Of a stretch of DNA of 64,000 nucleotides, positions 1 to 64,000 are shown in pieces. The stretch is from contig NZ_AP023360.1 in the NCBI RefSeq assembly GCF_018326265.1, forward strand, positions 2,347,501-2,411,500, written 5' to 3'. The position numbers and the translations under genes are program-made. Source of the DNA: Catellatospora sp. IY07-71. GTDB lineage: Bacteria > Actinomycetota > Actinomycetes > Mycobacteriales > Micromonosporaceae. The notes below the pieces were generated by a model. That model did no database searches, was not told where the DNA came from, and saw nothing but the letters and a program-made list of their open reading frames with translations. Positions within the stretch are counted from its first letter, which is position 1; each line of letters opens with the position of its first letter.

Positions 1-212
1 GCGCGCTCCGCCTGGAGCTGGGTGACCAGGTCGTAGGCGGGCTTGCCGAACAGGTCCACCCCGGACTTGACGTCCATCAGGTTGGTGGCGGCGCCGAGCG
101 TGATGCTCGTGCTGAACAGCCACATGCCCGCGAGCGGCACCAGGGGCACCAGCAGGAGCAGCATCACCCGAGATCTGATCGACCAGCTTCGCCGGGGGAA
201 GACGCGTCGCAT
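1..212 (-). CDS. Sensor histidine kinase, N-terminal part (cut by window edge)
   Basis: Only the first 70 codons are present. They start at an ATG with GAGGT about 5 nt upstream. The peptide opens with a basic stretch (MRRVFPRRSWSIRSR) and then a hydrophobic segment (VMLLLLVPLVPLAGMWLF), a signal-anchor. A probable extracytoplasmic helix follows (LMDVKSGVDLFGKPAYDLVTQLQ). This layout is typical of actinomycete sensor kinases with a nitrate/nitrite-sensing-type (NIT) extracellular domain. The HAMP and kinase domains would lie outside the window, so the function is inferred from the N-terminus alone. Confidence 0.5.
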   Translation of the reverse strand, partial: MRRVFPRRSWSIRSRVMLLLLVPLVPLAGMWLFSTSITLGAATNLMDVKSGVDLFGKPAYDLVTQLQAER

Positions 213-328
213 GCTGACCTCGAATGCGTGCCGGGGGTGGGAACCACGCGGGGGAATCGTGGAAATACTACTGATCTCACGGCCCCGGCACATCTGGCGG
301 TGGGCAGTTGTTCACGAGGTAGCACATG

Positions 329-369
329 AAAACGCGATGACCGGCACCGATGCCGGTGCCGATCATCGC
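329..369 (-). terminator. Intrinsic terminator after the branching-enzyme gene
   Basis: A 16-bp inverted repeat (334-349 with 354-369, one mismatch, 4-nt loop) lies 14 nt past the glgB stop. Read on the minus strand it is followed by GTTTTC. This fits a Rho-independent terminator that ends the glycogen-gene transcript. The remaining bases (213-328) presumably carry the kinase promoter; I see no clear -10/-35 there. Confidence 0.65.
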
Positions 370-383
370 GCTGACCGCCGTCT

Positions 384-2225
384 TCACGCGGGGACGAACC
401 ACACCGCCGCGTACGGTCCGACCGCGACGGTCGTGTATCCGTCGGCGTCGGTGCGTACCCGCCCCATGTTGCCCACGCCCGAGCCGCCGTAGCTCTCGCC
501 GTCGGTGTTGAGCACCTCCAGCCACGCGCCCGGCCTGGGCAGCCGGATCCGGTGCTCGTGCAGCGGGATGCCGGAGAAGTTGGCCACGCAGGCCAGCAGC
601 TTCTTCGACGTCTTGCCGTGGCGTACGAAGGAGACGGTGTTGGTGCCCGAGTCGTGCGGGTCGATCCAGCTGAACCCGCCCGGCTCGGTGTCGCGGGCCC
701 ACAGCGCGGCGCTGTCGCGGTAGATCCGGTTCAGGTCGCGCACCAGGTCCCGCACGTCGCCGTGGTAGTCGGCGTGCGCCCAGTCCAGCCCGAACTGCTC
801 GCTCCACTCCGACTCCTGGGCCAATTCCGCACCCATGAACAGCAGTTTCTTGCCGGGGAAGGCGTACATGTATCCCAGCAGTCCGCGCAGGCCGGCCAGC
901 CGCTGCCAGCGGTCGCCGGGCAGCTTGCCCATCAGCGAGCGCTTGCCGTGCACCACCTCGTCGTGGCTGAGCGGCAGCACCCAGTTCTCGTCGAAGGCGT
1001 AGCAGCTGGGCCAGGTGAGCTGGTGGTGGTGGTAGCTACGGTGCGCCGGGTCCTTCTTGACGTACTCCAGCGTGTCGTGCATCCAGCCCATGTTCCACTT
1101 CATGCCGAAGCCCAGGCCGCCCCACTCGACCGGCTTGGACACGCCGGGCCAGGCCGTCGACTCCTCGGCGATCATGATCACGCCGGGCTGGTCGGCGTAC
1201 ACCGAGGTGTTCAGCTCCTGGAGGAAGGACACCGCCTCCAGGTAGGTGTTGCCGCCGTCGACGTTGGGCGTCCACTGCCCGGGCTGCCGGGAGTAGTCGA
1301 GGTAGAGCATGGAGGCGACGGCGTCCACCCGCAGGCCGTCGACGTGGAACTCCTCGCACCAGTAGCGCGCGTTGGCGATGAGGAAGTTGCGCACCTCGCG
1401 GCGGCCGTAGTTGAACACCAGGGTGCCCCAGTCGGGGTGCTCGCCCCGCTGCGGGTCCTCGTGCTCGTAGAGCGGCGTGCCGTCGAAGCGGGCCAGCGCC
1501 CAGTCGTCCCGGGGGAAGTGGGCCGGCACCCAGTCCAGCAGCACCCCGATGCCGGCCTGGTGCAGCCGGTCCACCAGGTGGCGGAACTGGTCCGGGTCGC
1601 CGAAGCGGGCGGTGGGGGCGTAGAAGCCGGTGATCTGGTAGCCCCACGAGCCGCCGAACGGGTGCTCCATCACCGGCAGGAACTCCACGTGGGTGAAGCC
1701 CAGGTCGGTGACGTAGTCCACCAGCTCGTCGGCCAGCTCCTTGTAGGACAGGCCGGGCCGCCACGAGCCGAGATGCACCTCGTAGACGGCCATCGGCCGG
1801 GCGTGGTGGTCGGCCTTCTTCGCGCGGCCGGCCAGCCACTTGTCGTCGTTCCAGGTGTACGCGGAGGAGAAGAGCACCGAGGCGTTCTCCGGGGGGCACT
1901 GCGCGGCGACCGCGAGCGGGTCGGACCGGTAGGTCCAGCGCCCGTCGGCGCCGTGCACCCGGTAGCGGTAGCGCTGCCCGGCGGCCGCCTGCGGCACCGT
2001 CACCGCCCAGACGCCGCTGCCGCCCTGCGGGTGCATGGTGATGCCGTCGTCCGGCCACCAGCCCGAGAAGTCGCCGATGACCTGCACTTCGCGGGCGTTC
2101 GGCGCCCAGACGGCGAAGCGCCAGCCCTCGCCGCCGTCCACCGGGTTGGCCCCGAGCACCTGCCAGAGCCGCTCGTGCCTGCCCTCGCCGATCAGATAAA
2201 GGTCGAGATCACTTATCAGGTTCAT
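384..2225 (-). CDS. glgB: 1,4-alpha-glucan branching enzyme GlgB (GH13)
   Basis: Transfers alpha-1,4-glucan segments to make alpha-1,6 branches in glycogen. An N-terminal CBM48-type beta domain (about residues 30-120, WAPNAREVQVIGDFSGW) precedes the GH13 barrel. The four conserved regions are visible: DWVPAHFP, GLRVDAVAS (Asp nucleophile), IMIAEEST (Glu acid/base) and LPLSHDEVVHGK (transition-state Asp). At 613 residues it is shorter than the roughly 730 usual in actinomycetes because it lacks the extra N-terminal N1 module; such short forms exist. The ATG has AAGGGGA upstream. It follows the GT4 synthase gene by 64 nt, so the two are probably co-transcribed. Confidence 0.93.
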   Translation of the reverse strand: MNLISDLDLYLIGEGRHERLWQVLGANPVDGGEGWRFAVWAPNAREVQVIGDFSGWWPDDGITMHPQGGSGVWAVTVPQAAAGQRYRYRVHGADGRWTYRSDPLAVAAQCPPENASVLFSSAYTWNDDKWLAGRAKKADHHARPMAVYEVHLGSWRPGLSYKELADELVDYVTDLGFTHVEFLPVMEHPFGGSWGYQITGFYAPTARFGDPDQFRHLVDRLHQAGIGVLLDWVPAHFPRDDWALARFDGTPLYEHEDPQRGEHPDWGTLVFNYGRREVRNFLIANARYWCEEFHVDGLRVDAVASMLYLDYSRQPGQWTPNVDGGNTYLEAVSFLQELNTSVYADQPGVIMIAEESTAWPGVSKPVEWGGLGFGMKWNMGWMHDTLEYVKKDPAHRSYHHHQLTWPSCYAFDENWVLPLSHDEVVHGKRSLMGKLPGDRWQRLAGLRGLLGYMYAFPGKKLLFMGAELAQESEWSEQFGLDWAHADYHGDVRDLVRDLNRIYRDSAALWARDTEPGGFSWIDPHDSGTNTVSFVRHGKTSKKLLACVANFSGIPLHEHRIRLPRPGAWLEVLNTDGESYGGSGVGNMGRVRTDADGYTTVAVGPYAAVWFVPA

Positions 2226-2289
2226 CGGTTCCCCTTCGCGCCGCGGCTGGCCTCCCGTTGACCAACGAACGGAGATCGGAAAGAAACGG

Positions 2290-3630
2290 TCACCGCAGCA
2301 GGTTTCCGTCGGGTACGACGATCAGCGGGCGGTCGCCGCCGGCCTGCTCGGCCAGGCGCTCGGCCTGGAACGAGGGCTCCTGCGCGATGGCGTTGCGGTA
2401 CGCCTGCGCCGTGGTGGCCGCGATGGTCTGCCAGCCGTAGCGCTTGGACACCATGCTCAGCGCGCGCTTGGCGATCTGCTTGGCCTTCACCGGCTCGGCC
2501 AGCAGCGTGCCCACCGCGCCGGCCAGCGCGTCCGGGTCGCTGTGCGGGAAGGTCATGCCGGTCACGCCGGGCTCGACGATCTCGGCCAGGCCGCCGGTCG
2601 CGGCCACGGCCAGCGGTGCGCCCGCCGCGGCGGCCTCCAGCGCGACCATGCCGAACGGCTCGTAGAGCGAGGGCACCACGGTCGCATCGGTCGCCGCCAG
2701 CACGGGCGGCAGCTCGCGCTCGGACAGGAAGCCGATGAAGCTGATGGTCTTCTCCAGCTTCAGCTCGTGCGCCGCCTCGACCAGCTGCTCGCGGTAGGGG
2801 CCGTCACCGGCGATGACCACCCGCAGGCCCGGGTGCTCGTCGGCCAGCTGCGGCACCGCGTCGACGAGGTGCTGCACGCCCTTCTCGTAGACCAGCCGCC
2901 CGGCGAAGCCGACCAGCGGGCCGTCCCCGGCGAACCGGGACCGAGCCTCCTTGACCTTCTGCGCGGGCGCCTTCCAGACCCGGCCGTCGACCCCGTTCGG
3001 GATGACGTCGACCTTGCCGATGGGCAGGTTGAGCAGCCGGGTGACCTCCCAGCGCATGTACTCCGAGCAGACCAGCACCCGGCAGGCGCGGTGGCCCAGC
3101 CACCACTCGACGGAGTGGATGCTCTTGTTCAGGTCCTCCGGCAGCCAGCCCTGGTGCCGGCCGGCCTCGGTGGCGTGGATGGTGGCGACCAGTGGCTTGC
3201 CGAGGTGCTCGGCCAGGGTGACCGCGGTGTGCGTGACCAGCCAGTCGTGGCCGTGGATCACGTCGTAGTCATCGGCCTCGGCGGCCCGCAGCGCCGCCCG
3301 GGTGAGGGTGTGGTTGAACGCCATGGTCCAGGCCAGCAGCGTCGGCGTGGCCAGGGGGAACAGCGGCGGATCCTCGGGCGCGCGCACGATGCGCACCCCC
3401 TGTACGCCGGGCACCGGCGGGGGAGCGTACTCCTCCAGCGGCGCGCCGGGCGCGTGCCGGGTGACCACGGTGACGTGGTGCCCGGCCATGACGAGCGAGT
3501 TGGCCAGCGCGTGTACGTGCCGGCCTAGCCCGCCGACCACAACCGGCGGGTATTCCCACGACAGCATCATGATCCGGAGCGGCTTCGCTGCCGACGCCGG
3601 ACCCGATGGGACGGGAAGGTTCATGGTCAT
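2290..3630 (-). CDS. GT4 glycogen synthase-type alpha-glucosyltransferase
   Basis: A retaining GT-B glycosyltransferase of 446 residues that probably elongates alpha-1,4-glucan in the cytoplasm. The N-terminal donor-side signature WEYPPVVVGGLGRHVH closely resembles mycobacterial Rv3032-type synthases. The C-terminal half has NGVDGRVW, GFAGRLVYEKG and the EX7E motif in EPFGMVALE. I chose the ATG at 3630 over an upstream start at 3672 because GAGGGGG lies just before it. Its setting upstream of glgB and downstream of a debranching enzyme supports a role in glycogen synthesis or remodelling. An ADP-glucose donor is likely but cannot be read from the sequence. Confidence 0.85.
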   Translation of the reverse strand: MTMNLPVPSGPASAAKPLRIMMLSWEYPPVVVGGLGRHVHALANSLVMAGHHVTVVTRHAPGAPLEEYAPPPVPGVQGVRIVRAPEDPPLFPLATPTLLAWTMAFNHTLTRAALRAAEADDYDVIHGHDWLVTHTAVTLAEHLGKPLVATIHATEAGRHQGWLPEDLNKSIHSVEWWLGHRACRVLVCSEYMRWEVTRLLNLPIGKVDVIPNGVDGRVWKAPAQKVKEARSRFAGDGPLVGFAGRLVYEKGVQHLVDAVPQLADEHPGLRVVIAGDGPYREQLVEAAHELKLEKTISFIGFLSERELPPVLAATDATVVPSLYEPFGMVALEAAAAGAPLAVAATGGLAEIVEPGVTGMTFPHSDPDALAGAVGTLLAEPVKAKQIAKRALSMVSKRYGWQTIAATTAQAYRNAIAQEPSFQAERLAEQAGGDRPLIVVPDGNLLR

Positions 3631-3769
3631 GCGGCCCCCTCGCAGACAACCCGGGCACACGGAACTAGGCACCGGACACTCGGTGCCTGTACGCCATTGG
3701 GGTTGTACAAAGTCTGACTGATACCGATTTCGGACTGGGGACCTTTTGTTTCGTGTCTGTTACGCTCTG

Positions 3770-5725
3770 CTACTGGTCGGTAGACGTGAGGTGATTACGC
3801 AAGGTCTCGGCCACGCTCCACGCCTGGAACGGGCATGCCGTCGCCCGGTGCGGGGCGGCCCCGTCGGCGGTCTCGCTGACCGAGCCCAGGCCGTGGTCAC
3901 CCAGGTGCGCGACCAGGCCGGTGCCCAGGTCGCGGGTGGACAGTCCGGCCCTGCGCAGCGCGTCGCCCAGCGGCCCGATCAGCCACGGCCACACCGTGCC
4001 CTGGTGGTACGCCTGGTCGCGGCTGCGCAGGTCACCGTCGTGGTATGGCCGGTACGCCGGGTCGGCCGGGTCGAGGCTGCGCAGGCCGAGCGGAGTGAGC
4101 AGCGCGTCGGCGATCCGGCGCAGCACCACCGGATCCGGCTCCATCGGCGCGTACGGCAGCGAGTAGGCCAGCAGCTGGTTCGGCCGCAGCGCGGCGTCGT
4201 CCGGGTCGAGCACGTCGTACAGGTGCCCGGCCGGGGCGGGGAAGCGCCGCCGGAACGCCGCCTCGGTCACCGCGTGCCGCCGCCGCACGTCGTCGGCGTG
4301 CCGCCCGGCCCGCTCGCGCAGCACGGCCAGCGCCGCCAGCCCGTTGCACCACAGCGCGTTGATGTCCACGGCCTTGCCCGCCCGCTGCGTCACCGGCATG
4401 CCGTCGACGCGCGCGTCCATCCAGGTCAGCGCCTCGCCGTCGGCGCCCTGCACGAGCAGCCCGTCGCTCTCGTCCACCTTGATGCCGTAGCGGGTGCCGC
4501 GCAGGTGCGCCGCCAGCACCTCGTCCAGCGCGGGCAGCAGCTCGGCGGCGAGGTCCTCGTCGTCGGCGGCGCGCACGTGCCGCTCGACCGCGTGCAGGAA
4601 CCACAGCGTCGCGTCGGCGGTGTTGTAGCCGACCGCGCCGCCGTCGGCCGTGTTGGCCAGCATGCCCTCCGACAGCGTCGCCGCGTACTCCCGCAGCAGC
4701 TCCCGACCCTGCTCGGCGCGCCCGGTGGCCAGGAACAGGCCCTCGTAGGACGTCATCGTGTCCCGCGACCACGCGCCGAACCACGGGTAACCGGCCACCA
4801 CGTCCGGCCCGTTCGCGGTGGTCACCACGAACGCGTCCGCGGCCAGGGTCAGCGCCGCGGTCACGGTGTCGGCCGCCCCCGAGGTCAGCGACCAGCGGCG
4901 GGCCCGTTCCGCTTCGACGATCTCCGTCGCGGGCGGCGGCTCGGCGCCCAGGTCACCGGCCCAGGCGGTCACCTCCAGCGCGTCGCCGGGCTCGCTGAGC
5001 ACGGCGGTGAACCGGCCCGCCAGCAGCAGATCCTCGTTCGGCACGTAGCCCCGCGCGGCCTCCATCCGGTGGTGCACCCCGTGCAGCCAGGTCCCGTCCG
5101 GCGACCAGCACGCCCCGTCACCCGGCGGCGCGGTGGCCGCGCCGTTCGGCGCCGGTGCGGGCACGCCGCCCCGCGTGAACGCGCCGCGCAGCCGGTAGGC
5201 GTCGGCCACCACCGAGCCGCCTGCGACCTGCTGCACGGGCAGGTGACCGGCGTGGCGCTCGCCATGCTGGTCGCGCCAGGTGCACAGCGCCTCCAGGGAC
5301 AGCTCGACCGGGCCACCGCTGACCAGCCGGTCGATCACGGCCACGCAGGAGCTGCCGTGCCGCACCGCCAGCTCGCGCTCCAGCACCGTCGGGCCGATCC
5401 GCCAGCGCCACCGGGGCAGGCCGTCGACCAGGGCGAACTCCTCCAACAGCAGGTGGCCCTGCGGGGCGATGGCGCCGTCCGCCCACTCGTGCACGGCCAG
5501 CCGGATCGGCGCGCCGCCGCCGACGCGTACCACCGGATCCAGGGCGGCCAGGCCGACGTGGCGGGCCGCCGGCGTGTCGCCCGCGACCACCAGCAGTGCG
5601 TGATAGCGCCGGGTGCGCAGCCCGCTGACCGTGCCCATCGCGTAACCGCCGCGGCCGTCGGCCACCAGCCACTCCCGTGCCGCGCCCAGGGCGAGGTCAC
5701 CGCATACCTGCGTACCGAATCGCAT
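3770..5725 (-). CDS. Glycogen debranching enzyme (amylo-alpha-1,6-glucosidase family)
   Basis: A 651-residue protein of the archaeal/bacterial GDE type. The N-terminal domain begins REWLVADGRGGYAMGT and contains RTRRYHALLV. The C-terminal (alpha/alpha)6 catalytic domain contains GYPWFGAWSRDTM, YNTADATLWFLHAV, WMDARVDG and QAYHQGTVWPWLIGPL, all typical of this family. It would hydrolyse alpha-1,6 branch points of glycogen. The ATG at 5725 matches the family N-terminus; an upstream TTG at 5755 is possible but adds nothing conserved. No strong ribosome site is visible. It is divergent from the GH63-like gene and lies 139 nt upstream of the GT4 gene. Confidence 0.88.
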   Translation of the reverse strand: MRFGTQVCGDLALGAAREWLVADGRGGYAMGTVSGLRTRRYHALLVVAGDTPAARHVGLAALDPVVRVGGGAPIRLAVHEWADGAIAPQGHLLLEEFALVDGLPRWRWRIGPTVLERELAVRHGSSCVAVIDRLVSGGPVELSLEALCTWRDQHGERHAGHLPVQQVAGGSVVADAYRLRGAFTRGGVPAPAPNGAATAPPGDGACWSPDGTWLHGVHHRMEAARGYVPNEDLLLAGRFTAVLSEPGDALEVTAWAGDLGAEPPPATEIVEAERARRWSLTSGAADTVTAALTLAADAFVVTTANGPDVVAGYPWFGAWSRDTMTSYEGLFLATGRAEQGRELLREYAATLSEGMLANTADGGAVGYNTADATLWFLHAVERHVRAADDEDLAAELLPALDEVLAAHLRGTRYGIKVDESDGLLVQGADGEALTWMDARVDGMPVTQRAGKAVDINALWCNGLAALAVLRERAGRHADDVRRRHAVTEAAFRRRFPAPAGHLYDVLDPDDAALRPNQLLAYSLPYAPMEPDPVVLRRIADALLTPLGLRSLDPADPAYRPYHDGDLRSRDQAYHQGTVWPWLIGPLGDALRRAGLSTRDLGTGLVAHLGDHGLGSVSETADGAAPHRATACPFQAWSVAETLRNHLTSTDQ

Positions 5726-5785
5726 GGTGACGACTCTGGCAGAAAACCGGGGCAATCGGGATACCGATCACGCGACTCCGCCAAA

Positions 5786-5803
5786 GTTACGCAGAGGTGT
5801 AAC
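5786..5803. promoter_or_regulatory. Possible operator between the divergent glycogen genes
   Basis: An imperfect dyad, GTTACGC-AGAG-GTGTAAC (7-nt arms, one mismatch), lies in the 123-bp region between the divergently transcribed debranching enzyme and glucosidase genes. The position suits a shared regulator. I do not recognise the motif. Confidence 0.3.
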
Positions 5804-5848
5804 AAAGCGGGGCGACAATGATCCCGTGGGCGGCAGCGAGGAGATGGT

Positions 5849-8503
5849 GTGACTGGGGCGGAGCGCAGGCGGCTGGCGGACGCGGACGCCGGGGCCGAGC
5901 CCTGGCGGCTGTGGGGGCCGTACCTCTCCGAGCGGGCCTGGGGCACCGTGCGTGAGGACTACAGCGAGCACGGCACCGCGTGGGAGTACTTCCCGCACGA
6001 TCACGCCCGCTCCCGCGCCTACCGGTGGAACGAGGACGGGCTGGCGGGCGTCTGCGACGAGCGGCAGACCTTCTGCTTCGGGCTCGGCCTGTGGAACGAG
6101 AACGACCCGATCCTGAAGGAGCGCATCTTCGGCCTCACCGGCAACGAGGGCAACCACGGCGAGGACGCCAAGGAGTACTGGTGGTACACCGACTCCACGC
6201 CGACGCACTCGTGGATGTCCTGGCGCTACCACTACCCGCAGCGCGAGTATCCGTACTCCGAGCTGGTCGCGGTCAATCGGCAGCTGGACCGCTCCGAGCC
6301 GGAGTACGAGCTGGCCGACACCGGGGTCTTCGCCGACGACCGGTACTGGGTGGTCACCGTCGACTACGCCAAGGCGGGCCCGACCGACCTGTGCATGGTC
6401 GTCTCGGTCACCAACCGCGCGCCCGAGCCGGCCACCCTGCACGTGCTGCCCACGCTGTGGTTCCGCAACACGTGGTCGTGGGGTCTGCCCGGCCGCGACG
6501 ACAAGCCCGAGATCGTCGCCGAGCAGGTCGGGGGCCGCGGCGAGCTGCGCGCCCGGCACCGCATCCTCGGCCGCCTGATGCTCCAGGGCGACGGCGAGCC
6601 CGAGCCCTTGGCCTGCGACAACGAGACCAACGCGCGGCGGCTGTGGGGGTATGAGGAGACGCCCGACTACCCGAAGGACGGCATCGCCGACCACGTGGTG
6701 CACGGCCTGCCCACGGTCAACCCGGACCGCACCGGCACCAAGGCCGCGCTGCGCTACGTGCTCACGGTGCCGTCCGGCGAGACGGCGCAGATCCGGCTCC
6801 GCCTGACCCATCTGGCCGCACCGGGCGGCCGGGAACGGCCCACACCGTCGCTCGGCGCCGAGTTCGACGAGGTCATGGCCGCGCGCCGGGCCGAGGCCGA
6901 CGAGTACTTCGCCCAGCTGGTCCCGCACGGCACCCCCGAGGCCCAGGCGCACGTCGTGCGCGCCGCCGTCGCCGGGCTGATGTGGGGCAAGCAGTTCTAC
7001 CACTACGACGTGGCCCGCTGGCTGGACGGCGACCCCGCCTCGCCGCCGCCGCCAGAGGGCCGCCGCCACGGGCGCAACAGCGCCTGGCGGCACATGACCA
7101 GCTTCGACGTCATCTCCATGCCCGACCCGTGGGAGTACCCCTGGTACGCCGCGTGGGACCTGGCCTTCCACTGCGTCGCGCTGGCCCGCGTCGACCCGCA
7201 CTTCGCCAAGGAGCAGATCCTGCTCCTGCTGCGCGACTGGTACCTGCACCCCAACGGCCAGATCCCGGCCTACGAGTGGGCGTTCGGCGACGTCAACCCG
7301 CCCGTGCACGCCTGGGCCGCGCTGCGCGTGTTCGAGATCGACGGCGGGCGCGACTACGCCTTCCTCGCCCGCGTCATGCACAAGCTGCTGCTCAACTTCA
7401 CCTGGTGGGTCAACCGCAAGGACACCGGCGGCAACAACCTGTTCGAGGGCGGCTTCCTGGGCCTGGACAACGTCGGCCCGTTCGACCGGTCCGCGTCGCT
7501 GCCCGTGCCCGGCGTGCTGGAGCAGTCCGACGGCACCGCCTGGATGGCGATGTACGCCCTCAACCTGCTGGAGATCTCGCTGGTCCTGGCCACCCACGAC
7601 CGCATGTGGACCGACATCGCCACCAAGTTCCTGGAGCACTTCGCGTACATCGCCAACGCGGCCTCGCACCAGGGGCTCTGGGACGACGAGGACGGCTTCT
7701 TCTACGACCTGCTGCGCCGCACCGACGGCCGCGAGGTGCCGCTCAAGGTGCGGTCGGTGGTCGGGCTGCTGCCGCTGTGCGCGACCACCACGCTCAGCTC
7801 GGTGACGCTGGTCCGGCTGCCCGAGATCGCAGCGCGGCTGCGCTGGTTCCTCACCAACCGGCCCGAGTTCACCGAGGTCGTCGGGGCGCGGCGGATCTCC
7901 GACGGGGGGCAGCAGCAGCGGCTGCTCGCCGTCGTCGGGCCGGAACAGCTGCGGCGGATCCTGAGCCGGATGCTGGACACCGAGGAGTTCCTGTCGCCGT
8001 ACGGGCTGCGCACGCTGTCGCGGCGGCACCTGGACAAGCCGTACACGATCCGGCTGGGCGGGCACGACTACACGGTCGGGTACGAGCCGGCCGAGTCGGC
8101 CAACGGGCTGTTCGGCGGCAACTCCAACTGGCGCGGGCCGATCTGGTTCCCGACGAACTACCTGCTCATCGAGGGGATTCGGCACTACGCCCGGTTCTTC
8201 CACGACGACCTGCAGGTGGAGTATCCGACCCGGTCCGGGCAGAAGCTCACCCTGGACCAGATCGCCGACGACCTGTCCGACCGGCTCATCGCGCTGTTCC
8301 TGCCCGACCGGCACGGCAACCGGCCCTACCTGCCGGACCACCCGCTGCTGGCCGACCACCCGGACTGGAAGGACCACCTGACCTTCCCGGAGTTCTTCCA
8401 CGGCGACACCGGCGCGGGCCTGGGCGCCACCCACCAGTGCGGCTGGACCGCCCTGGTCCTCGACCTCATCCTCACCCGCCACCACTCCAGGGGGCTCCGC
8501 TAG
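5849..8503 (+). CDS. GH63/MGH1-like glucosidase
   Basis: An 884-residue cytoplasmic protein (no signal peptide) of the group usually annotated as glucosidase, GH63/MGH1-like. Conserved blocks are WGPYLSERAWGTVREDYS, WEYFPHDHARSRAYRW, GLTGNEGNHGEDAKEY and TPTHSWMSWRYHYPQ in the N-terminal part. The C-terminal barrel has SMPDPWEYPWYAAWDLAFHC and NSNWRGPIWFPTNYLL. The GTG start has GAGGAG about 5 nt upstream. The exact substrate is not known from sequence. Its divergent pairing with the debranching enzyme suggests release of glucose from glycogen-derived oligosaccharides or a related alpha-glucoside, such as a compatible solute. Confidence 0.8.
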   Translation: MTGAERRRLADADAGAEPWRLWGPYLSERAWGTVREDYSEHGTAWEYFPHDHARSRAYRWNEDGLAGVCDERQTFCFGLGLWNENDPILKERIFGLTGNEGNHGEDAKEYWWYTDSTPTHSWMSWRYHYPQREYPYSELVAVNRQLDRSEPEYELADTGVFADDRYWVVTVDYAKAGPTDLCMVVSVTNRAPEPATLHVLPTLWFRNTWSWGLPGRDDKPEIVAEQVGGRGELRARHRILGRLMLQGDGEPEPLACDNETNARRLWGYEETPDYPKDGIADHVVHGLPTVNPDRTGTKAALRYVLTVPSGETAQIRLRLTHLAAPGGRERPTPSLGAEFDEVMAARRAEADEYFAQLVPHGTPEAQAHVVRAAVAGLMWGKQFYHYDVARWLDGDPASPPPPEGRRHGRNSAWRHMTSFDVISMPDPWEYPWYAAWDLAFHCVALARVDPHFAKEQILLLLRDWYLHPNGQIPAYEWAFGDVNPPVHAWAALRVFEIDGGRDYAFLARVMHKLLLNFTWWVNRKDTGGNNLFEGGFLGLDNVGPFDRSASLPVPGVLEQSDGTAWMAMYALNLLEISLVLATHDRMWTDIATKFLEHFAYIANAASHQGLWDDEDGFFYDLLRRTDGREVPLKVRSVVGLLPLCATTTLSSVTLVRLPEIAARLRWFLTNRPEFTEVVGARRISDGGQQQRLLAVVGPEQLRRILSRMLDTEEFLSPYGLRTLSRRHLDKPYTIRLGGHDYTVGYEPAESANGLFGGNSNWRGPIWFPTNYLLIEGIRHYARFFHDDLQVEYPTRSGQKLTLDQIADDLSDRLIALFLPDRHGNRPYLPDHPLLADHPDWKDHLTFPEFFHGDTGAGLGATHQCGWTALVLDLILTRHHSRGLR

Positions 8504-8530
8504 GTCCCGCCGTCGGCGGCGAATGGTCGA

Positions 8531-8588
8531 CAGTTTCGGGGAAAGTGCAGGCACCGATCACGTGATACCTGCACTTTCCCCGAAACTG
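8531..8588. repeat. Repeat family A, copy 1: perfect 21-bp inverted repeat
   Basis: Arms 8531-8551 and 8568-8588 are perfectly complementary around a 16-nt loop. The core CAGTTTCGGGGAAAGTGCAG recurs in modified form at 55236-55299. It sits between two converging genes (glucosidase and pfk). It may end transcription in both directions, although no T-run follows. Confidence 0.8.
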
Positions 8589-8628
8589 CAGCCGCCGAGC
8601 GGGGCAGGGCGAGGGCGGGGCGGGGCGG

Positions 8629-9957
8629 TCAGCCGAAGTGGCGGGGTTGGCCGGTGGTCTCCAGGACGGACATCCAGAGGTCGCCGGTGGGGTCTACCTG
8701 GTTGCGCTTGCTGATGGCGAGGGCGATGGGGACGTGGACGAAGCGGCCGCGCCAGCGGCCGACCACCATCGCGGTGCGCCCGGCCATCGCGGCGTGCACG
8801 GCGGCGTGCGCGAGCCGGATGCAGTAGACGCTGTCGTACGGGTTGGCGGGCACGCTGCGGATGGCGTAGCTGGGGTCGATGTACTTGAGGCTGGACTCCA
8901 TCCCGTGCGCGGCGAAGTCCTCCGCGATGCGTTTGCGCAGAAAGAGGCCGATGTCCTTGAGCTTGCGGTTGCCGGACTTGTCGACCTGGCCGGGCTCGTC
9001 GGACTCCAGGTACTCCTGCCCGGCGCCCTCGGCGGCGACCACCACCGCGTGCCCGCGTTCGGCGACCCGCCGCCGCAGATGGGCCAGGAAGCCGTTCTCG
9101 CCGTCGAGCTGGAACGGCACCTCGGGGATGAGCACGTAGTCGGCGTCGTTGTTGGCCAGCGTCGCGTAGCAGGCGATGAAGCCCGAGTGGCGGCCCATGA
9201 CCTGCACCAGGCCGACCCCGTTGGGCACCGCGCGGGCCTCCACGTGGGCGCTGCGCAGCGACTCGGTGGCCTTGGAGAACGCGGTCTGGAAGCCGAAGCT
9301 CTGCTCGATGTACGGGATGTCGTTGTCGATGGTCTTCGGCACGCCGATCACGGCGATCTTCAGGCCGCGCTCCTTGACCACGTCGGCGATGGTGAGCGCG
9401 CCGCGCATGGAGCCGTCGCCGCCGATGACGAAGAGCACGTTGATGCTCATCTGCTCCAGGCAGTCGACTATCTCGTACGGGTCCTGGCTGCCCCGGGAGC
9501 TGCCGAGGATGGTGCCGCCGTACTCGTTGATGCCGCTGACCGCCTCGGCGTCGAGGTCGATCGGGGGATGCCCGTAGCCGGCGATGAAGCCCTGGTAGCC
9601 GTTGCGGAAGCCGTAGATCTTGGTGACGCCGTAGTGCGAGGTCAGCTCCAGCACCAGGCCGCGGATGACGTCGTTGAGGCCGGGGCAGAGGCCGCCGCAG
9701 GTCACGATGCCGACGCGGGTCTTCGAGGGCTGGAAGAAGATCTTGCGGCGCGGGCCGCCGGGCTCGAAGCCGGGCAGCGCGTCCAGCGTGGTCTTGCGCG
9801 CGGCCACCATGCTGCGCGTGTCGTCGAACAGCACCCGGTCGTCTTCGTCGACGTAGTGCTCGGTGCTCTCGGTCTCCGGCAGCAGCGGCGCCAGCGGGGA
9901 CTCGATGCGGCATTCACCGAGGGTGCGTACGGTCAGGTCAACGGCTTGCGGAACCAT
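8629..9957 (-). CDS. pfkA: ATP-dependent 6-phosphofructokinase (PPi-PFK-like clade)
   Basis: Phosphorylates fructose 6-phosphate in glycolysis. This 442-residue protein has a roughly 75-residue N-terminal extension before VGIVTCGGLCPGLNDVIRG. The phosphoryl-donor region reads GGDGS (179-183), with Gly where PPi enzymes carry Asp, so ATP is the expected donor. PKTIDND (207-213) keeps the Lys typical of the PPi/long clade. Further signatures are GRHSGFIA and IPEVPF. This mixed pattern is known for plant- and trypanosome-like ATP-PFKs. The ATG has GGAGGA 8 nt upstream. It converges on the GH63-like gene. Confidence 0.88.
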   Translation of the reverse strand: MVPQAVDLTVRTLGECRIESPLAPLLPETESTEHYVDEDDRVLFDDTRSMVAARKTTLDALPGFEPGGPRRKIFFQPSKTRVGIVTCGGLCPGLNDVIRGLVLELTSHYGVTKIYGFRNGYQGFIAGYGHPPIDLDAEAVSGINEYGGTILGSSRGSQDPYEIVDCLEQMSINVLFVIGGDGSMRGALTIADVVKERGLKIAVIGVPKTIDNDIPYIEQSFGFQTAFSKATESLRSAHVEARAVPNGVGLVQVMGRHSGFIACYATLANNDADYVLIPEVPFQLDGENGFLAHLRRRVAERGHAVVVAAEGAGQEYLESDEPGQVDKSGNRKLKDIGLFLRKRIAEDFAAHGMESSLKYIDPSYAIRSVPANPYDSVYCIRLAHAAVHAAMAGRTAMVVGRWRGRFVHVPIALAISKRNQVDPTGDLWMSVLETTGQPRHFG

Positions 9958-10018
9958 CGCCGTCCTCCATGATTCAGGGGACCGCAGCCTATCGCGGCGG
10001 CGATCACCCCGGCGACGC

Positions 10019-11281
10019 CTAGAACAGCAGCCAGGTCGAGAACAGCATCCCCATCGGCACGGCGATGACCCCGGCGCTCACCGCGTACGGCCAGAGCAGG
10101 CGCGCCGGGAGATGCCGCAGCACCAGCAGCGCGGGCAGCAGCAGCGAGTGCGAGCGATACTGCGACACGGCCGGTCCGGCGATCAGCGGCCCCACGAAGA
10201 TCGCCACCGCGTAGAGGGCGAGCCCGGCGTCGTACCGGCGCAGCGTGCCCCGCCCGCTCGCGATCACCGCCGCGGTGACCGCGAGCAGCACCAGCGCCAG
10301 CGACCACCACAGCTCGGCGTCGGTGTAGACGTCCAGCTCCCAGAGCAGGTCCTGCCGGGGCTGCGCGACCGGGATCACGGCGGGCTCGATCGCCAGCTTG
10401 TAGAGCGAGGTCAGCGGGTTGTGCACGCCGTTGCCGTAGTGCTCCTGGATCATCATGTACGCGTTCCAGTGCCCCACCGTGACCCGGTGCACCGCGAACA
10501 CGGCCAGCAGCCCCGCGACCGGCAGCCCGCACACCGCCAGCGCGGCCCGCGCCGCCGCGAGCGGGCGCACCTCACCGCGCCCGAGCAGGGTCACCACCGT
10601 GCCGAAGCCGATCGCGGCGACCGCCACGCCCATCGGGTACGCCGTGGCGACCAGCGCGCCGAACCCGCCCGCCCACCACCACCGGCCGGAGCGCAGCGCG
10701 GTCACGCAGGCCAGCAGCAGCACCACGGCGAGCGCCATGGGGAACACCGCGCGCAGGTAGATGCCCGACGGCAGCAGCGCGGCCAGGGCCAGCACGGCCC
10801 ACGCCACCGGCCGCGCGGTGCCGGTGCCCCGCAGCAGCCGCCACAGCAGCACGAAGGCCGCCAGCAGGCACAGCTCCGTGATGATGAGGCCCGCGGTGTA
10901 CTCGCCGAGCCCGGTGGGCCAGGTGAGCACCCGGATCAGCGCGGGGTAGAGCGGGAACCAGCCGGCCGTGCCGCACCAGGCGCCCGGCGCGAACATCGGC
11001 CCGAGAGCCGGGTCGCTGTCGCAGAGGAACAGCTCGTAGCCGCGCGAGGCGACCAGCGCGTAGAGCCCCGAGTCGGCGCGCACCCGGCCGTCGACCGGCA
11101 GGTACGGCTCGGACACGGCGGCCGCCGCCGCGGCGTACAGGGCGTGGCTCGCCAGGTACGCCAGCAGCGGCGCGAGCAGCGCCCGGCTCCGTGCCCGCCA
11201 CCGCCGCGGCCGCGTCGCCGGATCGGCGGCCGGCGCCGTCTCCGGCGCAGGGGCGAGCACGGCGGTGGGGGCGGAGGACAT
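10019..11281 (-). CDS. Polytopic membrane protein, PIG-V/mannosyltransferase-like
   Basis: A 420-residue integral membrane protein with about ten hydrophobic segments. The first lies near residues 30-60, after an Ala/Pro-rich cytoplasmic tail. The extracytoplasmic loop with DSGLYALVASRGYE, followed by WFPLYPALIRVL, resembles the catalytic-loop region of PIG-V-type polyprenol-phosphate mannosyltransferases, whose usual pattern is WD..wYl.IA..GY...fPLYP. Here the first acidic motif is RADSG rather than WDS, so the assignment is tentative. I chose the ATG at 11281 because GGAGAGGA precedes it. It follows the protease gene by 34 nt and may share its transcript. Confidence 0.5.
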   Translation of the reverse strand: MSSAPTAVLAPAPETAPAADPATRPRRWRARSRALLAPLLAYLASHALYAAAAAAVSEPYLPVDGRVRADSGLYALVASRGYELFLCDSDPALGPMFAPGAWCGTAGWFPLYPALIRVLTWPTGLGEYTAGLIITELCLLAAFVLLWRLLRGTGTARPVAWAVLALAALLPSGIYLRAVFPMALAVVLLLACVTALRSGRWWWAGGFGALVATAYPMGVAVAAIGFGTVVTLLGRGEVRPLAAARAALAVCGLPVAGLLAVFAVHRVTVGHWNAYMMIQEHYGNGVHNPLTSLYKLAIEPAVIPVAQPRQDLLWELDVYTDAELWWSLALVLLAVTAAVIASGRGTLRRYDAGLALYAVAIFVGPLIAGPAVSQYRSHSLLLPALLVLRHLPARLLWPYAVSAGVIAVPMGMLFSTWLLF

Positions 11282-11315
11282 GCAGGAATCCTCTCCGGTG
11301 CCGTCGGGAACGGGG

Positions 11316-12896
11316 TTACCGGGGTGCGGGCCCCGTCGGGGTGCCGGCCGTGACCAGTTCGAACTGCAGGTCGGTGCGCGAGTTGACCCGCGACAGGATC
11401 GTCTCGACCGGAGCGTAGTGGTTCCACTCGTCGGCATTGGTGCACGCGCCCTGACCCGGGTCGCCGTACTTGAGGATGCCGACCGCCTTGCCGTCGGACT
11501 CGGTGAACAGCGGGCCGCCGCTGTCGCCGGGGCGGGCGCAGATCTTCACCGAGATCAGCACGCCCTTCTTCACGACGGTGCCACAGCGCGTGCCGGGCTG
11601 GTAGCCCGCGCCCGCGCCGGAGTCGATGATCTTCTCACCGGCGGCGGGGGTGTAACCCGAACCGGTGGCGCACACGACCGAGCCGACCAGGACGTTGGCC
11701 AGCGGGGTGACGCCGGTGACCGGGATGGTGCCGCCACCCGGGCAGCCGCCGGGGCACCACTCGTTGATCAGGCCGCCGGAGACGGACCGCGCCGTGCTGC
11801 GCAGCTGCACCTGGCCGCCGTTCCAGAAGTTCGCCGTGCGCGTGTCCGCGTACGGCATGATCGCGTAGTCGTAGGGGCTGACCCCGGCGATGTTCTCGCC
11901 GAGCGCCGCGCGCAGCGTGGCGTCGGGGTGCTCGACCACCACGGGCATCTTCTCCACCAGGTAGCGGTGCCAGGTGTCGTCGATGCGGCTGTGCGTCGCG
12001 GTATTGAGCACGCAGTGCCCGGCGGTGAGCACGAAGCGCTCCCCGGTCTTCTGCGAGCGCAGCACGTAGCCCGTGGTGCAGCCGCCGACCGTGCCGTTGT
12101 CCCGCGGGACGTCCAGCCGGATGCCGCTGCGCAGCGGCGGCTGCAGGCAGTTCAGCGGGTCGCACGACTTCGGCACACCGGCCGGGCGCGGGCTGCGGTG
12201 CAGCCGGGCCGCGCCGCCCGCACGGGTCACGGCGGGGCTGACGCCGGTCAGGTCGACGCCCGCCGGGGCGCTCACCACGACCTGGTTGGACGGCGCGTCC
12301 ACCGCGATCTCCACGTCGGTGCGCCCGGCCAGGTCGGCGGACAGCTTCGCCGCCGTGGCCTGGAGCTGCTTGAGCGAGCGCGTGGCGGGCACGGCCCGCA
12401 CGTGGGCGGCGTCGGCGACCCCGGCGAGCGCGGGCTGGAGCAGGTCGGGCTTGGTCATGCCGACCCGCAGCACGCCGCCCGCCTCCTGGTCCAGCCACAG
12501 CCCGGCGTACGCGTCGGGCAGGCTCGCCGACAGGCGCTGCGCCAGCTCGGGCGCCGACTGCTGCAGCGCGAGCCGGCGCACCGCCTCGGCCTCGCTGATG
12601 CCGTACTGCGCGCGCAGGAAGGCGACCGAGTGCGGCGTGGCGAGCGCGCCGGGGCTCGCGGTGGTGGCGTTCTTGGCCGGGCCGACGGGTGCGGCGCTGC
12701 GGCCGGTCAGCGGCTGGACGGCGCCGCCGCGCAGCGCTCCGGGCTGCCCGGCGGCGGGTGCGGCTTCGGCGGCGGGTTCGGCCGCGGGCTCGTGCCACGC
12801 GGCGGGGATCACTCCTGCGGCCGCCAGGGTGCCCACACTCAGGGCGACCGCGGTGGCGGCGATGACGGACATGATGACGCGACGGTTTCGCGACAC
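11316..12896 (-). CDS. Secreted trypsin-like serine protease (S1 fold)
   Basis: A 526-residue secreted protein with a signal peptide at residues 1-28 (hydrophobic VIMSVIAATAVALSVGTLAAAG). A propeptide-like region to about residue 245 contains an Ala-rich linker and an alpha/beta segment. The chymotrypsin-fold domain has the full triad: His294 (LTAGHC), Asp343 (PYDYAIM) and Ser459 (RPGDSGGPL). Several Cys pairs fit disulphides. The large N-terminal part resembles prosegments of streptogrisin-like proteases, which suggests activation outside the cell. The GTG start has GGGGAGGTC upstream. Substrate is unknown. Confidence 0.85.
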   Translation of the reverse strand: MSRNRRVIMSVIAATAVALSVGTLAAAGVIPAAWHEPAAEPAAEAAPAAGQPGALRGGAVQPLTGRSAAPVGPAKNATTASPGALATPHSVAFLRAQYGISEAEAVRRLALQQSAPELAQRLSASLPDAYAGLWLDQEAGGVLRVGMTKPDLLQPALAGVADAAHVRAVPATRSLKQLQATAAKLSADLAGRTDVEIAVDAPSNQVVVSAPAGVDLTGVSPAVTRAGGAARLHRSPRPAGVPKSCDPLNCLQPPLRSGIRLDVPRDNGTVGGCTTGYVLRSQKTGERFVLTAGHCVLNTATHSRIDDTWHRYLVEKMPVVVEHPDATLRAALGENIAGVSPYDYAIMPYADTRTANFWNGGQVQLRSTARSVSGGLINEWCPGGCPGGGTIPVTGVTPLANVLVGSVVCATGSGYTPAAGEKIIDSGAGAGYQPGTRCGTVVKKGVLISVKICARPGDSGGPLFTESDGKAVGILKYGDPGQGACTNADEWNHYAPVETILSRVNSRTDLQFELVTAGTPTGPAPR

Positions 12897-12967
12897 GCCT
12901 GACCTCCCCGTACTAGGCGTCTCTCGACAACCGGGGCATCATAGCGACGAATCGCGAACGGGGCTCG

Positions 12968-13942
12968 CTACGGGCGCACCACCAGGCGAAACCCCAGATG
13001 GCAGGTGGAGGTGTCGACCGCCTGCGGCATGCGGGCCGCGGGCCGGTAACGGCGGCAGTAGTTCGGCGCGCACAGGAACGAGCCGCCCTTCATCACCCGG
13101 CGCGGAATGCGCACGCCCGGCGTCGCCGGGTCGTAGCTGCCCTGCTCCGTGGCTCCGCGCGGGCCGGCGGGCGCGCAGCAGGCGACGGTCGCGCCGGGCC
13201 GGTGGGCGCCGTACCAGTCCGACGTCCACTCCCACACGTTGCCGATCATGTCGGACAGGCCGAACGCGTTGGGTGGGAAGGAGCCGACTGGCGCGGTGCT
13301 CTCGTAGCCGTCGGCGGCCAGGTTGAGCACCGGGAACTCGCCCTGCCAGACGTTAGCCATGTGCACCCCGCCCGGCGTCAGCTCGGCGCCCCAGGCGAAC
13401 TCGGCCGGCTCGGCGGCGCCGCCGCTCGCGGCGTACTCCCACTCGGCCTCGGTGGGCAGGTCGCCCCCGGCCCAGGCCGCGTACGCGGCGACGTCGGCCC
13501 AGGCCACGTGCACCACGGGGTGGTCGTCCAGGCCGTCGATCGAGGAACCCGGCCCGTACGGCCGCCGCCAGTCCGCGCCCGGCACGAAGTGCCACCAGCC
13601 GGTGATGTCGCGCAGGTCGACGCGGCGCCGCGGCTTGACGAACACCACCGAGGCGGGCACCAGCAGCGACGGGTCGGCGCCCGGGTAGTCGGCCGGGTCG
13701 GGGGCGGTCTCGGCGACGGTGACGTGCCCGGTGGCCCGGACGAACGCGCGGAACTCCCGGTTGGTGACCGGGAGCCGGTCGATCCAGAAGCCGCCGACCC
13801 GCGCCGTGTGCGCGGGCGCCTCCTCCGGGTAGTGCGCGTCGGAGCCCATCCGGAACGTGCCGCCGGGCAGCCACACCATGCCGGGACGCGGCGGCTTCTC
13901 GCCGTCGCGTCCCGGGCGGGCAAGCGTGATCGGTTCGCTCAC
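12968..13942 (-). CDS. Formylglycine-generating enzyme (sulfatase-activating)
   Basis: Oxidises the active-site cysteine of sulfatases to formylglycine in the cytoplasm. At 324 residues it has the normal length for this family. It begins MVWLPGGTFRMGSD and has FWIDRLPVTNREF, LPTEAEWEYAASGG and MIGNVWEWTSDWY. The C-terminal active site, KGGSFLCAPNYCRRYRPAAR, holds the catalytic pair Cys291 and Cys296; DTSTCHLGFR follows. These match the copper-dependent FGE of Streptomyces. Its GTG start overlaps the stop of the HdeD-like gene (GTGA), so translation is probably coupled. A candidate client sulfatase is encoded 1.6 kb away at 15560. Confidence 0.92.
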   Translation of the reverse strand: MSEPITLARPGRDGEKPPRPGMVWLPGGTFRMGSDAHYPEEAPAHTARVGGFWIDRLPVTNREFRAFVRATGHVTVAETAPDPADYPGADPSLLVPASVVFVKPRRRVDLRDITGWWHFVPGADWRRPYGPGSSIDGLDDHPVVHVAWADVAAYAAWAGGDLPTEAEWEYAASGGAAEPAEFAWGAELTPGGVHMANVWQGEFPVLNLAADGYESTAPVGSFPPNAFGLSDMIGNVWEWTSDWYGAHRPGATVACCAPAGPRGATEQGSYDPATPGVRIPRRVMKGGSFLCAPNYCRRYRPAARMPQAVDTSTCHLGFRLVVRP

Positions 13943-14640
13943 GGCAGTCCTGCGGCCTTGGCCTGCTTGTTCAGGTCACGGACGCGGAACGCCATGATGA
14001 AGTCGGTGATGCCGCGGGCCAGGCAGATCGCGCCGACCAGCACGATGAGCAGCTCGAACGAGCGGAACCAGCGGCCCGCCGCCCAGAAGCCCAGCAGCAC
14101 CTCGATGATGCCGATGATCAGGCCGAGCCACCAGCCGTCGTGCTCCTTCTTGGTGAGGAAGGCCAGCACGATGTCGGCCGCTCCCTTGAACAGCAGGTAC
14201 CACCCGATGAAGGCGGCCAGCCAGAACACCGTGCCGCCGGGGTTGACCCAGCAGACGATGCCGGTGATCAGGAACAGCACGCCGAGGATGGCGTGCAGCC
14301 AGCGCCAGCCGGGCGCGGTGAACGCCTGGATCAGCTCGAACACGCCCGCGACCAGCACGATGATGCCGGCCAGCGCGGCGATGGTGCCGAGGCTGCGCAC
14401 CGGCTGCTGGTTGTAGGCCAGCACGAACCAGCTGACGATGATCCAGCAGACGCCGGTGATGAGGAACAGCCACCACGGCACCTTCGACGCCATCGTCGCC
14501 TGTCCCGTGGTGAACACGTCCGTGCCCGCGGTGCCGGGCGGCACCGAGCCGGGCCTGGCGGTGGTCGGCGCGCTCGCCGCGCCGGCCGCAGGCTTCATGC
14601 CGGGCTGCCCGGTGCTGGGACTGGGCGTTGCGGTGCTCAT
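13939..14640 (-). CDS. HdeD/DUF308-family membrane protein
   Basis: A 233-residue protein with a Ser/Pro/Gly-rich cytoplasmic N-terminus (1-50), then six hydrophobic helices from WWLFLITGVCWIIVSWFVL onward. The repeated pattern WxxxLITGIxxI...GxFELIQAF...GWRWLHAILGVLFLITGI is typical of DUF308/HdeD-like proteins, linked in E. coli to acid resistance. The function in actinomycetes is unknown. It lies directly upstream of the FGE gene with a 4-nt overlap. An upstream GGGAGG supports the start. Confidence 0.75.
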   Translation of the reverse strand: MSTATPSPSTGQPGMKPAAGAASAPTTARPGSVPPGTAGTDVFTTGQATMASKVPWWLFLITGVCWIIVSWFVLAYNQQPVRSLGTIAALAGIIVLVAGVFELIQAFTAPGWRWLHAILGVLFLITGIVCWVNPGGTVFWLAAFIGWYLLFKGAADIVLAFLTKKEHDGWWLGLIIGIIEVLLGFWAAGRWFRSFELLIVLVGAICLARGITDFIMAFRVRDLNKQAKAAGLP

Positions 14641-14738
14641 CTGTCCTCCCGGAAGTGAGTTTCATCCGCTTGCAGACTATGCACCGGGTCATCCGCTGAT
14701 GCGGTATTTCGACAATTCGTCCATGATTGCCCGCGTAG

Positions 14739-15458
14739 TCACTCGAGCCCGGACAGGGCGCCGGCCACCGCGAAACCGAGCACCGCCAGCAGGCCCGTCG
14801 TCTTGCCGCCGAGCTTGTACGCCTCCGGGATCATCGAGTCGGCCAGCATGGTCAGCACCGCGCCGGCCGCGAAAGCCTCGATGTAACCGCCCTCGGAGCC
14901 CGGCACCATCTTGTACGCGACGGCGCCGATGGCCGCGGACAGGGCGGAGACGGCCACGACACCCCACCACACCCGGTACGCCTGGCCCCGGGTGTGCCCG
15001 GCGGCGCGCATGAAGGCGCTGGCGCCGAGCGCCTCCGGCAGGTTGGAGATGAAGACCGCGACGAGGAAGGCGATCGCCACCTCGCCGCCCGCGGCCACCC
15101 CGATGCCCAGCACCAGCGACTCGGGGATGCCGTCGAGCAGCGCGCCCACCACGATGGACCGGTCGGCGGAGGCGGCGCCCATGCTCTGCCGCCCGGTGAC
15201 CAGGTGGTCCACGAAGAAGAACACCAGCGCGCCCAGGCCGAACGCGGAGAACATCAGCAGGTCCTGGTTGAACCCGGTGGGCACCAGTTCGTAGGCGATC
15301 GCGGCGAGCAGCGCCCCGGCGCCGAAGCCCATCACCAGGCCGACCCGCGAGTCGGACACCGGCCGCTCGCGGAACGCCAGCCAGGCGCCGACGACCAGCG
15401 AGAACGCCGCTATGCCACCCCAGGCGGCGGCTTCCAGTGCAGTCACGCGCGCCCCCAT
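14739..15458 (-). CDS. ZIP-family metal transporter
   Basis: A 239-residue polytopic protein with about eight helices and the ZIP metal path in altered form. Helix IV reads FLVAVFISNLPEALGAS instead of the usual HNxPEG, and helix V-like GALLDGIPESLVLGIG keeps the PES core. ZIP proteins import divalent metals such as Zn or Fe, but loss of the helix IV His makes the ion uncertain. The ATG at 15458 lacks a clear ribosome site; a GTG at 15446 is a good alternative. It is divergent from the sulfatase gene, and the 101-bp gap should hold both promoters. Confidence 0.7.
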   Translation of the reverse strand: MGARVTALEAAAWGGIAAFSLVVGAWLAFRERPVSDSRVGLVMGFGAGALLAAIAYELVPTGFNQDLLMFSAFGLGALVFFFVDHLVTGRQSMGAASADRSIVVGALLDGIPESLVLGIGVAAGGEVAIAFLVAVFISNLPEALGASAFMRAAGHTRGQAYRVWWGVVAVSALSAAIGAVAYKMVPGSEGGYIEAFAAGAVLTMLADSMIPEAYKLGGKTTGLLAVLGFAVAGALSGLE

Positions 15459-15559
15459 CGTCTGCACGCGACGGTAGCAAGCCAATCCACCCGAAAACGG
15501 GAACATGCCTCGTATTGGGCGGAATACTGGATCGCGGTAGGACGACGTCTGGAGGAGAC

Positions 15560-17383
15560 ATGGCTCCGAGCCGGTCCACGGCGAAGAAGGCTCCCGCGAA
15601 GAAGGCTCCGGCCAAGCAGGCTGTCGCGAAGAAGAGCACCGCCGCCCGGAAGGCGGTGGGGCCGTCCGCACCCGTCACAGAGCAGGCCGCGCCCGCCGGA
15701 GCGATGAAGAAGACGGCCGCCGCCGCGCCGGTGGCGTCCGCCGCTCCGCGTAAGGCGGGACCGGGCAAGAAGGCGGCCGCGCCCGCCGCGGCGAAGAAGG
15801 CCCCGCCCAGCCGGGCCACCGCACGGGCGGGACGGGGCCCGTCGCGTACCCCCGCCGCCCGCGCCGCCGCGACCGGCGGCGGCCGCGGGCGCAAGCCGAA
15901 CATCCTGGTCATCTGGGGCGACGACATCGGCATCACCAACCTGAGCTGCTACAGCGACGGGCTGATGGGCTACCGCACGCCCAACATCGACCGGATCGCC
16001 GACGAGGGGGTGCGCTTCACCGACTACTACGGCGAGCAGAGCTGCACCGCGGGCCGCTCGGCCTTCCTGACCGGCCAGGCGGTGTTCCGCACCGGCCTGT
16101 CCAAGGTCGGTCTCCCGGGCGCGGACCTGGGCCTGCACGCCGCCGACCCGACCATCGCCGAGCTGCTCAAACCGCACGGGTACGCCACCGGCCAGTTCGG
16201 CAAGAACCACCTCGGCGACCGGGACGAGTTCCTGCCCACCGCCCACGGCTTCGACGAGTTCTTCGGCAACCTCTACCACCTCAACGCCGAGGAGGAGCCC
16301 GAGCAGGCCGACTATCCTGATCCGCGCTCCTTCCCCGACTTCCGCAGGCGGTTCGGGCCCCGGGGGGTGCTGCACTGCTGGGCGCTGCCCGGCGGCGGCC
16401 AGAAGATCGAGGACACCGGGCCGCTGACCCGCAAGCGCATGGAGACCATCGACGACGAGGTGTTCGCGCACGCGGCCGACTTCATCCAGCGGCAGGCCGA
16501 GGCGGACACGCCGTTCTTCGTCTGGTTCAACACCACGCACATGCACTTCAAGACGCATCCGCGCCCCGAGATCAAGGGCTGGGCGGGCCGCTGGCAGTCC
16601 GACTACCACGACGTGATGGTCGACCACGACCGCATCGTCGGTGAGCTGCTGAGCCTGCTGGACCAGCTCGGCATCGCCGACGACACCATCGTCATGTACA
16701 GCACCGACAACGGCCCGCACATGAACACCTGGCCGGACGCCGGCATGACGCCGTTCCGCAACGAGAAGAACTCCAACTGGGAGGGCGCCTACCGGGTGCC
16801 GGCGCTGCTGCGCTGGCCCGGCCGAATCCCTGCGGGCCGGGTCGCCAACGAGATCGTCAGCCACCTCGACCTGCTGCCGACGCTGCTGGCCGCGGCGGGG
16901 GACCCCGACATCGTCGAGGAGCTGAAACAGGGGCACGAGGCGGCGGGCAAGACGTTCAAGGTGCACCTGGACGGCTTCGACCTGCTGCCGTACCTCACCG
17001 ACGACGAGCCGCACAGCCCCCGCGAGGGCTTCTTCTACTTCTCCGACGACGGCGACCTCACCGCGCTCCGGTTCGACAACTGGAAGCTGGTGTTCATGGA
17101 GCAGCGGGCCCCGGGCACGCTGCGGGTCTGGGCCGAGCCGTTCACGCCGCTGCGGGTGCCCAAGATCTTCAACCTGCGCACCGACCCCTACGAGCGGGCC
17201 GACATCACCTCGAACTCCTACTACGAGTGGATGCTCGACCGCGCGTACATGCTGCCGGCGGCGCAGAAGCTGGTCGGGGACTTCCTGGCCACCTTCGAGG
17301 AGTTCCCGCCCCGGCAGGAGGCGGCCAGCTTCACCGTCGACCAGATCATGGACAAGATGCTGGACGGCATAGGGAGCCACTGA
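15560..17383 (+). CDS. Sulfatase with a lysine/alanine-rich histone-like N-terminal tail
   Basis: A 607-residue sulfatase of the alkaline-phosphatase superfamily. The catalytic domain starts at about residue 112 (KPNILVIWGDDIG, metal Asp pair). It has the formylglycine motif CTAGR (Cys162), GKNHLGD, FNTTHMHF and YSTDNGPH. CTAGR is a CxAxR variant that FGE can modify. The first 111 residues are unusual: PAKK/AAKK/APRK repeats like histone H1 or HU tails, with no signal peptide, so the protein is probably cytoplasmic or nucleoid-associated. The ATG follows GGAGGAGAC. The stop lies 1 nt before the HAD gene, indicating an operon. The substrate is unknown. Confidence 0.88.
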   Translation: MAPSRSTAKKAPAKKAPAKQAVAKKSTAARKAVGPSAPVTEQAAPAGAMKKTAAAAPVASAAPRKAGPGKKAAAPAAAKKAPPSRATARAGRGPSRTPAARAAATGGGRGRKPNILVIWGDDIGITNLSCYSDGLMGYRTPNIDRIADEGVRFTDYYGEQSCTAGRSAFLTGQAVFRTGLSKVGLPGADLGLHAADPTIAELLKPHGYATGQFGKNHLGDRDEFLPTAHGFDEFFGNLYHLNAEEEPEQADYPDPRSFPDFRRRFGPRGVLHCWALPGGGQKIEDTGPLTRKRMETIDDEVFAHAADFIQRQAEADTPFFVWFNTTHMHFKTHPRPEIKGWAGRWQSDYHDVMVDHDRIVGELLSLLDQLGIADDTIVMYSTDNGPHMNTWPDAGMTPFRNEKNSNWEGAYRVPALLRWPGRIPAGRVANEIVSHLDLLPTLLAAAGDPDIVEELKQGHEAAGKTFKVHLDGFDLLPYLTDDEPHSPREGFFYFSDDGDLTALRFDNWKLVFMEQRAPGTLRVWAEPFTPLRVPKIFNLRTDPYERADITSNSYYEWMLDRAYMLPAAQKLVGDFLATFEEFPPRQEAASFTVDQIMDKMLDGIGSH

Positions 17384-17384
17384 C

Positions 17385-18287
17385 GTGGCCTTCCTCCCTT
17401 CCTGGCGACCCGGCCCCACCCGCGACGCCATCGCCTCGTTCCTGGACGAGGCGCTGGCGCTGCCGCCCGAGCAACGGGTCGCGGTGCTCGACAACGACGG
17501 CACGCTGTGGTGCGAGCGCCCCGGCTACATCCAGTACGAATTCCTGGTGCGCACCCTGCACCAGGCGGTGGCGCACGACCCGGGCCTGGCCGAACGCGCC
17601 GAGTACCGGGCGCTGCTGGACGGCGACCACGCCGCGCTCGGCGAGCTGGGCCTGCAGCGGGTCGCGCTGGCGCTGCTGGAGCTGTGCGCGGGCTGGACGC
17701 CGGACGAGTTCACCGGCCGGGCGCGCGACTTCGTCTACACCGAGAAGCACCCGGACTGGGGCGTGCCCTACCCCCGGCTCGTCTACCAGCCGATGCAGGA
17801 GCTGCTGGAGGCGCTGCGCGCGCACGGCTTCGCGGTGTTCATCGTGACCGGCGGCGGCACCGAGTTCGTCCGCGCGATCAGCCGCGACCTGTACGGCGTC
17901 GCGCCCGACGACGTGGTCGGCACGCTGGTGGAGTACCACTTCGAGGAGCGCGGCGAGGGCCCGGCGCTGGTGCGCACCGCCCAGGCGCTCGGCGAGGTCA
18001 ACGAGGGCCGGGCCAAGGTCGAGCACATCCAGACGCAGCTCGGGCGCCGTCCCATCTTCGCGGCGGGCAACTCCGCGGGCGACCGGGAGATGCTGGAGTA
18101 CGCGCAGGCCGCGGGCTCGCCCAGCCTGGCCCTGCTGATCGACCACGACGACGGGGAGCGCGAGTACGCGTACGCCTCGGTCGGGGTCACCACCACCGAC
18201 ACCGAGCCGATCGCCGACATCGGCCGCCGCGAGGGCTGGACCGTGGTCAGCATGCGCGACGACTGGGCCACTGTGTTCCCGGCCTGA
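17385..18287 (+). CDS. HAD-family hydrolase (phosphatase)
   Basis: A 300-residue cytoplasmic haloacid-dehalogenase-type hydrolase. Motif I is VLDNDGTLW (Asp36 nucleophile, Asp38), motif II is FIVTGGGTEF, the Lys region is near EGRAKVEHI, and motif IV is FAAGNSAGDREML. This is a phosphoserine-phosphatase-like subgroup with an alpha-helical cap (about 55-140). It starts with GTG 1 nt after the sulfatase stop, so it is co-translated with the sulfatase. Joint action on a sulfated and phosphorylated compound is possible but not shown. Its C-terminal tail contains DDGEREYAYASVG. Confidence 0.8.
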   Translation: MAFLPSWRPGPTRDAIASFLDEALALPPEQRVAVLDNDGTLWCERPGYIQYEFLVRTLHQAVAHDPGLAERAEYRALLDGDHAALGELGLQRVALALLELCAGWTPDEFTGRARDFVYTEKHPDWGVPYPRLVYQPMQELLEALRAHGFAVFIVTGGGTEFVRAISRDLYGVAPDDVVGTLVEYHFEERGEGPALVRTAQALGEVNEGRAKVEHIQTQLGRRPIFAAGNSAGDREMLEYAQAAGSPSLALLIDHDDGEREYAYASVGVTTTDTEPIADIGRREGWTVVSMRDDWATVFPA

Positions 18288-18293
18288 GCCGCG

Positions 18294-18299
18294 TAGGGT
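18294..18299 (+). promoter_or_regulatory. Candidate -10 box for leaderless amidohydrolase mRNA
   Basis: TAGGGT ends 7 nt before the GTG at 18307. That places transcription start at or next to the start codon. No ribosome site is present. Confidence 0.4.
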
Positions 18300-18306
18300 C
18301 GTGCCC

Positions 18307-19569
18307 GTGGCGTACGACCTGCTGCTCACCGGCGGCCGCGTGCTCGACCCCGCCGGCGGGCGGGACGCGGTGCTCGACGTGGCCGTGTCCGGCGGCCGGA
18401 TCGCGGCGGTCGCCCCGGGGCTGCCCCGCGACGACGCGCGCGAGATCGTCGACGTGTCGGGGCGGCTGGTCACCCCCGGCCTGGTCGACCTGCACACGCA
18501 CGTGCACCCCGGCGCGACCTACTGGGGCGTCGACCCCGATCCCGCCGCCTGGTGCTCCGGTGTGACCACCTGGGTCGACGCCGGTTCGGCGGGCGCCTAC
18601 GGCCTGCCCGCGCTGCGCGAGGCGGTGCGGGGGTACGCCGTCCGCGTGCCGGTGCTGCTCAACATCTCCGCGCTCGGCCTGACCGGCCGCACCGGGGAGT
18701 CCCGCGACCTCGCCCACTGCGACGCCGACCTGGCCGTGGCCACCGTCGCCGCCAACCGCGACCTGGTGTACGGGATCAAGGCGCGGATCGACGCCGAGAC
18801 CGTCGGCCCGCACGGTCTGGAGCCGCTGCGCCGCGCCGTCACCGTGGCCCGCGCCTGCGAGCTGCCGCTGATGGTGCACATCGGCGCCGCCCCGCCCGCC
18901 GTCGCGGACGTGCTGCCGCTGCTGCGCGCAGGCGACATCGTCACGCACTGCGCCAGCGGCATCGCCATGGGCCGGGGCGCCCCCGCCCCCGCGGTGCGCC
19001 GCGCGTACGACGCCGGTGTCCTGTTCGACCTCGGGCACGGGTCCGGCGGGTTCGCCTTCGACGTGCTGGAGGAGCAGCTCGCCGCCGGGATGCCGCCGCA
19101 CACCGTCTCCACCGACCTGCACGGCCGCTCCCTGCACGGCCCCGTCTTCGACCTGCCCACCACCATGGCGAAGCTGCTGGCCGTGGGCATGACCCTGCCC
19201 GAGGTGGTCGCGGCGGCGACCATCGCGCCCGCCCGCGCGCTGGCCCTGCCGACCGGCACCGGCACCCTGGCCGAAGGCGCCCCCGCCGACCTCGCCGTGT
19301 TCACCGTCGAAACGGGCGCGTTCCCGGTCGCCGACGTGCACGGCCGGCAGCGCACCGCACCCCTGCGCCTGCGCAACGAGGCCACCTACGTCGCGGGCCG
19401 CCCGCTCCCACCGCGCCTGCCCGCCCCGCCGCGCCCCTGGATCCCGCTCACCGACGCCCAGCGCGCCGCCCTCGCCGACCGCGACCGCCGGATCCGCGCC
19501 CTGCTCACCACCCCGCTCGTCGGCCCCGAAGCCTTGGCGGACCAGTTCCCCCGCCCCACCGCCCCCTGA
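18307..19569 (+). CDS. Amidohydrolase/deacetylase-family metal hydrolase
   Basis: A 420-residue binuclear-metal amidohydrolase. The TIM barrel carries DLHTHVH (metal His pair), the carbamylated-Lys candidate in YGIKARID, metal ligands MVHIG and VTHC, and the catalytic Asp in STDLHG. GVTTWVDAGSAGAYG and the YGIKARID region fit the EF_0837-like group, close to dihydroorotases and N-acyl amino-acid deacetylases; the true substrate is unknown. I prefer the GTG at 18307 to that at 18301 because VAYDLLLTGGRVLDP is the usual family start and a TAGGGT box lies 7 nt upstream. It follows the HAD gene closely. Confidence 0.78.
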   Translation: MAYDLLLTGGRVLDPAGGRDAVLDVAVSGGRIAAVAPGLPRDDAREIVDVSGRLVTPGLVDLHTHVHPGATYWGVDPDPAAWCSGVTTWVDAGSAGAYGLPALREAVRGYAVRVPVLLNISALGLTGRTGESRDLAHCDADLAVATVAANRDLVYGIKARIDAETVGPHGLEPLRRAVTVARACELPLMVHIGAAPPAVADVLPLLRAGDIVTHCASGIAMGRGAPAPAVRRAYDAGVLFDLGHGSGGFAFDVLEEQLAAGMPPHTVSTDLHGRSLHGPVFDLPTTMAKLLAVGMTLPEVVAAATIAPARALALPTGTGTLAEGAPADLAVFTVETGAFPVADVHGRQRTAPLRLRNEATYVAGRPLPPRLPAPPRPWIPLTDAQRAALADRDRRIRALLTTPLVGPEALADQFPRPTAP

Positions 19570-19602
19570 CCGGTGCTCGGCCAGGCCGTCCCGCTCCCAC
19601 AT

Positions 19603-19642
19603 GGCGGATCCGCCGACCGGAGGGGGCACTGTACCGCCCCCT
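19603..19642 (+). terminator. Hairpin region after the amidohydrolase gene
   Basis: A 12-bp palindrome, GGCGGATCCGCC (19603-19614), is followed by a 7-bp perfect inverted repeat, AGGGGGC/GCCCCCT (19621-19627 and 19636-19642). No T-run follows, so termination is only likely. A further hairpin (GCCGGCT/AGCCGGC, 19715-19733) lies just before the next gene's ribosome site and could affect its translation. Confidence 0.4.
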
Positions 19643-19758
19643 CGACGTAGCAGGGCGACTTTCGCCGAGCCCGTCCACGCATCCTGACCAGGGCGGAGGA
19701 TGGATTCCTTGGGGGCCGGCTCTCCCAGCCGGCACCGTAACCCCGATTGGAGGACGTC

Positions 19759-20223
19759 ATGCGACGCCTCTCGCGAGTTGCCTGCATCCTCACCACCACG
19801 TTCTTCGCCGCGCTCGGCCTCAGCGCCGTCCCGGCCGCGGCCGCCGAACCGACCCCGGCGGTGTGCACCAAGACCGCCAAGACCGTCGAGGACGGCCTCA
19901 CCGTCTTCGCCCGCGAGCTCTCCAACGTCACCAAGGCCGCCGACTCCGGCGACATGACCGCCGCCGACCAGTCGGTCAAGAAGGCCGGCACCTCCCTGGT
20001 AGACCTGGCCGCCAACCTGCGCACCGACGCCGCCACCGCCGACGCCGCCGACGTGAAGACCACCCTCGGCCAGCTCGCCGACGAGTTCGAGGCCCAGGGC
20101 AAGAGCCTCACCACCGTCGAGTCCCTCCAGAAACTCGACGTGACCCGCATAGACGCCCTCTCCGACCAGATGATCGCCATCTGCGCCGCCGCCTCCTCCA
20201 CCACCACCCCGACCCCACGCTGA
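19759..20223 (+). CDS. Small secreted helical protein of unknown function
   Basis: A 154-residue protein. An Arg-rich start (MRRLSR) and hydrophobic VACILTTTFFAALGLSAVPA end in AAA, a good signal peptide cleaved near residue 30. The mature part is predicted to be all-helical, with amphipathic stretches (TVEDGLTVFARELSNVTKAADSG, ADQSVKKAGTSLVDLAANLR). Two Cys near its ends (TPAVCTK and IAICAAA) could form a disulphide. It ends in a short Thr/Pro tail. GGAGG precedes the ATG at 19759; a TTG at 19747 overlaps this ribosome site and is not credible. I do not recognise the family. Confidence 0.7.
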   Translation: MRRLSRVACILTTTFFAALGLSAVPAAAAEPTPAVCTKTAKTVEDGLTVFARELSNVTKAADSGDMTAADQSVKKAGTSLVDLAANLRTDAATADAADVKTTLGQLADEFEAQGKSLTTVESLQKLDVTRIDALSDQMIAICAAASSTTTPTPR

Positions 20224-20255
20224 CGCGCCGCGTCCCGCGCGCTTCCCTCCCGCGC

Positions 20256-20324
20256 CGATCTTGCGTGAACTGTGGGTGCGACACGCCCCTTCCGGGCAGA
20301 TCCCTAACAGTTCGCGCAAGATCG
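20256..20324. repeat. Repeat family B, copy 1: 69-bp element with 18-bp terminal inverted repeats
   Basis: The element begins CGATCTTGCGTGAACTGT and ends with its reverse complement with one mismatch. A second 69-bp copy at 59613-59681 differs at four positions. The internal CGACACGCCCC...CGGGCA segment can also fold. It lies between two genes on the same strand. Size and terminal repeats resemble a MITE or REP-type element; no transposase is nearby. Confidence 0.8.
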
Positions 20325-20366
20325 ACGCGGGGGGTCGTGTGGCGCGCGGGCCGGGCGGCGGGGGAT

Positions 20367-20372
20367 TAGCAT
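20367..20372 (+). promoter_or_regulatory. Candidate -10 box for leaderless lipoprotein mRNA
   Basis: TAGCAT ends 6 nt before the GTG start at 20379, with no ribosome site between them. Confidence 0.4.
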
Positions 20373-20378
20373 CCTGCG

Positions 20379-21557
20379 GTGCGTACCTCAGCCCTCGCCG
20401 CACCTTCCGCCGTTCTGCTCGCCCTCGCCCTCGCGCTCGCGGGGTGCGGCTCCGCGACGCCGGCGGCCGGGCCGCCGCCCAGCTGGGTCGGGGCGAGCGG
20501 GATCCCGTCGGCGGTGCCGAGCGCCAGCGCCACCTCCGCGCCGTCGCCGTCGGCCGCCGCGGCCGTCTTCGCACCGGGCAACCCGAAGGGCAGGGCGGTG
20601 GTGCCGGCCGAGGCGCGGGCCGTGAACACCACGAAGCCGACCCGGGTGATCGGGAACGGCACGCCCGCGAGCTGCACGTCCAAGGCGGTGGTGGCGGCGG
20701 TCGCGGCGGGCGGGATCATCACGTTCGACTGCGGGCCGGACCCGCTCACCATCACCATGACGGCCACCGCGAAGGTCAGGAACGCGAACGGGCCGAAGAT
20801 CGTGCTCGACGGCGGCGGCAGGATCACGCTGAGCGGGGGCGGCAAGCGGCGCATCCTCTACATGAACACCTGTGACCAGGCGCAGGGCTGGACGACCTCG
20901 CACTGCCAGGACCAGGACCACCCGCAGCTCACGGTGCAGAACCTGACCTTCGCCGACGGCAACTCCACCGGCGAGACGGCGGAGGGCGGCGGCGGAGGGG
21001 CGATCTTCGTACGCGGCGGCCGCCTGAAGGTGGTCAACTCCCGCTTCATCCGCAACCGCTGCGACAACACCGGCCCCGACCTGGGCGGCGCGGCGATCCG
21101 GGTGCTCAGCCAGTCGAAGGGCCTGCCGGTGTACATCGTGCACAGCACCTTCGGCGGCGGGCCTGGCCTCGGCGGCCGCTGCTCGAACGGCGGCGCGCTG
21201 AGCAGCATCGGCGTGTCCTGGGTGGTGCTCAACAGCCTGCTCACCCACAACAGCGCGATCGGGCACGGCGCCAACCCGGCGCGACCGGGCCTGCCCGGCG
21301 GCGGCAGCGGCGGCGCGATCTACACCGATGGCAACCTGTTCACCGTGCGGCTGGCGGGCACGATCATCCAGGACAACCACGCCGAGGAGGGCGGCGGCGC
21401 CGTCTTCTTCGTGAGCAACGACCGCACCGGCACGATGTCGATCGAGGGCTCCACCCTGCGCCGCAACCCCAGCGACGGCTTCGAGACCCGCGGCTACCCC
21501 GGCATCTTCTTCCTCGGCGCCCGCAACCCCACCGTCACCTCCTCCACCCTCAAGTAA
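20379..21557 (+). CDS. Lipoprotein with right-handed beta-helix repeats
   Basis: A 392-residue exported protein. The lipobox LALAGC at about residue 22 gives a lipid-anchored Cys. A Ser/Ala/Pro-rich linker (25-65) follows, then a parallel beta-helix domain from about residue 90. Short repeated turns such as LTVQNLTFADGNS, LKVVNSRFIRNRC, VYIVHSTFGGG and MSIEGSTLRRNP, with many Gly-rich GGGGAIFVRGG and GGAVFF loops, resemble pectate-lyase-like or polymorphic-outer-membrane-type repeats. No catalytic residues could be assigned, so an adhesin or polysaccharide-binding role is as likely as a lyase. The GTG has no ribosome site and is probably leaderless. The stop codon touches a family C repeat. 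Confidence 0.75.
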   Translation: MRTSALAAPSAVLLALALALAGCGSATPAAGPPPSWVGASGIPSAVPSASATSAPSPSAAAAVFAPGNPKGRAVVPAEARAVNTTKPTRVIGNGTPASCTSKAVVAAVAAGGIITFDCGPDPLTITMTATAKVRNANGPKIVLDGGGRITLSGGGKRRILYMNTCDQAQGWTTSHCQDQDHPQLTVQNLTFADGNSTGETAEGGGGGAIFVRGGRLKVVNSRFIRNRCDNTGPDLGGAAIRVLSQSKGLPVYIVHSTFGGGPGLGGRCSNGGALSSIGVSWVVLNSLLTHNSAIGHGANPARPGLPGGGSGGAIYTDGNLFTVRLAGTIIQDNHAEEGGGAVFFVSNDRTGTMSIEGSTLRRNPSDGFETRGYPGIFFLGARNPTVTSSTLK

Positions 21558-21607
21558 GGAAGGGCACCTTCTTAACGCTTTCCGTAGAGGAAGGTGCCCT
21601 TCTTAAC
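21556..21607. repeat. Repeat family C, copy 1 (inverted form)
   Basis: The element is AAGGAAGGGCACCTTCTT, then AACGCTTTCCGTAGAGG, then AAGGTGCCCTTCTTAAC. It starts on the last bases of the preceding stop codon. Near-identical copies lie at 29713-29764 and 63322-63373. The arms can form a hairpin. The rest of the gap to 21741 shows nothing else clear. Confidence 0.85.
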
Positions 21608-21741
21608 CTCCGGGCGGCGGCTCGCCGGTGCAAGATCGGTGTCTCGTGTCAGAAGGTGCGGTCTGACCTTAGCTATCGACACGAAGTCGCGATCACGCCC
21701 GCCGGGCAGCCGGGCAGCCGGGCAGCCACGCGCGGAGCGGG

Positions 21742-22929
21742 TCAGCCCTGGGCGGCGGCGGGTGCGGACGCCCGCCCGGGGCGCAGGGAGGGGGCGGCCA
21801 GCGCCACGAACAGGGCCAGGACGGCGGGGATCGCCAGCGCGGCGGGCAGCCCCGTGAACTCGGCCAGCGCACCGATGACCAGCGGCCCGACGACGAAGCC
21901 GAGGAAGCCGAGGCTGGCCACCCGCGCGATGGCCTGCCCGGCGCGCGCCGGGTCCTGACTGCCCGCGGCTGAGAACACCTGCGGCGCGATACACGCCAGG
22001 CCCGCGCCGAGCAGCCCGAAGCCCGCCACCCCGGCGACGGGGTGCCCGACCAGCAGGGCGAGCCCGAGCCCGACTCCGGCCAGCACTCCGCTGACCTGGA
22101 CCAGCCGCACCGGCCCGAGCTTCGCGGTCAGCCGGTCGCCGACCAGCCGCCCCGCCATCATCATGATCGAGAACGCGGCGTACGCGGCCGCCGCGAACCC
22201 CGGCGAGCTGCCCAGGCTGTCGCGCAGGTACACCGCGCTCCAGTCCGCGGCCGCCCCCTCGCCGACCAGGCAGCAGAACACCAGCACCCCGAGGAAGGTG
22301 ACCCCGCGCAGCCCGCCCGCCGCCCGCTCGGCCGCCCCGGCGGAGGGCATTTCGGAAGGCGCCAGGCGCAGCCGCGCGGCGACCACCGCCGTCACGGCCA
22401 CCACCAGCGCGACGGCGAGGAACGTCGGCGCCGCGCCCAGCTCCGCGTACGCGAACACCCCGCCCACCGCCGCGCCCAGGAACCCGCCGACGCTGTACAC
22501 CGCGTGGAACGACGACATGATCGGCGCCTGCCGGGCGCGCTGCACCTCGACGGCGGCCGCGTTCATGGTGATGTTGAGCAGCCCGTGCGTGATGCCGAAG
22601 GCCAGCAGGCAGGCCGCCAGCACGGCGAGGCTCGGCGCGTACGCCGGGGACACCAGCAGCACCCCGTCGGCGAGCGCGACCGGCAGCAGCAGCCGCCCGG
22701 TGCCGTACCGGTCGACCAGCCGCCCCGCCGCCTGCATGCCGATGATCGCGCCCGCCGCGAAGGCCAGCAGCCCGAGGCTGAGCTGCCCGTCGGACAGGCC
22801 CAGCCCCTGCTTGATCGCCGGGATGCGGGCGGTCCACGTGCCGAGGATCACGCCGTACAGGCCGAACAGCAGGCAGACGGCCACCCGGCCGCGGCGCACC
22901 GCGAGTGGGACGGTCGAGGGCGAGGTCAT
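21742..22929 (-). CDS. MFS transporter (YbjJ-like)
   Basis: A 395-residue inner-membrane protein with about 12 hydrophobic segments. The first loop signature is GRLVDRYGTGRLL and the second-half counterpart is GRLVGDRLTAKLG. The N-terminal half has FGLYGVILGTWTARIPAIKQGLGLSDGQLSLGLL in two adjoining blocks, close to YbjJ-type MFS proteins often annotated as sugar or drug efflux. I chose the ATG at 22929, which has GGAG about 10 nt upstream; in-frame starts further upstream add only low-complexity residues. It is divergent from the epimerase gene. The substrate cannot be predicted. Confidence 0.8.
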   Translation of the reverse strand: MTSPSTVPLAVRRGRVAVCLLFGLYGVILGTWTARIPAIKQGLGLSDGQLSLGLLAFAAGAIIGMQAAGRLVDRYGTGRLLLPVALADGVLLVSPAYAPSLAVLAACLLAFGITHGLLNITMNAAAVEVQRARQAPIMSSFHAVYSVGGFLGAAVGGVFAYAELGAAPTFLAVALVVAVTAVVAARLRLAPSEMPSAGAAERAAGGLRGVTFLGVLVFCCLVGEGAAADWSAVYLRDSLGSSPGFAAAAYAAFSIMMMAGRLVGDRLTAKLGPVRLVQVSGVLAGVGLGLALLVGHPVAGVAGFGLLGAGLACIAPQVFSAAGSQDPARAGQAIARVASLGFLGFVVGPLVIGALAEFTGLPAALAIPAVLALFVALAAPSLRPGRASAPAAAQG

Positions 22930-23143
22930 GAGCGGGCTCCGAGGGGATGCGGCGGGGGCCGGACGTCGTGCCGTACTGCGAATATCATGAATGTCGGGCC
23001 GAAATGAGGCGAACCGGCCCGGCCGGGCGTGCCACCCCGGCTGTATGCTGCCAGTTGCCCTGGCCAGGCCTCGGGTGAGCGGTCGTGCTCCCCGGCCCGC
23101 GCCGGGAGGTGCCGGTGAAGTCGAGCTGCGGGAGCCGAGAATC

Positions 23144-24037
23144 ATGACGAACGAGACGCTGCTGGTCACCGGCGGTGCCGGCTTCGTGGGGACGCACCTC
23201 ATCCGCGCGCTGCTGGAGACCCGCCCCGCCGCGCGGATCGTGTCCGTCGACAACTACTTCACGGGCACGCACGAGAACGAGATCGACGACCCGCGCGTCA
23301 CCTACCTCGACGGCTCGACGGTCGACATCTTCAAGATCTGGGCCGAGCACGGCCTCGACTCCCCGAAGATGGTCTTCCACCTGGGGGAGTACGCCCGGAT
23401 CGTGCAGTCGTTCGACGAGTTCGACCGGACGTGGGAGTACAACACGCACGGCACCAAGGAGGTCGTGCGGTTCTGCGCCCAGCATGGCGCCCGGCTCGTC
23501 TACTCGGCGTCCAGCTCGAAGTTCGGCAACGAGGGCCGTGACGAGCACCTGAACCCGTACGCGTGGACCAAGGCCAAGAACGTCGAGCTGATCAAGAACT
23601 ACGGCGAGTGGTACGGCCTCGACTACGTGATCACGTACTTCTACAACGCGTACGGGCCGGGCCAGATCAGCGCGGGCACCTACGCCACCGTGATCGGCAT
23701 CTTCGAGCGGCAGTACCTGGCCGGCGAGCCGCTGACCGTGGTCTCCCCGGGCACGCAGACCCGCGACTTCACCCACATCTCGGACATCATCTCCGGCATC
23801 CTGGTCTCCGCCGAGGGCGGCAAGGGCGACGGCTACCTGCTCGGCTGCGGCCGGGAGTGGGAGCTGACCGAGGTCGCGAAGCTGTTCGGCACCGAGTACG
23901 TCATGATCCCCGCCAAGCGCGGCGAGCGGGTGCACGGCCGCGCCGACAACAGCAAGGTCCGGGCGCTGGGCTGGGAGCCGAAGGTCGCCCTGGACGAGTA
24001 CGTCGCCCAGTTCGTGCGGAGCAACCCGCGCCCCTGA
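23144..24037 (+). CDS. NAD-dependent nucleotide-sugar epimerase/dehydratase
   Basis: A 297-residue extended short-chain dehydrogenase/reductase. The Rossmann motif is VTGGAGFVGTHLIRAL (GxxGxxG) and the acidic NAD-binding residue follows in SVDNYF. The catalytic set is SASSSKFG and YAWTK (YxxxK). NAYGPGQ and TRDFTHISDI are sugar-epimerase signatures. It most likely acts on an NDP-hexose. The ATG at 23144 has GGGAG upstream. The 214-bp divergent gap to the MFS gene includes TATGCT (about 23043), a possible -10. The SnoaL-like gene follows 18 nt later. Confidence 0.85.
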   Translation: MTNETLLVTGGAGFVGTHLIRALLETRPAARIVSVDNYFTGTHENEIDDPRVTYLDGSTVDIFKIWAEHGLDSPKMVFHLGEYARIVQSFDEFDRTWEYNTHGTKEVVRFCAQHGARLVYSASSSKFGNEGRDEHLNPYAWTKAKNVELIKNYGEWYGLDYVITYFYNAYGPGQISAGTYATVIGIFERQYLAGEPLTVVSPGTQTRDFTHISDIISGILVSAEGGKGDGYLLGCGREWELTEVAKLFGTEYVMIPAKRGERVHGRADNSKVRALGWEPKVALDEYVAQFVRSNPRP

Positions 24038-24055
24038 GCCGGTACGCTGCGGGCC

Positions 24056-24466
24056 ATGTCCGACTACGCGGACACGGCCCGCAGGTTCGTCGCCGACGTG
24101 TGGAACGGCGAGCGCGAGGAGTCGGCGTACGACCTGGTCGCGGCCGACTGCCCCGGCCTGGGCGCGCACGGCCCCGAGGGCACCCTGGCCTGGCACCGCG
24201 ACCGCCGGGCGTCCTTCCCGGACCTGCGCTACCAGCTGCTCGACGTGCTCGCCGATGGGCCGAAGGCGGCCCTGCGCTGGCACGCCACCGGCACCCAGGA
24301 GGGCCACTTCGGCCCGGTGCCGCCCACGGGCCGGGCCGTGACCTACGCGGGCGTCACCCTCCTGACCTTCGACGCCGACGGCCGCATCGCCGACGTCTGG
24401 AGTGTCAACGAACTGTTCCAGCTCCTCCAGCAACTCGGCGTCGCCATGCTCCCGCCGGAGTCCTGA
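24056..24466 (+). CDS. SnoaL-like ester cyclase/NTF2-fold protein
   Basis: A 136-residue alpha+beta barrel protein. The pattern begins DTARRFVADVWNG, then HRDRRASFPDLRYQLLDVLADG, RWHATGTQEGHFG and GRAVTYAGVTLLTFDADGRIADVW. This is typical of SnoaL-family proteins, which include polyketide cyclases and many single-domain proteins of unknown role. No polyketide genes are nearby, so cyclase activity is unlikely to be its job here. A TACGCT box ends 7 nt before the ATG, which suggests a leaderless transcript. It converges on the regulator gene with a 4-nt gap. Confidence 0.78.
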   Translation: MSDYADTARRFVADVWNGEREESAYDLVAADCPGLGAHGPEGTLAWHRDRRASFPDLRYQLLDVLADGPKAALRWHATGTQEGHFGPVPPTGRAVTYAGVTLLTFDADGRIADVWSVNELFQLLQQLGVAMLPPES

Positions 24467-24470
24467 GCGG

Positions 24471-25418
24471 TCAGATCCAGCCGCGGCGGGTCGCGATGGC
24501 GCCCGCCTGGAAGCGGTTGGCGGCGCCGAGCAGCTCGTAGAGGCGGCTCATGCGGCGGCGCATGGTGCGCACCGACCAGTCGAGCTGGCGCGCGATCGCC
24601 TCGTCCTTCAGGCCGCTGACCAGCAGCGCGAGCAGCGCCCGGTCCTCCTCGGACACCGGGTCCTCGGCGGGGGCCTGCAGCGGCACGGCGCTGCGCCAGC
24701 ACAGCTCCCAGTAGTCGATCAGGCCGTCGAGCAGCGTGGACGGCCGGATCACGGCGGCCCGGACGTCGGTCAGGTCCAGCGACAGCGGCATCAGCGCGAT
24801 CCGCCGGTCCACGATGGCCAGCTTGATACGCAACCCGGGCAGCACGCGGGCCTGCTCGCCGTGGCCGATCAGCTCGCGGATGTCGTCGAAGACGCCGGGC
24901 CACTCCAGCGCCTCGGGCGCGTACACGGCCCGGTACTTCACGCCCCGCGCGATGTTGGCCTGCTCGATCGGGTTCGAGGTGGTCAGCGCGTACGGCGGCC
25001 GGTCCAGTGTGATCACCTCCTCGCGGGCCTCCTGCTGGATCTGCACGAACCAGCGGCCCAGCGCCTCGCTCCCGGTGACGATCTCGATCTCCTCGCCGGT
25101 GTCCGAGTGCGCGGCGGCGAACAGCAGGGCCAGCTTGCCGGCGGCGGCCTGCACCTGGTCCAGCTCGGCGGCCCGGCTGCGGACGAGGGCGGACACCGCG
25201 GCCTGCGGCTCGATCGCGGCATACCGGCGGCTGCGCCCGGCCAGGCGGCCGACCAGGCCGTGGTCGCGCAGCCGGTCCAGCGCGCGGGCCACCCGCTCCG
25301 CCGAGCAGCCGAGTTCCGCGGTCAGGTCGGCGGGGGAGGCCGTGCGGCGGACGAGAACGGCCCGGTAGACGGCTTCGTCGAAGGGGTCGACACCGGCGGG
25401 GGTCAGCTCGGAGGTCAT
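24471..25418 (-). CDS. TrmB/LuxR-type transcriptional regulator
   Basis: A 315-residue regulator. It has an N-terminal TrmB-like winged helix (about 15-70, DLTAELGCSAERVARALDRL), a middle domain related to the phospholipase-D-like sensor fold of TrmB regulators (about 100-235), and a C-terminal LuxR helix-turn-helix (ALLALLVSGLKDEAIARQLDWSVRTMRRRM). Streptomyces and related genera have many such regulators, often next to secreted hydrolases. It is divergent from the large subtilase gene, its most likely target. The 92-bp gap contains a 7-bp inverted repeat, CTGGCCC/GGGCCAG. Confidence 0.82.
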   Translation of the reverse strand: MTSELTPAGVDPFDEAVYRAVLVRRTASPADLTAELGCSAERVARALDRLRDHGLVGRLAGRSRRYAAIEPQAAVSALVRSRAAELDQVQAAAGKLALLFAAAHSDTGEEIEIVTGSEALGRWFVQIQQEAREEVITLDRPPYALTTSNPIEQANIARGVKYRAVYAPEALEWPGVFDDIRELIGHGEQARVLPGLRIKLAIVDRRIALMPLSLDLTDVRAAVIRPSTLLDGLIDYWELCWRSAVPLQAPAEDPVSEEDRALLALLVSGLKDEAIARQLDWSVRTMRRRMSRLYELLGAANRFQAGAIATRRGWI

Positions 25419-25472
25419 GCGCCTGATCCTGGCCCAAAAGTGCCACCGGCAGCAACGGGCCAGCCGATGTCA

Positions 25473-25502
25473 TTGCGCCGTCAAGGTCACGACCACTAGA
25501 CC
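25473..25502 (+). promoter_or_regulatory. Candidate promoter of the subtilase gene
   Basis: TTGCGC, an 18-nt spacer and TAGACC lie before the ATG at 25511, with only 8 nt after the -10. No ribosome site is present, so the message may be leaderless. The CTGGCCC/GGGCCAG dyad just upstream could bind the neighbouring regulator. Confidence 0.4.
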
Positions 25503-25510
25503 GAACAGTC

Positions 25511-28500
25511 ATGAAACTCCCCCCTCGTTCCATCGCGGCCGGGCTCTCGGTCGTCCTCGCCGCCGGGCTCGTCTCGGCCTGGTCCCCGGCGGACGCCGCG
25601 CCTCCGCCGGCGCTGCGGCGCGTCATCGTGCTGCTTGCCGGGGACGCCGCGGTCGCCGCGGCCCCGGGCGGTTCGCTGCGCGACGCGCGCGGCGCCGACG
25701 CGGCCCGGGTCGGCGACGCGCACAAGGCGGTGCGGGACCGCCAGCGCGCGCTGCTCGACACCGCGCGCCGCCAGGGCCTGCGGGTGACCGGCGAGCGCCC
25801 CCTCGGCCTGCTGGTCAACGCGGTCGCCGCCACGGTGCCCGCCGACGACGTGGCCCGGCTGTCCGCGCTGCCGGGCGTGCTCGCGGTGGTGCCCGACGCC
25901 CCGGTGCGGGCGCACACCGACGTGAGCGTGCCGCTGATCGGCGCGCCCGAGGTCTGGCAGCGGCAGGACGGCACGGGCACCCCCGCCAAGGGCGCCGGGG
26001 TGACCGTCGCGGTGCTCGACAGCGGCATCGACTACACCCACCCCGACCTGGGCGGCGGCTTCGGCGAGGGCTTCAAGGTGGTCGGCGGGTACGACTTCGC
26101 CAACGGCGACGCCGACCCGATGGACGACAACGGGCACGGCACGCACGTCGCGGGCATCATCGCGGGCCGGGCGGCGGCGCCGGGCGGGATCACCGGCGTC
26201 GCGCCGGAGGCGGACCTGCTGGCGTACAAGGTGATGAACGAGTGGGGCGAGGGCTGGACCTCGGACATCATCGCGGGCCTGGAGGCGGCGGCCGACCCGG
26301 CCAACCCGCACCGGGCCGACGTGATCAACATGAGCCTCGGCGGCTACGGCGACGGCCTCGACCCGCTGGGCCTGGCCGCGACCGCCGCGACCGAGGCCGG
26401 GGTGGTCGTGGTGGCCTCGGCCGGCAACAGCGGTCCGGGCCGGGACACGGTCAGCAGCCCGGCCGCCGCCGACGGCGTCATCGCCGTGGGCGCGTCCACC
26501 AGCAACATGGTGCTGCCCACGGCCTATGTCGACGGCGTGCGGGTGCAGACCTATCGCGGCCACCTGTCGGCCAACCCGGCGGCCGAGCCGGTCACCGGGC
26601 GGCTGGTGGACGGCGGGTCCGGCAGCATCGAGGAGCTGGATGCGGCGGGCGACCTGCACGGGAAGATCGTGCGGATCAACGGCTATGCCGCGCCGGTGCT
26701 CGACTACCTCACCCAGTGGGAGCTGGACCTGGCCCGGGAGCTGGAGCGGCGCGGCGCGCTCGCGGTGATCTCCGGCCAGGGCGGCGGTGGCGGCCCGGTG
26801 GTGGCCTCCGCCGACGGCGCCGTGCCCGCGGCCCCGTCGGGCGGTCCGCGCGGCCTCGCCAAGGACCTGGCCAAGGGCCTGGTGGGTACGCAGGCCTCCG
26901 GCGACCTGTACCGGATGGACCGGCTGGTCGTGCTCGGCATGGACGGCACCCAGTACGAGGAGCTGAGCGCGCGCCTGGCCGCCGGGCCGGTGGACGTGAC
27001 GCTCAAGGGCGAGGACGTGACCGACCGGATCGCGTCGTTCTCCTCGCGCGGCCCGTCGCTGCGGTTCGGCCTCAAGCCGGAGCTGGTCGCGCCGGGTGTG
27101 GGCATCCGTTCGACGGTGCCGACGGCGCTGTTCGGGCCGGGGCAGTACCTGATGTCGGGCACCTCGATGGCCGCCCCGCACGTGGCGGGCGCGGCGGCGC
27201 TGCTGCGCCAGCTGCACCCGGGCCAGGACCCCGCCGACGTGCTGTCCACGCTCACGGGCACGGCGAAGCCGGTGGGCGGCACGCCGACCGCGTACGGCGC
27301 GGGTCGCCTCGACGTCGCCGCGGCGGCGCGGGCGGTGCTCACCGCGTCTCCCGCGAGCATCTCGTTCGGCCTCGCCGACCTGTCCGGCCCGAAGGTGGGC
27401 GGCAGCGCGACGGTGACCCTGCGCAACTCCGGCACCCGGGCCATGACCGTTCGCCTGCGCGCGAACTCGGCCGACGTGCGCCTCAAGCCGGACCGGGTCA
27501 CCGTCCCGGCCGGGCGGACCGCGAAGGTGACCGTCACGCTGTCGGCGAAGCGGCCCGCCGGGGACACCGAGATCTCCGGCGTGATCACCGCCGACGGCGG
27601 CTCCGGCCGGGTCGCCCGGGTGCCGTACCTGCTGGTCGTGCGCCCGCTGATCGTGGCGGCCACGCCCGACCCGAGCGACGGCACGAGCACCGTGTGGATC
27701 GGCGCGCCGACCGCCCTCGGGGCGGCCCCGGTGGTGACCGTCGACCCGCCGCGCGGCACGCCGTACACGGTGACCGCGACGCACCGGTACGGCACCGTGT
27801 ACACCGCCGATCTGACCGGCGCGCATCCCGGCGCGTACGGCGTCAGCGTCCAGGGCACCGCGCTCACCGGGCAGCGGCTGACCGGCGCGAGCGGCTTCGA
27901 GGTGACCCCCGAGGACCTGCGGGGCGACAAGTGGCAGCCGGTCGGCCCGAACGGCGCGGGCGGGCAGCTCACGGTCACCCCGGCCGACGGCGCGCAGGGC
28001 GTCATGACCACCGACTACAAGGCGGGCCTCTGGCTCACCACCGACCACGGCACGAGCTGGAGCCAGCTCAACCGCCTCCCGGTCGGCGGCGCCTCCGGCC
28101 TCGGCACCGTCGTGGTCGACCCGAAGAACGCGGCCCGCTGGTGGTACGCGGTCAACGACCCGCAGGCGGGTGGGGGGATCCTGCGTACCACCGACCGGGG
28201 CCGCACCTGGACGACCCTGCCCGTGCCCGAGGGCTGGGTGACCGGCCTGCTCGCCGGCGCCCAGGCGAAGGTGCTGGTGGCGGTGGTCAGCGGCACGCTG
28301 CTGACCAGCACCGACGGCGGTGACACGTGGACGCCGCAGCCGTCCGGCGTGCCCGGCGAGATCGTGTACACGGCGATCAGCGGCGACGACCTCTACCTCG
28401 GCACGTACGACGGCATCTGGAAGCTGGCCGGGATCACCTCCGGCTCGCCGGGCACGGCCGTCCAGGTGTACGCGGGCGGCTCGGGCTTCATCGCGGCGCT

Positions 28501-29713
28501 CGCCGCCGACGAGGGCGTGGTCGCCGCGGTGGTCTGGGGCTCGGGCGTGGTCGGCTCGCACGACGGCGGGCAGCACTGGTCCACCCTGTACCAGCGCGAT
28601 TTCGGCCTGAGCACCCTGCGCGCGACCGGCGGCGAGCTGTACGTGGCGACGCTGTCCGGCGAGGGCATGCGCGGCCGCGACCACGGCCGCACCTGGGAGC
28701 CGGTCGCCCTGCCGTCGCACGACGCGTACGTCTACGACTACGACCGCTGGCCCGACGGCACGGCCGCGACGACCACCACGGCCGGTGTCTACACCGCGAC
28801 CGGGGACGGCTTCCGCCGCCTCGGCGTGCAGGGCACCACCGTGTACGACCTCGCCTTCACCGGCGGCGACCTGCTCGCCGGCACCGAGAACGGCCTCTAC
28901 CGCACCACGTCGCCCGCGGCGGACCCCGAGTGGGGCGCGGCGCGCGGCGAGGGCTGGATCGGCGAGGGCGCCGAGCACCTGGCCGCCTCCCCGGCCGACC
29001 CGAAGGTGCTCTGGAAGGTCCGCCGCCTCGGCTGGGGCGACCAGTTCGTGCTCGCCCGCAGCGACGACGGCGGCCACGAGTGGACCGAGCTGTTCACCGC
29101 CTCGGAGAAGCCGACCGCGCTGCTCATCCATCCCGCCGACCCCGGCCAGGTGTACGCGGGCTTCGAGCAGCTGTCCGGCCAGGGCCTCACCGTCACCCGC
29201 GACAACGGCCGCACCTGGAAGAACTTCTACCTGCCCGAACGCGTCAACGCACTGGCCGGCGACCCCGCCGACCCGCGCCGCCTGTGGCTGGGCATGCGCA
29301 GCGGCCTCTACCGCTCCGACGACGGCGGCGTGAACCTCACCAAGGTCGCCGACGGCCCCGTCACCGCCATCCACCTCTCCGGCGGGCGCTTCGTGCTCGG
29401 CGGCGACACGATCCGGACCAGCACCGACGGCGGCCGCACCTTCCGCACCGCCGACACCGGCCCGCTGGACCTGCTCGTGTCCGACTTCGCGGCCAAGGGC
29501 GACACCCTCTACGCCGCCACCACCGCCCACTCCTCCTATGGCCTGGCCAAGGGTGGACGCGGCGTCCTGCGCAGCACCGACGGCGGCCGCACCTGGCACA
29601 ACATCTCGACCGGCCTCCAGAACACCGACGTCACCACCATCGCCGTCAGCCCCGACGGCCGCTGGCTCTTCGCCGGCACCCTCCGCGGCGGCACCCACCG
29701 CCTCCCCCTGTAA
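25511..29713 (+). CDS. Secreted subtilisin-like protease fused to an Asp-box beta-propeller
   Basis: A 1400-residue exported S8 peptidase. The signal peptide covers residues 1-29 (AAGLSVVLAAGLVSAWSPADA at its end), then an I9-like prodomain follows. Catalytic residues are Asp170 (VAVLDSGID), His209 (NGHGTHVAG) and Ser552 (SGTSMAAPHVAG). A PA-like insert lies at about 340-480. A fibronectin-like region (about 610-790) precedes ten Asp-box-type repeats between residues 840 and 1360 (for example TTDRGRTWTTL, STDGGDTWTPQ, RDNGRTWKNF, STDGGRTWHNI). These fit a sortilin/BNR-like propeller. The protein probably degrades or binds extracellular polymers. The stop codon abuts a family C repeat. Confidence 0.88.
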   Translation: MKLPPRSIAAGLSVVLAAGLVSAWSPADAAPPPALRRVIVLLAGDAAVAAAPGGSLRDARGADAARVGDAHKAVRDRQRALLDTARRQGLRVTGERPLGLLVNAVAATVPADDVARLSALPGVLAVVPDAPVRAHTDVSVPLIGAPEVWQRQDGTGTPAKGAGVTVAVLDSGIDYTHPDLGGGFGEGFKVVGGYDFANGDADPMDDNGHGTHVAGIIAGRAAAPGGITGVAPEADLLAYKVMNEWGEGWTSDIIAGLEAAADPANPHRADVINMSLGGYGDGLDPLGLAATAATEAGVVVVASAGNSGPGRDTVSSPAAADGVIAVGASTSNMVLPTAYVDGVRVQTYRGHLSANPAAEPVTGRLVDGGSGSIEELDAAGDLHGKIVRINGYAAPVLDYLTQWELDLARELERRGALAVISGQGGGGGPVVASADGAVPAAPSGGPRGLAKDLAKGLVGTQASGDLYRMDRLVVLGMDGTQYEELSARLAAGPVDVTLKGEDVTDRIASFSSRGPSLRFGLKPELVAPGVGIRSTVPTALFGPGQYLMSGTSMAAPHVAGAAALLRQLHPGQDPADVLSTLTGTAKPVGGTPTAYGAGRLDVAAAARAVLTASPASISFGLADLSGPKVGGSATVTLRNSGTRAMTVRLRANSADVRLKPDRVTVPAGRTAKVTVTLSAKRPAGDTEISGVITADGGSGRVARVPYLLVVRPLIVAATPDPSDGTSTVWIGAPTALGAAPVVTVDPPRGTPYTVTATHRYGTVYTADLTGAHPGAYGVSVQGTALTGQRLTGASGFEVTPEDLRGDKWQPVGPNGAGGQLTVTPADGAQGVMTTDYKAGLWLTTDHGTSWSQLNRLPVGGASGLGTVVVDPKNAARWWYAVNDPQAGGGILRTTDRGRTWTTLPVPEGWVTGLLAGAQAKVLVAVVSGTLLTSTDGGDTWTPQPSGVPGEIVYTAISGDDLYLGTYDGIWKLAGITSGSPGTAVQVYAGGSGFIAALAADEGVVAAVVWGSGVVGSHDGGQHWSTLYQRDFGLSTLRATGGELYVATLSGEGMRGRDHGRTWEPVALPSHDAYVYDYDRWPDGTAATTTTAGVYTATGDGFRRLGVQGTTVYDLAFTGGDLLAGTENGLYRTTSPAADPEWGAARGEGWIGEGAEHLAASPADPKVLWKVRRLGWGDQFVLARSDDGGHEWTELFTASEKPTALLIHPADPGQVYAGFEQLSGQGLTVTRDNGRTWKNFYLPERVNALAGDPADPRRLWLGMRSGLYRSDDGGVNLTKVADGPVTAIHLSGGRFVLGGDTIRTSTDGGRTFRTADTGPLDLLVSDFAAKGDTLYAATTAHSSYGLAKGGRGVLRSTDGGRTWHNISTGLQNTDVTTIAVSPDGRWLFAGTLRGGTHRLPL

Positions 29714-29764
29714 AGGAAGGGCACCTTCTTATCGTTTTCCGTATAGGAAGGTGCCCTTCTTAAC
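29713..29764. repeat. Repeat family C, copy 2 (inverted form)
   Basis: It has the same layout as the copy at 21556 (AAGGAAGGGCACCTTCTT...GGAAGGTGCCCTTCTTAAC) with a few changes (ATCGTTTTCCGTATAGG in the centre). It starts at the subtilase stop codon and lies upstream of a gene on the same strand. Confidence 0.85.
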
Positions 29765-29847
29765 ACCTCGCAGGTCAGGCCGCACCGTCCCAGCCGGACG
29801 GTGCGGCCCGACCTGTCCGGTGGCTGTCCACGGTCGCGGGCCGCTGC

Positions 29848-29853
29848 TAGCTT
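29848..29853 (+). promoter_or_regulatory. Candidate -10 box for leaderless NYN mRNA
   Basis: TAGCTT ends 6 nt before the GTG start at 29860, with no ribosome site. Confidence 0.4.
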
Positions 29854-29859
29854 TCGGGT

Positions 29860-30594
29860 GTGCGCCTGGGTGTCTACATCGACGCGTTCAACCTCTACTA
29901 CGGCGGCCGCTCCTTCTTCGGCCGCGGCACGCCCGGCTGGCGCTGGCTCGACGTACGCGCCCTCGCCCGCGCCGCCGTCGCCCGGCGTACCGACTGGCCC
30001 GGCGCGAGCATCGAGCGGATCGTGTACTGCACCGCCGTCATCGACCAGGCCACCAACCAGTCCGGCTACGTCGACCAGCAGATCTACCTGAAGGCCCTCG
30101 AAGCCCACGGCAGCGTCGACGTCATCGAATACGGCTACTACGTCAACCGGGTGAAGTACGCCCCGCTCGCCGTGCCGGCGGGCCGCTCCCGCAAGCCCAA
30201 GCTGGTCCACCCGACCTGGCCCGTCATGATCCAGGACGCCGCGAAGCAGCCCGTCCCCAGAGGGCTGTTCATGGTGTCGTACTCGCACCGCGAGGAGAAG
30301 GGCTCCGACGTCAACGTCGCCTCCCACCTGCTCGTCGACGTGCTCAGCGGCGCCGTCGACGCCGCCGTGGTCATCTCCAACGACAGCGACCTGCGGTTCC
30401 CGCTCCAGCACGCGCGCACCGTGGTGCCGGTCGGCCTGATCAACCCGTCCCCGGGCTGGCTCGCCGGGGCGCTGGCCGGGCAACCCGACGACGGTGTCGG
30501 GCGGCACTGGTGGCACCAGCTGCGGCCGGGGGAGTTCGAGCGGGCCCAGCTCCCCGGCCAGGTCGGGGCTTATGCGAAGCCCACCGGGTGGTGA
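29860..30594 (+). CDS. NYN-domain protein (PIN-like ribonuclease fold)
   Basis: A 244-residue protein with a NYN domain. The metal-binding acidic residues are in [27 protein letters not shown] and VISNDSDL, as in LabA/MARF1-type PIN-like RNases. It probably cleaves or processes RNA, although targets are unknown. It stands alone, with a terminator-like hairpin shortly after. The GTG start has a -10-like box at leaderless spacing. A gene pair for RNA repair occurs 26 kb away; any link is speculative. Confidence 0.82.
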
Positions 30595-30603
30595 CGGCCG
30601 TCA

Positions 30604-30633
30604 TTGACGTGCCTGTCCGGCCGCTGGTAACTT
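30604..30633 (+). promoter_or_regulatory. Candidate sigma-70-like promoter just upstream of a terminator hairpin
   Basis: TTGACG, an 18-nt spacer and TAACTT form one of the better -35/-10 pairs in the window. The start point would be near 30640, only about 10 nt before the hairpin at 30648-30671. Confidence 0.4.
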
Positions 30634-30647
30634 CGAGACATAACTCA

Positions 30648-30676
30648 CCCGGCCTCCCTCGTGGAGCCGGGTTTTT
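30648..30676 (+). terminator. Rho-independent terminator
   Basis: A stem CCCGGCCTCC/GGAGCCGGG (one bulged base) is followed directly by TTTTT. It would end the NYN transcript and any short RNA started at 30640, or act as an attenuator for the next gene. Confidence 0.7.
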
Positions 30677-30725
30677 ACGTGCGGGGCAGCGGTGCGATCA
30701 CCCCCTGTGGCACTATCTGCTGCTC

Positions 30726-31160
30726 ATGAGGAACTCGCATCCAAGTCAGTCGCCACGGCTCTACGCGCTGGCCGCCACCGCGCTGGGCGTCGGGCTCGTC
30801 GGCCTGGTCTGCGCGGGCAACCTCGACTACCAGCTCCGCGACCTGGCTCCGTTTGTGGTCGGGCTGGCGAGTGTCGCCTTCACGCTGTGCCTGATCCTCC
30901 TCGCCGCCGCGGCTTTCGCCTGGGTGCTGCGCGGGCATGCGGTATGGCAGGAGTCCGGCGGCCTGGCCGACGCCGTGGCGCAGGCGAAGGATCTTGCCCG
31001 CAAGGATGCCGAGGAGCGGGCCGCCTGGGAGCAATACCAGCGCACCAAGGACGCTCCCGCCCCGGCCGGGACAGCGGCGCCCGCCGTGGAGCCGCTGCGC
31101 AGCGCGGCACCGGCTGCTGGTGATGCGGAGCCGAGGGCCGGCGACGTCCGCATGATGTGA
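30726..31160 (+). CDS. Small two-helix membrane protein of unknown function
   Basis: A 144-residue protein. Two hydrophobic helices (LYALAATALGVGLVGLVCAG and FVVGLASVAFTLCLILLAAAAFAWVL, about residues 12-72) are followed by a charged cytoplasmic coiled stretch (AVAQAKDLARKDAEERAAWEQYQR) and an Ala/Pro-rich tail. There is no recognised family. The ATG at 30726 has a weak ribosome site. The preceding terminator suggests separate transcription. Confidence 0.55.
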   Translation: MRNSHPSQSPRLYALAATALGVGLVGLVCAGNLDYQLRDLAPFVVGLASVAFTLCLILLAAAAFAWVLRGHAVWQESGGLADAVAQAKDLARKDAEERAAWEQYQRTKDAPAPAGTAAPAVEPLRSAAPAAGDAEPRAGDVRMM

Positions 31161-31265
31161 CGGCGGCGAGCCGCAGTCAAGCTCCTTTCCCGACGCTGCA
31201 AGGAGGCAGCGCGGCTGATCCGAGTGGGCTAGCGTGCCGCTCCGAGTCTCTCTCGAGGAGTGGTC

Positions 31266-34200
31266 ATGTCACGGGGTGTGTCGAAAGCGGTCCCGCGTTC
31301 AAGAACGCGTCACCGCTGGGTTTCGGTAGCGGCGGCCGGTCTGCTGGCCCTGGGGGTGTTGAGCGTTCCGGCATCGGCGGTGGCCGCGCCGGTCGCGGAG
31401 CCGTCGCCGGAGGCGCGTGCGTCGGCCCGGGCGAAGGAACTCGGCAAGCCGGTGACGGTCGCGGAGTCGGTGACGGAGTCGCAGTCGGTCGTGGCGAACC
31501 CGGACGGGTCGTTCACCGCGAAGATCCACGGCGGGCCGGCCCGGTTCCGCAACGCGCAGGGCGACTGGGTAGACGTCGATCTGACGCTGTACCGGCGCCC
31601 GGACGGGTCGGTTGCGCCCAGGGCGCACCCGCGTGGACTGGTGCTGGCGGGGGCGTCGGGTGCCGGTTCGCATGACCTGGTGCGGTTCGTGACGCGCGGT
31701 CATGAGATCGCGGTCGGCTGGCCGGGTGCGCTGCCGGCGCCGTCGCTGTCGGGGACGAAGGCCACGTATGCCGAGGTGCTGCCCGGGGTGGACGTGGTGG
31801 TGGAGGCGACCCGGATCGGGTTCGAGTACTTCATGGTGGTGAAGTCGCGGGCGGCGGCCCGGCGGGTGGCGCAGGTGTCGCTGCCGTGGCGGGCCGAGGG
31901 CCTGTCGGCGGTGCACACGGGCGAGGGCTCGGTGCAGCTGCGCGACCCGGCGGGCGCGGTCGTGGCGTGGGCACCGGCGGCGACGATGTGGGATGCGCGG
32001 GTGTCGCCGGGTTCCGGTGATCCGGTGGTGCAGAAGCCGGTGAAGGTCAGCGTGAAGCGGGCGGCGGAAGGCAGGAGCACCGGCATGCTGAGCGCGGACG
32101 TGGCTTCGACCGACGTGATGCAGCTGCTGCCGGACAAGGCGTTCCTCGACGACCCGAAGGCGGTCTACCCGATCACGATCGACCCGGCCGTGACGGAGAA
32201 GAGCGAGTTCGACACGTTCACCCAGAACTCCTACACCTCCGACCAGTCGGCCGCGACGCTGCTGAAGCTCGGCTACGTGGTGGACGGCGGCAGCTACTAC
32301 GCGCGTTCCCACCTGCGCTACGACGGCCTGACCGGGTATGCCAAGGCGAACGTGGTGGCGGCGACGCTCTACCTGTGGAACAACCACTCCTTCTCCTGCC
32401 GGGCCAACAACTGGCAGGTGTGGCGCACCGACAACGTGACCTCCTCGGTGCGGTACACGAATCCGCCCGCGCGGCGCAGCCTTAATGGCACCTCGTCGCT
32501 GACGAAGGGCTACAACTCCTCCTGCGGTGAGGGCTACGTCGCCAACAACGTCAAGGAGGCGTTCCAGACGGCGTTCAGCAACAGCTGGAGCTCCGTCAGC
32601 CTTGAGCTCGCGGCGCAGAGCACCACGAGCCAGGACAGCTGGAAGAAGTTCGACTCGATGGAGGCGGCGCACGACCCGTACGTGGCACTGGACTACAACC
32701 GGCCTCCGGCCGCGCCGACGGGGCTGCTGGTCGGCGGCAAGGCCTGCGCGACAGGCGCGGCCCGGCCGACGATCGCCACCATCGGCGGACCGCCGCAGCT
32801 GCAGGCGAACGTGTCCGATCCGGACTCGGCAGCCGAGGCCATCAGCCTCGACGCCCGGTTCTACGTCGCGGAGCTGGGCGCACCGCTGCCGGGCACGTCG
32901 ACGGTGATCAGCCCAAGCGTGACACAGCCCAAGGGCGGCGCGGCGCAGACCGCGACGGCCATGCTGCCGGTGAGCTTCGTGCTGCAGGAGTTCCACACCT
33001 ATTACTTCCAGGTCAAGGGCTATGACCAGGAGAACGAGGGCGCCTGGTCGGCGATCTGCGAGTTCTACGTCGACAACGGCAACCCCGAGGCGGAACCGCA
33101 GGTGGAGGCCCTTGACGTGCTGCCGGGCACCTCGACGAAGGTGTATCCGGAGAACGGCACCGGCGGCGGTCCGGGGGTGTCGAGCAGATTCCGGTTCTCC
33201 GCCAACGGCGAGCCCGACATCACCAGATACCGGTACAAGTACACCTACAAGCAGGGCACGGCGACGAACTGGGTCGAGGTGGCCGCGCCGTCGCTGAGCG
33301 CGCCGGTCGAGGTCGTGCTCGCGCCGCCGTTCGACGACGGGAGCGGCCCCGACGCCGGGCATCTGGGCCACATCAACATGGGCGGGCAGTGGGTCATCAC
33401 CGTCGAGATGGCCGACTCGGCCAACCCGCCGCGCTGGTCGCAGAAGCAGAAGGTCTACACCACCAACGTCGCCTCGGCACCCGCCGCGCTCGCCCACTGG
33501 AAGATGAACGATCCCGGCACCGCCGCCACGCTGGCCGACGAAACCGGCCGGTTCCCCGTGACGCGGTCCGGCGCGATGAGCAAGCAGGCCAACGGGTTCG
33601 GCGACTTCGGCTCCGCCTGGTCGTTCGACGGCTGGAGCGGCCGCGCGTCGACTGCGGGCCCGGTGCTGGTCACCGATCGCTCGTTCAGCGTCTCGGCATG
33701 GGTGCGGTTGACCGACGGCGGCACATTCCGCACGGCGGTCGCGCAGTGCGGCTCCGGCACCGTGTGCCAGTTCTACCTGCAGTACGCCCCGGAGCCGATC
33801 AACCGGTGGCGGTTCGTGCTGACGTCAGGCGAGTCGGCGGGGCGCTCGTACTACGACGTGTACTCCGACGAACCCGCGCAGCTGGGCGAGTGGACGCACC
33901 TTGTCGGCGTCTACGACGCGGAAGCCGGCCAGGTCCGGCTGTACGTCAACGGCACGCGGCAGACGTGGGGCACGGGCGGCGCCACCGGCGCCACCTGGGC
34001 GGCCGGTGGCCCGCTGTGGATGGGCGACGCGGGCGCGAGCGGGAACAACATGTTCCCCGGTGACATCGACGAGGTCGCGGTGTGGCAGCGCGCGCTGGAC
34101 CCGCGCGAGATCGGGGCGCTGGCGGTGGCCGAGGTCGCGTCATGGGACCTGGACACCGTGCTGACGGACGCCGCGGCCAAGCCGATCTCTGCGGGACCCC

Positions 34201-35789
34201 CGTTCGACCTGCAGGGCACCGTCGACACCGAGCGGCAGGGCAGCGGCAACCCGTTGGCCGACGATCCGCTGTGGTGGACCAGCGGCCACCCGGTGCACGT
34301 TGGCGGCGAGGCGGGCGAGGACGGCGGTGCGACCCGCCTGAACTGGTCGGCTGAGGTCCCCAAGACGCTTTCGCTCACCACGGACCGGCCCGTGGTGCGG
34401 ACCGACGAGTCCTACAGCGTCTCGCTCTGGGTGCGCCCCGAGGAGCTGTGGAACAACTCGGCGATCTCGCAACAGGGTGTCAGCGAGAGCGGGTTCTGGC
34501 TCAAGTACGACCCGGCCTCGCACAGGTGGATGATGGCCATCGCGGACGAGGACAACACCGGCACCGGGTACGCCACCGTGACGTCGGACAACCTCGCCGA
34601 GGCCGGGAAGTGGACGCACCTGGTCGGCGTCTACGACGCGGCGGCGAACAAGATCCTCCTTTACGTCAACGGGGTGCTGGAGGGGACCGCGCCGGTGACG
34701 TTCACGCCGATGCGTGCGACCGGACCGCTCGCGATCGGCAACACGCGCTGGCAGAACCAGCTGATGGACTACTGGGTCGGCGCGGTCGACGAGATCCGGG
34801 TCTTCCAGGGCGTGCTGACGCCCGACATGGTCGACCGGCTGGACGGGGTGCTCGTCGGCCACAGCGGCGACGGCAAGGCCGACATCGCCTGGTACGACGC
34901 ATCGAAGAACGACGGTCAGCTCGACGTGCTCATGACGAACTCGGCGGGCACCGGCCCGTCCGTGCTGCAGCCGTTCGCGTCCGGCTACAGCCCGCCCGAC
35001 TGGGCCGGCGTGGGTGACTTCAACGGTGACGGCAGGGCCGACATCGCCTGGTATCACGAGTCGACCGGTGCTGTCAGGGTCAGCTTCTCCAACGGCTCGG
35101 GCATGGGCTCGTCCGTGGAATGGGTGAGCGGCTTCGGCAGGCCCGACTGGGCCGGCGTGGGTGACTTCAACGGCGACGGCAAGGACGACCTCGCCTGGTA
35201 CCACACGTGGAAGAACGGCGGCGAGATCGACACGCTCATCACCGGCTCGGACGGGGCCGGCCCGTCTGTGCTGGAGACCTTCGTGCAGGGCTACGGCCCG
35301 CCCGACTGGGCCGGTGTGGGTGACTTCAACGGTGACGGCAGGGCCGACATCGCCTGGTACGAGGAGTGGAAGGACCGCACCATCACCCTCAACTTCTCCG
35401 ACGCCGCGGGCGCCATGGAGTCGTCCGCGGACTGGTCCAGCGGCCACGACAGGCCCGACTGGGCCTCGACCGGCGACTACAACGGCGACGGCAAGGCCGA
35501 CATCGCCTGGTACCACGCGTCGAGGAACGACGGCGAGATCAAAGTACTGGTGACAGACTCGGCGGGCACGGGGCCGTCCGGGATGCAGCCGTTCGCGTCA
35601 GGCTACGGTATGCCCGGCTGGGCCGGGGTGGGTGACTTCAACGGCGACGGCCGGGACGACATCGCCTGGTACGTCGAGTGGCAGAACGGCACCGTCACGG
35701 TCGGCTTCGCCGACAGCTCGGGCAGCAGGGGCTCGTCGGTGGCCTGGGTCAGCGGCTGGAACAAGCCCGACTGGGCATCCGTCACATGA
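31266..35789 (+). CDS. Large secreted protein: Rhs-type N-terminus, DNRLRE, two LamG domains, FG-GAP repeats
   Basis: A 1507-residue exported protein. An Arg-rich signal peptide with a hydrophobic core (VSVAAAGLLALGVLSVPASA) ends at about residue 42. The next region (PDGSFTAKIHGGPARFRNAQG, PGVDVVVEATRIGFEY) is the standard front part of actinomycete Rhs/polymorphic-toxin proteins. A DNRLRE-like domain (about 310-480) and two LamG/concanavalin folds (about 740-900 and 1035-1190) follow. From about 1198 come six FG-GAP/VCBS repeats with Ca-binding loops (DFNGDGRADIAWY and variants, spaced 48-53 residues). No Rhs repeats or toxin domain follow. It is probably an adhesin or carbohydrate-binding protein. 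The ATG follows GAGGAG; TAGCGT at 31230 is a possible -10. Confidence 0.85.
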   Translation: MSRGVSKAVPRSRTRHRWVSVAAAGLLALGVLSVPASAVAAPVAEPSPEARASARAKELGKPVTVAESVTESQSVVANPDGSFTAKIHGGPARFRNAQGDWVDVDLTLYRRPDGSVAPRAHPRGLVLAGASGAGSHDLVRFVTRGHEIAVGWPGALPAPSLSGTKATYAEVLPGVDVVVEATRIGFEYFMVVKSRAAARRVAQVSLPWRAEGLSAVHTGEGSVQLRDPAGAVVAWAPAATMWDARVSPGSGDPVVQKPVKVSVKRAAEGRSTGMLSADVASTDVMQLLPDKAFLDDPKAVYPITIDPAVTEKSEFDTFTQNSYTSDQSAATLLKLGYVVDGGSYYARSHLRYDGLTGYAKANVVAATLYLWNNHSFSCRANNWQVWRTDNVTSSVRYTNPPARRSLNGTSSLTKGYNSSCGEGYVANNVKEAFQTAFSNSWSSVSLELAAQSTTSQDSWKKFDSMEAAHDPYVALDYNRPPAAPTGLLVGGKACATGAARPTIATIGGPPQLQANVSDPDSAAEAISLDARFYVAELGAPLPGTSTVISPSVTQPKGGAAQTATAMLPVSFVLQEFHTYYFQVKGYDQENEGAWSAICEFYVDNGNPEAEPQVEALDVLPGTSTKVYPENGTGGGPGVSSRFRFSANGEPDITRYRYKYTYKQGTATNWVEVAAPSLSAPVEVVLAPPFDDGSGPDAGHLGHINMGGQWVITVEMADSANPPRWSQKQKVYTTNVASAPAALAHWKMNDPGTAATLADETGRFPVTRSGAMSKQANGFGDFGSAWSFDGWSGRASTAGPVLVTDRSFSVSAWVRLTDGGTFRTAVAQCGSGTVCQFYLQYAPEPINRWRFVLTSGESAGRSYYDVYSDEPAQLGEWTHLVGVYDAEAGQVRLYVNGTRQTWGTGGATGATWAAGGPLWMGDAGASGNNMFPGDIDEVAVWQRALDPREIGALAVAEVASWDLDTVLTDAAAKPISAGPPFDLQGTVDTERQGSGNPLADDPLWWTSGHPVHVGGEAGEDGGATRLNWSAEVPKTLSLTTDRPVVRTDESYSVSLWVRPEELWNNSAISQQGVSESGFWLKYDPASHRWMMAIADEDNTGTGYATVTSDNLAEAGKWTHLVGVYDAAANKILLYVNGVLEGTAPVTFTPMRATGPLAIGNTRWQNQLMDYWVGAVDEIRVFQGVLTPDMVDRLDGVLVGHSGDGKADIAWYDASKNDGQLDVLMTNSAGTGPSVLQPFASGYSPPDWAGVGDFNGDGRADIAWYHESTGAVRVSFSNGSGMGSSVEWVSGFGRPDWAGVGDFNGDGKDDLAWYHTWKNGGEIDTLITGSDGAGPSVLETFVQGYGPPDWAGVGDFNGDGRADIAWYEEWKDRTITLNFSDAAGAMESSADWSSGHDRPDWASTGDYNGDGKADIAWYHASRNDGEIKVLVTDSAGTGPSGMQPFASGYGMPGWAGVGDFNGDGRDDIAWYVEWQNGTVTVGFADSSGSRGSSVAWVSGWNKPDWASVT

Positions 35790-35860
35790 GCCGCCGTGAC
35801 GCGCGTCTCGCCATGTCGGTCGACGGCCTCGGCAGCGACCGCACCGGCTGACCGCCGTCG

Positions 35861-35907
35861 CCGGCATCAGGGCCGCCCGCCGCACGTGCGGGCGGCCCTG
35901 ATGCCGG
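35861..35907. terminator. Perfect 20-bp inverted repeat after the LamG/FG-GAP gene
   Basis: Arms 35861-35880 and 35888-35907 are perfectly complementary with a 7-nt loop. It lies between the converging large gene and tRNA gene. No T-run follows, so it is probably a bidirectional or Rho-assisted terminator. Confidence 0.55.
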
Positions 35908-35941
35908 GCCTGTCCACAGGAACAGCCGTCCGGATATACGA

Positions 35942-35976
35942 AAGCCGCTGATCCGCACTTCGCGGGTCAACGGCTT
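35942..35976 (-). terminator. Terminator hairpin downstream of tRNA-Arg
   Basis: A 15-bp imperfect stem (one mismatch and one wobble) with a 5-nt loop lies 14 nt past the tRNA 3' end on the minus strand. It is the probable end of the tRNA transcript. Confidence 0.55.
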
Positions 35977-35989
35977 CTTCGGTGATCTT

Positions 35990-36064
35990 TGGTGCCCCCG
36001 GCAGGATTCGAACCTGCGCCCCCGCCTCCGGAGGGCGGTGCTCTATCCCCTGAGCTACGGGGGC
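35990..36064 (-). tRNA. tRNA-Arg (anticodon CCG)
   Basis: A full cloverleaf reads on the minus strand. The acceptor is GCCCCCG/CGGGGGC, the D-stem GCTC/GAGC, and the anticodon stem CCGCC/GGCGG encloses the loop CTCCGGA (anticodon CCG, codon CGG). The T-stem is GCAGG/CCTGC with TTCGAAT. The discriminator is A and the CCA end is encoded (35990-35992). CGG is a common Arg codon in this GC-rich genome. No integrase or attachment-site duplication lies beside it. Confidence 0.95.
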
Positions 36065-36244
36065 TCAGCGACCGACAAAGAGTATCAGGTCCCTCCGCCG
36101 ACACCGAACCGGTATACCGTTCGGCCGTTCGGCCGATGGTATGTCGCGGCCCCCCATCAGCTACCGGCCGGTTAATCCGATCCGGCACCCCCCGGCGGAG
36201 AGCGAGTATGTGGCGTTCCCTAAACCCATCTCCCCGGAGGAACC

Positions 36245-36952
36245 ATGCGCCAGCGCTGGACTTCCCGCCTAGCGGTTGTTGCGGCCGCCGGCCTTCTCTC
36301 CCTCGGCACGGCCACTGCGGCCTGGGCCGGAACGACCATTCCGATCCACGACTCGCACGTGCCGACCAAGGCCACCGGCAAGGAGTGCACCGGGCCGTTC
36401 GCCTCGCTGCCGGCGGGCAAGGACGGCTGGCACTTCGTGCTCCCGAACGCGAGCGGCGACGACTTCAACTCGCTGAGCGCGACCTTCAGCAACGGTACGA
36501 CCGCCGTCGTGACGAGCAAGGACTCGGCCGCGCCGTCGACCGGCACCGGCTGGTCCGGCTACATCGACAACGCGGGCGCTTCGGACAAGCACGTCTACCT
36601 GATCACCGACGCGGGCTGGACGCTGACCGCGGCCTCCGCCGATGTCGAGGGCGCGACGGCGGACGCCTACTTCAACCTGAGCCACACCTGCGGGGGCACC
36701 CCGACCTCGCCGTCGCCGAGCGCTTCCACCTCGCCGAGCGCCTCCGCGTCGCCGTCGGCCACCCCGCAGCCGTCCGACAGCCCCGACCCGTCGGGCACCC
36801 CGGGCACCACGCCGTCGCCGTCGGAGCCGGGCCTGCCGGTGACCGGCACGGCCGTGACCGGCATCGTGCTGGCCGGTCTGGTGCTCGTCGCCGGTGGCGC
36901 CGTGACCCTGTTCATGGTGCGCCGTCGCCGGGACCTGCCGACCGAGGCCTGA
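36245..36952 (+). CDS. LPXTG-anchored cell-wall surface protein
   Basis: A 235-residue exported protein. A signal peptide (1-28, VVAAAGLLSLGTATAAWA) precedes a globular beta-rich domain of about 120 residues with a Cys pair (KECTGPF...SHTCGG). A Ser/Pro-rich wall-spanning linker (about 155-200) leads to the sorting signal LPVTG, a hydrophobic helix and the RRRR tail. A sortase would attach it to peptidoglycan. No sortase gene is in the window. The ATG has CGGAGGAA upstream, and a strong terminator follows. The globular domain resembles common actinomycete surface proteins of unknown function. Confidence 0.85.
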   Translation: MRQRWTSRLAVVAAAGLLSLGTATAAWAGTTIPIHDSHVPTKATGKECTGPFASLPAGKDGWHFVLPNASGDDFNSLSATFSNGTTAVVTSKDSAAPSTGTGWSGYIDNAGASDKHVYLITDAGWTLTAASADVEGATADAYFNLSHTCGGTPTSPSPSASTSPSASASPSATPQPSDSPDPSGTPGTTPSPSEPGLPVTGTAVTGIVLAGLVLVAGGAVTLFMVRRRRDLPTEA

Positions 36953-36970
36953 TCCCGGAAGCAGAACTGA

Positions 36971-37006
36971 GAAAGGGCCCCGCCGGACTTCCGGCGGGGC
37001 CCTTTC
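36971..37006. terminator. Bidirectional terminator between surface protein and DUF305 genes
   Basis: A perfect 16-bp inverted repeat (36971-36986 and 36991-37006) with loop ACTT has GAAAG/CTTTC at the base of the stem. Both converging genes end within 20 nt of it. Confidence 0.75.
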
Positions 37007-37017
37007 TCGTCGTTCGT

Positions 37018-37659
37018 TCAGCGCTTGGCCAGGGTCTCCTGGAGGCGCTGCATGTCGGAGATCTCGGCTGTCTGGCCGGCCTTCATGCCCTTGGCGAGCC
37101 AGGTCACGTCCGGGTCGGTGGAGTCCGCGAGCACCGCGTCGACCATGTGCACGCCGCCCAGGTGATGTTTGATCATCATCTCCAGGAAGAGGCGGTCGAA
37201 CTCCTTGCCGGTGGCCTTCTGCAGCGCTTCCATCTCGGCCTGGGTGGCCATGCCCGGCATCAGGTTGCCGTTGATGAGCGCCTTGTCGCCGTCGGGCATC
37301 CAGGCCATCGGCCTGGCGGTGCCGTTGAGATTGAGGCCCCAGTCGCGCAGCCACTGGCTCATGATGCCGATCTGGCCCTGCTGGGTCATCGCGACGTCTT
37401 CACCCATAGTGCGGACCTCGTGCGAGTGGCCTTGCTTGGCCGCCAGGATGCCCATCGCCACGGCCTGCGCGTGGTGGGCGGTCATGTCGCGGGCGAAGCC
37501 TGCCTCGGCGGAGTCGTCGGCGGGCGATCCGCTGCCGAGGACGCGGGTCAGGCCGGCGCCCAGCGCCAGCCCGACCAGCAGCGTGACGGCCGCCACGAGG
37601 GCCAGCCCTCGCTTGCTGACGATCGTGAACCCGCGAGGGCTGTTCCTCGTGTCGGTCAT
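37018..37659 (-). CDS. DUF305 protein (membrane-anchored, His/Met-rich)
   Basis: A 213-residue protein with one N-terminal membrane helix (GLALVAAVTLLVGLALGAGL) and an external DUF305 domain. It has the paired HH/M motifs FARDMTAHHAQAVAMG and FLEMMIKHHLGGVHM. DUF305 proteins belong to the ferritin-like fold, and some bind copper; that role is known for the family, not shown here. Its start lies 10 nt after the stop of the DUF3105 gene, forming an operon commonly found next to argS in actinomycetes. Confidence 0.88.
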   Translation of the reverse strand: MTDTRNSPRGFTIVSKRGLALVAAVTLLVGLALGAGLTRVLGSGSPADDSAEAGFARDMTAHHAQAVAMGILAAKQGHSHEVRTMGEDVAMTQQGQIGIMSQWLRDWGLNLNGTARPMAWMPDGDKALINGNLMPGMATQAEMEALQKATGKEFDRLFLEMMIKHHLGGVHMVDAVLADSTDPDVTWLAKGMKAGQTAEISDMQRLQETLAKR

Positions 37660-37669
37660 GGTGCTCCCG

Positions 37670-38470
37670 TCAGCCCTGCATCCCGCCGTTTTGCAGCGCG
37701 GCGGCCTGCTGCTCGGTCAGCGGCTTGGTGCCGGTGGCGGTGTTGCCGCCGGAGCACAGCGCGGTCGGGCCCTCGAGGCTCGCGTTCACGCGCAGCGCGC
37801 TGATGAAGTCGCCGATACGGGCGTCGTCGGCGTTGTCGACCTTCAGCTGGTAGCCCCAGGCCTGCAGCGAGATCGCCTTGTCCAGGCCCTCGTACGGGCT
37901 CATGAACATCTTCTCGACGCCGTTGACCCGGGCCTTCAGCTTCTCCACCTGGTCGGCGGGCAGGTCGGGGCGGTACGTGATCCAGACCGCGCCGTGCTCC
38001 AGGGAGTGCATCGCGTGCTCGTTCGGGATGGGCGCGTCGTAGACGTTGCCCGTGCAGGTCTGCCACACGTACGAGTGGTTGCCGCCGACCGGCGGGCTCT
38101 GCTCGTACTTCACCTGGTCGTAGGTGTGCTCGCGGCCGAACTCCTGGCTGAAGTGCGTGATGCCGTCGATGCTCTGGGCACGGTCCTCCCAGCCGTAGCC
38201 GGCGCCACCGGGGCGGAACGCGGCCCAGGCACCCCAGCCGATGATGCCGACGGCGATCACGCCGACCGCGACGAACATCGCGATGGGGCCCCAGTTGCGG
38301 CCCTGGTTGACCTTGATTGGCGTGATCGGCTTCTTGGGTCCGCCGCTCTTGCCGCCCTTGGGCGGGGTCTTACCGCCGCCGGTGTTCGGCTTGGCGCCGG
38401 CCGCGGGCTTGCCGCCGACCTTCACAACATTGGGGCGGTGCTGCTCGCCGCCCTGCGTGCTGATGCTCAT
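37670..38470 (-). CDS. DUF3105 membrane-anchored protein
   Basis: A 266-residue protein. A Gly/Lys/Pro-rich cytoplasmic N-terminus (about 1-55, with NTGGGKTPPKGGKSGGPKK) precedes a transmembrane helix (IAMFVAVGVIAVGIIGWGAWAAF). The external domain has QSPPVGGNHSYVWQTC, IPNEHAMHSLEHGAVWI and SPYEGLDKAISLQAWG, the core DUF3105 motifs with conserved His residues that suggest metal binding. The ATG at 38470 gives the usual family N-terminus. It is divergent from argS. Confidence 0.85.
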   Translation of the reverse strand: MSISTQGGEQHRPNVVKVGGKPAAGAKPNTGGGKTPPKGGKSGGPKKPITPIKVNQGRNWGPIAMFVAVGVIAVGIIGWGAWAAFRPGGAGYGWEDRAQSIDGITHFSQEFGREHTYDQVKYEQSPPVGGNHSYVWQTCTGNVYDAPIPNEHAMHSLEHGAVWITYRPDLPADQVEKLKARVNGVEKMFMSPYEGLDKAISLQAWGYQLKVDNADDARIGDFISALRVNASLEGPTALCSGGNTATGTKPLTEQQAAALQNGGMQG

Positions 38471-38544
38471 CGTGGTGTCCGTCACATCGAGGGGTGGGCG
38501 CGCCCGCCATGTGGTGGGACGCAGATCGCCAGAGTCTACCCGGT

Positions 38545-38550
38545 TAGCAT
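38545..38550 (+). promoter_or_regulatory. Candidate -10 box for leaderless argS mRNA
   Basis: TAGCAT ends 6 nt before the GTG start of argS. No ribosome site and no good -35 are present. Confidence 0.4.
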
Positions 38551-38556
38551 GGCCAG

Positions 38557-40200
38557 GTGACTCCCGCGAATCTCGCCGACGCCGTCCTGACCGCCGCAAA
38601 AGCCGTTTTCGCGGCACGAGACTTCGATATCTCGGCCCTGCCGGCCGCGGCGACGGTGGAGCGGCCGCGTAACCCGGAGCACGGTGATTACGCCACCAAC
38701 CTGGCTCTCCAGGTCGCCAAGAAGGTCGGCGCCAACCCGCGTGACCTGGCCGCCGCCCTGGCTGAGGAACTCAGCAAAGTCTCAGGCATCGCCTCGGTGG
38801 AGATCGCCGGGCCGGGCTTCCTGAACATCCGGGTGGACGCCGCCGCCGCCGGCGAGCTGGCCCGCCTGGTGGTCACCCGGGGGAGTGCGTACGGGCACGG
38901 CGCCGCCCTGGCCGGCCAGCGGCTGAACCTGGAGTTCGTCTCGGCGAACCCGACGGGCCCGATCCACCTGGGCGGGGTCCGCTGGGCCGCGGTCGGCGAC
39001 GCGCTCGCGCGGCTGCTCAAGGCGTCCGGCGCCGAGGTCACCACGGAGTACTACTTCAACGACGCCGGCGCGCAGATCGACCGGTTCGCGAACTCGCTGC
39101 TGGCCGCCTCGCGCGGGGAGCCGACGCCGGAGGACGGCTACGGCGGCGCGTACATCGCCGAGATCGCCGAGGCGGTCAAGGCCAAGCGCCCGGACGCCGA
39201 CGACACCGAGACGTTCCGGGTCGAGGGCGTCGAGCTGATGTTCGCGCAGATCAAGTCGTCGCTGGCCGAGTTCGGCACCTCCTTCGACGTGTACTTCAAC
39301 GAGAAGGACCTGCACGACAAGGGCGAGCTGGATCTGGCCCTGGAGCGGCTGCGCGCGCAGGGCCACCTCTACGAGGCCGACGGCGCGACCTGGCTGCGCA
39401 CCACCGACTTCGGCGACGACAAGGACCGGGTGCTGCGCAAGAGCGACGGCGCGTGGACCTACTTCGCCGCCGACTGCGCCTACTACCTCGACAAACGCGA
39501 GCGGGGCGCGGACCGGGTCATCCTGATGCTGGGCGCCGACCACCACGGCTACGTGGGCCGGATGAAGGCCATGTCGGCCTGCTTCGGCGACGACCCGGAC
39601 GTCAACCTGGAGATCCTCATCGGCCAGCTGGTGAACCTGGTCCGCGACGGGCAGCCGGTGCGCATGAGCAAGCGCGCGGGCACCGTGGTGACGATGGAGG
39701 ACCTGGTCGAGGCGATCGGCGTGGACGCCTCCCGGTATGCGCTGGCCCGCTACAGCATCGACTCGCCCATCGACATCGACGTCGAGCTGTGGACCAGGGC
39801 GAGCAACGAGAACCCGGTCTACTACGTGCAGTACGTCGCGGCGCGCACCGCGGGCGTGGGGCGGCAGACCGCCGAGGCCGGGCTGACCCGCGACACGCTG
39901 CCGTTCGACCCGGCGCTGCTGGCCCACCCGAAGGAGCTGGACCTGCTCAAGGCGCTCGCCGACTACCCGGGTGTGGTCGAGACCGCCGCCGAGCTGCGCG
40001 AGCCGCACCGGGTGGCGCGCTACCTGGAGTCGCTGGCCGGGGCGTACCACCGCTTCTACGACAACTGCCGGGTGCTCCCCATGGGGGACGCACCGGTCGA
40101 GCCCGTCAACGTCGCCCGGCTCTGGCTCAACGACGCCACCCGCACCGTCATCGCCAACGGCCTCGGCCTGCTCGGCGTGACCGCCCCCGAACGGATGTGA
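38557..40200 (+). CDS. argS: Arginyl-tRNA synthetase
   Basis: A 547-residue class I synthetase that charges tRNA-Arg. It has an N-terminal Add-1 domain (1-90) and [22 protein letters not shown] with the HIGH-type signature [18 protein letters not shown] and the KMSK-type loop RMSKRAGTV follow, with a C-terminal DALR anticodon-binding helix bundle ([16 protein letters not shown] onward). The length is normal. The GTG start has no ribosome site and is likely leaderless. lysA starts 6 nt after its stop, so argS, lysA and hom form one operon. Confidence 0.97.
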
Positions 40201-40206
40201 CCTCTC

Positions 40207-41592
40207 TTGCGCGCACATGAAGCAGGAGCCCTGCACGGTGAGATCGGCCGGACGGGACCGGCCTGGCTGCGTACCCCCGCCGACGTCAACGAGCTGATGG
40301 CCCCGCTGTGGCCGCGGACCGCCACCAAGGACGAGGCCGGTCTGCTGCACGTCGGCGGCCTGGACGTGGCGAGCCTGGCGCAGGAGTTCGGCACCCCGGC
40401 GTACGTGCTGGACGAGGAGGATTTCCGGGCCCGCTGCCGCGACTTCAAGCAGGCGTTCGAGGGCGCGCACGTGTACTACGCGGGCAAGGCGTTCCTGTGC
40501 CGCGCGGTGGTGCGCATCCTGGTCGACGAACAGATGCACCTCGACGTGTGCAGCGGCGGCGAGCTGGCCACCGCGCTGGCCGCGGGCATGGACCCGGCGC
40601 GGATCGCGCTGCACGGCAACAACAAGTCGGTACGCGAGCTGACCCGCGCCGTCGACGCGGGCGTGGGCCGCATCGTGGTCGACTCGTTCGACGAGATCGA
40701 GCGGCTGTCGGCGGTGGCGCGCGAGCGCGGGGTCCGGCCGCGCGTCATGATCCGGGTGACGGTCGGCGTCGAGGCGCACACGCACGAGTTCATCGCGACC
40801 GCGCACGAGGACCAGAAGTTCGGCTTCTCGCTGGCCGGGGGCACCGCGTTCGAGGCGGCCCGGCGCATCCTCGCCGAGGACGTGCTGGAGCTGCGCGGCC
40901 TGCACTCGCACATCGGCTCGCAGATCTTCGACACCTCGGGCTTCGAGGTCAGCGCCCGCCGCGTGCTGACGCTGCACGACCGCATCCGCACCGAGCTGGG
41001 CGCCGAGCTGCCCGAGCTGGACCTGGGCGGCGGCTTCGGCATCGCGTACACCAGCCAGGACACCCCGTCGCCGGTCGGTGACCTGGCCGAGCGGATGTTC
41101 AAGATCGTCGAGGACGAGTGCCGGGGCCTGGGCATCGCCCAGCCGCACCTGTCCGTCGAGCCCGGCCGCGCCATCGTCGGCCCGTCCACCTTCACGCTGT
41201 ACGAGGTCGGCACGGTCAAGCCGCTGGACGGCCTGCGCACGTACGTGAGCGTGGACGGCGGCATGAGCGACAACATCCGCACCGCGCTGTACGACGCGTC
41301 GTACTCGGCGACACTGGCGTCGCGTGCGTCACAGGCCGAGCCGATCCTTGCCCGCGTGGTGGGAAAACATTGTGAAGCCGGGGACGTGGTGGTGAAGGAT
41401 GAATTCCTGCCTGCCGACGTCCGGCCCGGAGATCTTATCGCGGTGCCCGGCACCGGCGCCTACTGCCGGAGCATGGCCAGCAACTACAACCACGTGCCCC
41501 GGCCGCCGGTGGTGGCCGTGCGCGACGGGCAGGCACGGGTGATCGTGCGCAGGGAGACCGAAGACGATCTCCTCGCGTTGGACGTCGGGTAG
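40207..41592 (+). CDS. lysA: Diaminopimelate decarboxylase
   Basis: Converts meso-diaminopimelate to lysine with PLP. In the 461-residue alanine-racemase-type barrel, the PLP Lys is in YYAGKAFLC. HSHIGSQ, LGGGFGIAY and EPGRAIVGPS are the phosphate- and substrate-binding motifs. SVDGGMSDNIR and the C-terminal YCRSMASNYNHVPRPPVV complete the site. The start MRAHEAGALHG is a TTG and matches the expected actinomycete N-terminus. No ribosome site is visible, which is consistent with coupling to argS 6 nt upstream. Confidence 0.95.
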   Translation: MRAHEAGALHGEIGRTGPAWLRTPADVNELMAPLWPRTATKDEAGLLHVGGLDVASLAQEFGTPAYVLDEEDFRARCRDFKQAFEGAHVYYAGKAFLCRAVVRILVDEQMHLDVCSGGELATALAAGMDPARIALHGNNKSVRELTRAVDAGVGRIVVDSFDEIERLSAVARERGVRPRVMIRVTVGVEAHTHEFIATAHEDQKFGFSLAGGTAFEAARRILAEDVLELRGLHSHIGSQIFDTSGFEVSARRVLTLHDRIRTELGAELPELDLGGGFGIAYTSQDTPSPVGDLAERMFKIVEDECRGLGIAQPHLSVEPGRAIVGPSTFTLYEVGTVKPLDGLRTYVSVDGGMSDNIRTALYDASYSATLASRASQAEPILARVVGKHCEAGDVVVKDEFLPADVRPGDLIAVPGTGAYCRSMASNYNHVPRPPVVAVRDGQARVIVRRETEDDLLALDVG

Positions 41593-41639
41593 GGCACGCG
41601 CACGCGGGGCCCTGACAGGTGAGCGTTACGGGAGACGAA

Positions 41640-42926
41640 GTGGCTGACTCGGTCAAGGTGGCGCTGCTCGGATGCGGCGCCGTCGGCTCGGAGGTCGTCC
41701 GGTTGCTGCACGAGCAGGCCGACGACCTCACGGCGCGCATCGGCGCGCCCGTCGAGCTGGTCGGCATCGCCGTCCGGCGCGCCGGACGCGACCGCGGCGA
41801 CCTGCCGGTCGATCCCGAGCTGTTCACCACGGACGCGCTCGGCCTGGTCAAGCGCGACGACGTGGACGTGGTCATCGAGGTGGTGGGCGGGATCGAACCC
41901 GCCCGCACCTGGCTCGTCGAGGCGCTGCGCTCCGGCAAGAGCGTGATCACCGGCAACAAGGCGCTGCTCGCCGAGGACGGCGGCAGCCTGCACGACGCGG
42001 CCGCCGAGGGCGGCGCCGACCTGTACTACGAGGCGTCCGTCGCCGGGGCCATCCCGCTGCTGCGCCCGCTGCGCGAGTCGCTGCACGGCGACCGCATCAC
42101 CCAGGTCACCGGCATCGTCAACGGCACCACCAACTTCATCCTGTCCGCGATGGACGCCACCGGCGCCGGGTTCTCCGAGGCGCTGGAGGAGGCGACCGCG
42201 CTCGGCTACGCCGAGGCCGACCCGACCGCCGACGTGGAGGGCTTCGACGCCGCAGCCAAGGCCGCGATCCTGGCCAGCCTCGCCTTCCACACCCGGGTGC
42301 GCGCCGAGGACGTCTACCGCGAGGGCATCACCGAGGTCAGCGCGGCCGACGTGGCCAGCGCCAAGGCCATGGGCTGCACCATCAAGCTGCTGTGCATCGC
42401 CGGGCGCACCGCCGACGGCGGTGTCAGCGTGCGCGTGCACCCCGCGATGATCCCGCGGACCCACCCGCTGGCGGGCGTCGGCGAGGCGTTCAACGCCGTC
42501 TTCGTCGAGGCCGAGGCCGCCGGGCAGCTCATGTTCTACGGCCGCGGCGCGGGCGGCGCCCCCACCGCGAGCGCCGTGCTCGGCGACCTGGTCGCGGTCG
42601 GCCGCAACCGCCTGGCGGGGGTCCGCGCCGCCAGCGAGTCCGCGTACGCCGACCTCACCGTGCACCCGATGGGCGAGGTGCGCACCCGCTACCACGTCTC
42701 GCTCGACGTCGCCGACCGCGCGGGCGTGCTGGCCGCCGTGGCTGGCGTCTTCGCCCGGCACGACGTGTCCATCGCCACGGTCAACCAGTCCGGCCGCGGC
42801 GACGAGGCGATCCTCGTCATCGTCACCCACTCGGCCCCCGACGCGGCGCTCGCGGCCACGGTCGCCGAGTTGCGCACGCTCGACTTCGTCCGGGACGTGG
42901 CGAGCGTCCTGCGCGTGGAGTTCTGA
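41640..42926 (+). CDS. hom: Homoserine dehydrogenase
   Basis: Reduces aspartate semialdehyde to homoserine for threonine and methionine. In this 428-residue enzyme the Rossmann motif is VALLGCGAVGSEV at the N-terminus. The catalytic domain has VVGGIEPAR, SGKSVITGNKALLA, YEASVAGAIPLL and GIVNGTTNFIL. A C-terminal ACT domain (about 350-428, YHVSLDVADRAGVLAAVAGVF) suggests threonine feedback. I chose the GTG at 41640 because GGGAGAC lies just before it. It is the third gene of the argS-lysA-hom operon. Confidence 0.95.
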   Translation: MADSVKVALLGCGAVGSEVVRLLHEQADDLTARIGAPVELVGIAVRRAGRDRGDLPVDPELFTTDALGLVKRDDVDVVIEVVGGIEPARTWLVEALRSGKSVITGNKALLAEDGGSLHDAAAEGGADLYYEASVAGAIPLLRPLRESLHGDRITQVTGIVNGTTNFILSAMDATGAGFSEALEEATALGYAEADPTADVEGFDAAAKAAILASLAFHTRVRAEDVYREGITEVSAADVASAKAMGCTIKLLCIAGRTADGGVSVRVHPAMIPRTHPLAGVGEAFNAVFVEAEAAGQLMFYGRGAGGAPTASAVLGDLVAVGRNRLAGVRAASESAYADLTVHPMGEVRTRYHVSLDVADRAGVLAAVAGVFARHDVSIATVNQSGRGDEAILVIVTHSAPDAALAATVAELRTLDFVRDVASVLRVEF

Positions 42927-43036
42927 CCGAACGGCCGGGGCCGGTCGGCGGATGGGCCGGTCCGTCTCGGCCGCTCGCGCTGTTTACCTCCTGAGGCCGC
43001 GTCGAGCCGTCGCGCGGCCCCGCCGAGGAGGTCGTG

Positions 43037-44299
43037 GTGAACCTGTGGGCAGACGTGACGGGGCGCAGGCAGCGGTGGGCGGATCGCCAGAACGCGCGCC
43101 TGCGGCGCGAGTACGAGGCGTCGCTGCGCCATTGGCAGAGCGAGGCGGATCTCAACGAGCACTACCACGCGCTGGCGCTCGGCGCGCGCCCGCTGGGCCC
43201 CGACCAGGCACCTGCCGGGGTGGGCCTGGGCGAGGACGAGGAGGTCTACTGGGCGGGTTCCGGCGCGGTCCTGGTGGAGTGCGCCGAGCCGGTCCGGATG
43301 TTCCGCCCGGTGCACGCGGCGTACTGTCCGGCGCGGCGCGTCGGGGCGTACGCCCCGCTCTACTACGACGCCGACGCCAGCCGTGACCGCGGCCGTGTCG
43401 TCGTCACCGACCAGCGGGTCCTCTTCATCGGTGGCCACGTCGATCGCACGTGGCCCTTCGCCGCGCTGACCGGACTGGTGCACTCCCACCGCGGCGCCAT
43501 GACGCTCATGCGGGTCTCGCACCGCCAGGCCGACTCGGGCCTGGCGCTGGACCAGCGTTCCGGTGACGAGTTCCGGTTCTTCCTCGCCCTGGCGATGGCG
43601 GCGGCCCGGGGGGACCGGCCGGGCTTCGTGGCGCACGTGGCTCAGCTCGCGGCGCGTCACCTGGCTGAGCGGCCCACGCCGCCGCGTCAGGTGTCGCCCC
43701 GGCAGGCGCCGGCCGCCGCCACGGCCGCGGCCACCTGGCTGACGAGGTCCTGCTTCGGCCCGCCGGGTGCCACGACGGTGCGCCAGGCCGTGCCGGTGCT
43801 GATCATGGCCATGATCGCGCTCGGGGCGGGCGTGGTGCTGGTGCCCGGATCGGCGGACGGCCAGGCGAGCAGCCCGGCCGCCGCCGCGCGTACACCCGGC
43901 CCCACCACCGGCGTCACGGCGCAGGGCGGTCCGTCGCCGAAGCGCTCGCCGAAGCGGTCACCCGAGCGGTCACCGGAGCCGGCGCGCAGGCCGCAACCCT
44001 CCACCACGCCCACCCGGTCGCCGGCGTGGCGTTCGCCGTCGCCCTCGGCGGTCGCGGCCGATCCGGTGGCCTACTGCGAAGCTTTGGAGAACCCCTGGGG
44101 GTACACGTTCTGCGAGGGGGAGCCGATCACCGAGCCGGACGCCGCCTTCTGCGACTACTTCGAGTGCGTCAAGAACTTCTGGCACGGCAAGGGTCAGGTG
44201 GTCCAGTGCGAGGACGGGACGTTCAGCAAGTCGGGCGGCCGGGGCGGCTCGTGCGTGCAACACGGCGGCGAGAAGCGGACGCTGTATCAGGAGGGGTAA
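43037..44299 (+). CDS. PH/GRAM-like membrane protein with C-terminal Cys-rich DUF3761-like domain
   Basis: A 420-residue protein of unknown function, inserted between hom and thrC. The N-terminal cytoplasmic part has a coiled start and a PH/GRAM-like beta domain (GRVVVTDQRVLFIGG at about 115-130). One hydrophobic segment (VLIMAMIALGAGVVLVPG, about 255-275) is followed by a basic Ser/Pro linker with SPKRSPKRSPERSPE repeats. The external C-terminal domain holds six Cys (YCEALENPWGYTFCEG...CDYFECVKNFW...VQCEDGTFS...GSCVQHGG) and ends like DUF3761. I chose the second of two adjacent GTG codons, which gives better spacing to GAGGAG. It could sense or bind wall components. Confidence 0.6.
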   Translation: MNLWADVTGRRQRWADRQNARLRREYEASLRHWQSEADLNEHYHALALGARPLGPDQAPAGVGLGEDEEVYWAGSGAVLVECAEPVRMFRPVHAAYCPARRVGAYAPLYYDADASRDRGRVVVTDQRVLFIGGHVDRTWPFAALTGLVHSHRGAMTLMRVSHRQADSGLALDQRSGDEFRFFLALAMAAARGDRPGFVAHVAQLAARHLAERPTPPRQVSPRQAPAAATAAATWLTRSCFGPPGATTVRQAVPVLIMAMIALGAGVVLVPGSADGQASSPAAAARTPGPTTGVTAQGGPSPKRSPKRSPERSPEPARRPQPSTTPTRSPAWRSPSPSAVAADPVAYCEALENPWGYTFCEGEPITEPDAAFCDYFECVKNFWHGKGQVVQCEDGTFSKSGGRGGSCVQHGGEKRTLYQEG

Positions 44300-44380
44300 C
44301 GTCCCGGAGGGTGGAACCTGAGTGGTGATCCGGTCGGCGACCGGGCAAGGTACTCGATGACACTCGGTAAGGAGACCAGC

Positions 44381-45430
44381 ATGTGGCGTGGATTGATCGA
44401 GCAGTACCGGGACCGCCTGCCGGTGACCTCGAAGACGCCCGTGATCACGCTGCACGAGGGGAACACCCCGCTGGTCCCCGCCCCGGTGCTGTCCGACCGC
44501 ACCGGCTGTGACGTGTACCTGAAGGTCGAGGGCGCCAACCCGACCGGCTCGTTCAAGGACCGGGGCATGACGGTGGCGGTGTCCACCGCCGTCGAGCACG
44601 GCGCCAAGGCCATCATCTGCGCCTCCACCGGCAACACCTCGGCCAGCGCCGCGGCCTACGCCGCGCGCGCCGGCATCACCTGCGCCGTCCTGGTGCCCCA
44701 GGGCAAGATCGCCCTGGGCAAGCTGGCCCAGGCGCTGGTACACGGTGCGAAGCTGCTCCAGGTCAGCGGCAACTTCGACGACTGCCTCGGGATGGCCGGC
44801 AAGCTGGCGCAGGACTACCCGGTGGCGCTGGTCAACTCGGTGAACATCGACCGGCTGCACGGCCAGAAGACGGCCGCGTTCGAGATCGTCGAGGCGCTCG
44901 GCGACGCGCCGGACATCCACTGCCTGCCCGTCGGCAACGCCGGCAACATCAGCGCGTACTGGATGGGCTACCAGGAGGACGTCGCGGCGGGCAACGCCTC
45001 GAAGGCCCCGAAGATGTACGGCTTCCAGGCCGCGGGCTCCGCCCCGATCGTCAACGGCCAGGTGGTGGCGAACCCGTCCACGATCGCGACCGCGATCCGG
45101 ATCGGCAACCCCGCCTCGTGGACCAAGGCGCTGGACGCGCGCGACGCGTCGGGCGGCCTCATCGACGCGGTCACCGACCGCGAGATCCTCTCGGCGTACC
45201 GGCTGCTCGCCCGCGAGGTCGGCGTCTTCGTCGAGCTGGGCTCGGCGGCGAGCGTCGCGGGCCTGCTCCAGGCGAGCGCGGCGGGCAAGGTCCCGCACGG
45301 CTCGCGCATCGTCTGCACGGTGACCGGCCACGGCCTCAAGGACCCCGAGTGGGCCATCTCCACGGCCCCCGCCCCCACCACCATCGGCAACGACCCGCTG
45401 ACCGCCGCCCGCGAACTCGGACTCGCCTGA
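44381..45430 (+). CDS. thrC: Threonine synthase
   Basis: Converts O-phosphohomoserine to threonine with PLP. This 349-residue fold-type II enzyme has [10 protein letters not shown], the PLP Lys in [29 protein letters not shown] and the glycine-rich [15 protein letters not shown]. The short form without the N-terminal extension of the E. coli enzyme is usual in actinomycetes. The ATG at 44381 has AAGGAG upstream. It lies 1.45 kb after hom, separated from it by an unrelated gene, and 2.9 kb before thrB. Confidence 0.95.
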
Positions 45431-45495
45431 CCAGCCGCCGGAGGCGGCGCGCAGCAGATCACAGGGTGGCCAGCGCACCAGTGGGATGATCCCAG

Positions 45496-46722
45496 GTGTA
45501 CGGTGCCTTCGTGCTCAGGGTCCTTACGCGTAGCGCCGACTTCCGGCGTCTCTTCCTCGCCGAGGTCATCGTCTTCGGCGCCGACTGGTTCGTCATGGTG
45601 CCGCTGCTGGTGCTGCTGAACAGGGAGACGGGGCAGGGGCTCTGGGGCGGGCTGGCGCTGGCGGTGGAGACCGGCACGGTCGCGCTGCTGCTGCCGTACG
45701 CGGGCACCATCGCGGACCGGTTCGACCGCAAGCTGATCCTGATCGTCTCGAACCTGTCCGCGCTGCTCGCCGTCGGCGGCCTGTTTCTGGTGCGCGGCCC
45801 CGCGGCGGGCCCGATCGCGCTGGTGGCGCTGGCCGCGCTGGCCACGGCGAAGGCGTTCTACACCCCCGCCGCCAACGCGGCGGTGCCGAACCTGGTGGAG
45901 CCGGCGGACATGGGCCCGGCGATGGCGGTGAACGGCACGGCCTGGGGCACCATGACCATCGTGGCCTCGTCGCTGGGCGGCCTGGTCACCGAGTGGCTGT
46001 CGCCGTACGCCTGCTTCGGGCTGGTCGCGGTCAGCCTGGCCACGTCGGCGCTGCTGACCTCGCGTATCAAGCGGCCCATGCAGGAGCTGGTCGCGGCGCA
46101 GCCCCGCCCGGCGTTCGCGGCGATCCGGGAGGCGCTGGGCTACCTGCGCCGCGAGCCGCGGCTGCTGGCGCTGGTGACGGTGAAGTCGGCGGTGGGCACC
46201 GGCAACGGCCTGCTGGCGACGTTCCCGTTCATCGCGGCGACGTTCGGGGTGGGCGCGCGCGGGCTGGGCCTGATGTTCGCCGTACGCGGCCTGGGCAGCC
46301 TGGTCGGCCCCTTCCTGTTCCGGGCCGCGCTGGCCCGGCCGCACTGGCTGTTCCCGGCGCTGGCGCTGTCCATGTCGACCTACGGGCTGGTCTACCTCGG
46401 TGTGGCCGGGGCGGGCTGGTTCCCGCTGGTGCTGGCGGGGGTCTTCGTGGCACACGCGGCGGGCGGCGGCAACTGGGTGATGTCGAACTTCGCCATCGCC
46501 CAGCAGGTGCCCGACGAGCTGCGCGGCCGGGTCAACGCCACCGACACGATGATCGCGATGCTCGCGGTGACCGCGTCGCAGCTGGTGGTGGGCGCGTTCG
46601 TGGACTCGGTGGACTGGCGGGTGCTGGTCGCCTGCTGCGGCTTCACCACGCTGACCTACGCGGTGGGCTGGTTCCTGGTCACCCGCCGCATCCCCACCCC
46701 GGCGCCGGCGCTGGCCGACTGA
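45496..46722 (+). CDS. MFS efflux transporter (DHA3-like)
   Basis: A 408-residue integral membrane protein with about 12 helices. The inter-helix 2/3 loop is GTIADRFDRKLIL and the second-half counterpart is in VPDELRGRVNATDTMIAM, which is typical of DHA3/enterobactin-exporter-like MFS proteins. The GTG start at 45496 is supported by the family N-terminus (LTRSADFRRLFLAEVIVFGADWFV); a GTG at 45511 is possible. It lies between thrC and the SPFH gene. An amino-acid or drug efflux role is possible, but nothing in the sequence decides it. Confidence 0.78.
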   Translation: MYGAFVLRVLTRSADFRRLFLAEVIVFGADWFVMVPLLVLLNRETGQGLWGGLALAVETGTVALLLPYAGTIADRFDRKLILIVSNLSALLAVGGLFLVRGPAAGPIALVALAALATAKAFYTPAANAAVPNLVEPADMGPAMAVNGTAWGTMTIVASSLGGLVTEWLSPYACFGLVAVSLATSALLTSRIKRPMQELVAAQPRPAFAAIREALGYLRREPRLLALVTVKSAVGTGNGLLATFPFIAATFGVGARGLGLMFAVRGLGSLVGPFLFRAALARPHWLFPALALSMSTYGLVYLGVAGAGWFPLVLAGVFVAHAAGGGNWVMSNFAIAQQVPDELRGRVNATDTMIAMLAVTASQLVVGAFVDSVDWRVLVACCGFTTLTYAVGWFLVTRRIPTPAPALAD

Positions 46723-46731
46723 CGAAGGCGC

Positions 46732-46760
46732 TTGACATGCCCTGCTAGCTTGGTGATATC
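46732..46760 (+). promoter_or_regulatory. Sigma-70-type promoter of the SPFH gene
   Basis: TTGACA, a 17-nt spacer and GATATC lie before the SPFH gene. The palindromes GCTAGC and TGATATCA lie within it and could be operator sites. It is the best consensus promoter in the window. Confidence 0.6.
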
Positions 46761-46784
46761 ACTTCGATAGTAGGGGGAGGCGCC

Positions 46785-47648
46785 ATGCAGAAGCGGGCGT
46801 TCCGGATCTCCGGGTTCATCATGGTGCTGGTGTCGCTGCTGGTGCTGGGCGCCACGATCGGCTTCATCGCGGTCAGCCAGGACGCGCCGAACAACGACGC
46901 CCTGCTGGGCGTCGCCGTCGTCGTCGGCACGCTGCTGCTGGTGCTGATCGGCACCGGGTTCATCGTGATCAGCCCGAACGACGCGCGGGTCATCCAGTTC
47001 TTCGGCAAGTACGTCGGCTCGATCGGCGAGCCCGGGTTCCACTGGACCTGGCCGCTGACCGAGAAGAGCAAGATCTCCAAGCGGGTGCGCAACTTCGAGT
47101 CCAACCGGCTCAAGGTCTCCGACGCCGACGGCAACCCGGTGGAGATCGCCGCGGTGGTCGTCTGGCGGGTGGTCGACACCTACGCGGCCAAGTTCGCCGT
47201 CGACGACTTCGCGCACTTCGTCGAGGTGCAGGCGGAGACCGCGGTGCGGCACCTGGCGACCAGCTACCCGTACGAGGCGCACGGCAGCGGCCGGACCAGC
47301 CTGCGGGACAGCGCCGCCGTCAGCGACGAGCTGACCGCCGAGCTGCGGGAGCGGGTGGCGCTGGCCGGGGTCGAGGTGGTCGAGTCGCGGATCACCCATC
47401 TCGCCTATGCTGCGGAGATCGCGCAGGCGATGCTGGCGCGCCAGCAGGCGCAGGCGATCGTCGCGGCGCGGTCGACGATCGTGGAGGGCGCGGTCGGCAT
47501 GGTCTCCAGCGCGCTGGAGCAGCTGAGCGAGCAGGGTGTGGTCGAGCTGGACGAGGAGCGCAAGGCGCACATGGTGTCCAACCTGCTGGTGGTGCTCTGC
47601 GGCGACCGCAACGCGCAGCCCGTCGTCAACACGGGCTCCCTCTACTGA
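46785..47648 (+). CDS. SPFH/band 7 domain membrane protein
   Basis: A 287-residue protein. Two N-terminal hydrophobic helices ([20 protein letters not shown] and [23 protein letters not shown]) are followed by an SPFH domain ([47 protein letters not shown]) and a helical C-terminus ([26 protein letters not shown]). Such stomatin/flotillin-like proteins scaffold membrane microdomains or protease complexes. GGGGGAGG precedes the ATG. It is followed after 10 nt by a small RHH protein, an arrangement found in other actinomycetes. Confidence 0.88.
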
Positions 47649-47658
47649 GGACGGCCCG

Positions 47659-47871
47659 GTGCCTGAACGCAAGAAACTGTTGCTGCGGCTCGATCCCGCG
47701 GTGTACGACGCGGTGGCCCGCTGGGCGGCGGACGACCTGCGCAGCGTCAACGCGCAGATCGAGTACGCCCTGCGGGCCGCGCTGCGGTCGGCGGGGCGGC
47801 AGCCCGACCGCGCCGCCGCCGGACCACCGCCGGCGGACGCGGCCGATGAGGAGGACCCGGCGGACGGCTAG
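47659..47871 (+). CDS. Small ribbon-helix-helix (Arc-like) protein
   Basis: A 70-residue protein. [38 protein letters not shown] (read in segments) is a classic RHH unit: one beta strand and two helices that dimerise to bind DNA. An acidic Pro/Ala tail follows. It starts with GTG 10 nt after the SPFH stop, with GAGGAC upstream, so the two are co-translated. No toxin gene lies beside it. It may regulate the SPFH operon through the palindromes in its promoter, or adapt the SPFH protein as Arc-like tails do. Confidence 0.78.
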
Positions 47872-47895
47872 GCCCGCCGGGTCCGATCCCGACGA

Positions 47896-48270
47896 TCAGA
47901 GCGGCGAGTCCGGCGCGGGCACCGCGTCGCGCACCACGACCGCGTGCCGCCGGCCGGCGAACACCGCCGCCACCAGCAGCGAGAGCCAGAGCAGGTGCAG
48001 CAGGCCGAGCACCACGTTGACGGCCGCGACCGCGTTCATCGGCGAGTCGAAGTCCTCGTACACCGTGCGGATGCCCCACAGTCCCCACCAGGTGCTGATG
48101 AGCACGCCGACGATGCCGAGCACGCAGGCGGTCATGGTGAGCCCGGTGGCCACGGCGCCGAGCCGGACCCGCATGGTCAGCGCGAGGATCAGGCCGACCA
48201 GGAACGGCACCGCGCCGATCAGCTGCGGCAGGGCGTAGCCGAGCATGCCTACGTCGAACGAGGATTCCAC
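47896..48270 (-). CDS. Small polytopic membrane protein of unknown function
   Basis: A 124-residue protein with three or four hydrophobic helices (LGYALPQLIGAVPFLVGLILAL, LGAVATGLTMTACVLGIVGVLIS, VNVVLGLLHLLWLSLLVAAVFAG) and a short polar tail. It starts with GTG, with GGGAGATCTC just upstream. It converges on the RHH gene and is divergent from thrB. No family is recognised. Confidence 0.6.
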   Translation of the reverse strand: MESSFDVGMLGYALPQLIGAVPFLVGLILALTMRVRLGAVATGLTMTACVLGIVGVLISTWWGLWGIRTVYEDFDSPMNAVAAVNVVLGLLHLLWLSLLVAAVFAGRRHAVVVRDAVPAPDSPL

Positions 48271-48332
48271 GAGATCTCCCGAGGGGTGGGCAACTCGGAC
48301 ACCGTATCGAGAAGCGGCAACCCGCGCACCCC

Positions 48333-48338
48333 TACGAT
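48333..48338 (+). promoter_or_regulatory. Candidate -10 box for leaderless thrB mRNA
   Basis: TACGAT ends 6 nt before the GTG start of thrB. No ribosome site is present. Confidence 0.4.
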
Positions 48339-48344
48339 GACCGC

Positions 48345-49247
48345 GTGACGATCTCCTTCCCGGCCGGGGCGTACACCGTCCTCGCGCCCGCGACCAGCGC
48401 CAACCTCGGGCCGGGGTTCGACGCCCTGGGCCTGGCCCTGGACCTCTGCGACGAGGTCACCGCCTGGGTCCCCGAGGGCGGCAAGACCACGGTCGAGGTC
48501 ACCGGCGAGGGCGCGGGCGAGCTGCCGCAGGACGAGACGCACCTGATCGTGCATGCGATGCGGGAGACCTTCGCCGAGCTGGGCGCGCAGCCGTCCGGGC
48601 TGGCGCTGCACTGCCGCAACCGCATCCCGCAGGCGCGCGGGCTGGGCTCGTCCAGCGCCGCCATCGTCGCCGGGGTGACCCTGGCCAACGCGCTGGCCGG
48701 CGGCCGGCTGAGCCGGGCCGACGAGGTCCGGATCGCGGGCCGGCTGGAGGGCCACCCGGACAACATCGCGCCGTGCCTGCTCGGCGGCTTCACCATCGCC
48801 TGGACCGAGGCGGGCGGCGCGCGCGCCGTGTCGCTGCCGGTGGCGCCGGAGATCCGGCCGACCGTGTTCGTGCCCGCCGTACGCGGCCTGACCGCGCACG
48901 CCCGCGCCGCGCTGCCGGGGGCCGTGCCGCACGCGGACGCGTCGTTCAACGCGGGCCGCTCGGCGCTGCTGGTGCACGCGCTGACCAGCGCCCCCGACCT
49001 GCTGTTCGAGGCCACCGAGGACCGGCTGCACCAGAATTACCGGGCGGCGGGAATGCCGGAGACCGCCGCGCTGGTTGCACGTCTGCGGGAGGTGGGCGTC
49101 GCCGCCGTGGTGAGCGGCGCCGGGCCGACCGTGCTGGCGCTATCGGCCCTGCCATCCGGTTTCGACCTCGGTGGGAGTTGGCTGGCGCACACTCTGCCGG
49201 TTTTCTCTGGTGGAGCCCGTGTCTCGGCAGGTAGGATCCCGGGATAG
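48345..49247 (+). CDS. thrB: Homoserine kinase (GHMP family)
   Basis: Phosphorylates homoserine for threonine synthesis. The 300-residue GHMP kinase starts with VLAPATSANLGPGFDALGLAL in its first motif. The ATP loop is IPQARGLGSSSAAIVAGV and the C-terminal motif is VSGAGPTVLAL. The length is normal. The GTG start has no ribosome site and is probably leaderless. rho follows after a 387-nt leader. Confidence 0.95.
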   Translation: MTISFPAGAYTVLAPATSANLGPGFDALGLALDLCDEVTAWVPEGGKTTVEVTGEGAGELPQDETHLIVHAMRETFAELGAQPSGLALHCRNRIPQARGLGSSSAAIVAGVTLANALAGGRLSRADEVRIAGRLEGHPDNIAPCLLGGFTIAWTEAGGARAVSLPVAPEIRPTVFVPAVRGLTAHARAALPGAVPHADASFNAGRSALLVHALTSAPDLLFEATEDRLHQNYRAAGMPETAALVARLREVGVAAVVSGAGPTVLALSALPSGFDLGGSWLAHTLPVFSGGARVSAGRIPG

Positions 49248-49634
49248 AAACCGGGGCGTTTCACCTCGCTTTTGCAGCAGTTCAGACACGCCGAGTAGCC
49301 CGGTGTTGCCGCTGGTCTCAGTCGTTGATTACGCTCTAGGCAGCACAGCCGCGAAGCGCCCGATCTAGCGGGGCGGCGCAACCGGAGCTCGGTTCAGACG
49401 GATACCGTTTGCCAGACGGCCGTCCACCCCCAGTCCTATGCCTGCTGCCGCAGACTGATCGCACGCTCCAGGCGTGTCCGCGAAGTCGTCAATGGACGGC
49501 TCCGGAACGCCGTCGAGGTTGCGCGAAAACCCCCGTAGGGCTCGCGACGAGCACCAACGGGTTCCGAGGCCGCCCGGCCGCCAACTGTCTCACCAAGACC
49601 CGGGCTGCCCCGGCCAATCGAGGGAAGGAATCCA
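49248..49634 (+). promoter_or_regulatory. Long rho leader with candidate promoter
   Basis: This 387-nt stretch has no credible gene. TTGCCG (49306-49311), an 18-nt spacer and TACGCT (49330-49335) form a plausible promoter. It would give a leader of about 290 nt before rho. A long leader fits autoregulation by Rho, known for this gene in other bacteria. I see no recognised riboswitch. Confidence 0.4.
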
Positions 49635-51524
49635 TTGAGCGACACCACCGGCGTGACGTCGGATGTCTCCCACGTCGCTGACGACGCCTCCACCGGCCGG
49701 CGCCGCCGCTCCGCCGGCAGCGGACTCTCCGCGAAGCTGCTGCCGGAGCTGCAGACGATGGCAGCGGGTTTGGGAATCACCGGCACCGCGCGAATGCGTA
49801 AGGGCGAGCTGATCGCCGCGATCACGGCCAGCCAGGGCGGCGGCGCTCCGCGCCCCCGTGCTGATGTGGCCGCGGCCGCGGCACCGGCTCGCGAGGAGGT
49901 GCGGGCCGAGGTCCGCGAGTCCGCGGGCGAGCCCGCGGCCGCTGCCGAGGGCACCGAGCAGCGAGGCGAGCGGCGTGGCCGCCGCAACGCGCCGGAGCCG
50001 CGTGGTGAGGCGGAGGCGCCGGCCGAGGGCCGGGAGAGCCGTCGTGAGTCCCGCCGGGAGCGGGGCGAGCGCGGTGAGCGTGGAGACCGTGCCGAGCGTG
50101 GCGACCGCGGTGACCGTGCCGAGCGGGGCGAGCGGGGCGAGCGTGCCGAGCGTGGAGACCGTGCCGAGCGCGGTGACCGTGCCGAGCGGGGCGAGCGCAA
50201 CGCCAACCGCGGCGACCGTGACGGTAACCGTGGCGAGCGCGACGGCAACCGCGGGGAGCGCGACGCCGGGTTCGACGGTGACGAGGACGGCGACGGCCGC
50301 CGTGGCCGGCGCAGCCGGTTCCGGGACCGCCGGCGCGGCCGCGAGCGCGGCGAGAGCGTCGGTGGCGGCGGCGAGCCGCAGGTGGCCGAGGACGACGTGC
50401 TCGTGCCGGTCGCCGGCATCGTCGACGTGCTCGACAACTACGCCTTCGTCCGGACCACCGGCTACCTCTCCGGCCCGAACGACGTCTACGTGTCGATGTC
50501 GCAGGTGAAGAAGTACGGCCTGCGCCGCGGTGACGCCATCACCGGTGCCGTGAAGACGGCCCGCGACGGCGAGCAGCGGCGCGACAAGTACAACCCGCTC
50601 GTGCGCCTGGACACCGTGAACGGCATGGAGCCCGAGGAGGCCCGCCGCCGTTCCGAGTTCTACAAGCTCACTCCGCTGTACCCGCAGGAGCGCCTGCGCC
50701 TGGAGACCGAGCCGCACATCCTGACCACCCGGGTCATCGACCTGGTCATGCCGATCGGCAAGGGCCAGCGTGCGCTGATCGTGTCCCCGCCCAAGGCCGG
50801 CAAGACCATGGTCCTGCAGGCGCTGGCGAACGCGATCACGAACAACAACCCCGAGTGCCACCTGATGGTCGTGCTGGTCGACGAGCGGCCTGAAGAGGTC
50901 ACCGACATGCAGCGCTCGGTCAAGGGCGAGGTCATCGCCTCGACGTTCGACCGGCCGCCGCAGGACCACACCACCGTCGCCGAGCTGGCGATCGAGCGGG
51001 CCAAGCGCCTGGTCGAGCTGGGTCACGACGTGGTGGTGCTGCTGGACTCGATCACGCGGCTGGGCCGGGCCTACAACCTGGCGGCGCCGGCCTCCGGCCG
51101 TATCCTGTCCGGTGGTATCGACTCGACCGCGCTCTACCCGCCCAAGCGCTTCCTCGGCGCGGCCCGCAACATCGAGAACGGCGGCTCGCTCACCATCCTC
51201 GCCACGGCGCTGGTGGAGACGGGCTCCATGATGGACACGGTCATCTTCGAGGAGTTCAAGGGCACGGGTAACGCCGAGCTCAAGCTCGACCGGAAGATCG
51301 CCGACAAGCGCATCTTCCCGGCCATCGACATCGACCCGTCCGGCACCCGCAAGGAGGAGATCCTGCTGGCGCCGGAGGAGCTGGTCATCGTGCACAAGCT
51401 CCGCAAGGTCCTGCACTCGCTGGACTCGCAGGCGGCCCTGGATCTGCTGCTGGACAAGCTGAAGCAGACCCGGACCAACATCGAGTTCCTGATGCAGATC
51501 GCGAAGACCACTCCCGGCGAGTGA
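49635..51524 (+). CDS. rho: Transcription termination factor Rho with Arg-rich N-terminal insertion
   Basis: An RNA-dependent ATPase helicase that ends transcription. The 629-residue protein starts at TTG with GGAAGGAA upstream. A Rho N-terminal helix bundle (about 30-70) is followed by a disordered insertion at about 75-240. This carries tandem RGER/RGDR/AERG repeats (133-215) and a basic RRGRRSRFRDRRRGR end. The RNA-binding domain (VAGIVDVLDNYAFVRTTGYL), Walker A (SPPKAGKTMVLQ, about 385-395) and Walker B (VVVLLDSITRLGRAYN) are intact. Such insertions are common in actinomycete Rho and increase RNA binding. Confidence 0.97.
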   Translation: MSDTTGVTSDVSHVADDASTGRRRRSAGSGLSAKLLPELQTMAAGLGITGTARMRKGELIAAITASQGGGAPRPRADVAAAAAPAREEVRAEVRESAGEPAAAAEGTEQRGERRGRRNAPEPRGEAEAPAEGRESRRESRRERGERGERGDRAERGDRGDRAERGERGERAERGDRAERGDRAERGERNANRGDRDGNRGERDGNRGERDAGFDGDEDGDGRRGRRSRFRDRRRGRERGESVGGGGEPQVAEDDVLVPVAGIVDVLDNYAFVRTTGYLSGPNDVYVSMSQVKKYGLRRGDAITGAVKTARDGEQRRDKYNPLVRLDTVNGMEPEEARRRSEFYKLTPLYPQERLRLETEPHILTTRVIDLVMPIGKGQRALIVSPPKAGKTMVLQALANAITNNNPECHLMVVLVDERPEEVTDMQRSVKGEVIASTFDRPPQDHTTVAELAIERAKRLVELGHDVVVLLDSITRLGRAYNLAAPASGRILSGGIDSTALYPPKRFLGAARNIENGGSLTILATALVETGSMMDTVIFEEFKGTGNAELKLDRKIADKRIFPAIDIDPSGTRKEEILLAPEELVIVHKLRKVLHSLDSQAALDLLLDKLKQTRTNIEFLMQIAKTTPGE

Positions 51525-51544
51525 CGTCAGCAGCGAAGACGGCG

Positions 51545-51582
51545 AGAGGGCCGGCACCGCGAGGTGCCGGCCCTCTTTCTTC
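51545..51582 (+). terminator. Intrinsic terminator after rho
   Basis: A perfect 14-bp stem (51545-51558 and 51563-51576) with a GCGA tetraloop is followed by TTCTTCT. Confidence 0.8.
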
Positions 51583-51636
51583 TGCGGGTACGGCCGAGAA
51601 AATCGGGGGATGTGCAACTACCTTTCGGGGACTAGT

Positions 51637-51658
51637 GTTCGTCTGAAGTTTTCCTTCA
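51637..51658 (+). promoter_or_regulatory. Possible Pho box (11-nt direct repeat)
   Basis: GTTCGTCTGAA is followed directly by GTTTTCCTTCA. The 11-nt period and GTTC-type heads resemble PhoP direct-repeat units (GTTCACC plus 4 nt) of Streptomyces. It lies 78 nt before the start of a secreted phosphodiesterase-type gene. The segment CTGAAG-TTTTC-CTTCAG also forms a small dyad. Confidence 0.45.
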
Positions 51659-51736
51659 GGCATCCGCGCTGCCGTGCGGCCTCCTCCGGACCGGGCTGCA
51701 CTACACGGCAGCCACCCCTCATCCCCGGGAGGAACC

Positions 51737-54700
51737 GTGCCCCCGCGCAGGCGCATACGCCCCCTGCTGCTCGCCCTCACCGCCCTGGCCACGGCCGCCG
51801 CCGCTCTCCCGGCGCCCGCCGCGGCCGCCCCGCTGTTCGGCCCCGCCACCGATCCCTACGGCGAGGTCGTCACCGGACCCGACTACGTGGACACCCCGAC
51901 CAGCACCCGCCCGGTCGCGCCGGGTGTCACGCTGACCTCGTTCGACCGGTACGACGCGCGCGGTTTCCTGCGGGCCGACGCGCTGACCGTCGACCTGTCC
52001 GGCAGCGCCACCGTCGACTACGTGTTCCCCGGCGCGGTCGCCGCCACCCAGCCGCTGTCCCAGCAGGTCGCCGCACGTGGCGACCGCCGCGTCGTGGGCG
52101 GGATCAACGGCGACTTCTTCGACATCAACAACTCCGGCGCGGCCCAGGGCGTCGGCATCCGCGACGGCGAGCTGATCCAGGCCCCGATCGCCGGGCACCA
52201 CAAGGCCGTCGGCTTCACCGCCGGCGACGTGGGCCGCCTGGTCGAGGTGTACTTCGAGGGCACCGCCACGCCCGACGGGGCCGCGCCGATCGCGCTGTCC
52301 GGCTTCAACACGCACGTGCTGGGCGCGAACGCGGTCGGCGTGTACACCGGCCTGTGGGGCACCTTCAGCCGCGGCCGCCCGGTCACCGGCGCGAGCCGGG
52401 CCACCGAGGTCGTGCTGCGCGACGGCGTCGTCGAGTCCGTCTCCGCGACGCCCGGCAGCGGCGCGATCGCCGAGGGCACGCAGGTCCTGCTCGGCCGGGA
52501 GACGGGCGCGGACGCGCTCGCCGCATTGACCCCGGGCACCCGGGTGCAGGTCGGCTACCGGCCGCGCAGCTCCGACGGCGGCGAGCTGAGCACCGCCATC
52601 GGCGGCAACGTCTGGCTGGTGCGCGGCGGGCAGATCTCGCCCGAGGCGGCGGTGGACGCGGACAATCCGCGCAGCGCGGTCGGCTTCGACGCCACCGGCA
52701 CGAAGATGTACCTGCTCACGGTGGACGGGCGGCAGGCCGACAGCCACGGGCTGACGCTGCGCGACCTGGCCGTGATGATGCAGCGGCTCGGCGCGCACGA
52801 CGCGCTCAACCTGGACGGCGGGGGCTCGTCGACGATGCTCGCCCGCGAGCCCGGCACGGCCGCTCCGCAGATCGAGAACGCACCCTCGGACGGCACCGAG
52901 CGGCCCACCCCGAACGGCCTGGCCGTGCTGTCGCCGGTCGGCAGCGGTGAGCTGCGCGGCTTCTGGGTGGAGACCGCGACCGCGCCGATGGCCGCGCCCA
53001 CCCTCAACGACGTACGCGGCGGGCGGCCCGACCGGGTCTTCCCCGGCCACACCCGCAAGCTCACCGCCGCCGGGTACGACGAGACCTACGGCCCCGCCGC
53101 GGGCGACCCGTCCTGGCTGGTCTTCCCGCCGATCGGCCGGGTCGAGGGCGGCGCGTTCAGGGCGCTCGCACCCGGCAGCGCGACGGTCACCGCGTACCGG
53201 GGCACCGCCACCGGCAAGCTCGGCCTGACCGTGCTCAACCCGCTCACCCGGATCAGCCCGACGGCCGGGCGGCTGTCGCTGGCCGGCGTCGGCGGCACCG
53301 GCAGCTTCGGCGTGCTCGGCTTCGACCGGGACGCACAGAGCGCCCCGATCGAGCCCGGCGAGGTGACCCTGTCCTACGACACCACGATCGTGGACATCGC
53401 GCCGGACGGCGCGGGCGGCTTCAAGGTCACCGGCAAGGCCGACGGCGGCACCGTCGTCGCGCTGACCGTGGACGGGTTCACCACGCGGGTCGGCGTCACC
53501 GTCGGCGCGCGGGAGGTCGTCGTCGCGAACTTCGACGACGCCGCCGCGTGGAAGTGCACCACCGCGCGCGCCACCTGCGCGGTCGCCGCGGCACCCGGCC
53601 ACGACGGGCAGGGCCTGCGCATGTCGTACGACTTCACCCAGTCCACCGGCACGCGCACGTCGTACGCCACCCCGCCCGCCCTGATCGAGCTGCCCGGACA
53701 GCCGCTCGCGGTGAGCATGTGGGTGAATCCGGAGGCCGGTCGCGGCGAGTGGGCCCGGATGCAGGTCTACGACGGCACGGGGGCGCTGGTCCCGGCGTTC
53801 AGCGGCCCGTACCTGACGAGGAGCGGCTGGCAGAAGATCGAGTTCCCGGTGCCGGCCGGGCTGCAGTACCCGCTGAAGTTCCGCTGGTTCTACCCGGCGG
53901 AGACCAAGCCGGAGGCGTCCTACACCAACGCGATCGTCATCGACGACCTCGCGGTGAAGCTCCCGGCCGAGATCGACGTGCCCGCCGACCCGGCATACCG
54001 GCGTGACTTCGTGATCCGGGACGGGGCCGCCGCGGACGAGCAGTGGCGCTTCGCGGTCATGTCCGACGCCCAGTTCGTGGCCCGCAACCCGGACAGCGAC
54101 CTGGTCCGCAACGCACGCCGCACGCTGCGCGAGATCAAGGCGGCCGCGCCGGACTTCCTCGTCATCAACGGCGACTTCGTCGACGAGGCCGCCCCGGCCG
54201 ACATCGCGCTGGCCAAGCAGATCCTCGACGAGGAGCTGGGCGGCACGCTGCCGTACTACTACGTGCCCGGCAACCACGAGATCATGGGACCGGGCAACCT
54301 GGACAACTTCCGGGCCGTGTTCGGCGACACCCACCGGGTCGTCGACCACCGGGGCACTCGCCTGGTCATGCTCGACTCGTCCAAGGGCACGCTGCGCGGC
54401 GGCGGCTTCGACCAGGTGCTGATGCTGCGTAAGGCGCTGGACGAGGCGGCCGACGACCCGGCGGTCGGCTCGGTCGCGGTGTTCTTCCACCACCCGCCGC
54501 GCGACCCCACCCCGGTCCAGGCCAGCGAGCTGGCCGAGGCCAAGGAGGTGGCGACCGTGGAGCGGTGGCTGGCCGACTTCCAGTGGACCTCCGGCAAGGG
54601 CGCCGCGATGGTCAACAGCCACGTGGGCACGTTCGCGGCGAGCGAGATCGACGGCGTGCCGTACCTGATCAACGGGAACTCGGGCAAGGCGCCGTCGACG

Positions 54701-55120
54701 TCGGCCGCCGAGGGCGGGTTCACCGGCTGGACCATGATCGGCGTCGACCCGGTCACGCCGCTGGAGTGGCTGGTGCCGCGGCTGTACCCGCAGGCCGGGG
54801 TCAGCGACTGGTTCCACGCCGAGATCCGCCCGCACGTCGACGAACTGGCGCTGACCGCGCCCGGTTCGCTCGCCGTGGGCGCCTCCGGCCCGGTGTCGGC
54901 CGTGGTCACCCAGGCGGGGCGGCAGGTGCCGGTCGCCTACCCGGTGTCGGCGGACTGGTCCGGCACGGTGCACATCGGCCCCGCCCACAGTGCGCCCAGG
55001 TCCGCTGTGGCGGTCTACGACCCGGCCACCGGCCAGGTCACCGCCCTGCGTCCCGGCACCGCCACCCTGACGGTCACCGTCAACGCGGTCACCACGTCGG
55101 CCACCATCACGGTGTCCTGA
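51737..55120 (+). CDS. Secreted phosphodiester glycosidase fused to a metallophosphoesterase
   Basis: A 1127-residue exported protein. The GTG start follows GGGAGGAA. The signal peptide (1-28, LLLALTALATAAAALPAPAAA near its end) precedes an NAGPA-type phosphodiester glycosidase domain (about 60-420) with GGINGDFFD and LNLDGGGSSTML. Ig-like and lectin-like domains (about 430-750) lead to a calcineurin-like phosphoesterase (about 760-1030). Its metal motifs are MSDAQF, NGDFVDE, PGNHEI, FFHHPP and NSHVG. The first and last deviate from DxH and GHxH. A bacterial Ig-like C-terminus follows. It probably strips phosphate from phospho-glycans outside the cell. Confidence 0.85.
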   Translation: MPPRRRIRPLLLALTALATAAAALPAPAAAAPLFGPATDPYGEVVTGPDYVDTPTSTRPVAPGVTLTSFDRYDARGFLRADALTVDLSGSATVDYVFPGAVAATQPLSQQVAARGDRRVVGGINGDFFDINNSGAAQGVGIRDGELIQAPIAGHHKAVGFTAGDVGRLVEVYFEGTATPDGAAPIALSGFNTHVLGANAVGVYTGLWGTFSRGRPVTGASRATEVVLRDGVVESVSATPGSGAIAEGTQVLLGRETGADALAALTPGTRVQVGYRPRSSDGGELSTAIGGNVWLVRGGQISPEAAVDADNPRSAVGFDATGTKMYLLTVDGRQADSHGLTLRDLAVMMQRLGAHDALNLDGGGSSTMLAREPGTAAPQIENAPSDGTERPTPNGLAVLSPVGSGELRGFWVETATAPMAAPTLNDVRGGRPDRVFPGHTRKLTAAGYDETYGPAAGDPSWLVFPPIGRVEGGAFRALAPGSATVTAYRGTATGKLGLTVLNPLTRISPTAGRLSLAGVGGTGSFGVLGFDRDAQSAPIEPGEVTLSYDTTIVDIAPDGAGGFKVTGKADGGTVVALTVDGFTTRVGVTVGAREVVVANFDDAAAWKCTTARATCAVAAAPGHDGQGLRMSYDFTQSTGTRTSYATPPALIELPGQPLAVSMWVNPEAGRGEWARMQVYDGTGALVPAFSGPYLTRSGWQKIEFPVPAGLQYPLKFRWFYPAETKPEASYTNAIVIDDLAVKLPAEIDVPADPAYRRDFVIRDGAAADEQWRFAVMSDAQFVARNPDSDLVRNARRTLREIKAAAPDFLVINGDFVDEAAPADIALAKQILDEELGGTLPYYYVPGNHEIMGPGNLDNFRAVFGDTHRVVDHRGTRLVMLDSSKGTLRGGGFDQVLMLRKALDEAADDPAVGSVAVFFHHPPRDPTPVQASELAEAKEVATVERWLADFQWTSGKGAAMVNSHVGTFAASEIDGVPYLINGNSGKAPSTSAAEGGFTGWTMIGVDPVTPLEWLVPRLYPQAGVSDWFHAEIRPHVDELALTAPGSLAVGASGPVSAVVTQAGRQVPVAYPVSADWSGTVHIGPAHSAPRSAVAVYDPATGQVTALRPGTATLTVTVNAVTTSATITVS

Positions 55121-55235
55121 CCACCACCCTCACGCGGGCCCGCGCCAGCCGGTGCGGGCCCGCCCCGCTTCTGCACCGCCCACGCCCACAGACCCCCACC
55201 CGCGACGCTCGCGGCGCGCCACGCCCCTTGGTGCG

Positions 55236-55299
55236 CTGCAGTTTCGGGGAAACTGCGGCAATGCGGGCCGGGATTCGTGCACTTTCCCTGAAACCGCGG
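55236..55299. repeat. Repeat family A, copy 2 (imperfect inverted repeat)
   Basis: CTGCAGTTTCGGGGAAACTG (55236 on) and GTGCACTTTCCCTGAAACCG (55277 on) match the arms of the 8531-8588 element with several changes. Again the element lies between converging genes. The rest of the 222-bp gap is GC-rich with nothing else clear. Confidence 0.7.
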
Positions 55300-55342
55300 G
55301 CCCACGCGACGGCGAGGGTGGGCGGCGGGGTGGAGGGGTGGG

Positions 55343-55930
55343 TCAGGGGATGAGGTCGGTGACGGGGAGGGCGGCCCAGTCGAGGCGGGCGACGGTGATG
55401 ACGTCGGCGGCGGTGAAGGTGCCGGTGGACTCGTACACGTCGGTCTCGTCGAGCTGGTACGTGTGCACCGTGAAGTCGGGCAGCGGCTCGACGCGCCAGT
55501 AGAACGGGATGCCCGCGTCGGCGTACTCGGCCGGCTTGTGCTTGCGGTCGGCGGTCTGCGTGCCGGGGCTGACCACCTCCACGGCCAGCAGCACGTCCTT
55601 GGGGGAGAAGCTGAACCAGTCGAGGTTCACCGCGGCGCGGCGCACCACCAGCACGTCCGGGTTGCGCCGGTGGTCGTCGGCGAGCCGGATCTCCTGCTCG
55701 TGCAGCGCGAGCAGGTGGTCCGGGCAGCGGCGCAGCAGGCCCTGCACGAGCCGCATCATGACGATCTGGTGGCGCGTGGTGGGGGGCGTCATGACGTGCA
55801 GCACTCCGTCCACGAGCTCGATCCGGGGATCCGGGGGCAGGGCGTCGTACTCGTCGGGGGTGACCGTCACGGCGGTGGGCAGCACGAGGGCGGTCCCGTC
55901 ATGGGTGATCCGCTGGGACGGCCGGGTCAT
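55343..55930 (-). CDS. Uma2-family (DUF820) restriction-endonuclease-fold protein
   Basis: A 195-residue protein of the Uma2/DUF820 family. RIELVDGVLHVM, RNPDVLVVRR and AVEVVSPGTQTADRKHKPAEYADAGIPFYW carry the PD-(D/E)xK-like acidic and Lys residues. These proteins are abundant in some cyanobacteria and actinomycetes, and their role is unknown. GAGAGGG precedes the ATG. It lies 84 nt after the RNA-kinase gene, but a 14-bp hairpin between them suggests separate transcription. Confidence 0.85.
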   Translation of the reverse strand: MTRPSQRITHDGTALVLPTAVTVTPDEYDALPPDPRIELVDGVLHVMTPPTTRHQIVMMRLVQGLLRRCPDHLLALHEQEIRLADDHRRNPDVLVVRRAAVNLDWFSFSPKDVLLAVEVVSPGTQTADRKHKPAEYADAGIPFYWRVEPLPDFTVHTYQLDETDVYESTGTFTAADVITVARLDWAALPVTDLIP

Positions 55931-55974
55931 TGGACAGCCCTCTCGTACTGCTCGCTGTCAATCCATGGTAGGAA

Positions 55975-56013
55975 CCCGGACCGCCGCCGTCGAGCATGCG
56001 GCGGCGGTCCGGG
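55975..56013 (-). terminator. Terminator hairpin after the RNA-repair operon
   Basis: A perfect 14-bp inverted repeat (CCCGGACCGCCGCC and its complement, 55975-55988 and 56000-56013) starts 1 nt past the stop of the kinase-phosphatase gene. No T-run follows. Confidence 0.55.
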
Positions 56014-56014
56014 C

Positions 56015-56896
56015 TCAGAAGTCGCCCTCGGCCACCTGGAACACGGTCAGGCCGAGTTCGCGCCACATGCGTACGACCTGGTTGCGGTCGTCCAGCACGC
56101 ACACGACGTACCAGTGCTCCCGGATCTCGCGCTCGAAGATCTCGCGCTTGACCACGGAGTCCTTGCGCTGGTCCCCGTTGCCGCGCATGTGCAGCGCCGC
56201 GTACGGCACCCCGACGTACTTCTCCAGCCACGCCTGCGTGCCCGCGCGGGCCGCGTCTACCCGGCCGGAGCAGTAGATGATCGTGTGCCCGGCCGCGTGC
56301 AGAGCGCGCACCGCGTCGATCACCGGCTGGTGCGGCTCGTCCAGGTGCACCCGGGTGTGGTCGTACGGGCTGCGGTCGCCCATCAGCGCGACGGTGCCGT
56401 CCAGGTCGACCAGCACCGCCCGGGGCTTGTCCGCGGGCGGGGTGTAGACCAGGCGCGGCCCGGCCTGCGGCAGCACGAGCGGCTCCCGGCGCCCGGCCAG
56501 GAAACGCTCGTGCATGCGCAGGATGACCTCGGGGCCGACCCGCTCGCTCTCGGGCCGGGCCGCGTCGCGCTCCAGGCAGACCTCCAGCGGCACGTCGGTG
56601 AAGTCGCGCAGCACCACCTGCGCGCCGCAGTCCACCGCCAGCTCGGCCAGCTCGCGGACCACCTTGGCGCGCAGGTTGGTGTCGTCGCAGACCACGTCGG
56701 CACCCGCCTTGAGCAGCGCCTCGACCTGCGCCCGCTGGGCGACGGTGACCTGCCGTTCCGCCCAGCCCTCACCGAGGTTGCCGCCGTGCAGCATGCGGCG
56801 CAGGTCGTCCCGGTTGACCCGGACGCCCGGCTGCGCCTTCGCCCACGTGGTCTTGCCCGAGCCGGGCAGGCCCCGGGTGATGGTGAGGGTGGGCAT
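56015..56896 (-). CDS. pnkp: T4 Pnkp-like polynucleotide 5'-kinase/3'-phosphatase
   Basis: Repairs RNA (or DNA) ends so that they can be ligated. It adds a 5' phosphate and removes a 3' or cyclic phosphate. The 293-residue protein has the same layout as T4 Pnkp. The N-terminal kinase P-loop is RGLPGSGKTTWA (8-19), then VNRDDLRRM and the CDDTNL block. The C-terminal HAD phosphatase has VDLDGT (Asp164, Asp166), YCSGR, QRKDSVVKREIF and LDDRNQVVRMWRELG. The final QVAEGDF is close to the T4 end QVASGDF. The ATG has AAGGAG 6 nt upstream. It lies 17 nt after the RNA ligase gene, so the two form an operon. Confidence 0.9.
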   Translation of the reverse strand: MPTLTITRGLPGSGKTTWAKAQPGVRVNRDDLRRMLHGGNLGEGWAERQVTVAQRAQVEALLKAGADVVCDDTNLRAKVVRELAELAVDCGAQVVLRDFTDVPLEVCLERDAARPESERVGPEVILRMHERFLAGRREPLVLPQAGPRLVYTPPADKPRAVLVDLDGTVALMGDRSPYDHTRVHLDEPHQPVIDAVRALHAAGHTIIYCSGRVDAARAGTQAWLEKYVGVPYAALHMRGNGDQRKDSVVKREIFEREIREHWYVVCVLDDRNQVVRMWRELGLTVFQVAEGDF

Positions 56897-56913
56897 CGTG
56901 TCTCCTTGTCGTG

Positions 56914-58005
56914 CTACTCGTCGTCGAAGGTACGGCCGTGCGGCGTCTCGTCCGCGTCGGGCTTGAGCTCCTCCCACAGCTGGCGGCGGTACGCCTTGCC
57001 GTCGAGGTGTGCGAACAGGTATCCGCGCAGCTCGTGCCGCCCGGCGACCATGGCGTAGTCCTTGCGGGACCAGCCGTCCGGCAGCCCGGCGACGATCTCC
57101 TCGTGCGTGGCCGCGACCCGCTTCTCCAGCTCGTCGAGGCCCGCCGTGAGCCGGGTCGCCAGGTCGGTGACCCACGGGTGGAACTCGTCGGGCAGCGGCT
57201 CGGCGATCTCGGCCACGGTCGCGCCCGCGCCCAGCGCCGCCCACACCACGCGGGCGTTCAGGCCGGTCACCACCCGGTGCAGGTCGACGTACTCGGGGTA
57301 CTTGAGCTTGATCCGGGTGTCCGGGCCGACCGCGTGCACGACCAGGCCCTCCCGCCCCGGCCGCGCCGGTGCGGCGAGCGCGTCGCGGAACGTGGCGTAC
57401 GCGAACGTCTCCACCACCGGGCCCGGCCAGTCCGCGACCGCGCCGGGCGGAAACGACCGGCCCGTGGCGATCTCCACCGCGCCGAGCAGCATCAGGTCGT
57501 CCAGCCGCCCGTAGTCGACCACGATCCGGTTCCCCGGGTAGATGATCTCCACGAGCACGGTGAACCCGGCCGGCGGCGCCCAGTGCGGGTAGCGCTCGCG
57601 CAGCAGCCGGGTCGCGTGCTGCGCCTGCACCGACGCGAACGAGCCGCGGGTGGCCACCGCCGGGCCGTCCGGGGTGGGGTACACGATGCCCAGCGAGCCG
57701 TCCGCCTTATCGGTGACGACGACCGGCTCGTCCAGGCCGATCACGGCCGCGCCCGGCTGCCCGTGGTTGAAGAACTTGACCAGGGGACGGGCCAGCACCG
57801 CGCCGGACGCATCAGTGACCAACCCGCGGCACGCGAGTGTCACCTCGTCCCACGCGTTCGCGTAGGTGCACTTCTCGGTGTAGTTCCAGATGGTCAGCGG
57901 CAGGGCCGGGTGGACCTGCGCGCGGACGAGCCCATCGGCCACGGCACGGTCCAGTGCCCCGGGCGGGAACATGGCGGCGAGGGTCGTTGTTGCGATGGGG
58001 GACAT
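56914..58005 (-). CDS. T4 RNA ligase 1-like (Rnl1) RNA ligase
   Basis: An ATP-dependent ligase that seals 3'-OH/5'-phosphate RNA breaks. The 363-residue protein carries the Rnl1 motif set. Motif I is KADGSLG with nucleotidyl Lys100 (T4 Rnl1 uses Lys99). ACRGLV and PLVKFFNHG match the T4 ECRG and MEKFFN blocks. TRGSFASVQA, the VEIIYPGNRIVVDY motif III region and GLVVHA/RIKLKYPEYVDLH (motifs IV-V) follow. A helical C-terminal domain takes the place of the tRNA-specificity domain. The ATG lacks a ribosome site, and TAGCGT lies 8 nt upstream, so the message may be leaderless. It is divergent from rpmE. Confidence 0.9.
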   Translation of the reverse strand: MSPIATTTLAAMFPPGALDRAVADGLVRAQVHPALPLTIWNYTEKCTYANAWDEVTLACRGLVTDASGAVLARPLVKFFNHGQPGAAVIGLDEPVVVTDKADGSLGIVYPTPDGPAVATRGSFASVQAQHATRLLRERYPHWAPPAGFTVLVEIIYPGNRIVVDYGRLDDLMLLGAVEIATGRSFPPGAVADWPGPVVETFAYATFRDALAAPARPGREGLVVHAVGPDTRIKLKYPEYVDLHRVVTGLNARVVWAALGAGATVAEIAEPLPDEFHPWVTDLATRLTAGLDELEKRVAATHEEIVAGLPDGWSRKDYAMVAGRHELRGYLFAHLDGKAYRRQLWEELKPDADETPHGRTFDDE

Positions 58006-58119
58006 GGCCGGTGACGCTACGAGACTTCCTCGCGAAACGCAGCCGAGTTAGCCGCTGCGAAGCGCGACCGGGGTGGATGGCATACTGGTCAGTCGCCACC
58101 GGGACTGGTTCACGCCCGA

Positions 58120-58153
58120 GCTGTCCGGACGAGCGTCCGGCAGTGCTGACAGC
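58120..58153 (+). promoter_or_regulatory. Possible structured leader of rpmE
   Basis: Nested pairings occur upstream of rpmE: GCTGTC (58120-58125) with GACAGC (58148-58153), and inside it CCGGAC-GAGC-GTCCGG (58125-58140). Leaders of this kind, to which L31 binds, are known in actinomycetes. I have not matched this one to a model. CATACT near 58081 is a possible -10. Confidence 0.35.
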
Positions 58154-58187
58154 GACCCAGCGCCCATGAAACGAAAGGACCGCGGCT

Positions 58188-58412
58188 ATGAAGTCCGGTA
58201 TCCACCCGCAGTACGACGTGACCACCGTCACCTGCTCCTGCGGCAACACCTTCACCACCCGCAGCACCGCCAAGGGCGGTCAGATCCACGCCGAGACCTG
58301 CAGCGCCTGCCACCCGTTCTACACGGGCAAGCAGCGTGTGCTCGACACGGCCGGCCGGGTGGCCAAGTTCCAGGCCAAGTACGCCAAGGTCCAGAAGAAG
58401 GACGCCAAGTAG
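58188..58412 (+). CDS. rpmE: Ribosomal protein bL31 (zinc-binding form)
   Basis: A 74-residue large-subunit protein. The zinc Cys residues are present (VTCSCGNTF and [12 protein letters not shown]), which marks the C+ form used under zinc sufficiency. The C-terminus is rich in Lys. GAAAGGA precedes the ATG. prfA follows after 85 nt, the usual actinomycete order. Confidence 0.97.
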
Positions 58413-58497
58413 CAGCCGTGCCCGCGCCCGCTCCGTCACCGACGGGGCGGGCGTTGTGCTGTTGCAGGTCATACCGCTGTGGAGTGAGGATTCGGAC

Positions 58498-59586
58498 ATG
58501 AGTAACGAGCGACTCACCGCGCTGCTGGCCGAGTACGCGGAGCTGGAGGCGCGGCTGGCCGACCCGGCGATCCACGCCGACCAGGCGGAGGCGCGGCGGG
58601 TGGGGCGGCGCTTCGCCGAGCTCACCCCGATCCACAAGACCGCCGCCGAGCTGGACTCGGCCCGTGCGGATCTGGAAGCCGCCCGCGAGCTGGCCGCGAT
58701 CGACCCCGACTTCGCCACCGAGGCGGTCAGCCTGGAGCAGCGGCTGCCGGACCTGGAGGAGAAGCTCGCCGAGCTGCTCGCGCCGCGTGACCCCAACGAC
58801 GCCAAGGACGTGATCCTGGAGATCAAGTCCGGTGAGGGCGGCGAGGAGTCCGCGCTGTTCGCGGGCGACCTGCTGCGCATGTACCTGCGCTACGCCGAGC
58901 GGCGCGGCTGGCTCACCGAGGTGCTCGACTCGCAGGAGTCGGACCTGGGCGGCGTCAAGGACGTCTCGGTCGCCATCAAGACCCGCGGCCTGCCCGACGG
59001 CGGCAACGGCGTCTGGTCCCGGCTCAAGTGGGAGGGCGGCGTGCACCGCGTGCAGCGCGTCCCCGCCACCGAGTCCCAGGGCCGCATCCACACCTCCGCC
59101 GCGGGCGTGCTGGTCATGCCCGAGGCGGAGGAGGCCGAGATCGACATCGACACCAACGACCTGCGCATCGACGTCTACCGCTCGCAGGGCGCCGGCGGCC
59201 AGTCCGTCAACACCACCGACTCGGCCGTACGCATCACCCACCTGCCCACCGGCACCGTCGTCACCTGCCAGAACGAGCGCTCCCAGCTCCAGAACAAGGA
59301 CAAGGCGATGCGCATGCTGCGCGCCAAGCTGGCCCAGCTCGCCGAGGAGCAGGCCCTGGCCGCCGCCGCCGACGCCAGAAAAGCGCAGATCCGCACGGTA
59401 GACCGCTCCGAGCGCATCCGCACCTACAACTACCCCCAGAACCGCATCACCGACCACCGCATCGGCTACACGGCGTACAACCTGGACCTCGCCATCGCCG
59501 GCGACATGGACGGCGTCCTCGAAGCCCTCACCACCGCCGACCGCACCGCCCGCCTCGCCGGCGACACGGAACTCTCCCGCTCCTGA
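58498..59586 (+). CDS. prfA: Peptide chain release factor 1
   Basis: Reads UAA and UAG stop codons and triggers peptide release. In this 362-residue protein the codon-recognition region is [18 protein letters not shown], and the catalytic GGQ is in [33 protein letters not shown] and [16 protein letters not shown] complete domain 3. GTGAGGA precedes the ATG. PrmC, which methylates the GGQ Gln, is encoded 2.9 kb on, after an opposite-strand ABC cluster. Confidence 0.97.
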
Positions 59587-59612
59587 CCGTCGGCCGCGCC
59601 TCATAAGTGCGT

Positions 59613-59681
59613 CGATCTTGCGTGAACTGTGGGTGCGACACGCCCTTTTCGGGCATATCCCTAACATTTCGCGCAAGATCG
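59613..59681. repeat. Repeat family B, copy 2 (69 bp)
   Basis: This copy matches 65 of 69 positions of the copy at 20256-20324, with the same terminal inverted repeats (CGATCTTGCG...CGCAAGATCG). It lies between the converging prfA and ABC permease genes. Confidence 0.8.
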
Positions 59682-59712
59682 ACGTGATCTTCGGCGCCCG
59701 GCGGGGTGGGGT

Positions 59713-60501
59713 TCAGTGGCCGGCGGAGTCGTAGCGGCGGAGGCCGGCGCGGAAGACGGTGCGGGCCAGCCAGACGCAGTAGGCGGCCATCAGCGGGGTG
59801 AGCAGGCCGATCCAGGAGTGCTCCTTGTCCAGCACCCAGGTGGCGGGGAAGAAGCTGATGAAGGCGTACGGCACCAGCACCGTGAAGGCCGCGCGCACCG
59901 CGACGCCGTAGATGGTGATCGGGTACTTGGCCATGTCGGCGGTCCGGATCAGCGTCATCGCGAAGACCGGGTGCGGCCCGCCGACCCAGAACGACACCGC
60001 GTTGCCGATGACGATCAGCGACAGCAGGATCGTCGCCGAGCTGACCAGCATCAACAGTCCGCCCACGACCTTGACGGGCGTCCACTCGATGCCCGCGTTG
60101 GCCAGCCCCCAGCCGATCATCGCGCCGCCGCCGACGACGTCGCCGAACCCGTGCATGCCGATGCCGCCGCTGATCACCTGCACCGGCACGTTGACCGGGC
60201 GCACCAGCGGGTAGTCCAGCTCGCCGTGGTTGATGCGCCGGGCCAGGCGCCAGGTGCCCTCGAAGAACAGCGGGCCGAGCCCGTTGATGAAGCCGAAGGT
60301 CCCGGCCAGCAGCACCGCCTCCGGGTAGGACCAGCCGTTGAGCGCGGGCACGTGCGCGAACACGGCGCTCAGGAAGACCAGGTTGAGCACCTGGAAGAGC
60401 AGCCCGGCGACCACGAGGATCCAGAAGTCGGCCTCGTACTCCAGCACCGCGCGCAGGTGCGCGCCCAGGCTGCGCCGGTAGATCCGTAACACCCGGCGCA
60501 C
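59713..60501 (-). CDS. ABC-2 type permease (second subunit)
   Basis: A 262-residue membrane protein with about six helices (VVAGLLFQVLNLVFLSAVFAH, VVGGLLMLVSSATILLSLIVIG and others). GELDYPLVRPVNVPVQ and FFPATWVLDKE match the DUF990/viologen-exporter type of ABC-2 permease. It is the last gene of the exporter operon. Its GTG start lies 1 nt after the stop of the first permease, so the genes are coupled. Substrate is unknown; members of this type export antibiotics or toxic cations. Confidence 0.82.
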   Translation of the reverse strand: MRRVLRIYRRSLGAHLRAVLEYEADFWILVVAGLLFQVLNLVFLSAVFAHVPALNGWSYPEAVLLAGTFGFINGLGPLFFEGTWRLARRINHGELDYPLVRPVNVPVQVISGGIGMHGFGDVVGGGAMIGWGLANAGIEWTPVKVVGGLLMLVSSATILLSLIVIGNAVSFWVGGPHPVFAMTLIRTADMAKYPITIYGVAVRAAFTVLVPYAFISFFPATWVLDKEHSWIGLLTPLMAAYCVWLARTVFRAGLRRYDSAGH

Positions 60502-60502
60502 G

Positions 60503-61288
60503 TCAGCCTCCGTGGACGGTCAGGGCGCGCAGCGCGCGCCGCCAGATGAGCCGGGCGCCCCACCACAGCGCCACCACCCAGGCCGCCTGGACGGCCAGCA
60601 GCCGCAGCGCCTCCCAGCCGGTGGCCTGCTCCAGGAAGATCGCGGCCGGGGTGGCCGTGATGCTGGCGAACGGCAGCACCGACGCCGGTCCGGCCAGCCA
60701 GGCGGGCAGCAGCGCCAGCGGGATCAGCGCGCCGGAGAACAGCGTCACGATCGCGTCCTTGGCCCAGGAGACGCCCATGAAGTTCTGGGTCCAGAAGCAG
60801 ACCATGGTGGTGATGTACGCGATGGCGAACTTCAGCGGCGCGACCATCAGGAAGCTCAGCACGAACAGCAGCGCCTGGCCGGGTCCGGGCAGGGGCAGGC
60901 CGTCGGTGAGCGCCATCACCGCCGTGGCCGCCACCGCGATCGCGATGAACTCCGTGGCCAGGCCGCCCATGTGCTCGCTGAACCGGGCCCACTGGTAGTC
61001 CAGCGGTTTGGTCAGGTCGGTGGCCACGTGCCCGTCGAGGATGCGGTTGGCCATCCACCAGTCGCCGTACGCCGAGCCCAGCGCGCCGGTTGCCCAGCCC
61101 ACCAGCAGGTACGCCTTCATCCGGTCCCAGTCGTAACCGCCGATTGCGCCGTCGGCCAGCAGCGCGTGCCACACCGCCAGCGAACCCGCGAGGAACGTCG
61201 CCCCGCCGATCCACAGGATCACCGAACTCATCCGGTATGCCAGGATCCGGCGCGCCGACATGCGCAGCAGCCCGAGATACGGCTTCAT
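60503..61288 (-). CDS. ABC-2 type permease (first subunit)
   Basis: A 261-residue membrane protein with about six helices (MSSVILWIGGATFLAGSLAVWHALL, LLFVLSFLMVAPLKFAIAYI and LPAWLAGPASVLPFASITATPAAIFLEQ among them, read in blocks). HVATDLTKPLDYQWARF is typical of this permease group. Its ATG overlaps the TGA of the ATPase gene (ATGA), so translation is coupled. Confidence 0.82.
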   Translation of the reverse strand: MKPYLGLLRMSARRILAYRMSSVILWIGGATFLAGSLAVWHALLADGAIGGYDWDRMKAYLLVGWATGALGSAYGDWWMANRILDGHVATDLTKPLDYQWARFSEHMGGLATEFIAIAVAATAVMALTDGLPLPGPGQALLFVLSFLMVAPLKFAIAYITTMVCFWTQNFMGVSWAKDAIVTLFSGALIPLALLPAWLAGPASVLPFASITATPAAIFLEQATGWEALRLLAVQAAWVVALWWGARLIWRRALRALTVHGG

Positions 61289-62283
61289 CGCAGCAGCTCC
61301 CCGGCGTACACCTTGCGCACCACGTCCTCGATCGCGGGCTCGTCCAGGTGCAGCTCGCCGACCTCGACCACGTCCAGCACCGCGGCGATGACCCGCCCGG
61401 CGGTGTACCGGAACCGGTCGAACGTGATCGTCACCTCGGTCGGGCTCTCGCCGCCGACGATCTCGACCTCGGGCAGCCGCTCGGCCAGCTTCTCCAGCGG
61501 GGTGACCTCGGCCAGCTGCAGGTGCATCCGGCGCACCCGGGCGAAGCGGTCCTTCATCTCGGCCAGCGGGCCGTCGAAGATCTTGCGGCCCTCGTCGATG
61601 ATGACGATCCGCTCGCACACGTCCTCGATGTCGCCCAGGTCGTGTGTGGTCAGCATGAGCGTGGTGCCGTCGGCGCGCAGCTCCCGCAGGAACTCGCGGA
61701 CCCGGTCCTTGACCGCGATGTCCAGGCCGATGGTCGGCTCGTCCAGGTACACGATCTTCGGCTGGTGCAGCAGGGCCGCGGCCAGGTCGGCGCGCATACG
61801 CTGGCCGAGGGACAGCTTGCGGGACATCACGGGCAGCAGGTCGCCCAGGCCGAGCACGGCGTCGAGCCGTTCCAGCCGCTGCTTGTAGAAGGCCGGGCTC
61901 AGGTCGTACATGTCGCGCAGCAGGTCCAGCGACTCGCGCACCGGCAGGTCCCACCACAGCTGCGTGCGCTGGCCGAACAGCACGCCGATGTTGCGCGCGT
62001 TGGCGACGCGGTCGGCGTTCGGGTTCAGCCCCGCCACCGACACCGTGCCCGCCGTCGGCACCAGGATGCCGGTGAGCAGCTTGATCGTGGTCGACTTGCC
62101 GGCCCCGTTGGGGCCCACGTACGCCACCGACTCGCCGGCCTCGATGGACAGGTCGATCCCGTCGACCGCGCGGAAATCCTTGAACCTTCGCTGCACCAGA
62201 TGCTTCAGGGCGCCCCGTAGACCCGGATCCTTCAGCGGCCGACGGAAGATCTTCGTCAGCCCTCGGGCCTCCACCAATGACAT
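61285..62283 (-). CDS. ABC transporter ATP-binding protein
   Basis: A 332-residue ATPase that drives the two ABC-2 permeases encoded after it. Walker A is VGPNGAGKSTTIK, the Q-loop follows in FGQRTQLWWDL, the signature is RKLSLGQRMRADLA (LSLGQ), Walker B is KIVYLDEPTIGLD and the switch His is in TTHDLGDIE. A C-terminal extension (about 235-332) is typical of the DrrA/viologen type. The ATG has GGGAGGG upstream. It is divergent from prmC. A 10-bp inverted repeat lies in the shared promoter region. Confidence 0.9.
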   Translation of the reverse strand: MSLVEARGLTKIFRRPLKDPGLRGALKHLVQRRFKDFRAVDGIDLSIEAGESVAYVGPNGAGKSTTIKLLTGILVPTAGTVSVAGLNPNADRVANARNIGVLFGQRTQLWWDLPVRESLDLLRDMYDLSPAFYKQRLERLDAVLGLGDLLPVMSRKLSLGQRMRADLAAALLHQPKIVYLDEPTIGLDIAVKDRVREFLRELRADGTTLMLTTHDLGDIEDVCERIVIIDEGRKIFDGPLAEMKDRFARVRRMHLQLAEVTPLEKLAERLPEVEIVGGESPTEVTITFDRFRYTAGRVIAAVLDVVEVGELHLDEPAIEDVVRKVYAGELLR

Positions 62284-62370
62284 GCCGCGACCCTCCCAGC
62301 GCCCCTGTTCCGGGGTCAACCGGATTCCCGCCCACCCGCCCCGCCTCGGCCTCCGGATGATCGTCCGACT

Positions 62371-62421
62371 TGCCTGGCACCTGGGCGTATCTTGAGCGCG
62401 CATTCGGCCATGTGCCAGGCA
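62371..62421. promoter_or_regulatory. Possible operator: 10-bp perfect inverted repeat
   Basis: TGCCTGGCAC (62371-62380) and its complement GTGCCAGGCA (62412-62421) flank a 31-nt spacer in the 224-bp gap between the ABC operon and prmC. It may be a site for a regulator of the exporter, or a terminator-type fold. Confidence 0.3.
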
Positions 62422-62507
62422 GATTGGGTGATCTTCGGCGGGCCTTGGGCGGCCGGCGCGGGGTGACCGGGGGGAGGGGTGGCCGGGGAGGCGGTTACGG
62501 TGGGCGG

Positions 62508-63341
62508 ATGCCCGTCCTCTCCGCCCAGCTCCGGCAGGCCGCCGCCGAACTCGCCGCCGCCGGGATCGACGCCCCTCGCGTCGAGGCGGAGCTGCTCGCG
62601 GCACATGTCCTCGGCGTCGCCCGGGGGCGCCTGCTGCTGATCGACTCGCTGAGCGACGCGCAGGCCGAGCAGTTCGGCCAGCTGGTGCGGCGGCGGGCGG
62701 TGCGGATCCCGTTGCAGCACCTCACCGGCACCGCGCCGTTCCTGGACCGGGAGCTGCTGGTCGGGCCCGGCGTCTTCATCCCGCGCCCGGAGACCGAGCT
62801 GCTGGCCCGCTGGGGGATCGAGGCGCTGGCCGGGCTGACCGACCCGGTGGTGCTGGACCTGTGCAGCGGCTCCGGCGCGCTGGCGATCGCGGTCGCCGAC
62901 GCCCGCCCGGACGCGCGCGTGTACGCCGTCGAGCGCAGCGAGGACGCCCTGCCCTGGCTGCGCCGCAACACGACCGGCACCGGGGTGGAGGTGCTGCCCG
63001 GCGACGTGCGCACCGTCCCGCTCCCCGCGCCCGTGGACCTCGTCCTGAGCAACCCGCCCTACGTCCCGCTGGCCACGGCCGTGCCACCGGAGGTCGGCCA
63101 CGATCCCGCCGAGGCCGTCTTCGCCGGCGCCGAGGGCCTCGACCTCATCCCCGCGCTCATCGAGCGCGCCGCCGAGGTGCTCCGCGACGGCGGCCGCCTC
63201 GGGGTCGAGCACGACGACACGCATACCCCCGCCATGTCCGCCCTCCTGGCCGCAGCCTGGACCGACGTCCGCACCCACCCCGACCTGGCCGGCCGCCCCC
63301 GCTTCACCACCGCCATCAGGAAAGGAAGGGCACCTTCTTAA
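62508..63341 (+). CDS. prmC: Release factor glutamine methyltransferase PrmC
   Basis: Methylates the GGQ glutamine of release factors with SAM. In this 277-residue protein the N-terminal helical domain (1-75) leads to PRPETELL, the SAM motif VLDLCSGSGALAIAVA and the catalytic NPPYVPL. The ATG at 62508 gives the usual N-terminus; the ribosome site is weak. The last residues (RKGRAPS) and the stop are encoded by a family C repeat. The natural end was therefore probably a few codons earlier or different. Confidence 0.93.
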   Translation: MPVLSAQLRQAAAELAAAGIDAPRVEAELLAAHVLGVARGRLLLIDSLSDAQAEQFGQLVRRRAVRIPLQHLTGTAPFLDRELLVGPGVFIPRPETELLARWGIEALAGLTDPVVLDLCSGSGALAIAVADARPDARVYAVERSEDALPWLRRNTTGTGVEVLPGDVRTVPLPAPVDLVLSNPPYVPLATAVPPEVGHDPAEAVFAGAEGLDLIPALIERAAEVLRDGGRLGVEHDDTHTPAMSALLAAAWTDVRTHPDLAGRPRFTTAIRKGRAPS

Positions 63342-63373
63342 CGGTTTCCGTAGAGGAAGGGCACCTTCTTAAC
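63322..63373. repeat. Repeat family C, copy 3 (second arm inverted)
   Basis: AAGGAAGGGCACCTTCTTAAC is followed by GGTTTCCGTAGAGG and then AAGGGCACCTTCTTAAC again. In the other two copies the second arm reads AAGGTGCCCTTCTTAAC, so the central GCA/TGC is flipped here. The first half lies inside the prmC frame and provides its stop (63339-63341). Confidence 0.85.
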
Positions 63374-63407
63374 GCTGTCGCCGCCTCACCGTCCCAGGGA
63401 GGGAGCC

Positions 63408-64000
63408 GTGCGTGCCGAATGCGAACAGCGCATGACAGACTGGCTCACCGTGAGGCTCTACGACTGCCGCAACGTCGTCGAACGTGATCGGGGAATCCAG
63501 GCCGCGATCGACGCCGTCTCCTCCGGTGACCTTGTGGTCCTGCCGACCGACACGGTGTACGGCATCGGTGCCGACGCCTTCAAGCCGTGGGCGGTGACCA
63601 ACCTGCTCAGCGCCAAGGGCCGGGGCAGGCACATGCCGCCGCCGGTGCTCGTCGGCTCCCGGCACACCCTCGACGGGCTCGTCATGCGGCTGCCGTCGGT
63701 GGCCCGCGACCTGGTCGAGGCGTTCTGGCCCGGCGCGCTGACGATCGTCGTCGAGCAGGCGCCGAGCCTGCAGTGGGACCTGGGCGAGACCGGCGGCACC
63801 GTCGCCGTGCGCATGCCGCTGCACCCCGTCGCGCTCGAAGTGCTCCGCAAGACCGGCCCGATGGCCGTCTCCTCGGCCAACCTGACCGGCCAGGCCGCCG
63901 CGCTCACCGCCGAGCAGGCCCGCGACCAGCTCAGCTACAAGGTCAGCGTGTACCTGGAGGCCGGGGAGTGCCCCAGCCCGGTGCCCTCGACCATCGTCGA
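63408..64000 (+). CDS. L-threonylcarbamoyladenylate synthase (YrdC/Sua5 family), partial
   Basis: Makes threonylcarbamoyl-AMP for the t6A modification of tRNAs that read ANN codons. About 197 codons are present before the window edge. The frame opens at a GTG with GGGAGGGA just upstream; ATG at 63432 and GTG at 63450 are in-frame alternatives. Visible motifs are VVLPTDTVYGIGADAF, SAKGRGRHMPPPVLVG, FWPGALTIVVE, VAVRMP, MAVSSANLTG and PVPSTIVD. It follows prmC by 66 nt, the usual actinomycete order. Confidence 0.93.
   Translation, partial: MRAECEQRMTDWLTVRLYDCRNVVERDRGIQAAIDAVSSGDLVVLPTDTVYGIGADAFKPWAVTNLLSAKGRGRHMPPPVLVGSRHTLDGLVMRLPSVARDLVEAFWPGALTIVVEQAPSLQWDLGETGGTVAVRMPLHPVALEVLRKTGPMAVSSANLTGQAAALTAEQARDQLSYKVSVYLEAGECPSPVPSTIV

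Follow-up and report, generated by a model that had tools for sequence, protein, structure and literature searches.

The DNA analysed here (the window) is a 64,000-nucleotide stretch of Catellatospora sp. IY07-71 that contains a sulfatase gene with a long basic N-terminal tail. The features of the locus are the following:

15560–17383, plus strand: sulfatase gene, starting with the ATG at 15560, 607-aa product
15551–15556, plus strand: Shine-Dalgarno sequence GGAGGA of the tail ATG (from the sequence)
15560–15892, plus strand: N-terminal basic, K/A/P/R-rich tail of 111 aa, predicted to be disordered (composition, pLDDT below 50, genus-wide presence)
15893–17383, plus strand: sulfatase catalytic domain (PF00884) and Sulfatase_C, including the stop codon (Pfam)
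16043–16057, plus strand: formylglycine motif C-T-A-G-R (Cys162), CTAGR in 98 of 98 rows
17385–18287, plus strand: HAD-superfamily phosphatase (Pfam HAD, E = 1e-14)
12968–13942, minus strand: formylglycine-generating enzyme (FGE/SUMF1; PF03781, E = 8e-79)
13939–14640, minus strand: DUF308/HdeD-like membrane protein of the same gene block (Pfam)
14739–15458, minus strand: ZIP-like metal transporter, divergent from the sulfatase (PF02535, E = 2.5e-6, under the gathering score), with its start ATG chosen by eye

The mechanical open reading frame of the sulfatase extends upstream to a GTG at 15437, and the GGAGGA sequence ends 3 bases before the ATG at 15560. The 111-residue tail that follows this ATG is composed of 39 alanines, 15 lysines, 14 prolines, 10 arginines (25 basic residues in all) and a single acidic residue, among others, and acidic residues prevail in the remainder of the sequence (76 D/E vs 47 K/R). 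Such a composition is confined to this place in the window: when all 52,979 stop-free 111-aa stretches in six frames were examined, only 10 contained at least 15 lysines and at most one acidic residue, and all 10 lie at the sulfatase tail. Outside positions 15300–15960 of the window, the maximum was 10 lysines per 111-aa stretch, and 4 where D+E was at most one. AlphaFold2 assigned pLDDT values below 50 to residues 1–109 and to three stretches of the domain (388–405, 519–521 and 604–607), with values of at least 85 in most ten-residue blocks of the domain, and the tail is predicted to be intrinsically disordered. Long, K/A/P-rich, poor in acids and, as judged from its low pLDDT, disordered, it has the features of the H1-like/HU-tail class. 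This is in agreement with an earlier sequence-only reading of the locus, which had described a histone H1/HU-like tail on an intact sulfatase and placed it at 15560–15895; composition and the complete PF00884 domain bear this out, with the tail occupying 111 codons at 15560–15892. The same reading had noted the absence of a signal peptide, and here too composition concurs: the tail contains only four L/I/V residues and no F/W/Y/C, and thus no hydrophobic segment of the kind found in the N-terminal signal peptide of secreted sulfatases was seen in it.

The PF00884 match spans residues 113–447 (E = 5e-50, 170.9 bits vs a cut-off of 25), and the Sulfatase_C match spans residues 486–589. In type I sulfatases, the formylglycine motif is formed by the cysteine of a C-x-(P/A)-x-R sequence, and the CTAGR sequence, present in all 98 rows (among which L001 and L090 are one gene), conforms to it. 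Residues D121, D122, K215, H217, D383, N384 and K403, which we take to be metal/sulfate-binding by analogy with arylsulfatase A, are invariant in a 45-row alignment. When the folded part was compared with 1000 chains, the closest chain among the matches listed was PsFucS1 (7aj0; Z 41.4, rmsd 2.6, 452 residues aligned), presumably a fucan sulfatase; human sulfatases gave Z values of about 38 (37.5–37.9 for human arylsulfatase A). The best explanation of these sequence features is that catalysis resides in an ordinary sulfatase domain, the tail aside. The CTAGR sequence is mentioned in PMC8909960, which is concerned with another matter than the Catellatospora sulfatase.

Homologues were collected as the best 80 of at least 584 confirmed in named genomes, with 67–82% identity, and are spread over Actinomycetota, Cyanobacteriota, Chloroflexota, Pseudomonadota and other phyla. 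In 71 of these 80, a script placed a possible start no more than 12 codons from the domain (a count that, judged by eye, wrongly includes L001, which has the tail, and L072, which has a signal peptide), and N-termini resembling a signal peptide were found in 8 of the 80. Because most homologues start near the domain and few begin with a signal-peptide-like segment, the lack of a signal peptide is, as far as these sequences indicate, usual for this sulfatase subfamily, and the Catellatospora enzyme is probably cytoplasmic. The sequence-only reading had set this enzyme apart as probably intracellular among sulfatases that mostly act outside the cell; the location is likely right, but it is unremarkable in a subfamily in which 71 of 80 homologues start near the domain. 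The sulfatase was also seen in one archaeal metagenome-assembled genome (L006), where contamination is possible.

A single base separates the sulfatase stop codon from the HAD phosphatase gene, and the two genes are probably co-transcribed. The FGE gene is located 1.6 kb from the sulfatase, and its product likely activates it. The block amidohydrolase–HAD–sulfatase–ZIP–DUF308–FGE was found in all four further genomes of the genus that were examined, out of ten (L001 and L165–L167). Among the best 80 of at least 584 homologues, with flanks of up to 7 kb that often end early at contig ends, an FGE relative lies near 44 and a HAD relative near 29; at three tail-less loci of the family, FGE was near in 3/3 and HAD in 1/3. 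Across phyla, the sulfatase is often close to an FGE and a HAD phosphatase (12968–18287 of the window and the 80 loci, best of at least 584). Beyond the block, an open reading frame at 11316–12896 on the minus strand was recognized by eye as a secreted trypsin-like protease (GDSGGPL).

A sulfatase orthologue with the tail is present in 11 of 11 Catellatospora genomes examined, the one containing the window included, with 82–100% identity of the domain. In each of them the tail opens with an ATG preceded by a Shine-Dalgarno-like site, and the frame is open. The tails are 95–152 aa long, contain 0–4 acidic residues, carry a net charge of 0.18–0.24 per residue and are 33–88% identical to the tail of the window. 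The longest (152 aa, L084:1048–1503) contains a tandem ATKAT repeat, ATKATATKATATKA, a sequence that suggests recent slippage. For ten pairs of genus members, hand-chosen from 55 possible, dN/dS was 0.29–0.69 for the tail in all ten and 0.18–0.32 for the domain of the same pairs. The dS of the tail exceeded that of the domain in 9 of the 10 pairs, which suggests some misalignment of repeats in these sequence comparisons. The recurrence of the tailed orthologue, with its ATG and Shine-Dalgarno-like site, in 11 of 11 genomes shows on comparative grounds that the tail is truly coded. The sequence-only reading had named tail-less homologues in all relatives as an observation that would speak against it, and within the genus the tail withstood this comparison in all 11 genomes.

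The charge of the tails was compared with that expected after neutral drift, which was simulated in 220 runs per setting, starting from the 11 tails and at distances of 0.15–0.35. The observed net charge per residue is 0.22 vs 0.11–0.15 after simulated drift, and the observed lysine content is 15% vs 3–9%. Four or fewer acidic residues were retained in 28–55% of the neutral runs, and the low acid count is therefore weak evidence when taken alone. From the excess of observed charge over a model that contains no repeat slippage, which could itself add lysine codons, the positive charge of the tail seems to be held by selection.

Outside the genus the tail was not found. It is missing from 79 of the best 80 of at least 584 homologues, the sole bearer being L001 from Catellatospora tritici, and from all seven strong homologues outside Catellatospora in a sample of 150 genomes of the family, Micromonosporaceae. 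Short N-termini with lysines, of 10, 15 and 23 aa, occur in three of these homologues (the 23-aa one reads MATKKKATAATKAASAKPAASR), and in the other four translation could plausibly start at the domain or close to it. Among the tail-less rows, L098 is only 53% identical and sits on a very long branch, and L095–L097 stand apart from the genus in the tree, so that these rows are homologues but not sure orthologues. In this tree, which was built with a quick method, rooted at the midpoint and calculated without L001 (the same gene as L090) and L058 (whose domain reads 308 aa), the 11 tailed rows are united in a single group, supported by an SH-aLRT value of 100. Because the tailed rows group together and their outside relatives are tail-less, the tail probably arose by a single gain, in or before the Catellatospora ancestor, and the short N-termini with lysines in related genera hint at how it may have begun. 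The survey of close homologues that the sequence-only reading had proposed thus gave a divided answer, with the tail kept in 11/11 genomes of the genus but absent from 79/80 (best 80 of at least 584) and 7/7 homologues beyond it; its absence outside Catellatospora makes it, by this comparison, a genus-specific addition and not part of the enzyme family.

An origin of the tail by copying from another tail gene was considered, and no convincing sign of it emerged. Unmasked blastn gave many short matches of the tail to the sigma factor, H1-like, TopA, Ku, HU and other tail genes, but permutation of synonymous codons left just a weak excess for sigma and TopA: in seven tests, the real score was reached in 5/300 runs for sigma, 11/300 for TopA, 17/300 for the phasin-like protein, 86/300 for hemerythrin, 146/300 for Ku, 154/300 for the H1-like protein and 271/300 for HU, none of which is convincing given the number of tests. 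A profile of the 11 tails had only one other match in the own genome, and this one (E = 0.11) is not convincing either. In the open-licence PMC literature, no paper was found on sulfatases with lysine/alanine-rich extensions or on Catellatospora together with sulfatase.

Similar stretches do occur elsewhere in the genome. Pattern searches based on paired lysine codons (AAGAAG), which gave 3 matches vs 2 in reversed controls, 12 vs 0 and 43 vs 6, led to nine proteins, a number that is a lower bound; four loci from the 43-match pattern (L158, L159, L161 and L162) were read and dropped as not being tails. Pfam names TopA, Ku, HU, an HTH regulator (which came from the pattern with 3 matches vs 2 reversed), a hemerythrin and a sigma-70 factor among the nine, and a phasin-like and an HC2-like (H1-like) protein remained under the Pfam cut-off. 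The longest run that is sufficiently rich in lysine and contains no more than one acid covers the whole open reading frame of the H1-like protein, 127 aa of HU, 120 of the sulfatase, 79 of hemerythrin, 65 of TopA, 47 of the sigma-70 factor, 43 of Ku, 42 of the phasin-like protein and 21 of the HTH regulator, so the sulfatase stretch is among the longest of the nine, and those of the sigma factor and HTH regulator are short or broken by acids. Judged from their Pfam domains, five of the nine have a role on DNA or in transcription, and a sixth, the H1-like protein, would have one by composition only. Hemerythrin, whose tail is N-terminal as in the sulfatase, and the sulfatase itself are two of the longest-tailed among the nine, and both are without a known DNA role. 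The place of the phasin-like protein among the nine is doubtful. Individually, the H1-like protein (L164, C1:2549500-2554000, minus strand) has 355 aa, nearly all in K/A/T repeats; the hemerythrin-domain protein (L163, C1:7398800-7401800) has an N-terminal K/A/T tail of ∼79 aa; Ku (L117, C1, near 1884.8 kb) ends in a C-terminal PAKK/AAKK tail; and the phasin-like protein (L160, C1:4192500-4195800) carries C-terminal lysine/alanine/proline-rich stretches reminiscent of PhaF.

We propose that a cytoplasmic, FGE-activated type I sulfatase may have gained a translated, disordered and polycationic N-terminal tail, which probably grew from a short lysine-bearing N-terminus in or before the genus ancestor and whose length would shift by gain and loss of repeats, with the positive charge held by selection. 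The tail would act as an electrostatic anchor that concentrates the sulfatase on a polyanion inside the cell, with nucleoid DNA as the likeliest partner, in parallel with the tails of HU, TopA, Ku and AlgP/PhaF. We assign anchoring of this kind, to the nucleoid above all, a probability of just under one half, which places it ahead of binding to polyphosphate or RNA, a substrate grip of the HSulf type and a tolerated by-product. The nucleoid is the best guess because the enzyme is probably cytoplasmic and the genome uses such tails mainly on DNA proteins, and binding to DNA, RNA or polyphosphate would fit both the tailed company in the genome and the held charge. Points that speak against a nucleoid anchor include the restriction of the tail to one genus, Catellatospora, the long tails on hemerythrin and sulfatase, neither with a known DNA role, and the short or interrupted stretches of the sigma factor and HTH regulator. 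Similar tails also bind sulfated glycans, as in HBHA (PMC3293801), and may bind polyphosphate.

The tail could instead bind polyphosphate or RNA rather than DNA and place the enzyme at polyphosphate granules or ribosomes. H1-like AlgP, with its KPAA-repeat domain, is prominent in the polyphosphate granule pellet (PMC9239181), and the charge of the tail is better conserved than its sequence, but six of the nine proteins carrying comparable stretches have, or would from their composition be expected to have, a role on DNA or in transcription, and we consider this reading unlikely, though foremost among the alternatives. Next in rank, and likewise improbable, is the possibility that the tail takes hold of a sulfated, polyanionic polymer and passes it on to the active site, in the manner of the HSulf-1/-2 basic domain; the closest structure among the matches listed, PsFucS1, presumably a fucan sulfatase, would be in line with this. 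The HSulf domain is dispensable for small substrates and essential for heparan sulfate recognition, and has been proposed to direct processive desulfation (PMC3890690), and the lysine-rich repeats of HBHA bind sulfated glycans (PMC3293801). However, the Catellatospora sulfatase has no signal peptide, and in HSulf, a secreted enzyme, the domain is inserted into the chain rather than attached to its N-terminus. Furthermore, we know of no intracellular sulfated polymer in Catellatospora sp., and in the sulfatase fold the N-terminus of the first strand generally points away from the active site. We likewise think it improbable that the protein is a polyanion-tracking sulfatase, either an independent bacterial counterpart of the HSulf domain that grips a sulfated or mixed sulfate/phosphate polymer inside the cell or an enzyme of nucleoid-tied desulfation.

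A weakly functional by-product of slippage in a GC-rich genome, tolerated or serving as a solubility aid with no specific partner, would explain the range of tail lengths (95 to 152 aa), tandem repeats such as that of L084, the higher dN/dS of the tail than of the domain and its absence outside Catellatospora. Since the tail is kept in 11/11 genomes, with dN/dS below 1 in 10/10 pairs and a positive charge well above the neutral simulation, we rank this explanation behind the substrate grip. That the tail is untranslated or that translation starts inside it (at Met49 or a GTG), with a mis-annotated upstream part, is suggested by an in-frame ATG at codon 49 and GTGs within the tail, but is highly improbable given the ATG with its Shine-Dalgarno-like site and the open frame in 11/11 genomes, the tail dN/dS below 1 and the lack in the window of any start codon (by eye) between codon 58 and the domain, so that a basic stretch of at least 54 aa would remain anyway.

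If the tail does tie an ordinary metabolic enzyme to the nucleoid or to some other polyanion, actinobacterial H1-like tails would be portable localisation tags and not just DNA-organising parts. The hemerythrin of this genome would then be another example, and the phasin-like protein perhaps one more. The homologue N-termini of 10–23 aa and 95–152 aa suggest a path by which such a tail may lengthen and afterwards be maintained through selection on its charge.

When the Catellatospora sulfatase is set beside known sulfatases, the fold is common to PsFucS1 (7aj0) and human arylsulfatase A, with 29–32% identity in the structural alignment. The classical motif of known sulfatases is CxPxR, whereas CTAGR is found here, and to our knowledge neither of the two enzymes has a comparable tail. 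The tail itself shares its PAKK/AAKK repeats and its charge with those of HU, topoisomerase I and Ku, which the same genome contains, but these are C-terminal and located on DNA-binding proteins, and the sulfatase tail is N-terminal on an enzyme. According to published work, lysine repeats of TopA resemble H1, give processivity and hold TopA on DNA (PMC7398561), and the nucleoid protein HbhA needs its C-terminal domain to bind DNA (PMC10665949); the lysine-rich repeats of HBHA also bind sulfated glycans (PMC3293801). AlgP and PhaF of Pseudomonas resemble the sulfatase, in composition only, in that a lysine/alanine/proline tail is joined to a protein whose main task is a different one, but they are granule proteins with a C-terminal tail and not an enzyme with an N-terminal one. 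According to PMC9239181, KPAA repeats bind DNA and position granules, PhaF is regarded as a tether between granules and the chromosome/nucleoid, and the spacing of polyphosphate granules is also attributed to such tails. Human HSulf-1/-2, as described in PMC11259796 and PMC3890690, are sulfatases with an added, mostly unstructured and very basic region, as in the Catellatospora enzyme; however, they are secreted, their substrate, heparan sulfate, is known, and the basic domain is internal (421–719 of Sulf-2), within the catalytic unit, whereas the basic region is N-terminal here and no signal-like segment accompanies it. The hydrophilic domain of HSulf also contains 13% acidic residues (PMC3890690), compared with 1 of 111 in the Catellatospora tail. 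In summary, the Catellatospora protein joins two known parts, an ordinary sulfatase and a tail of the H1 type, in a genuine fusion specific to its lineage, and does not represent a new class.
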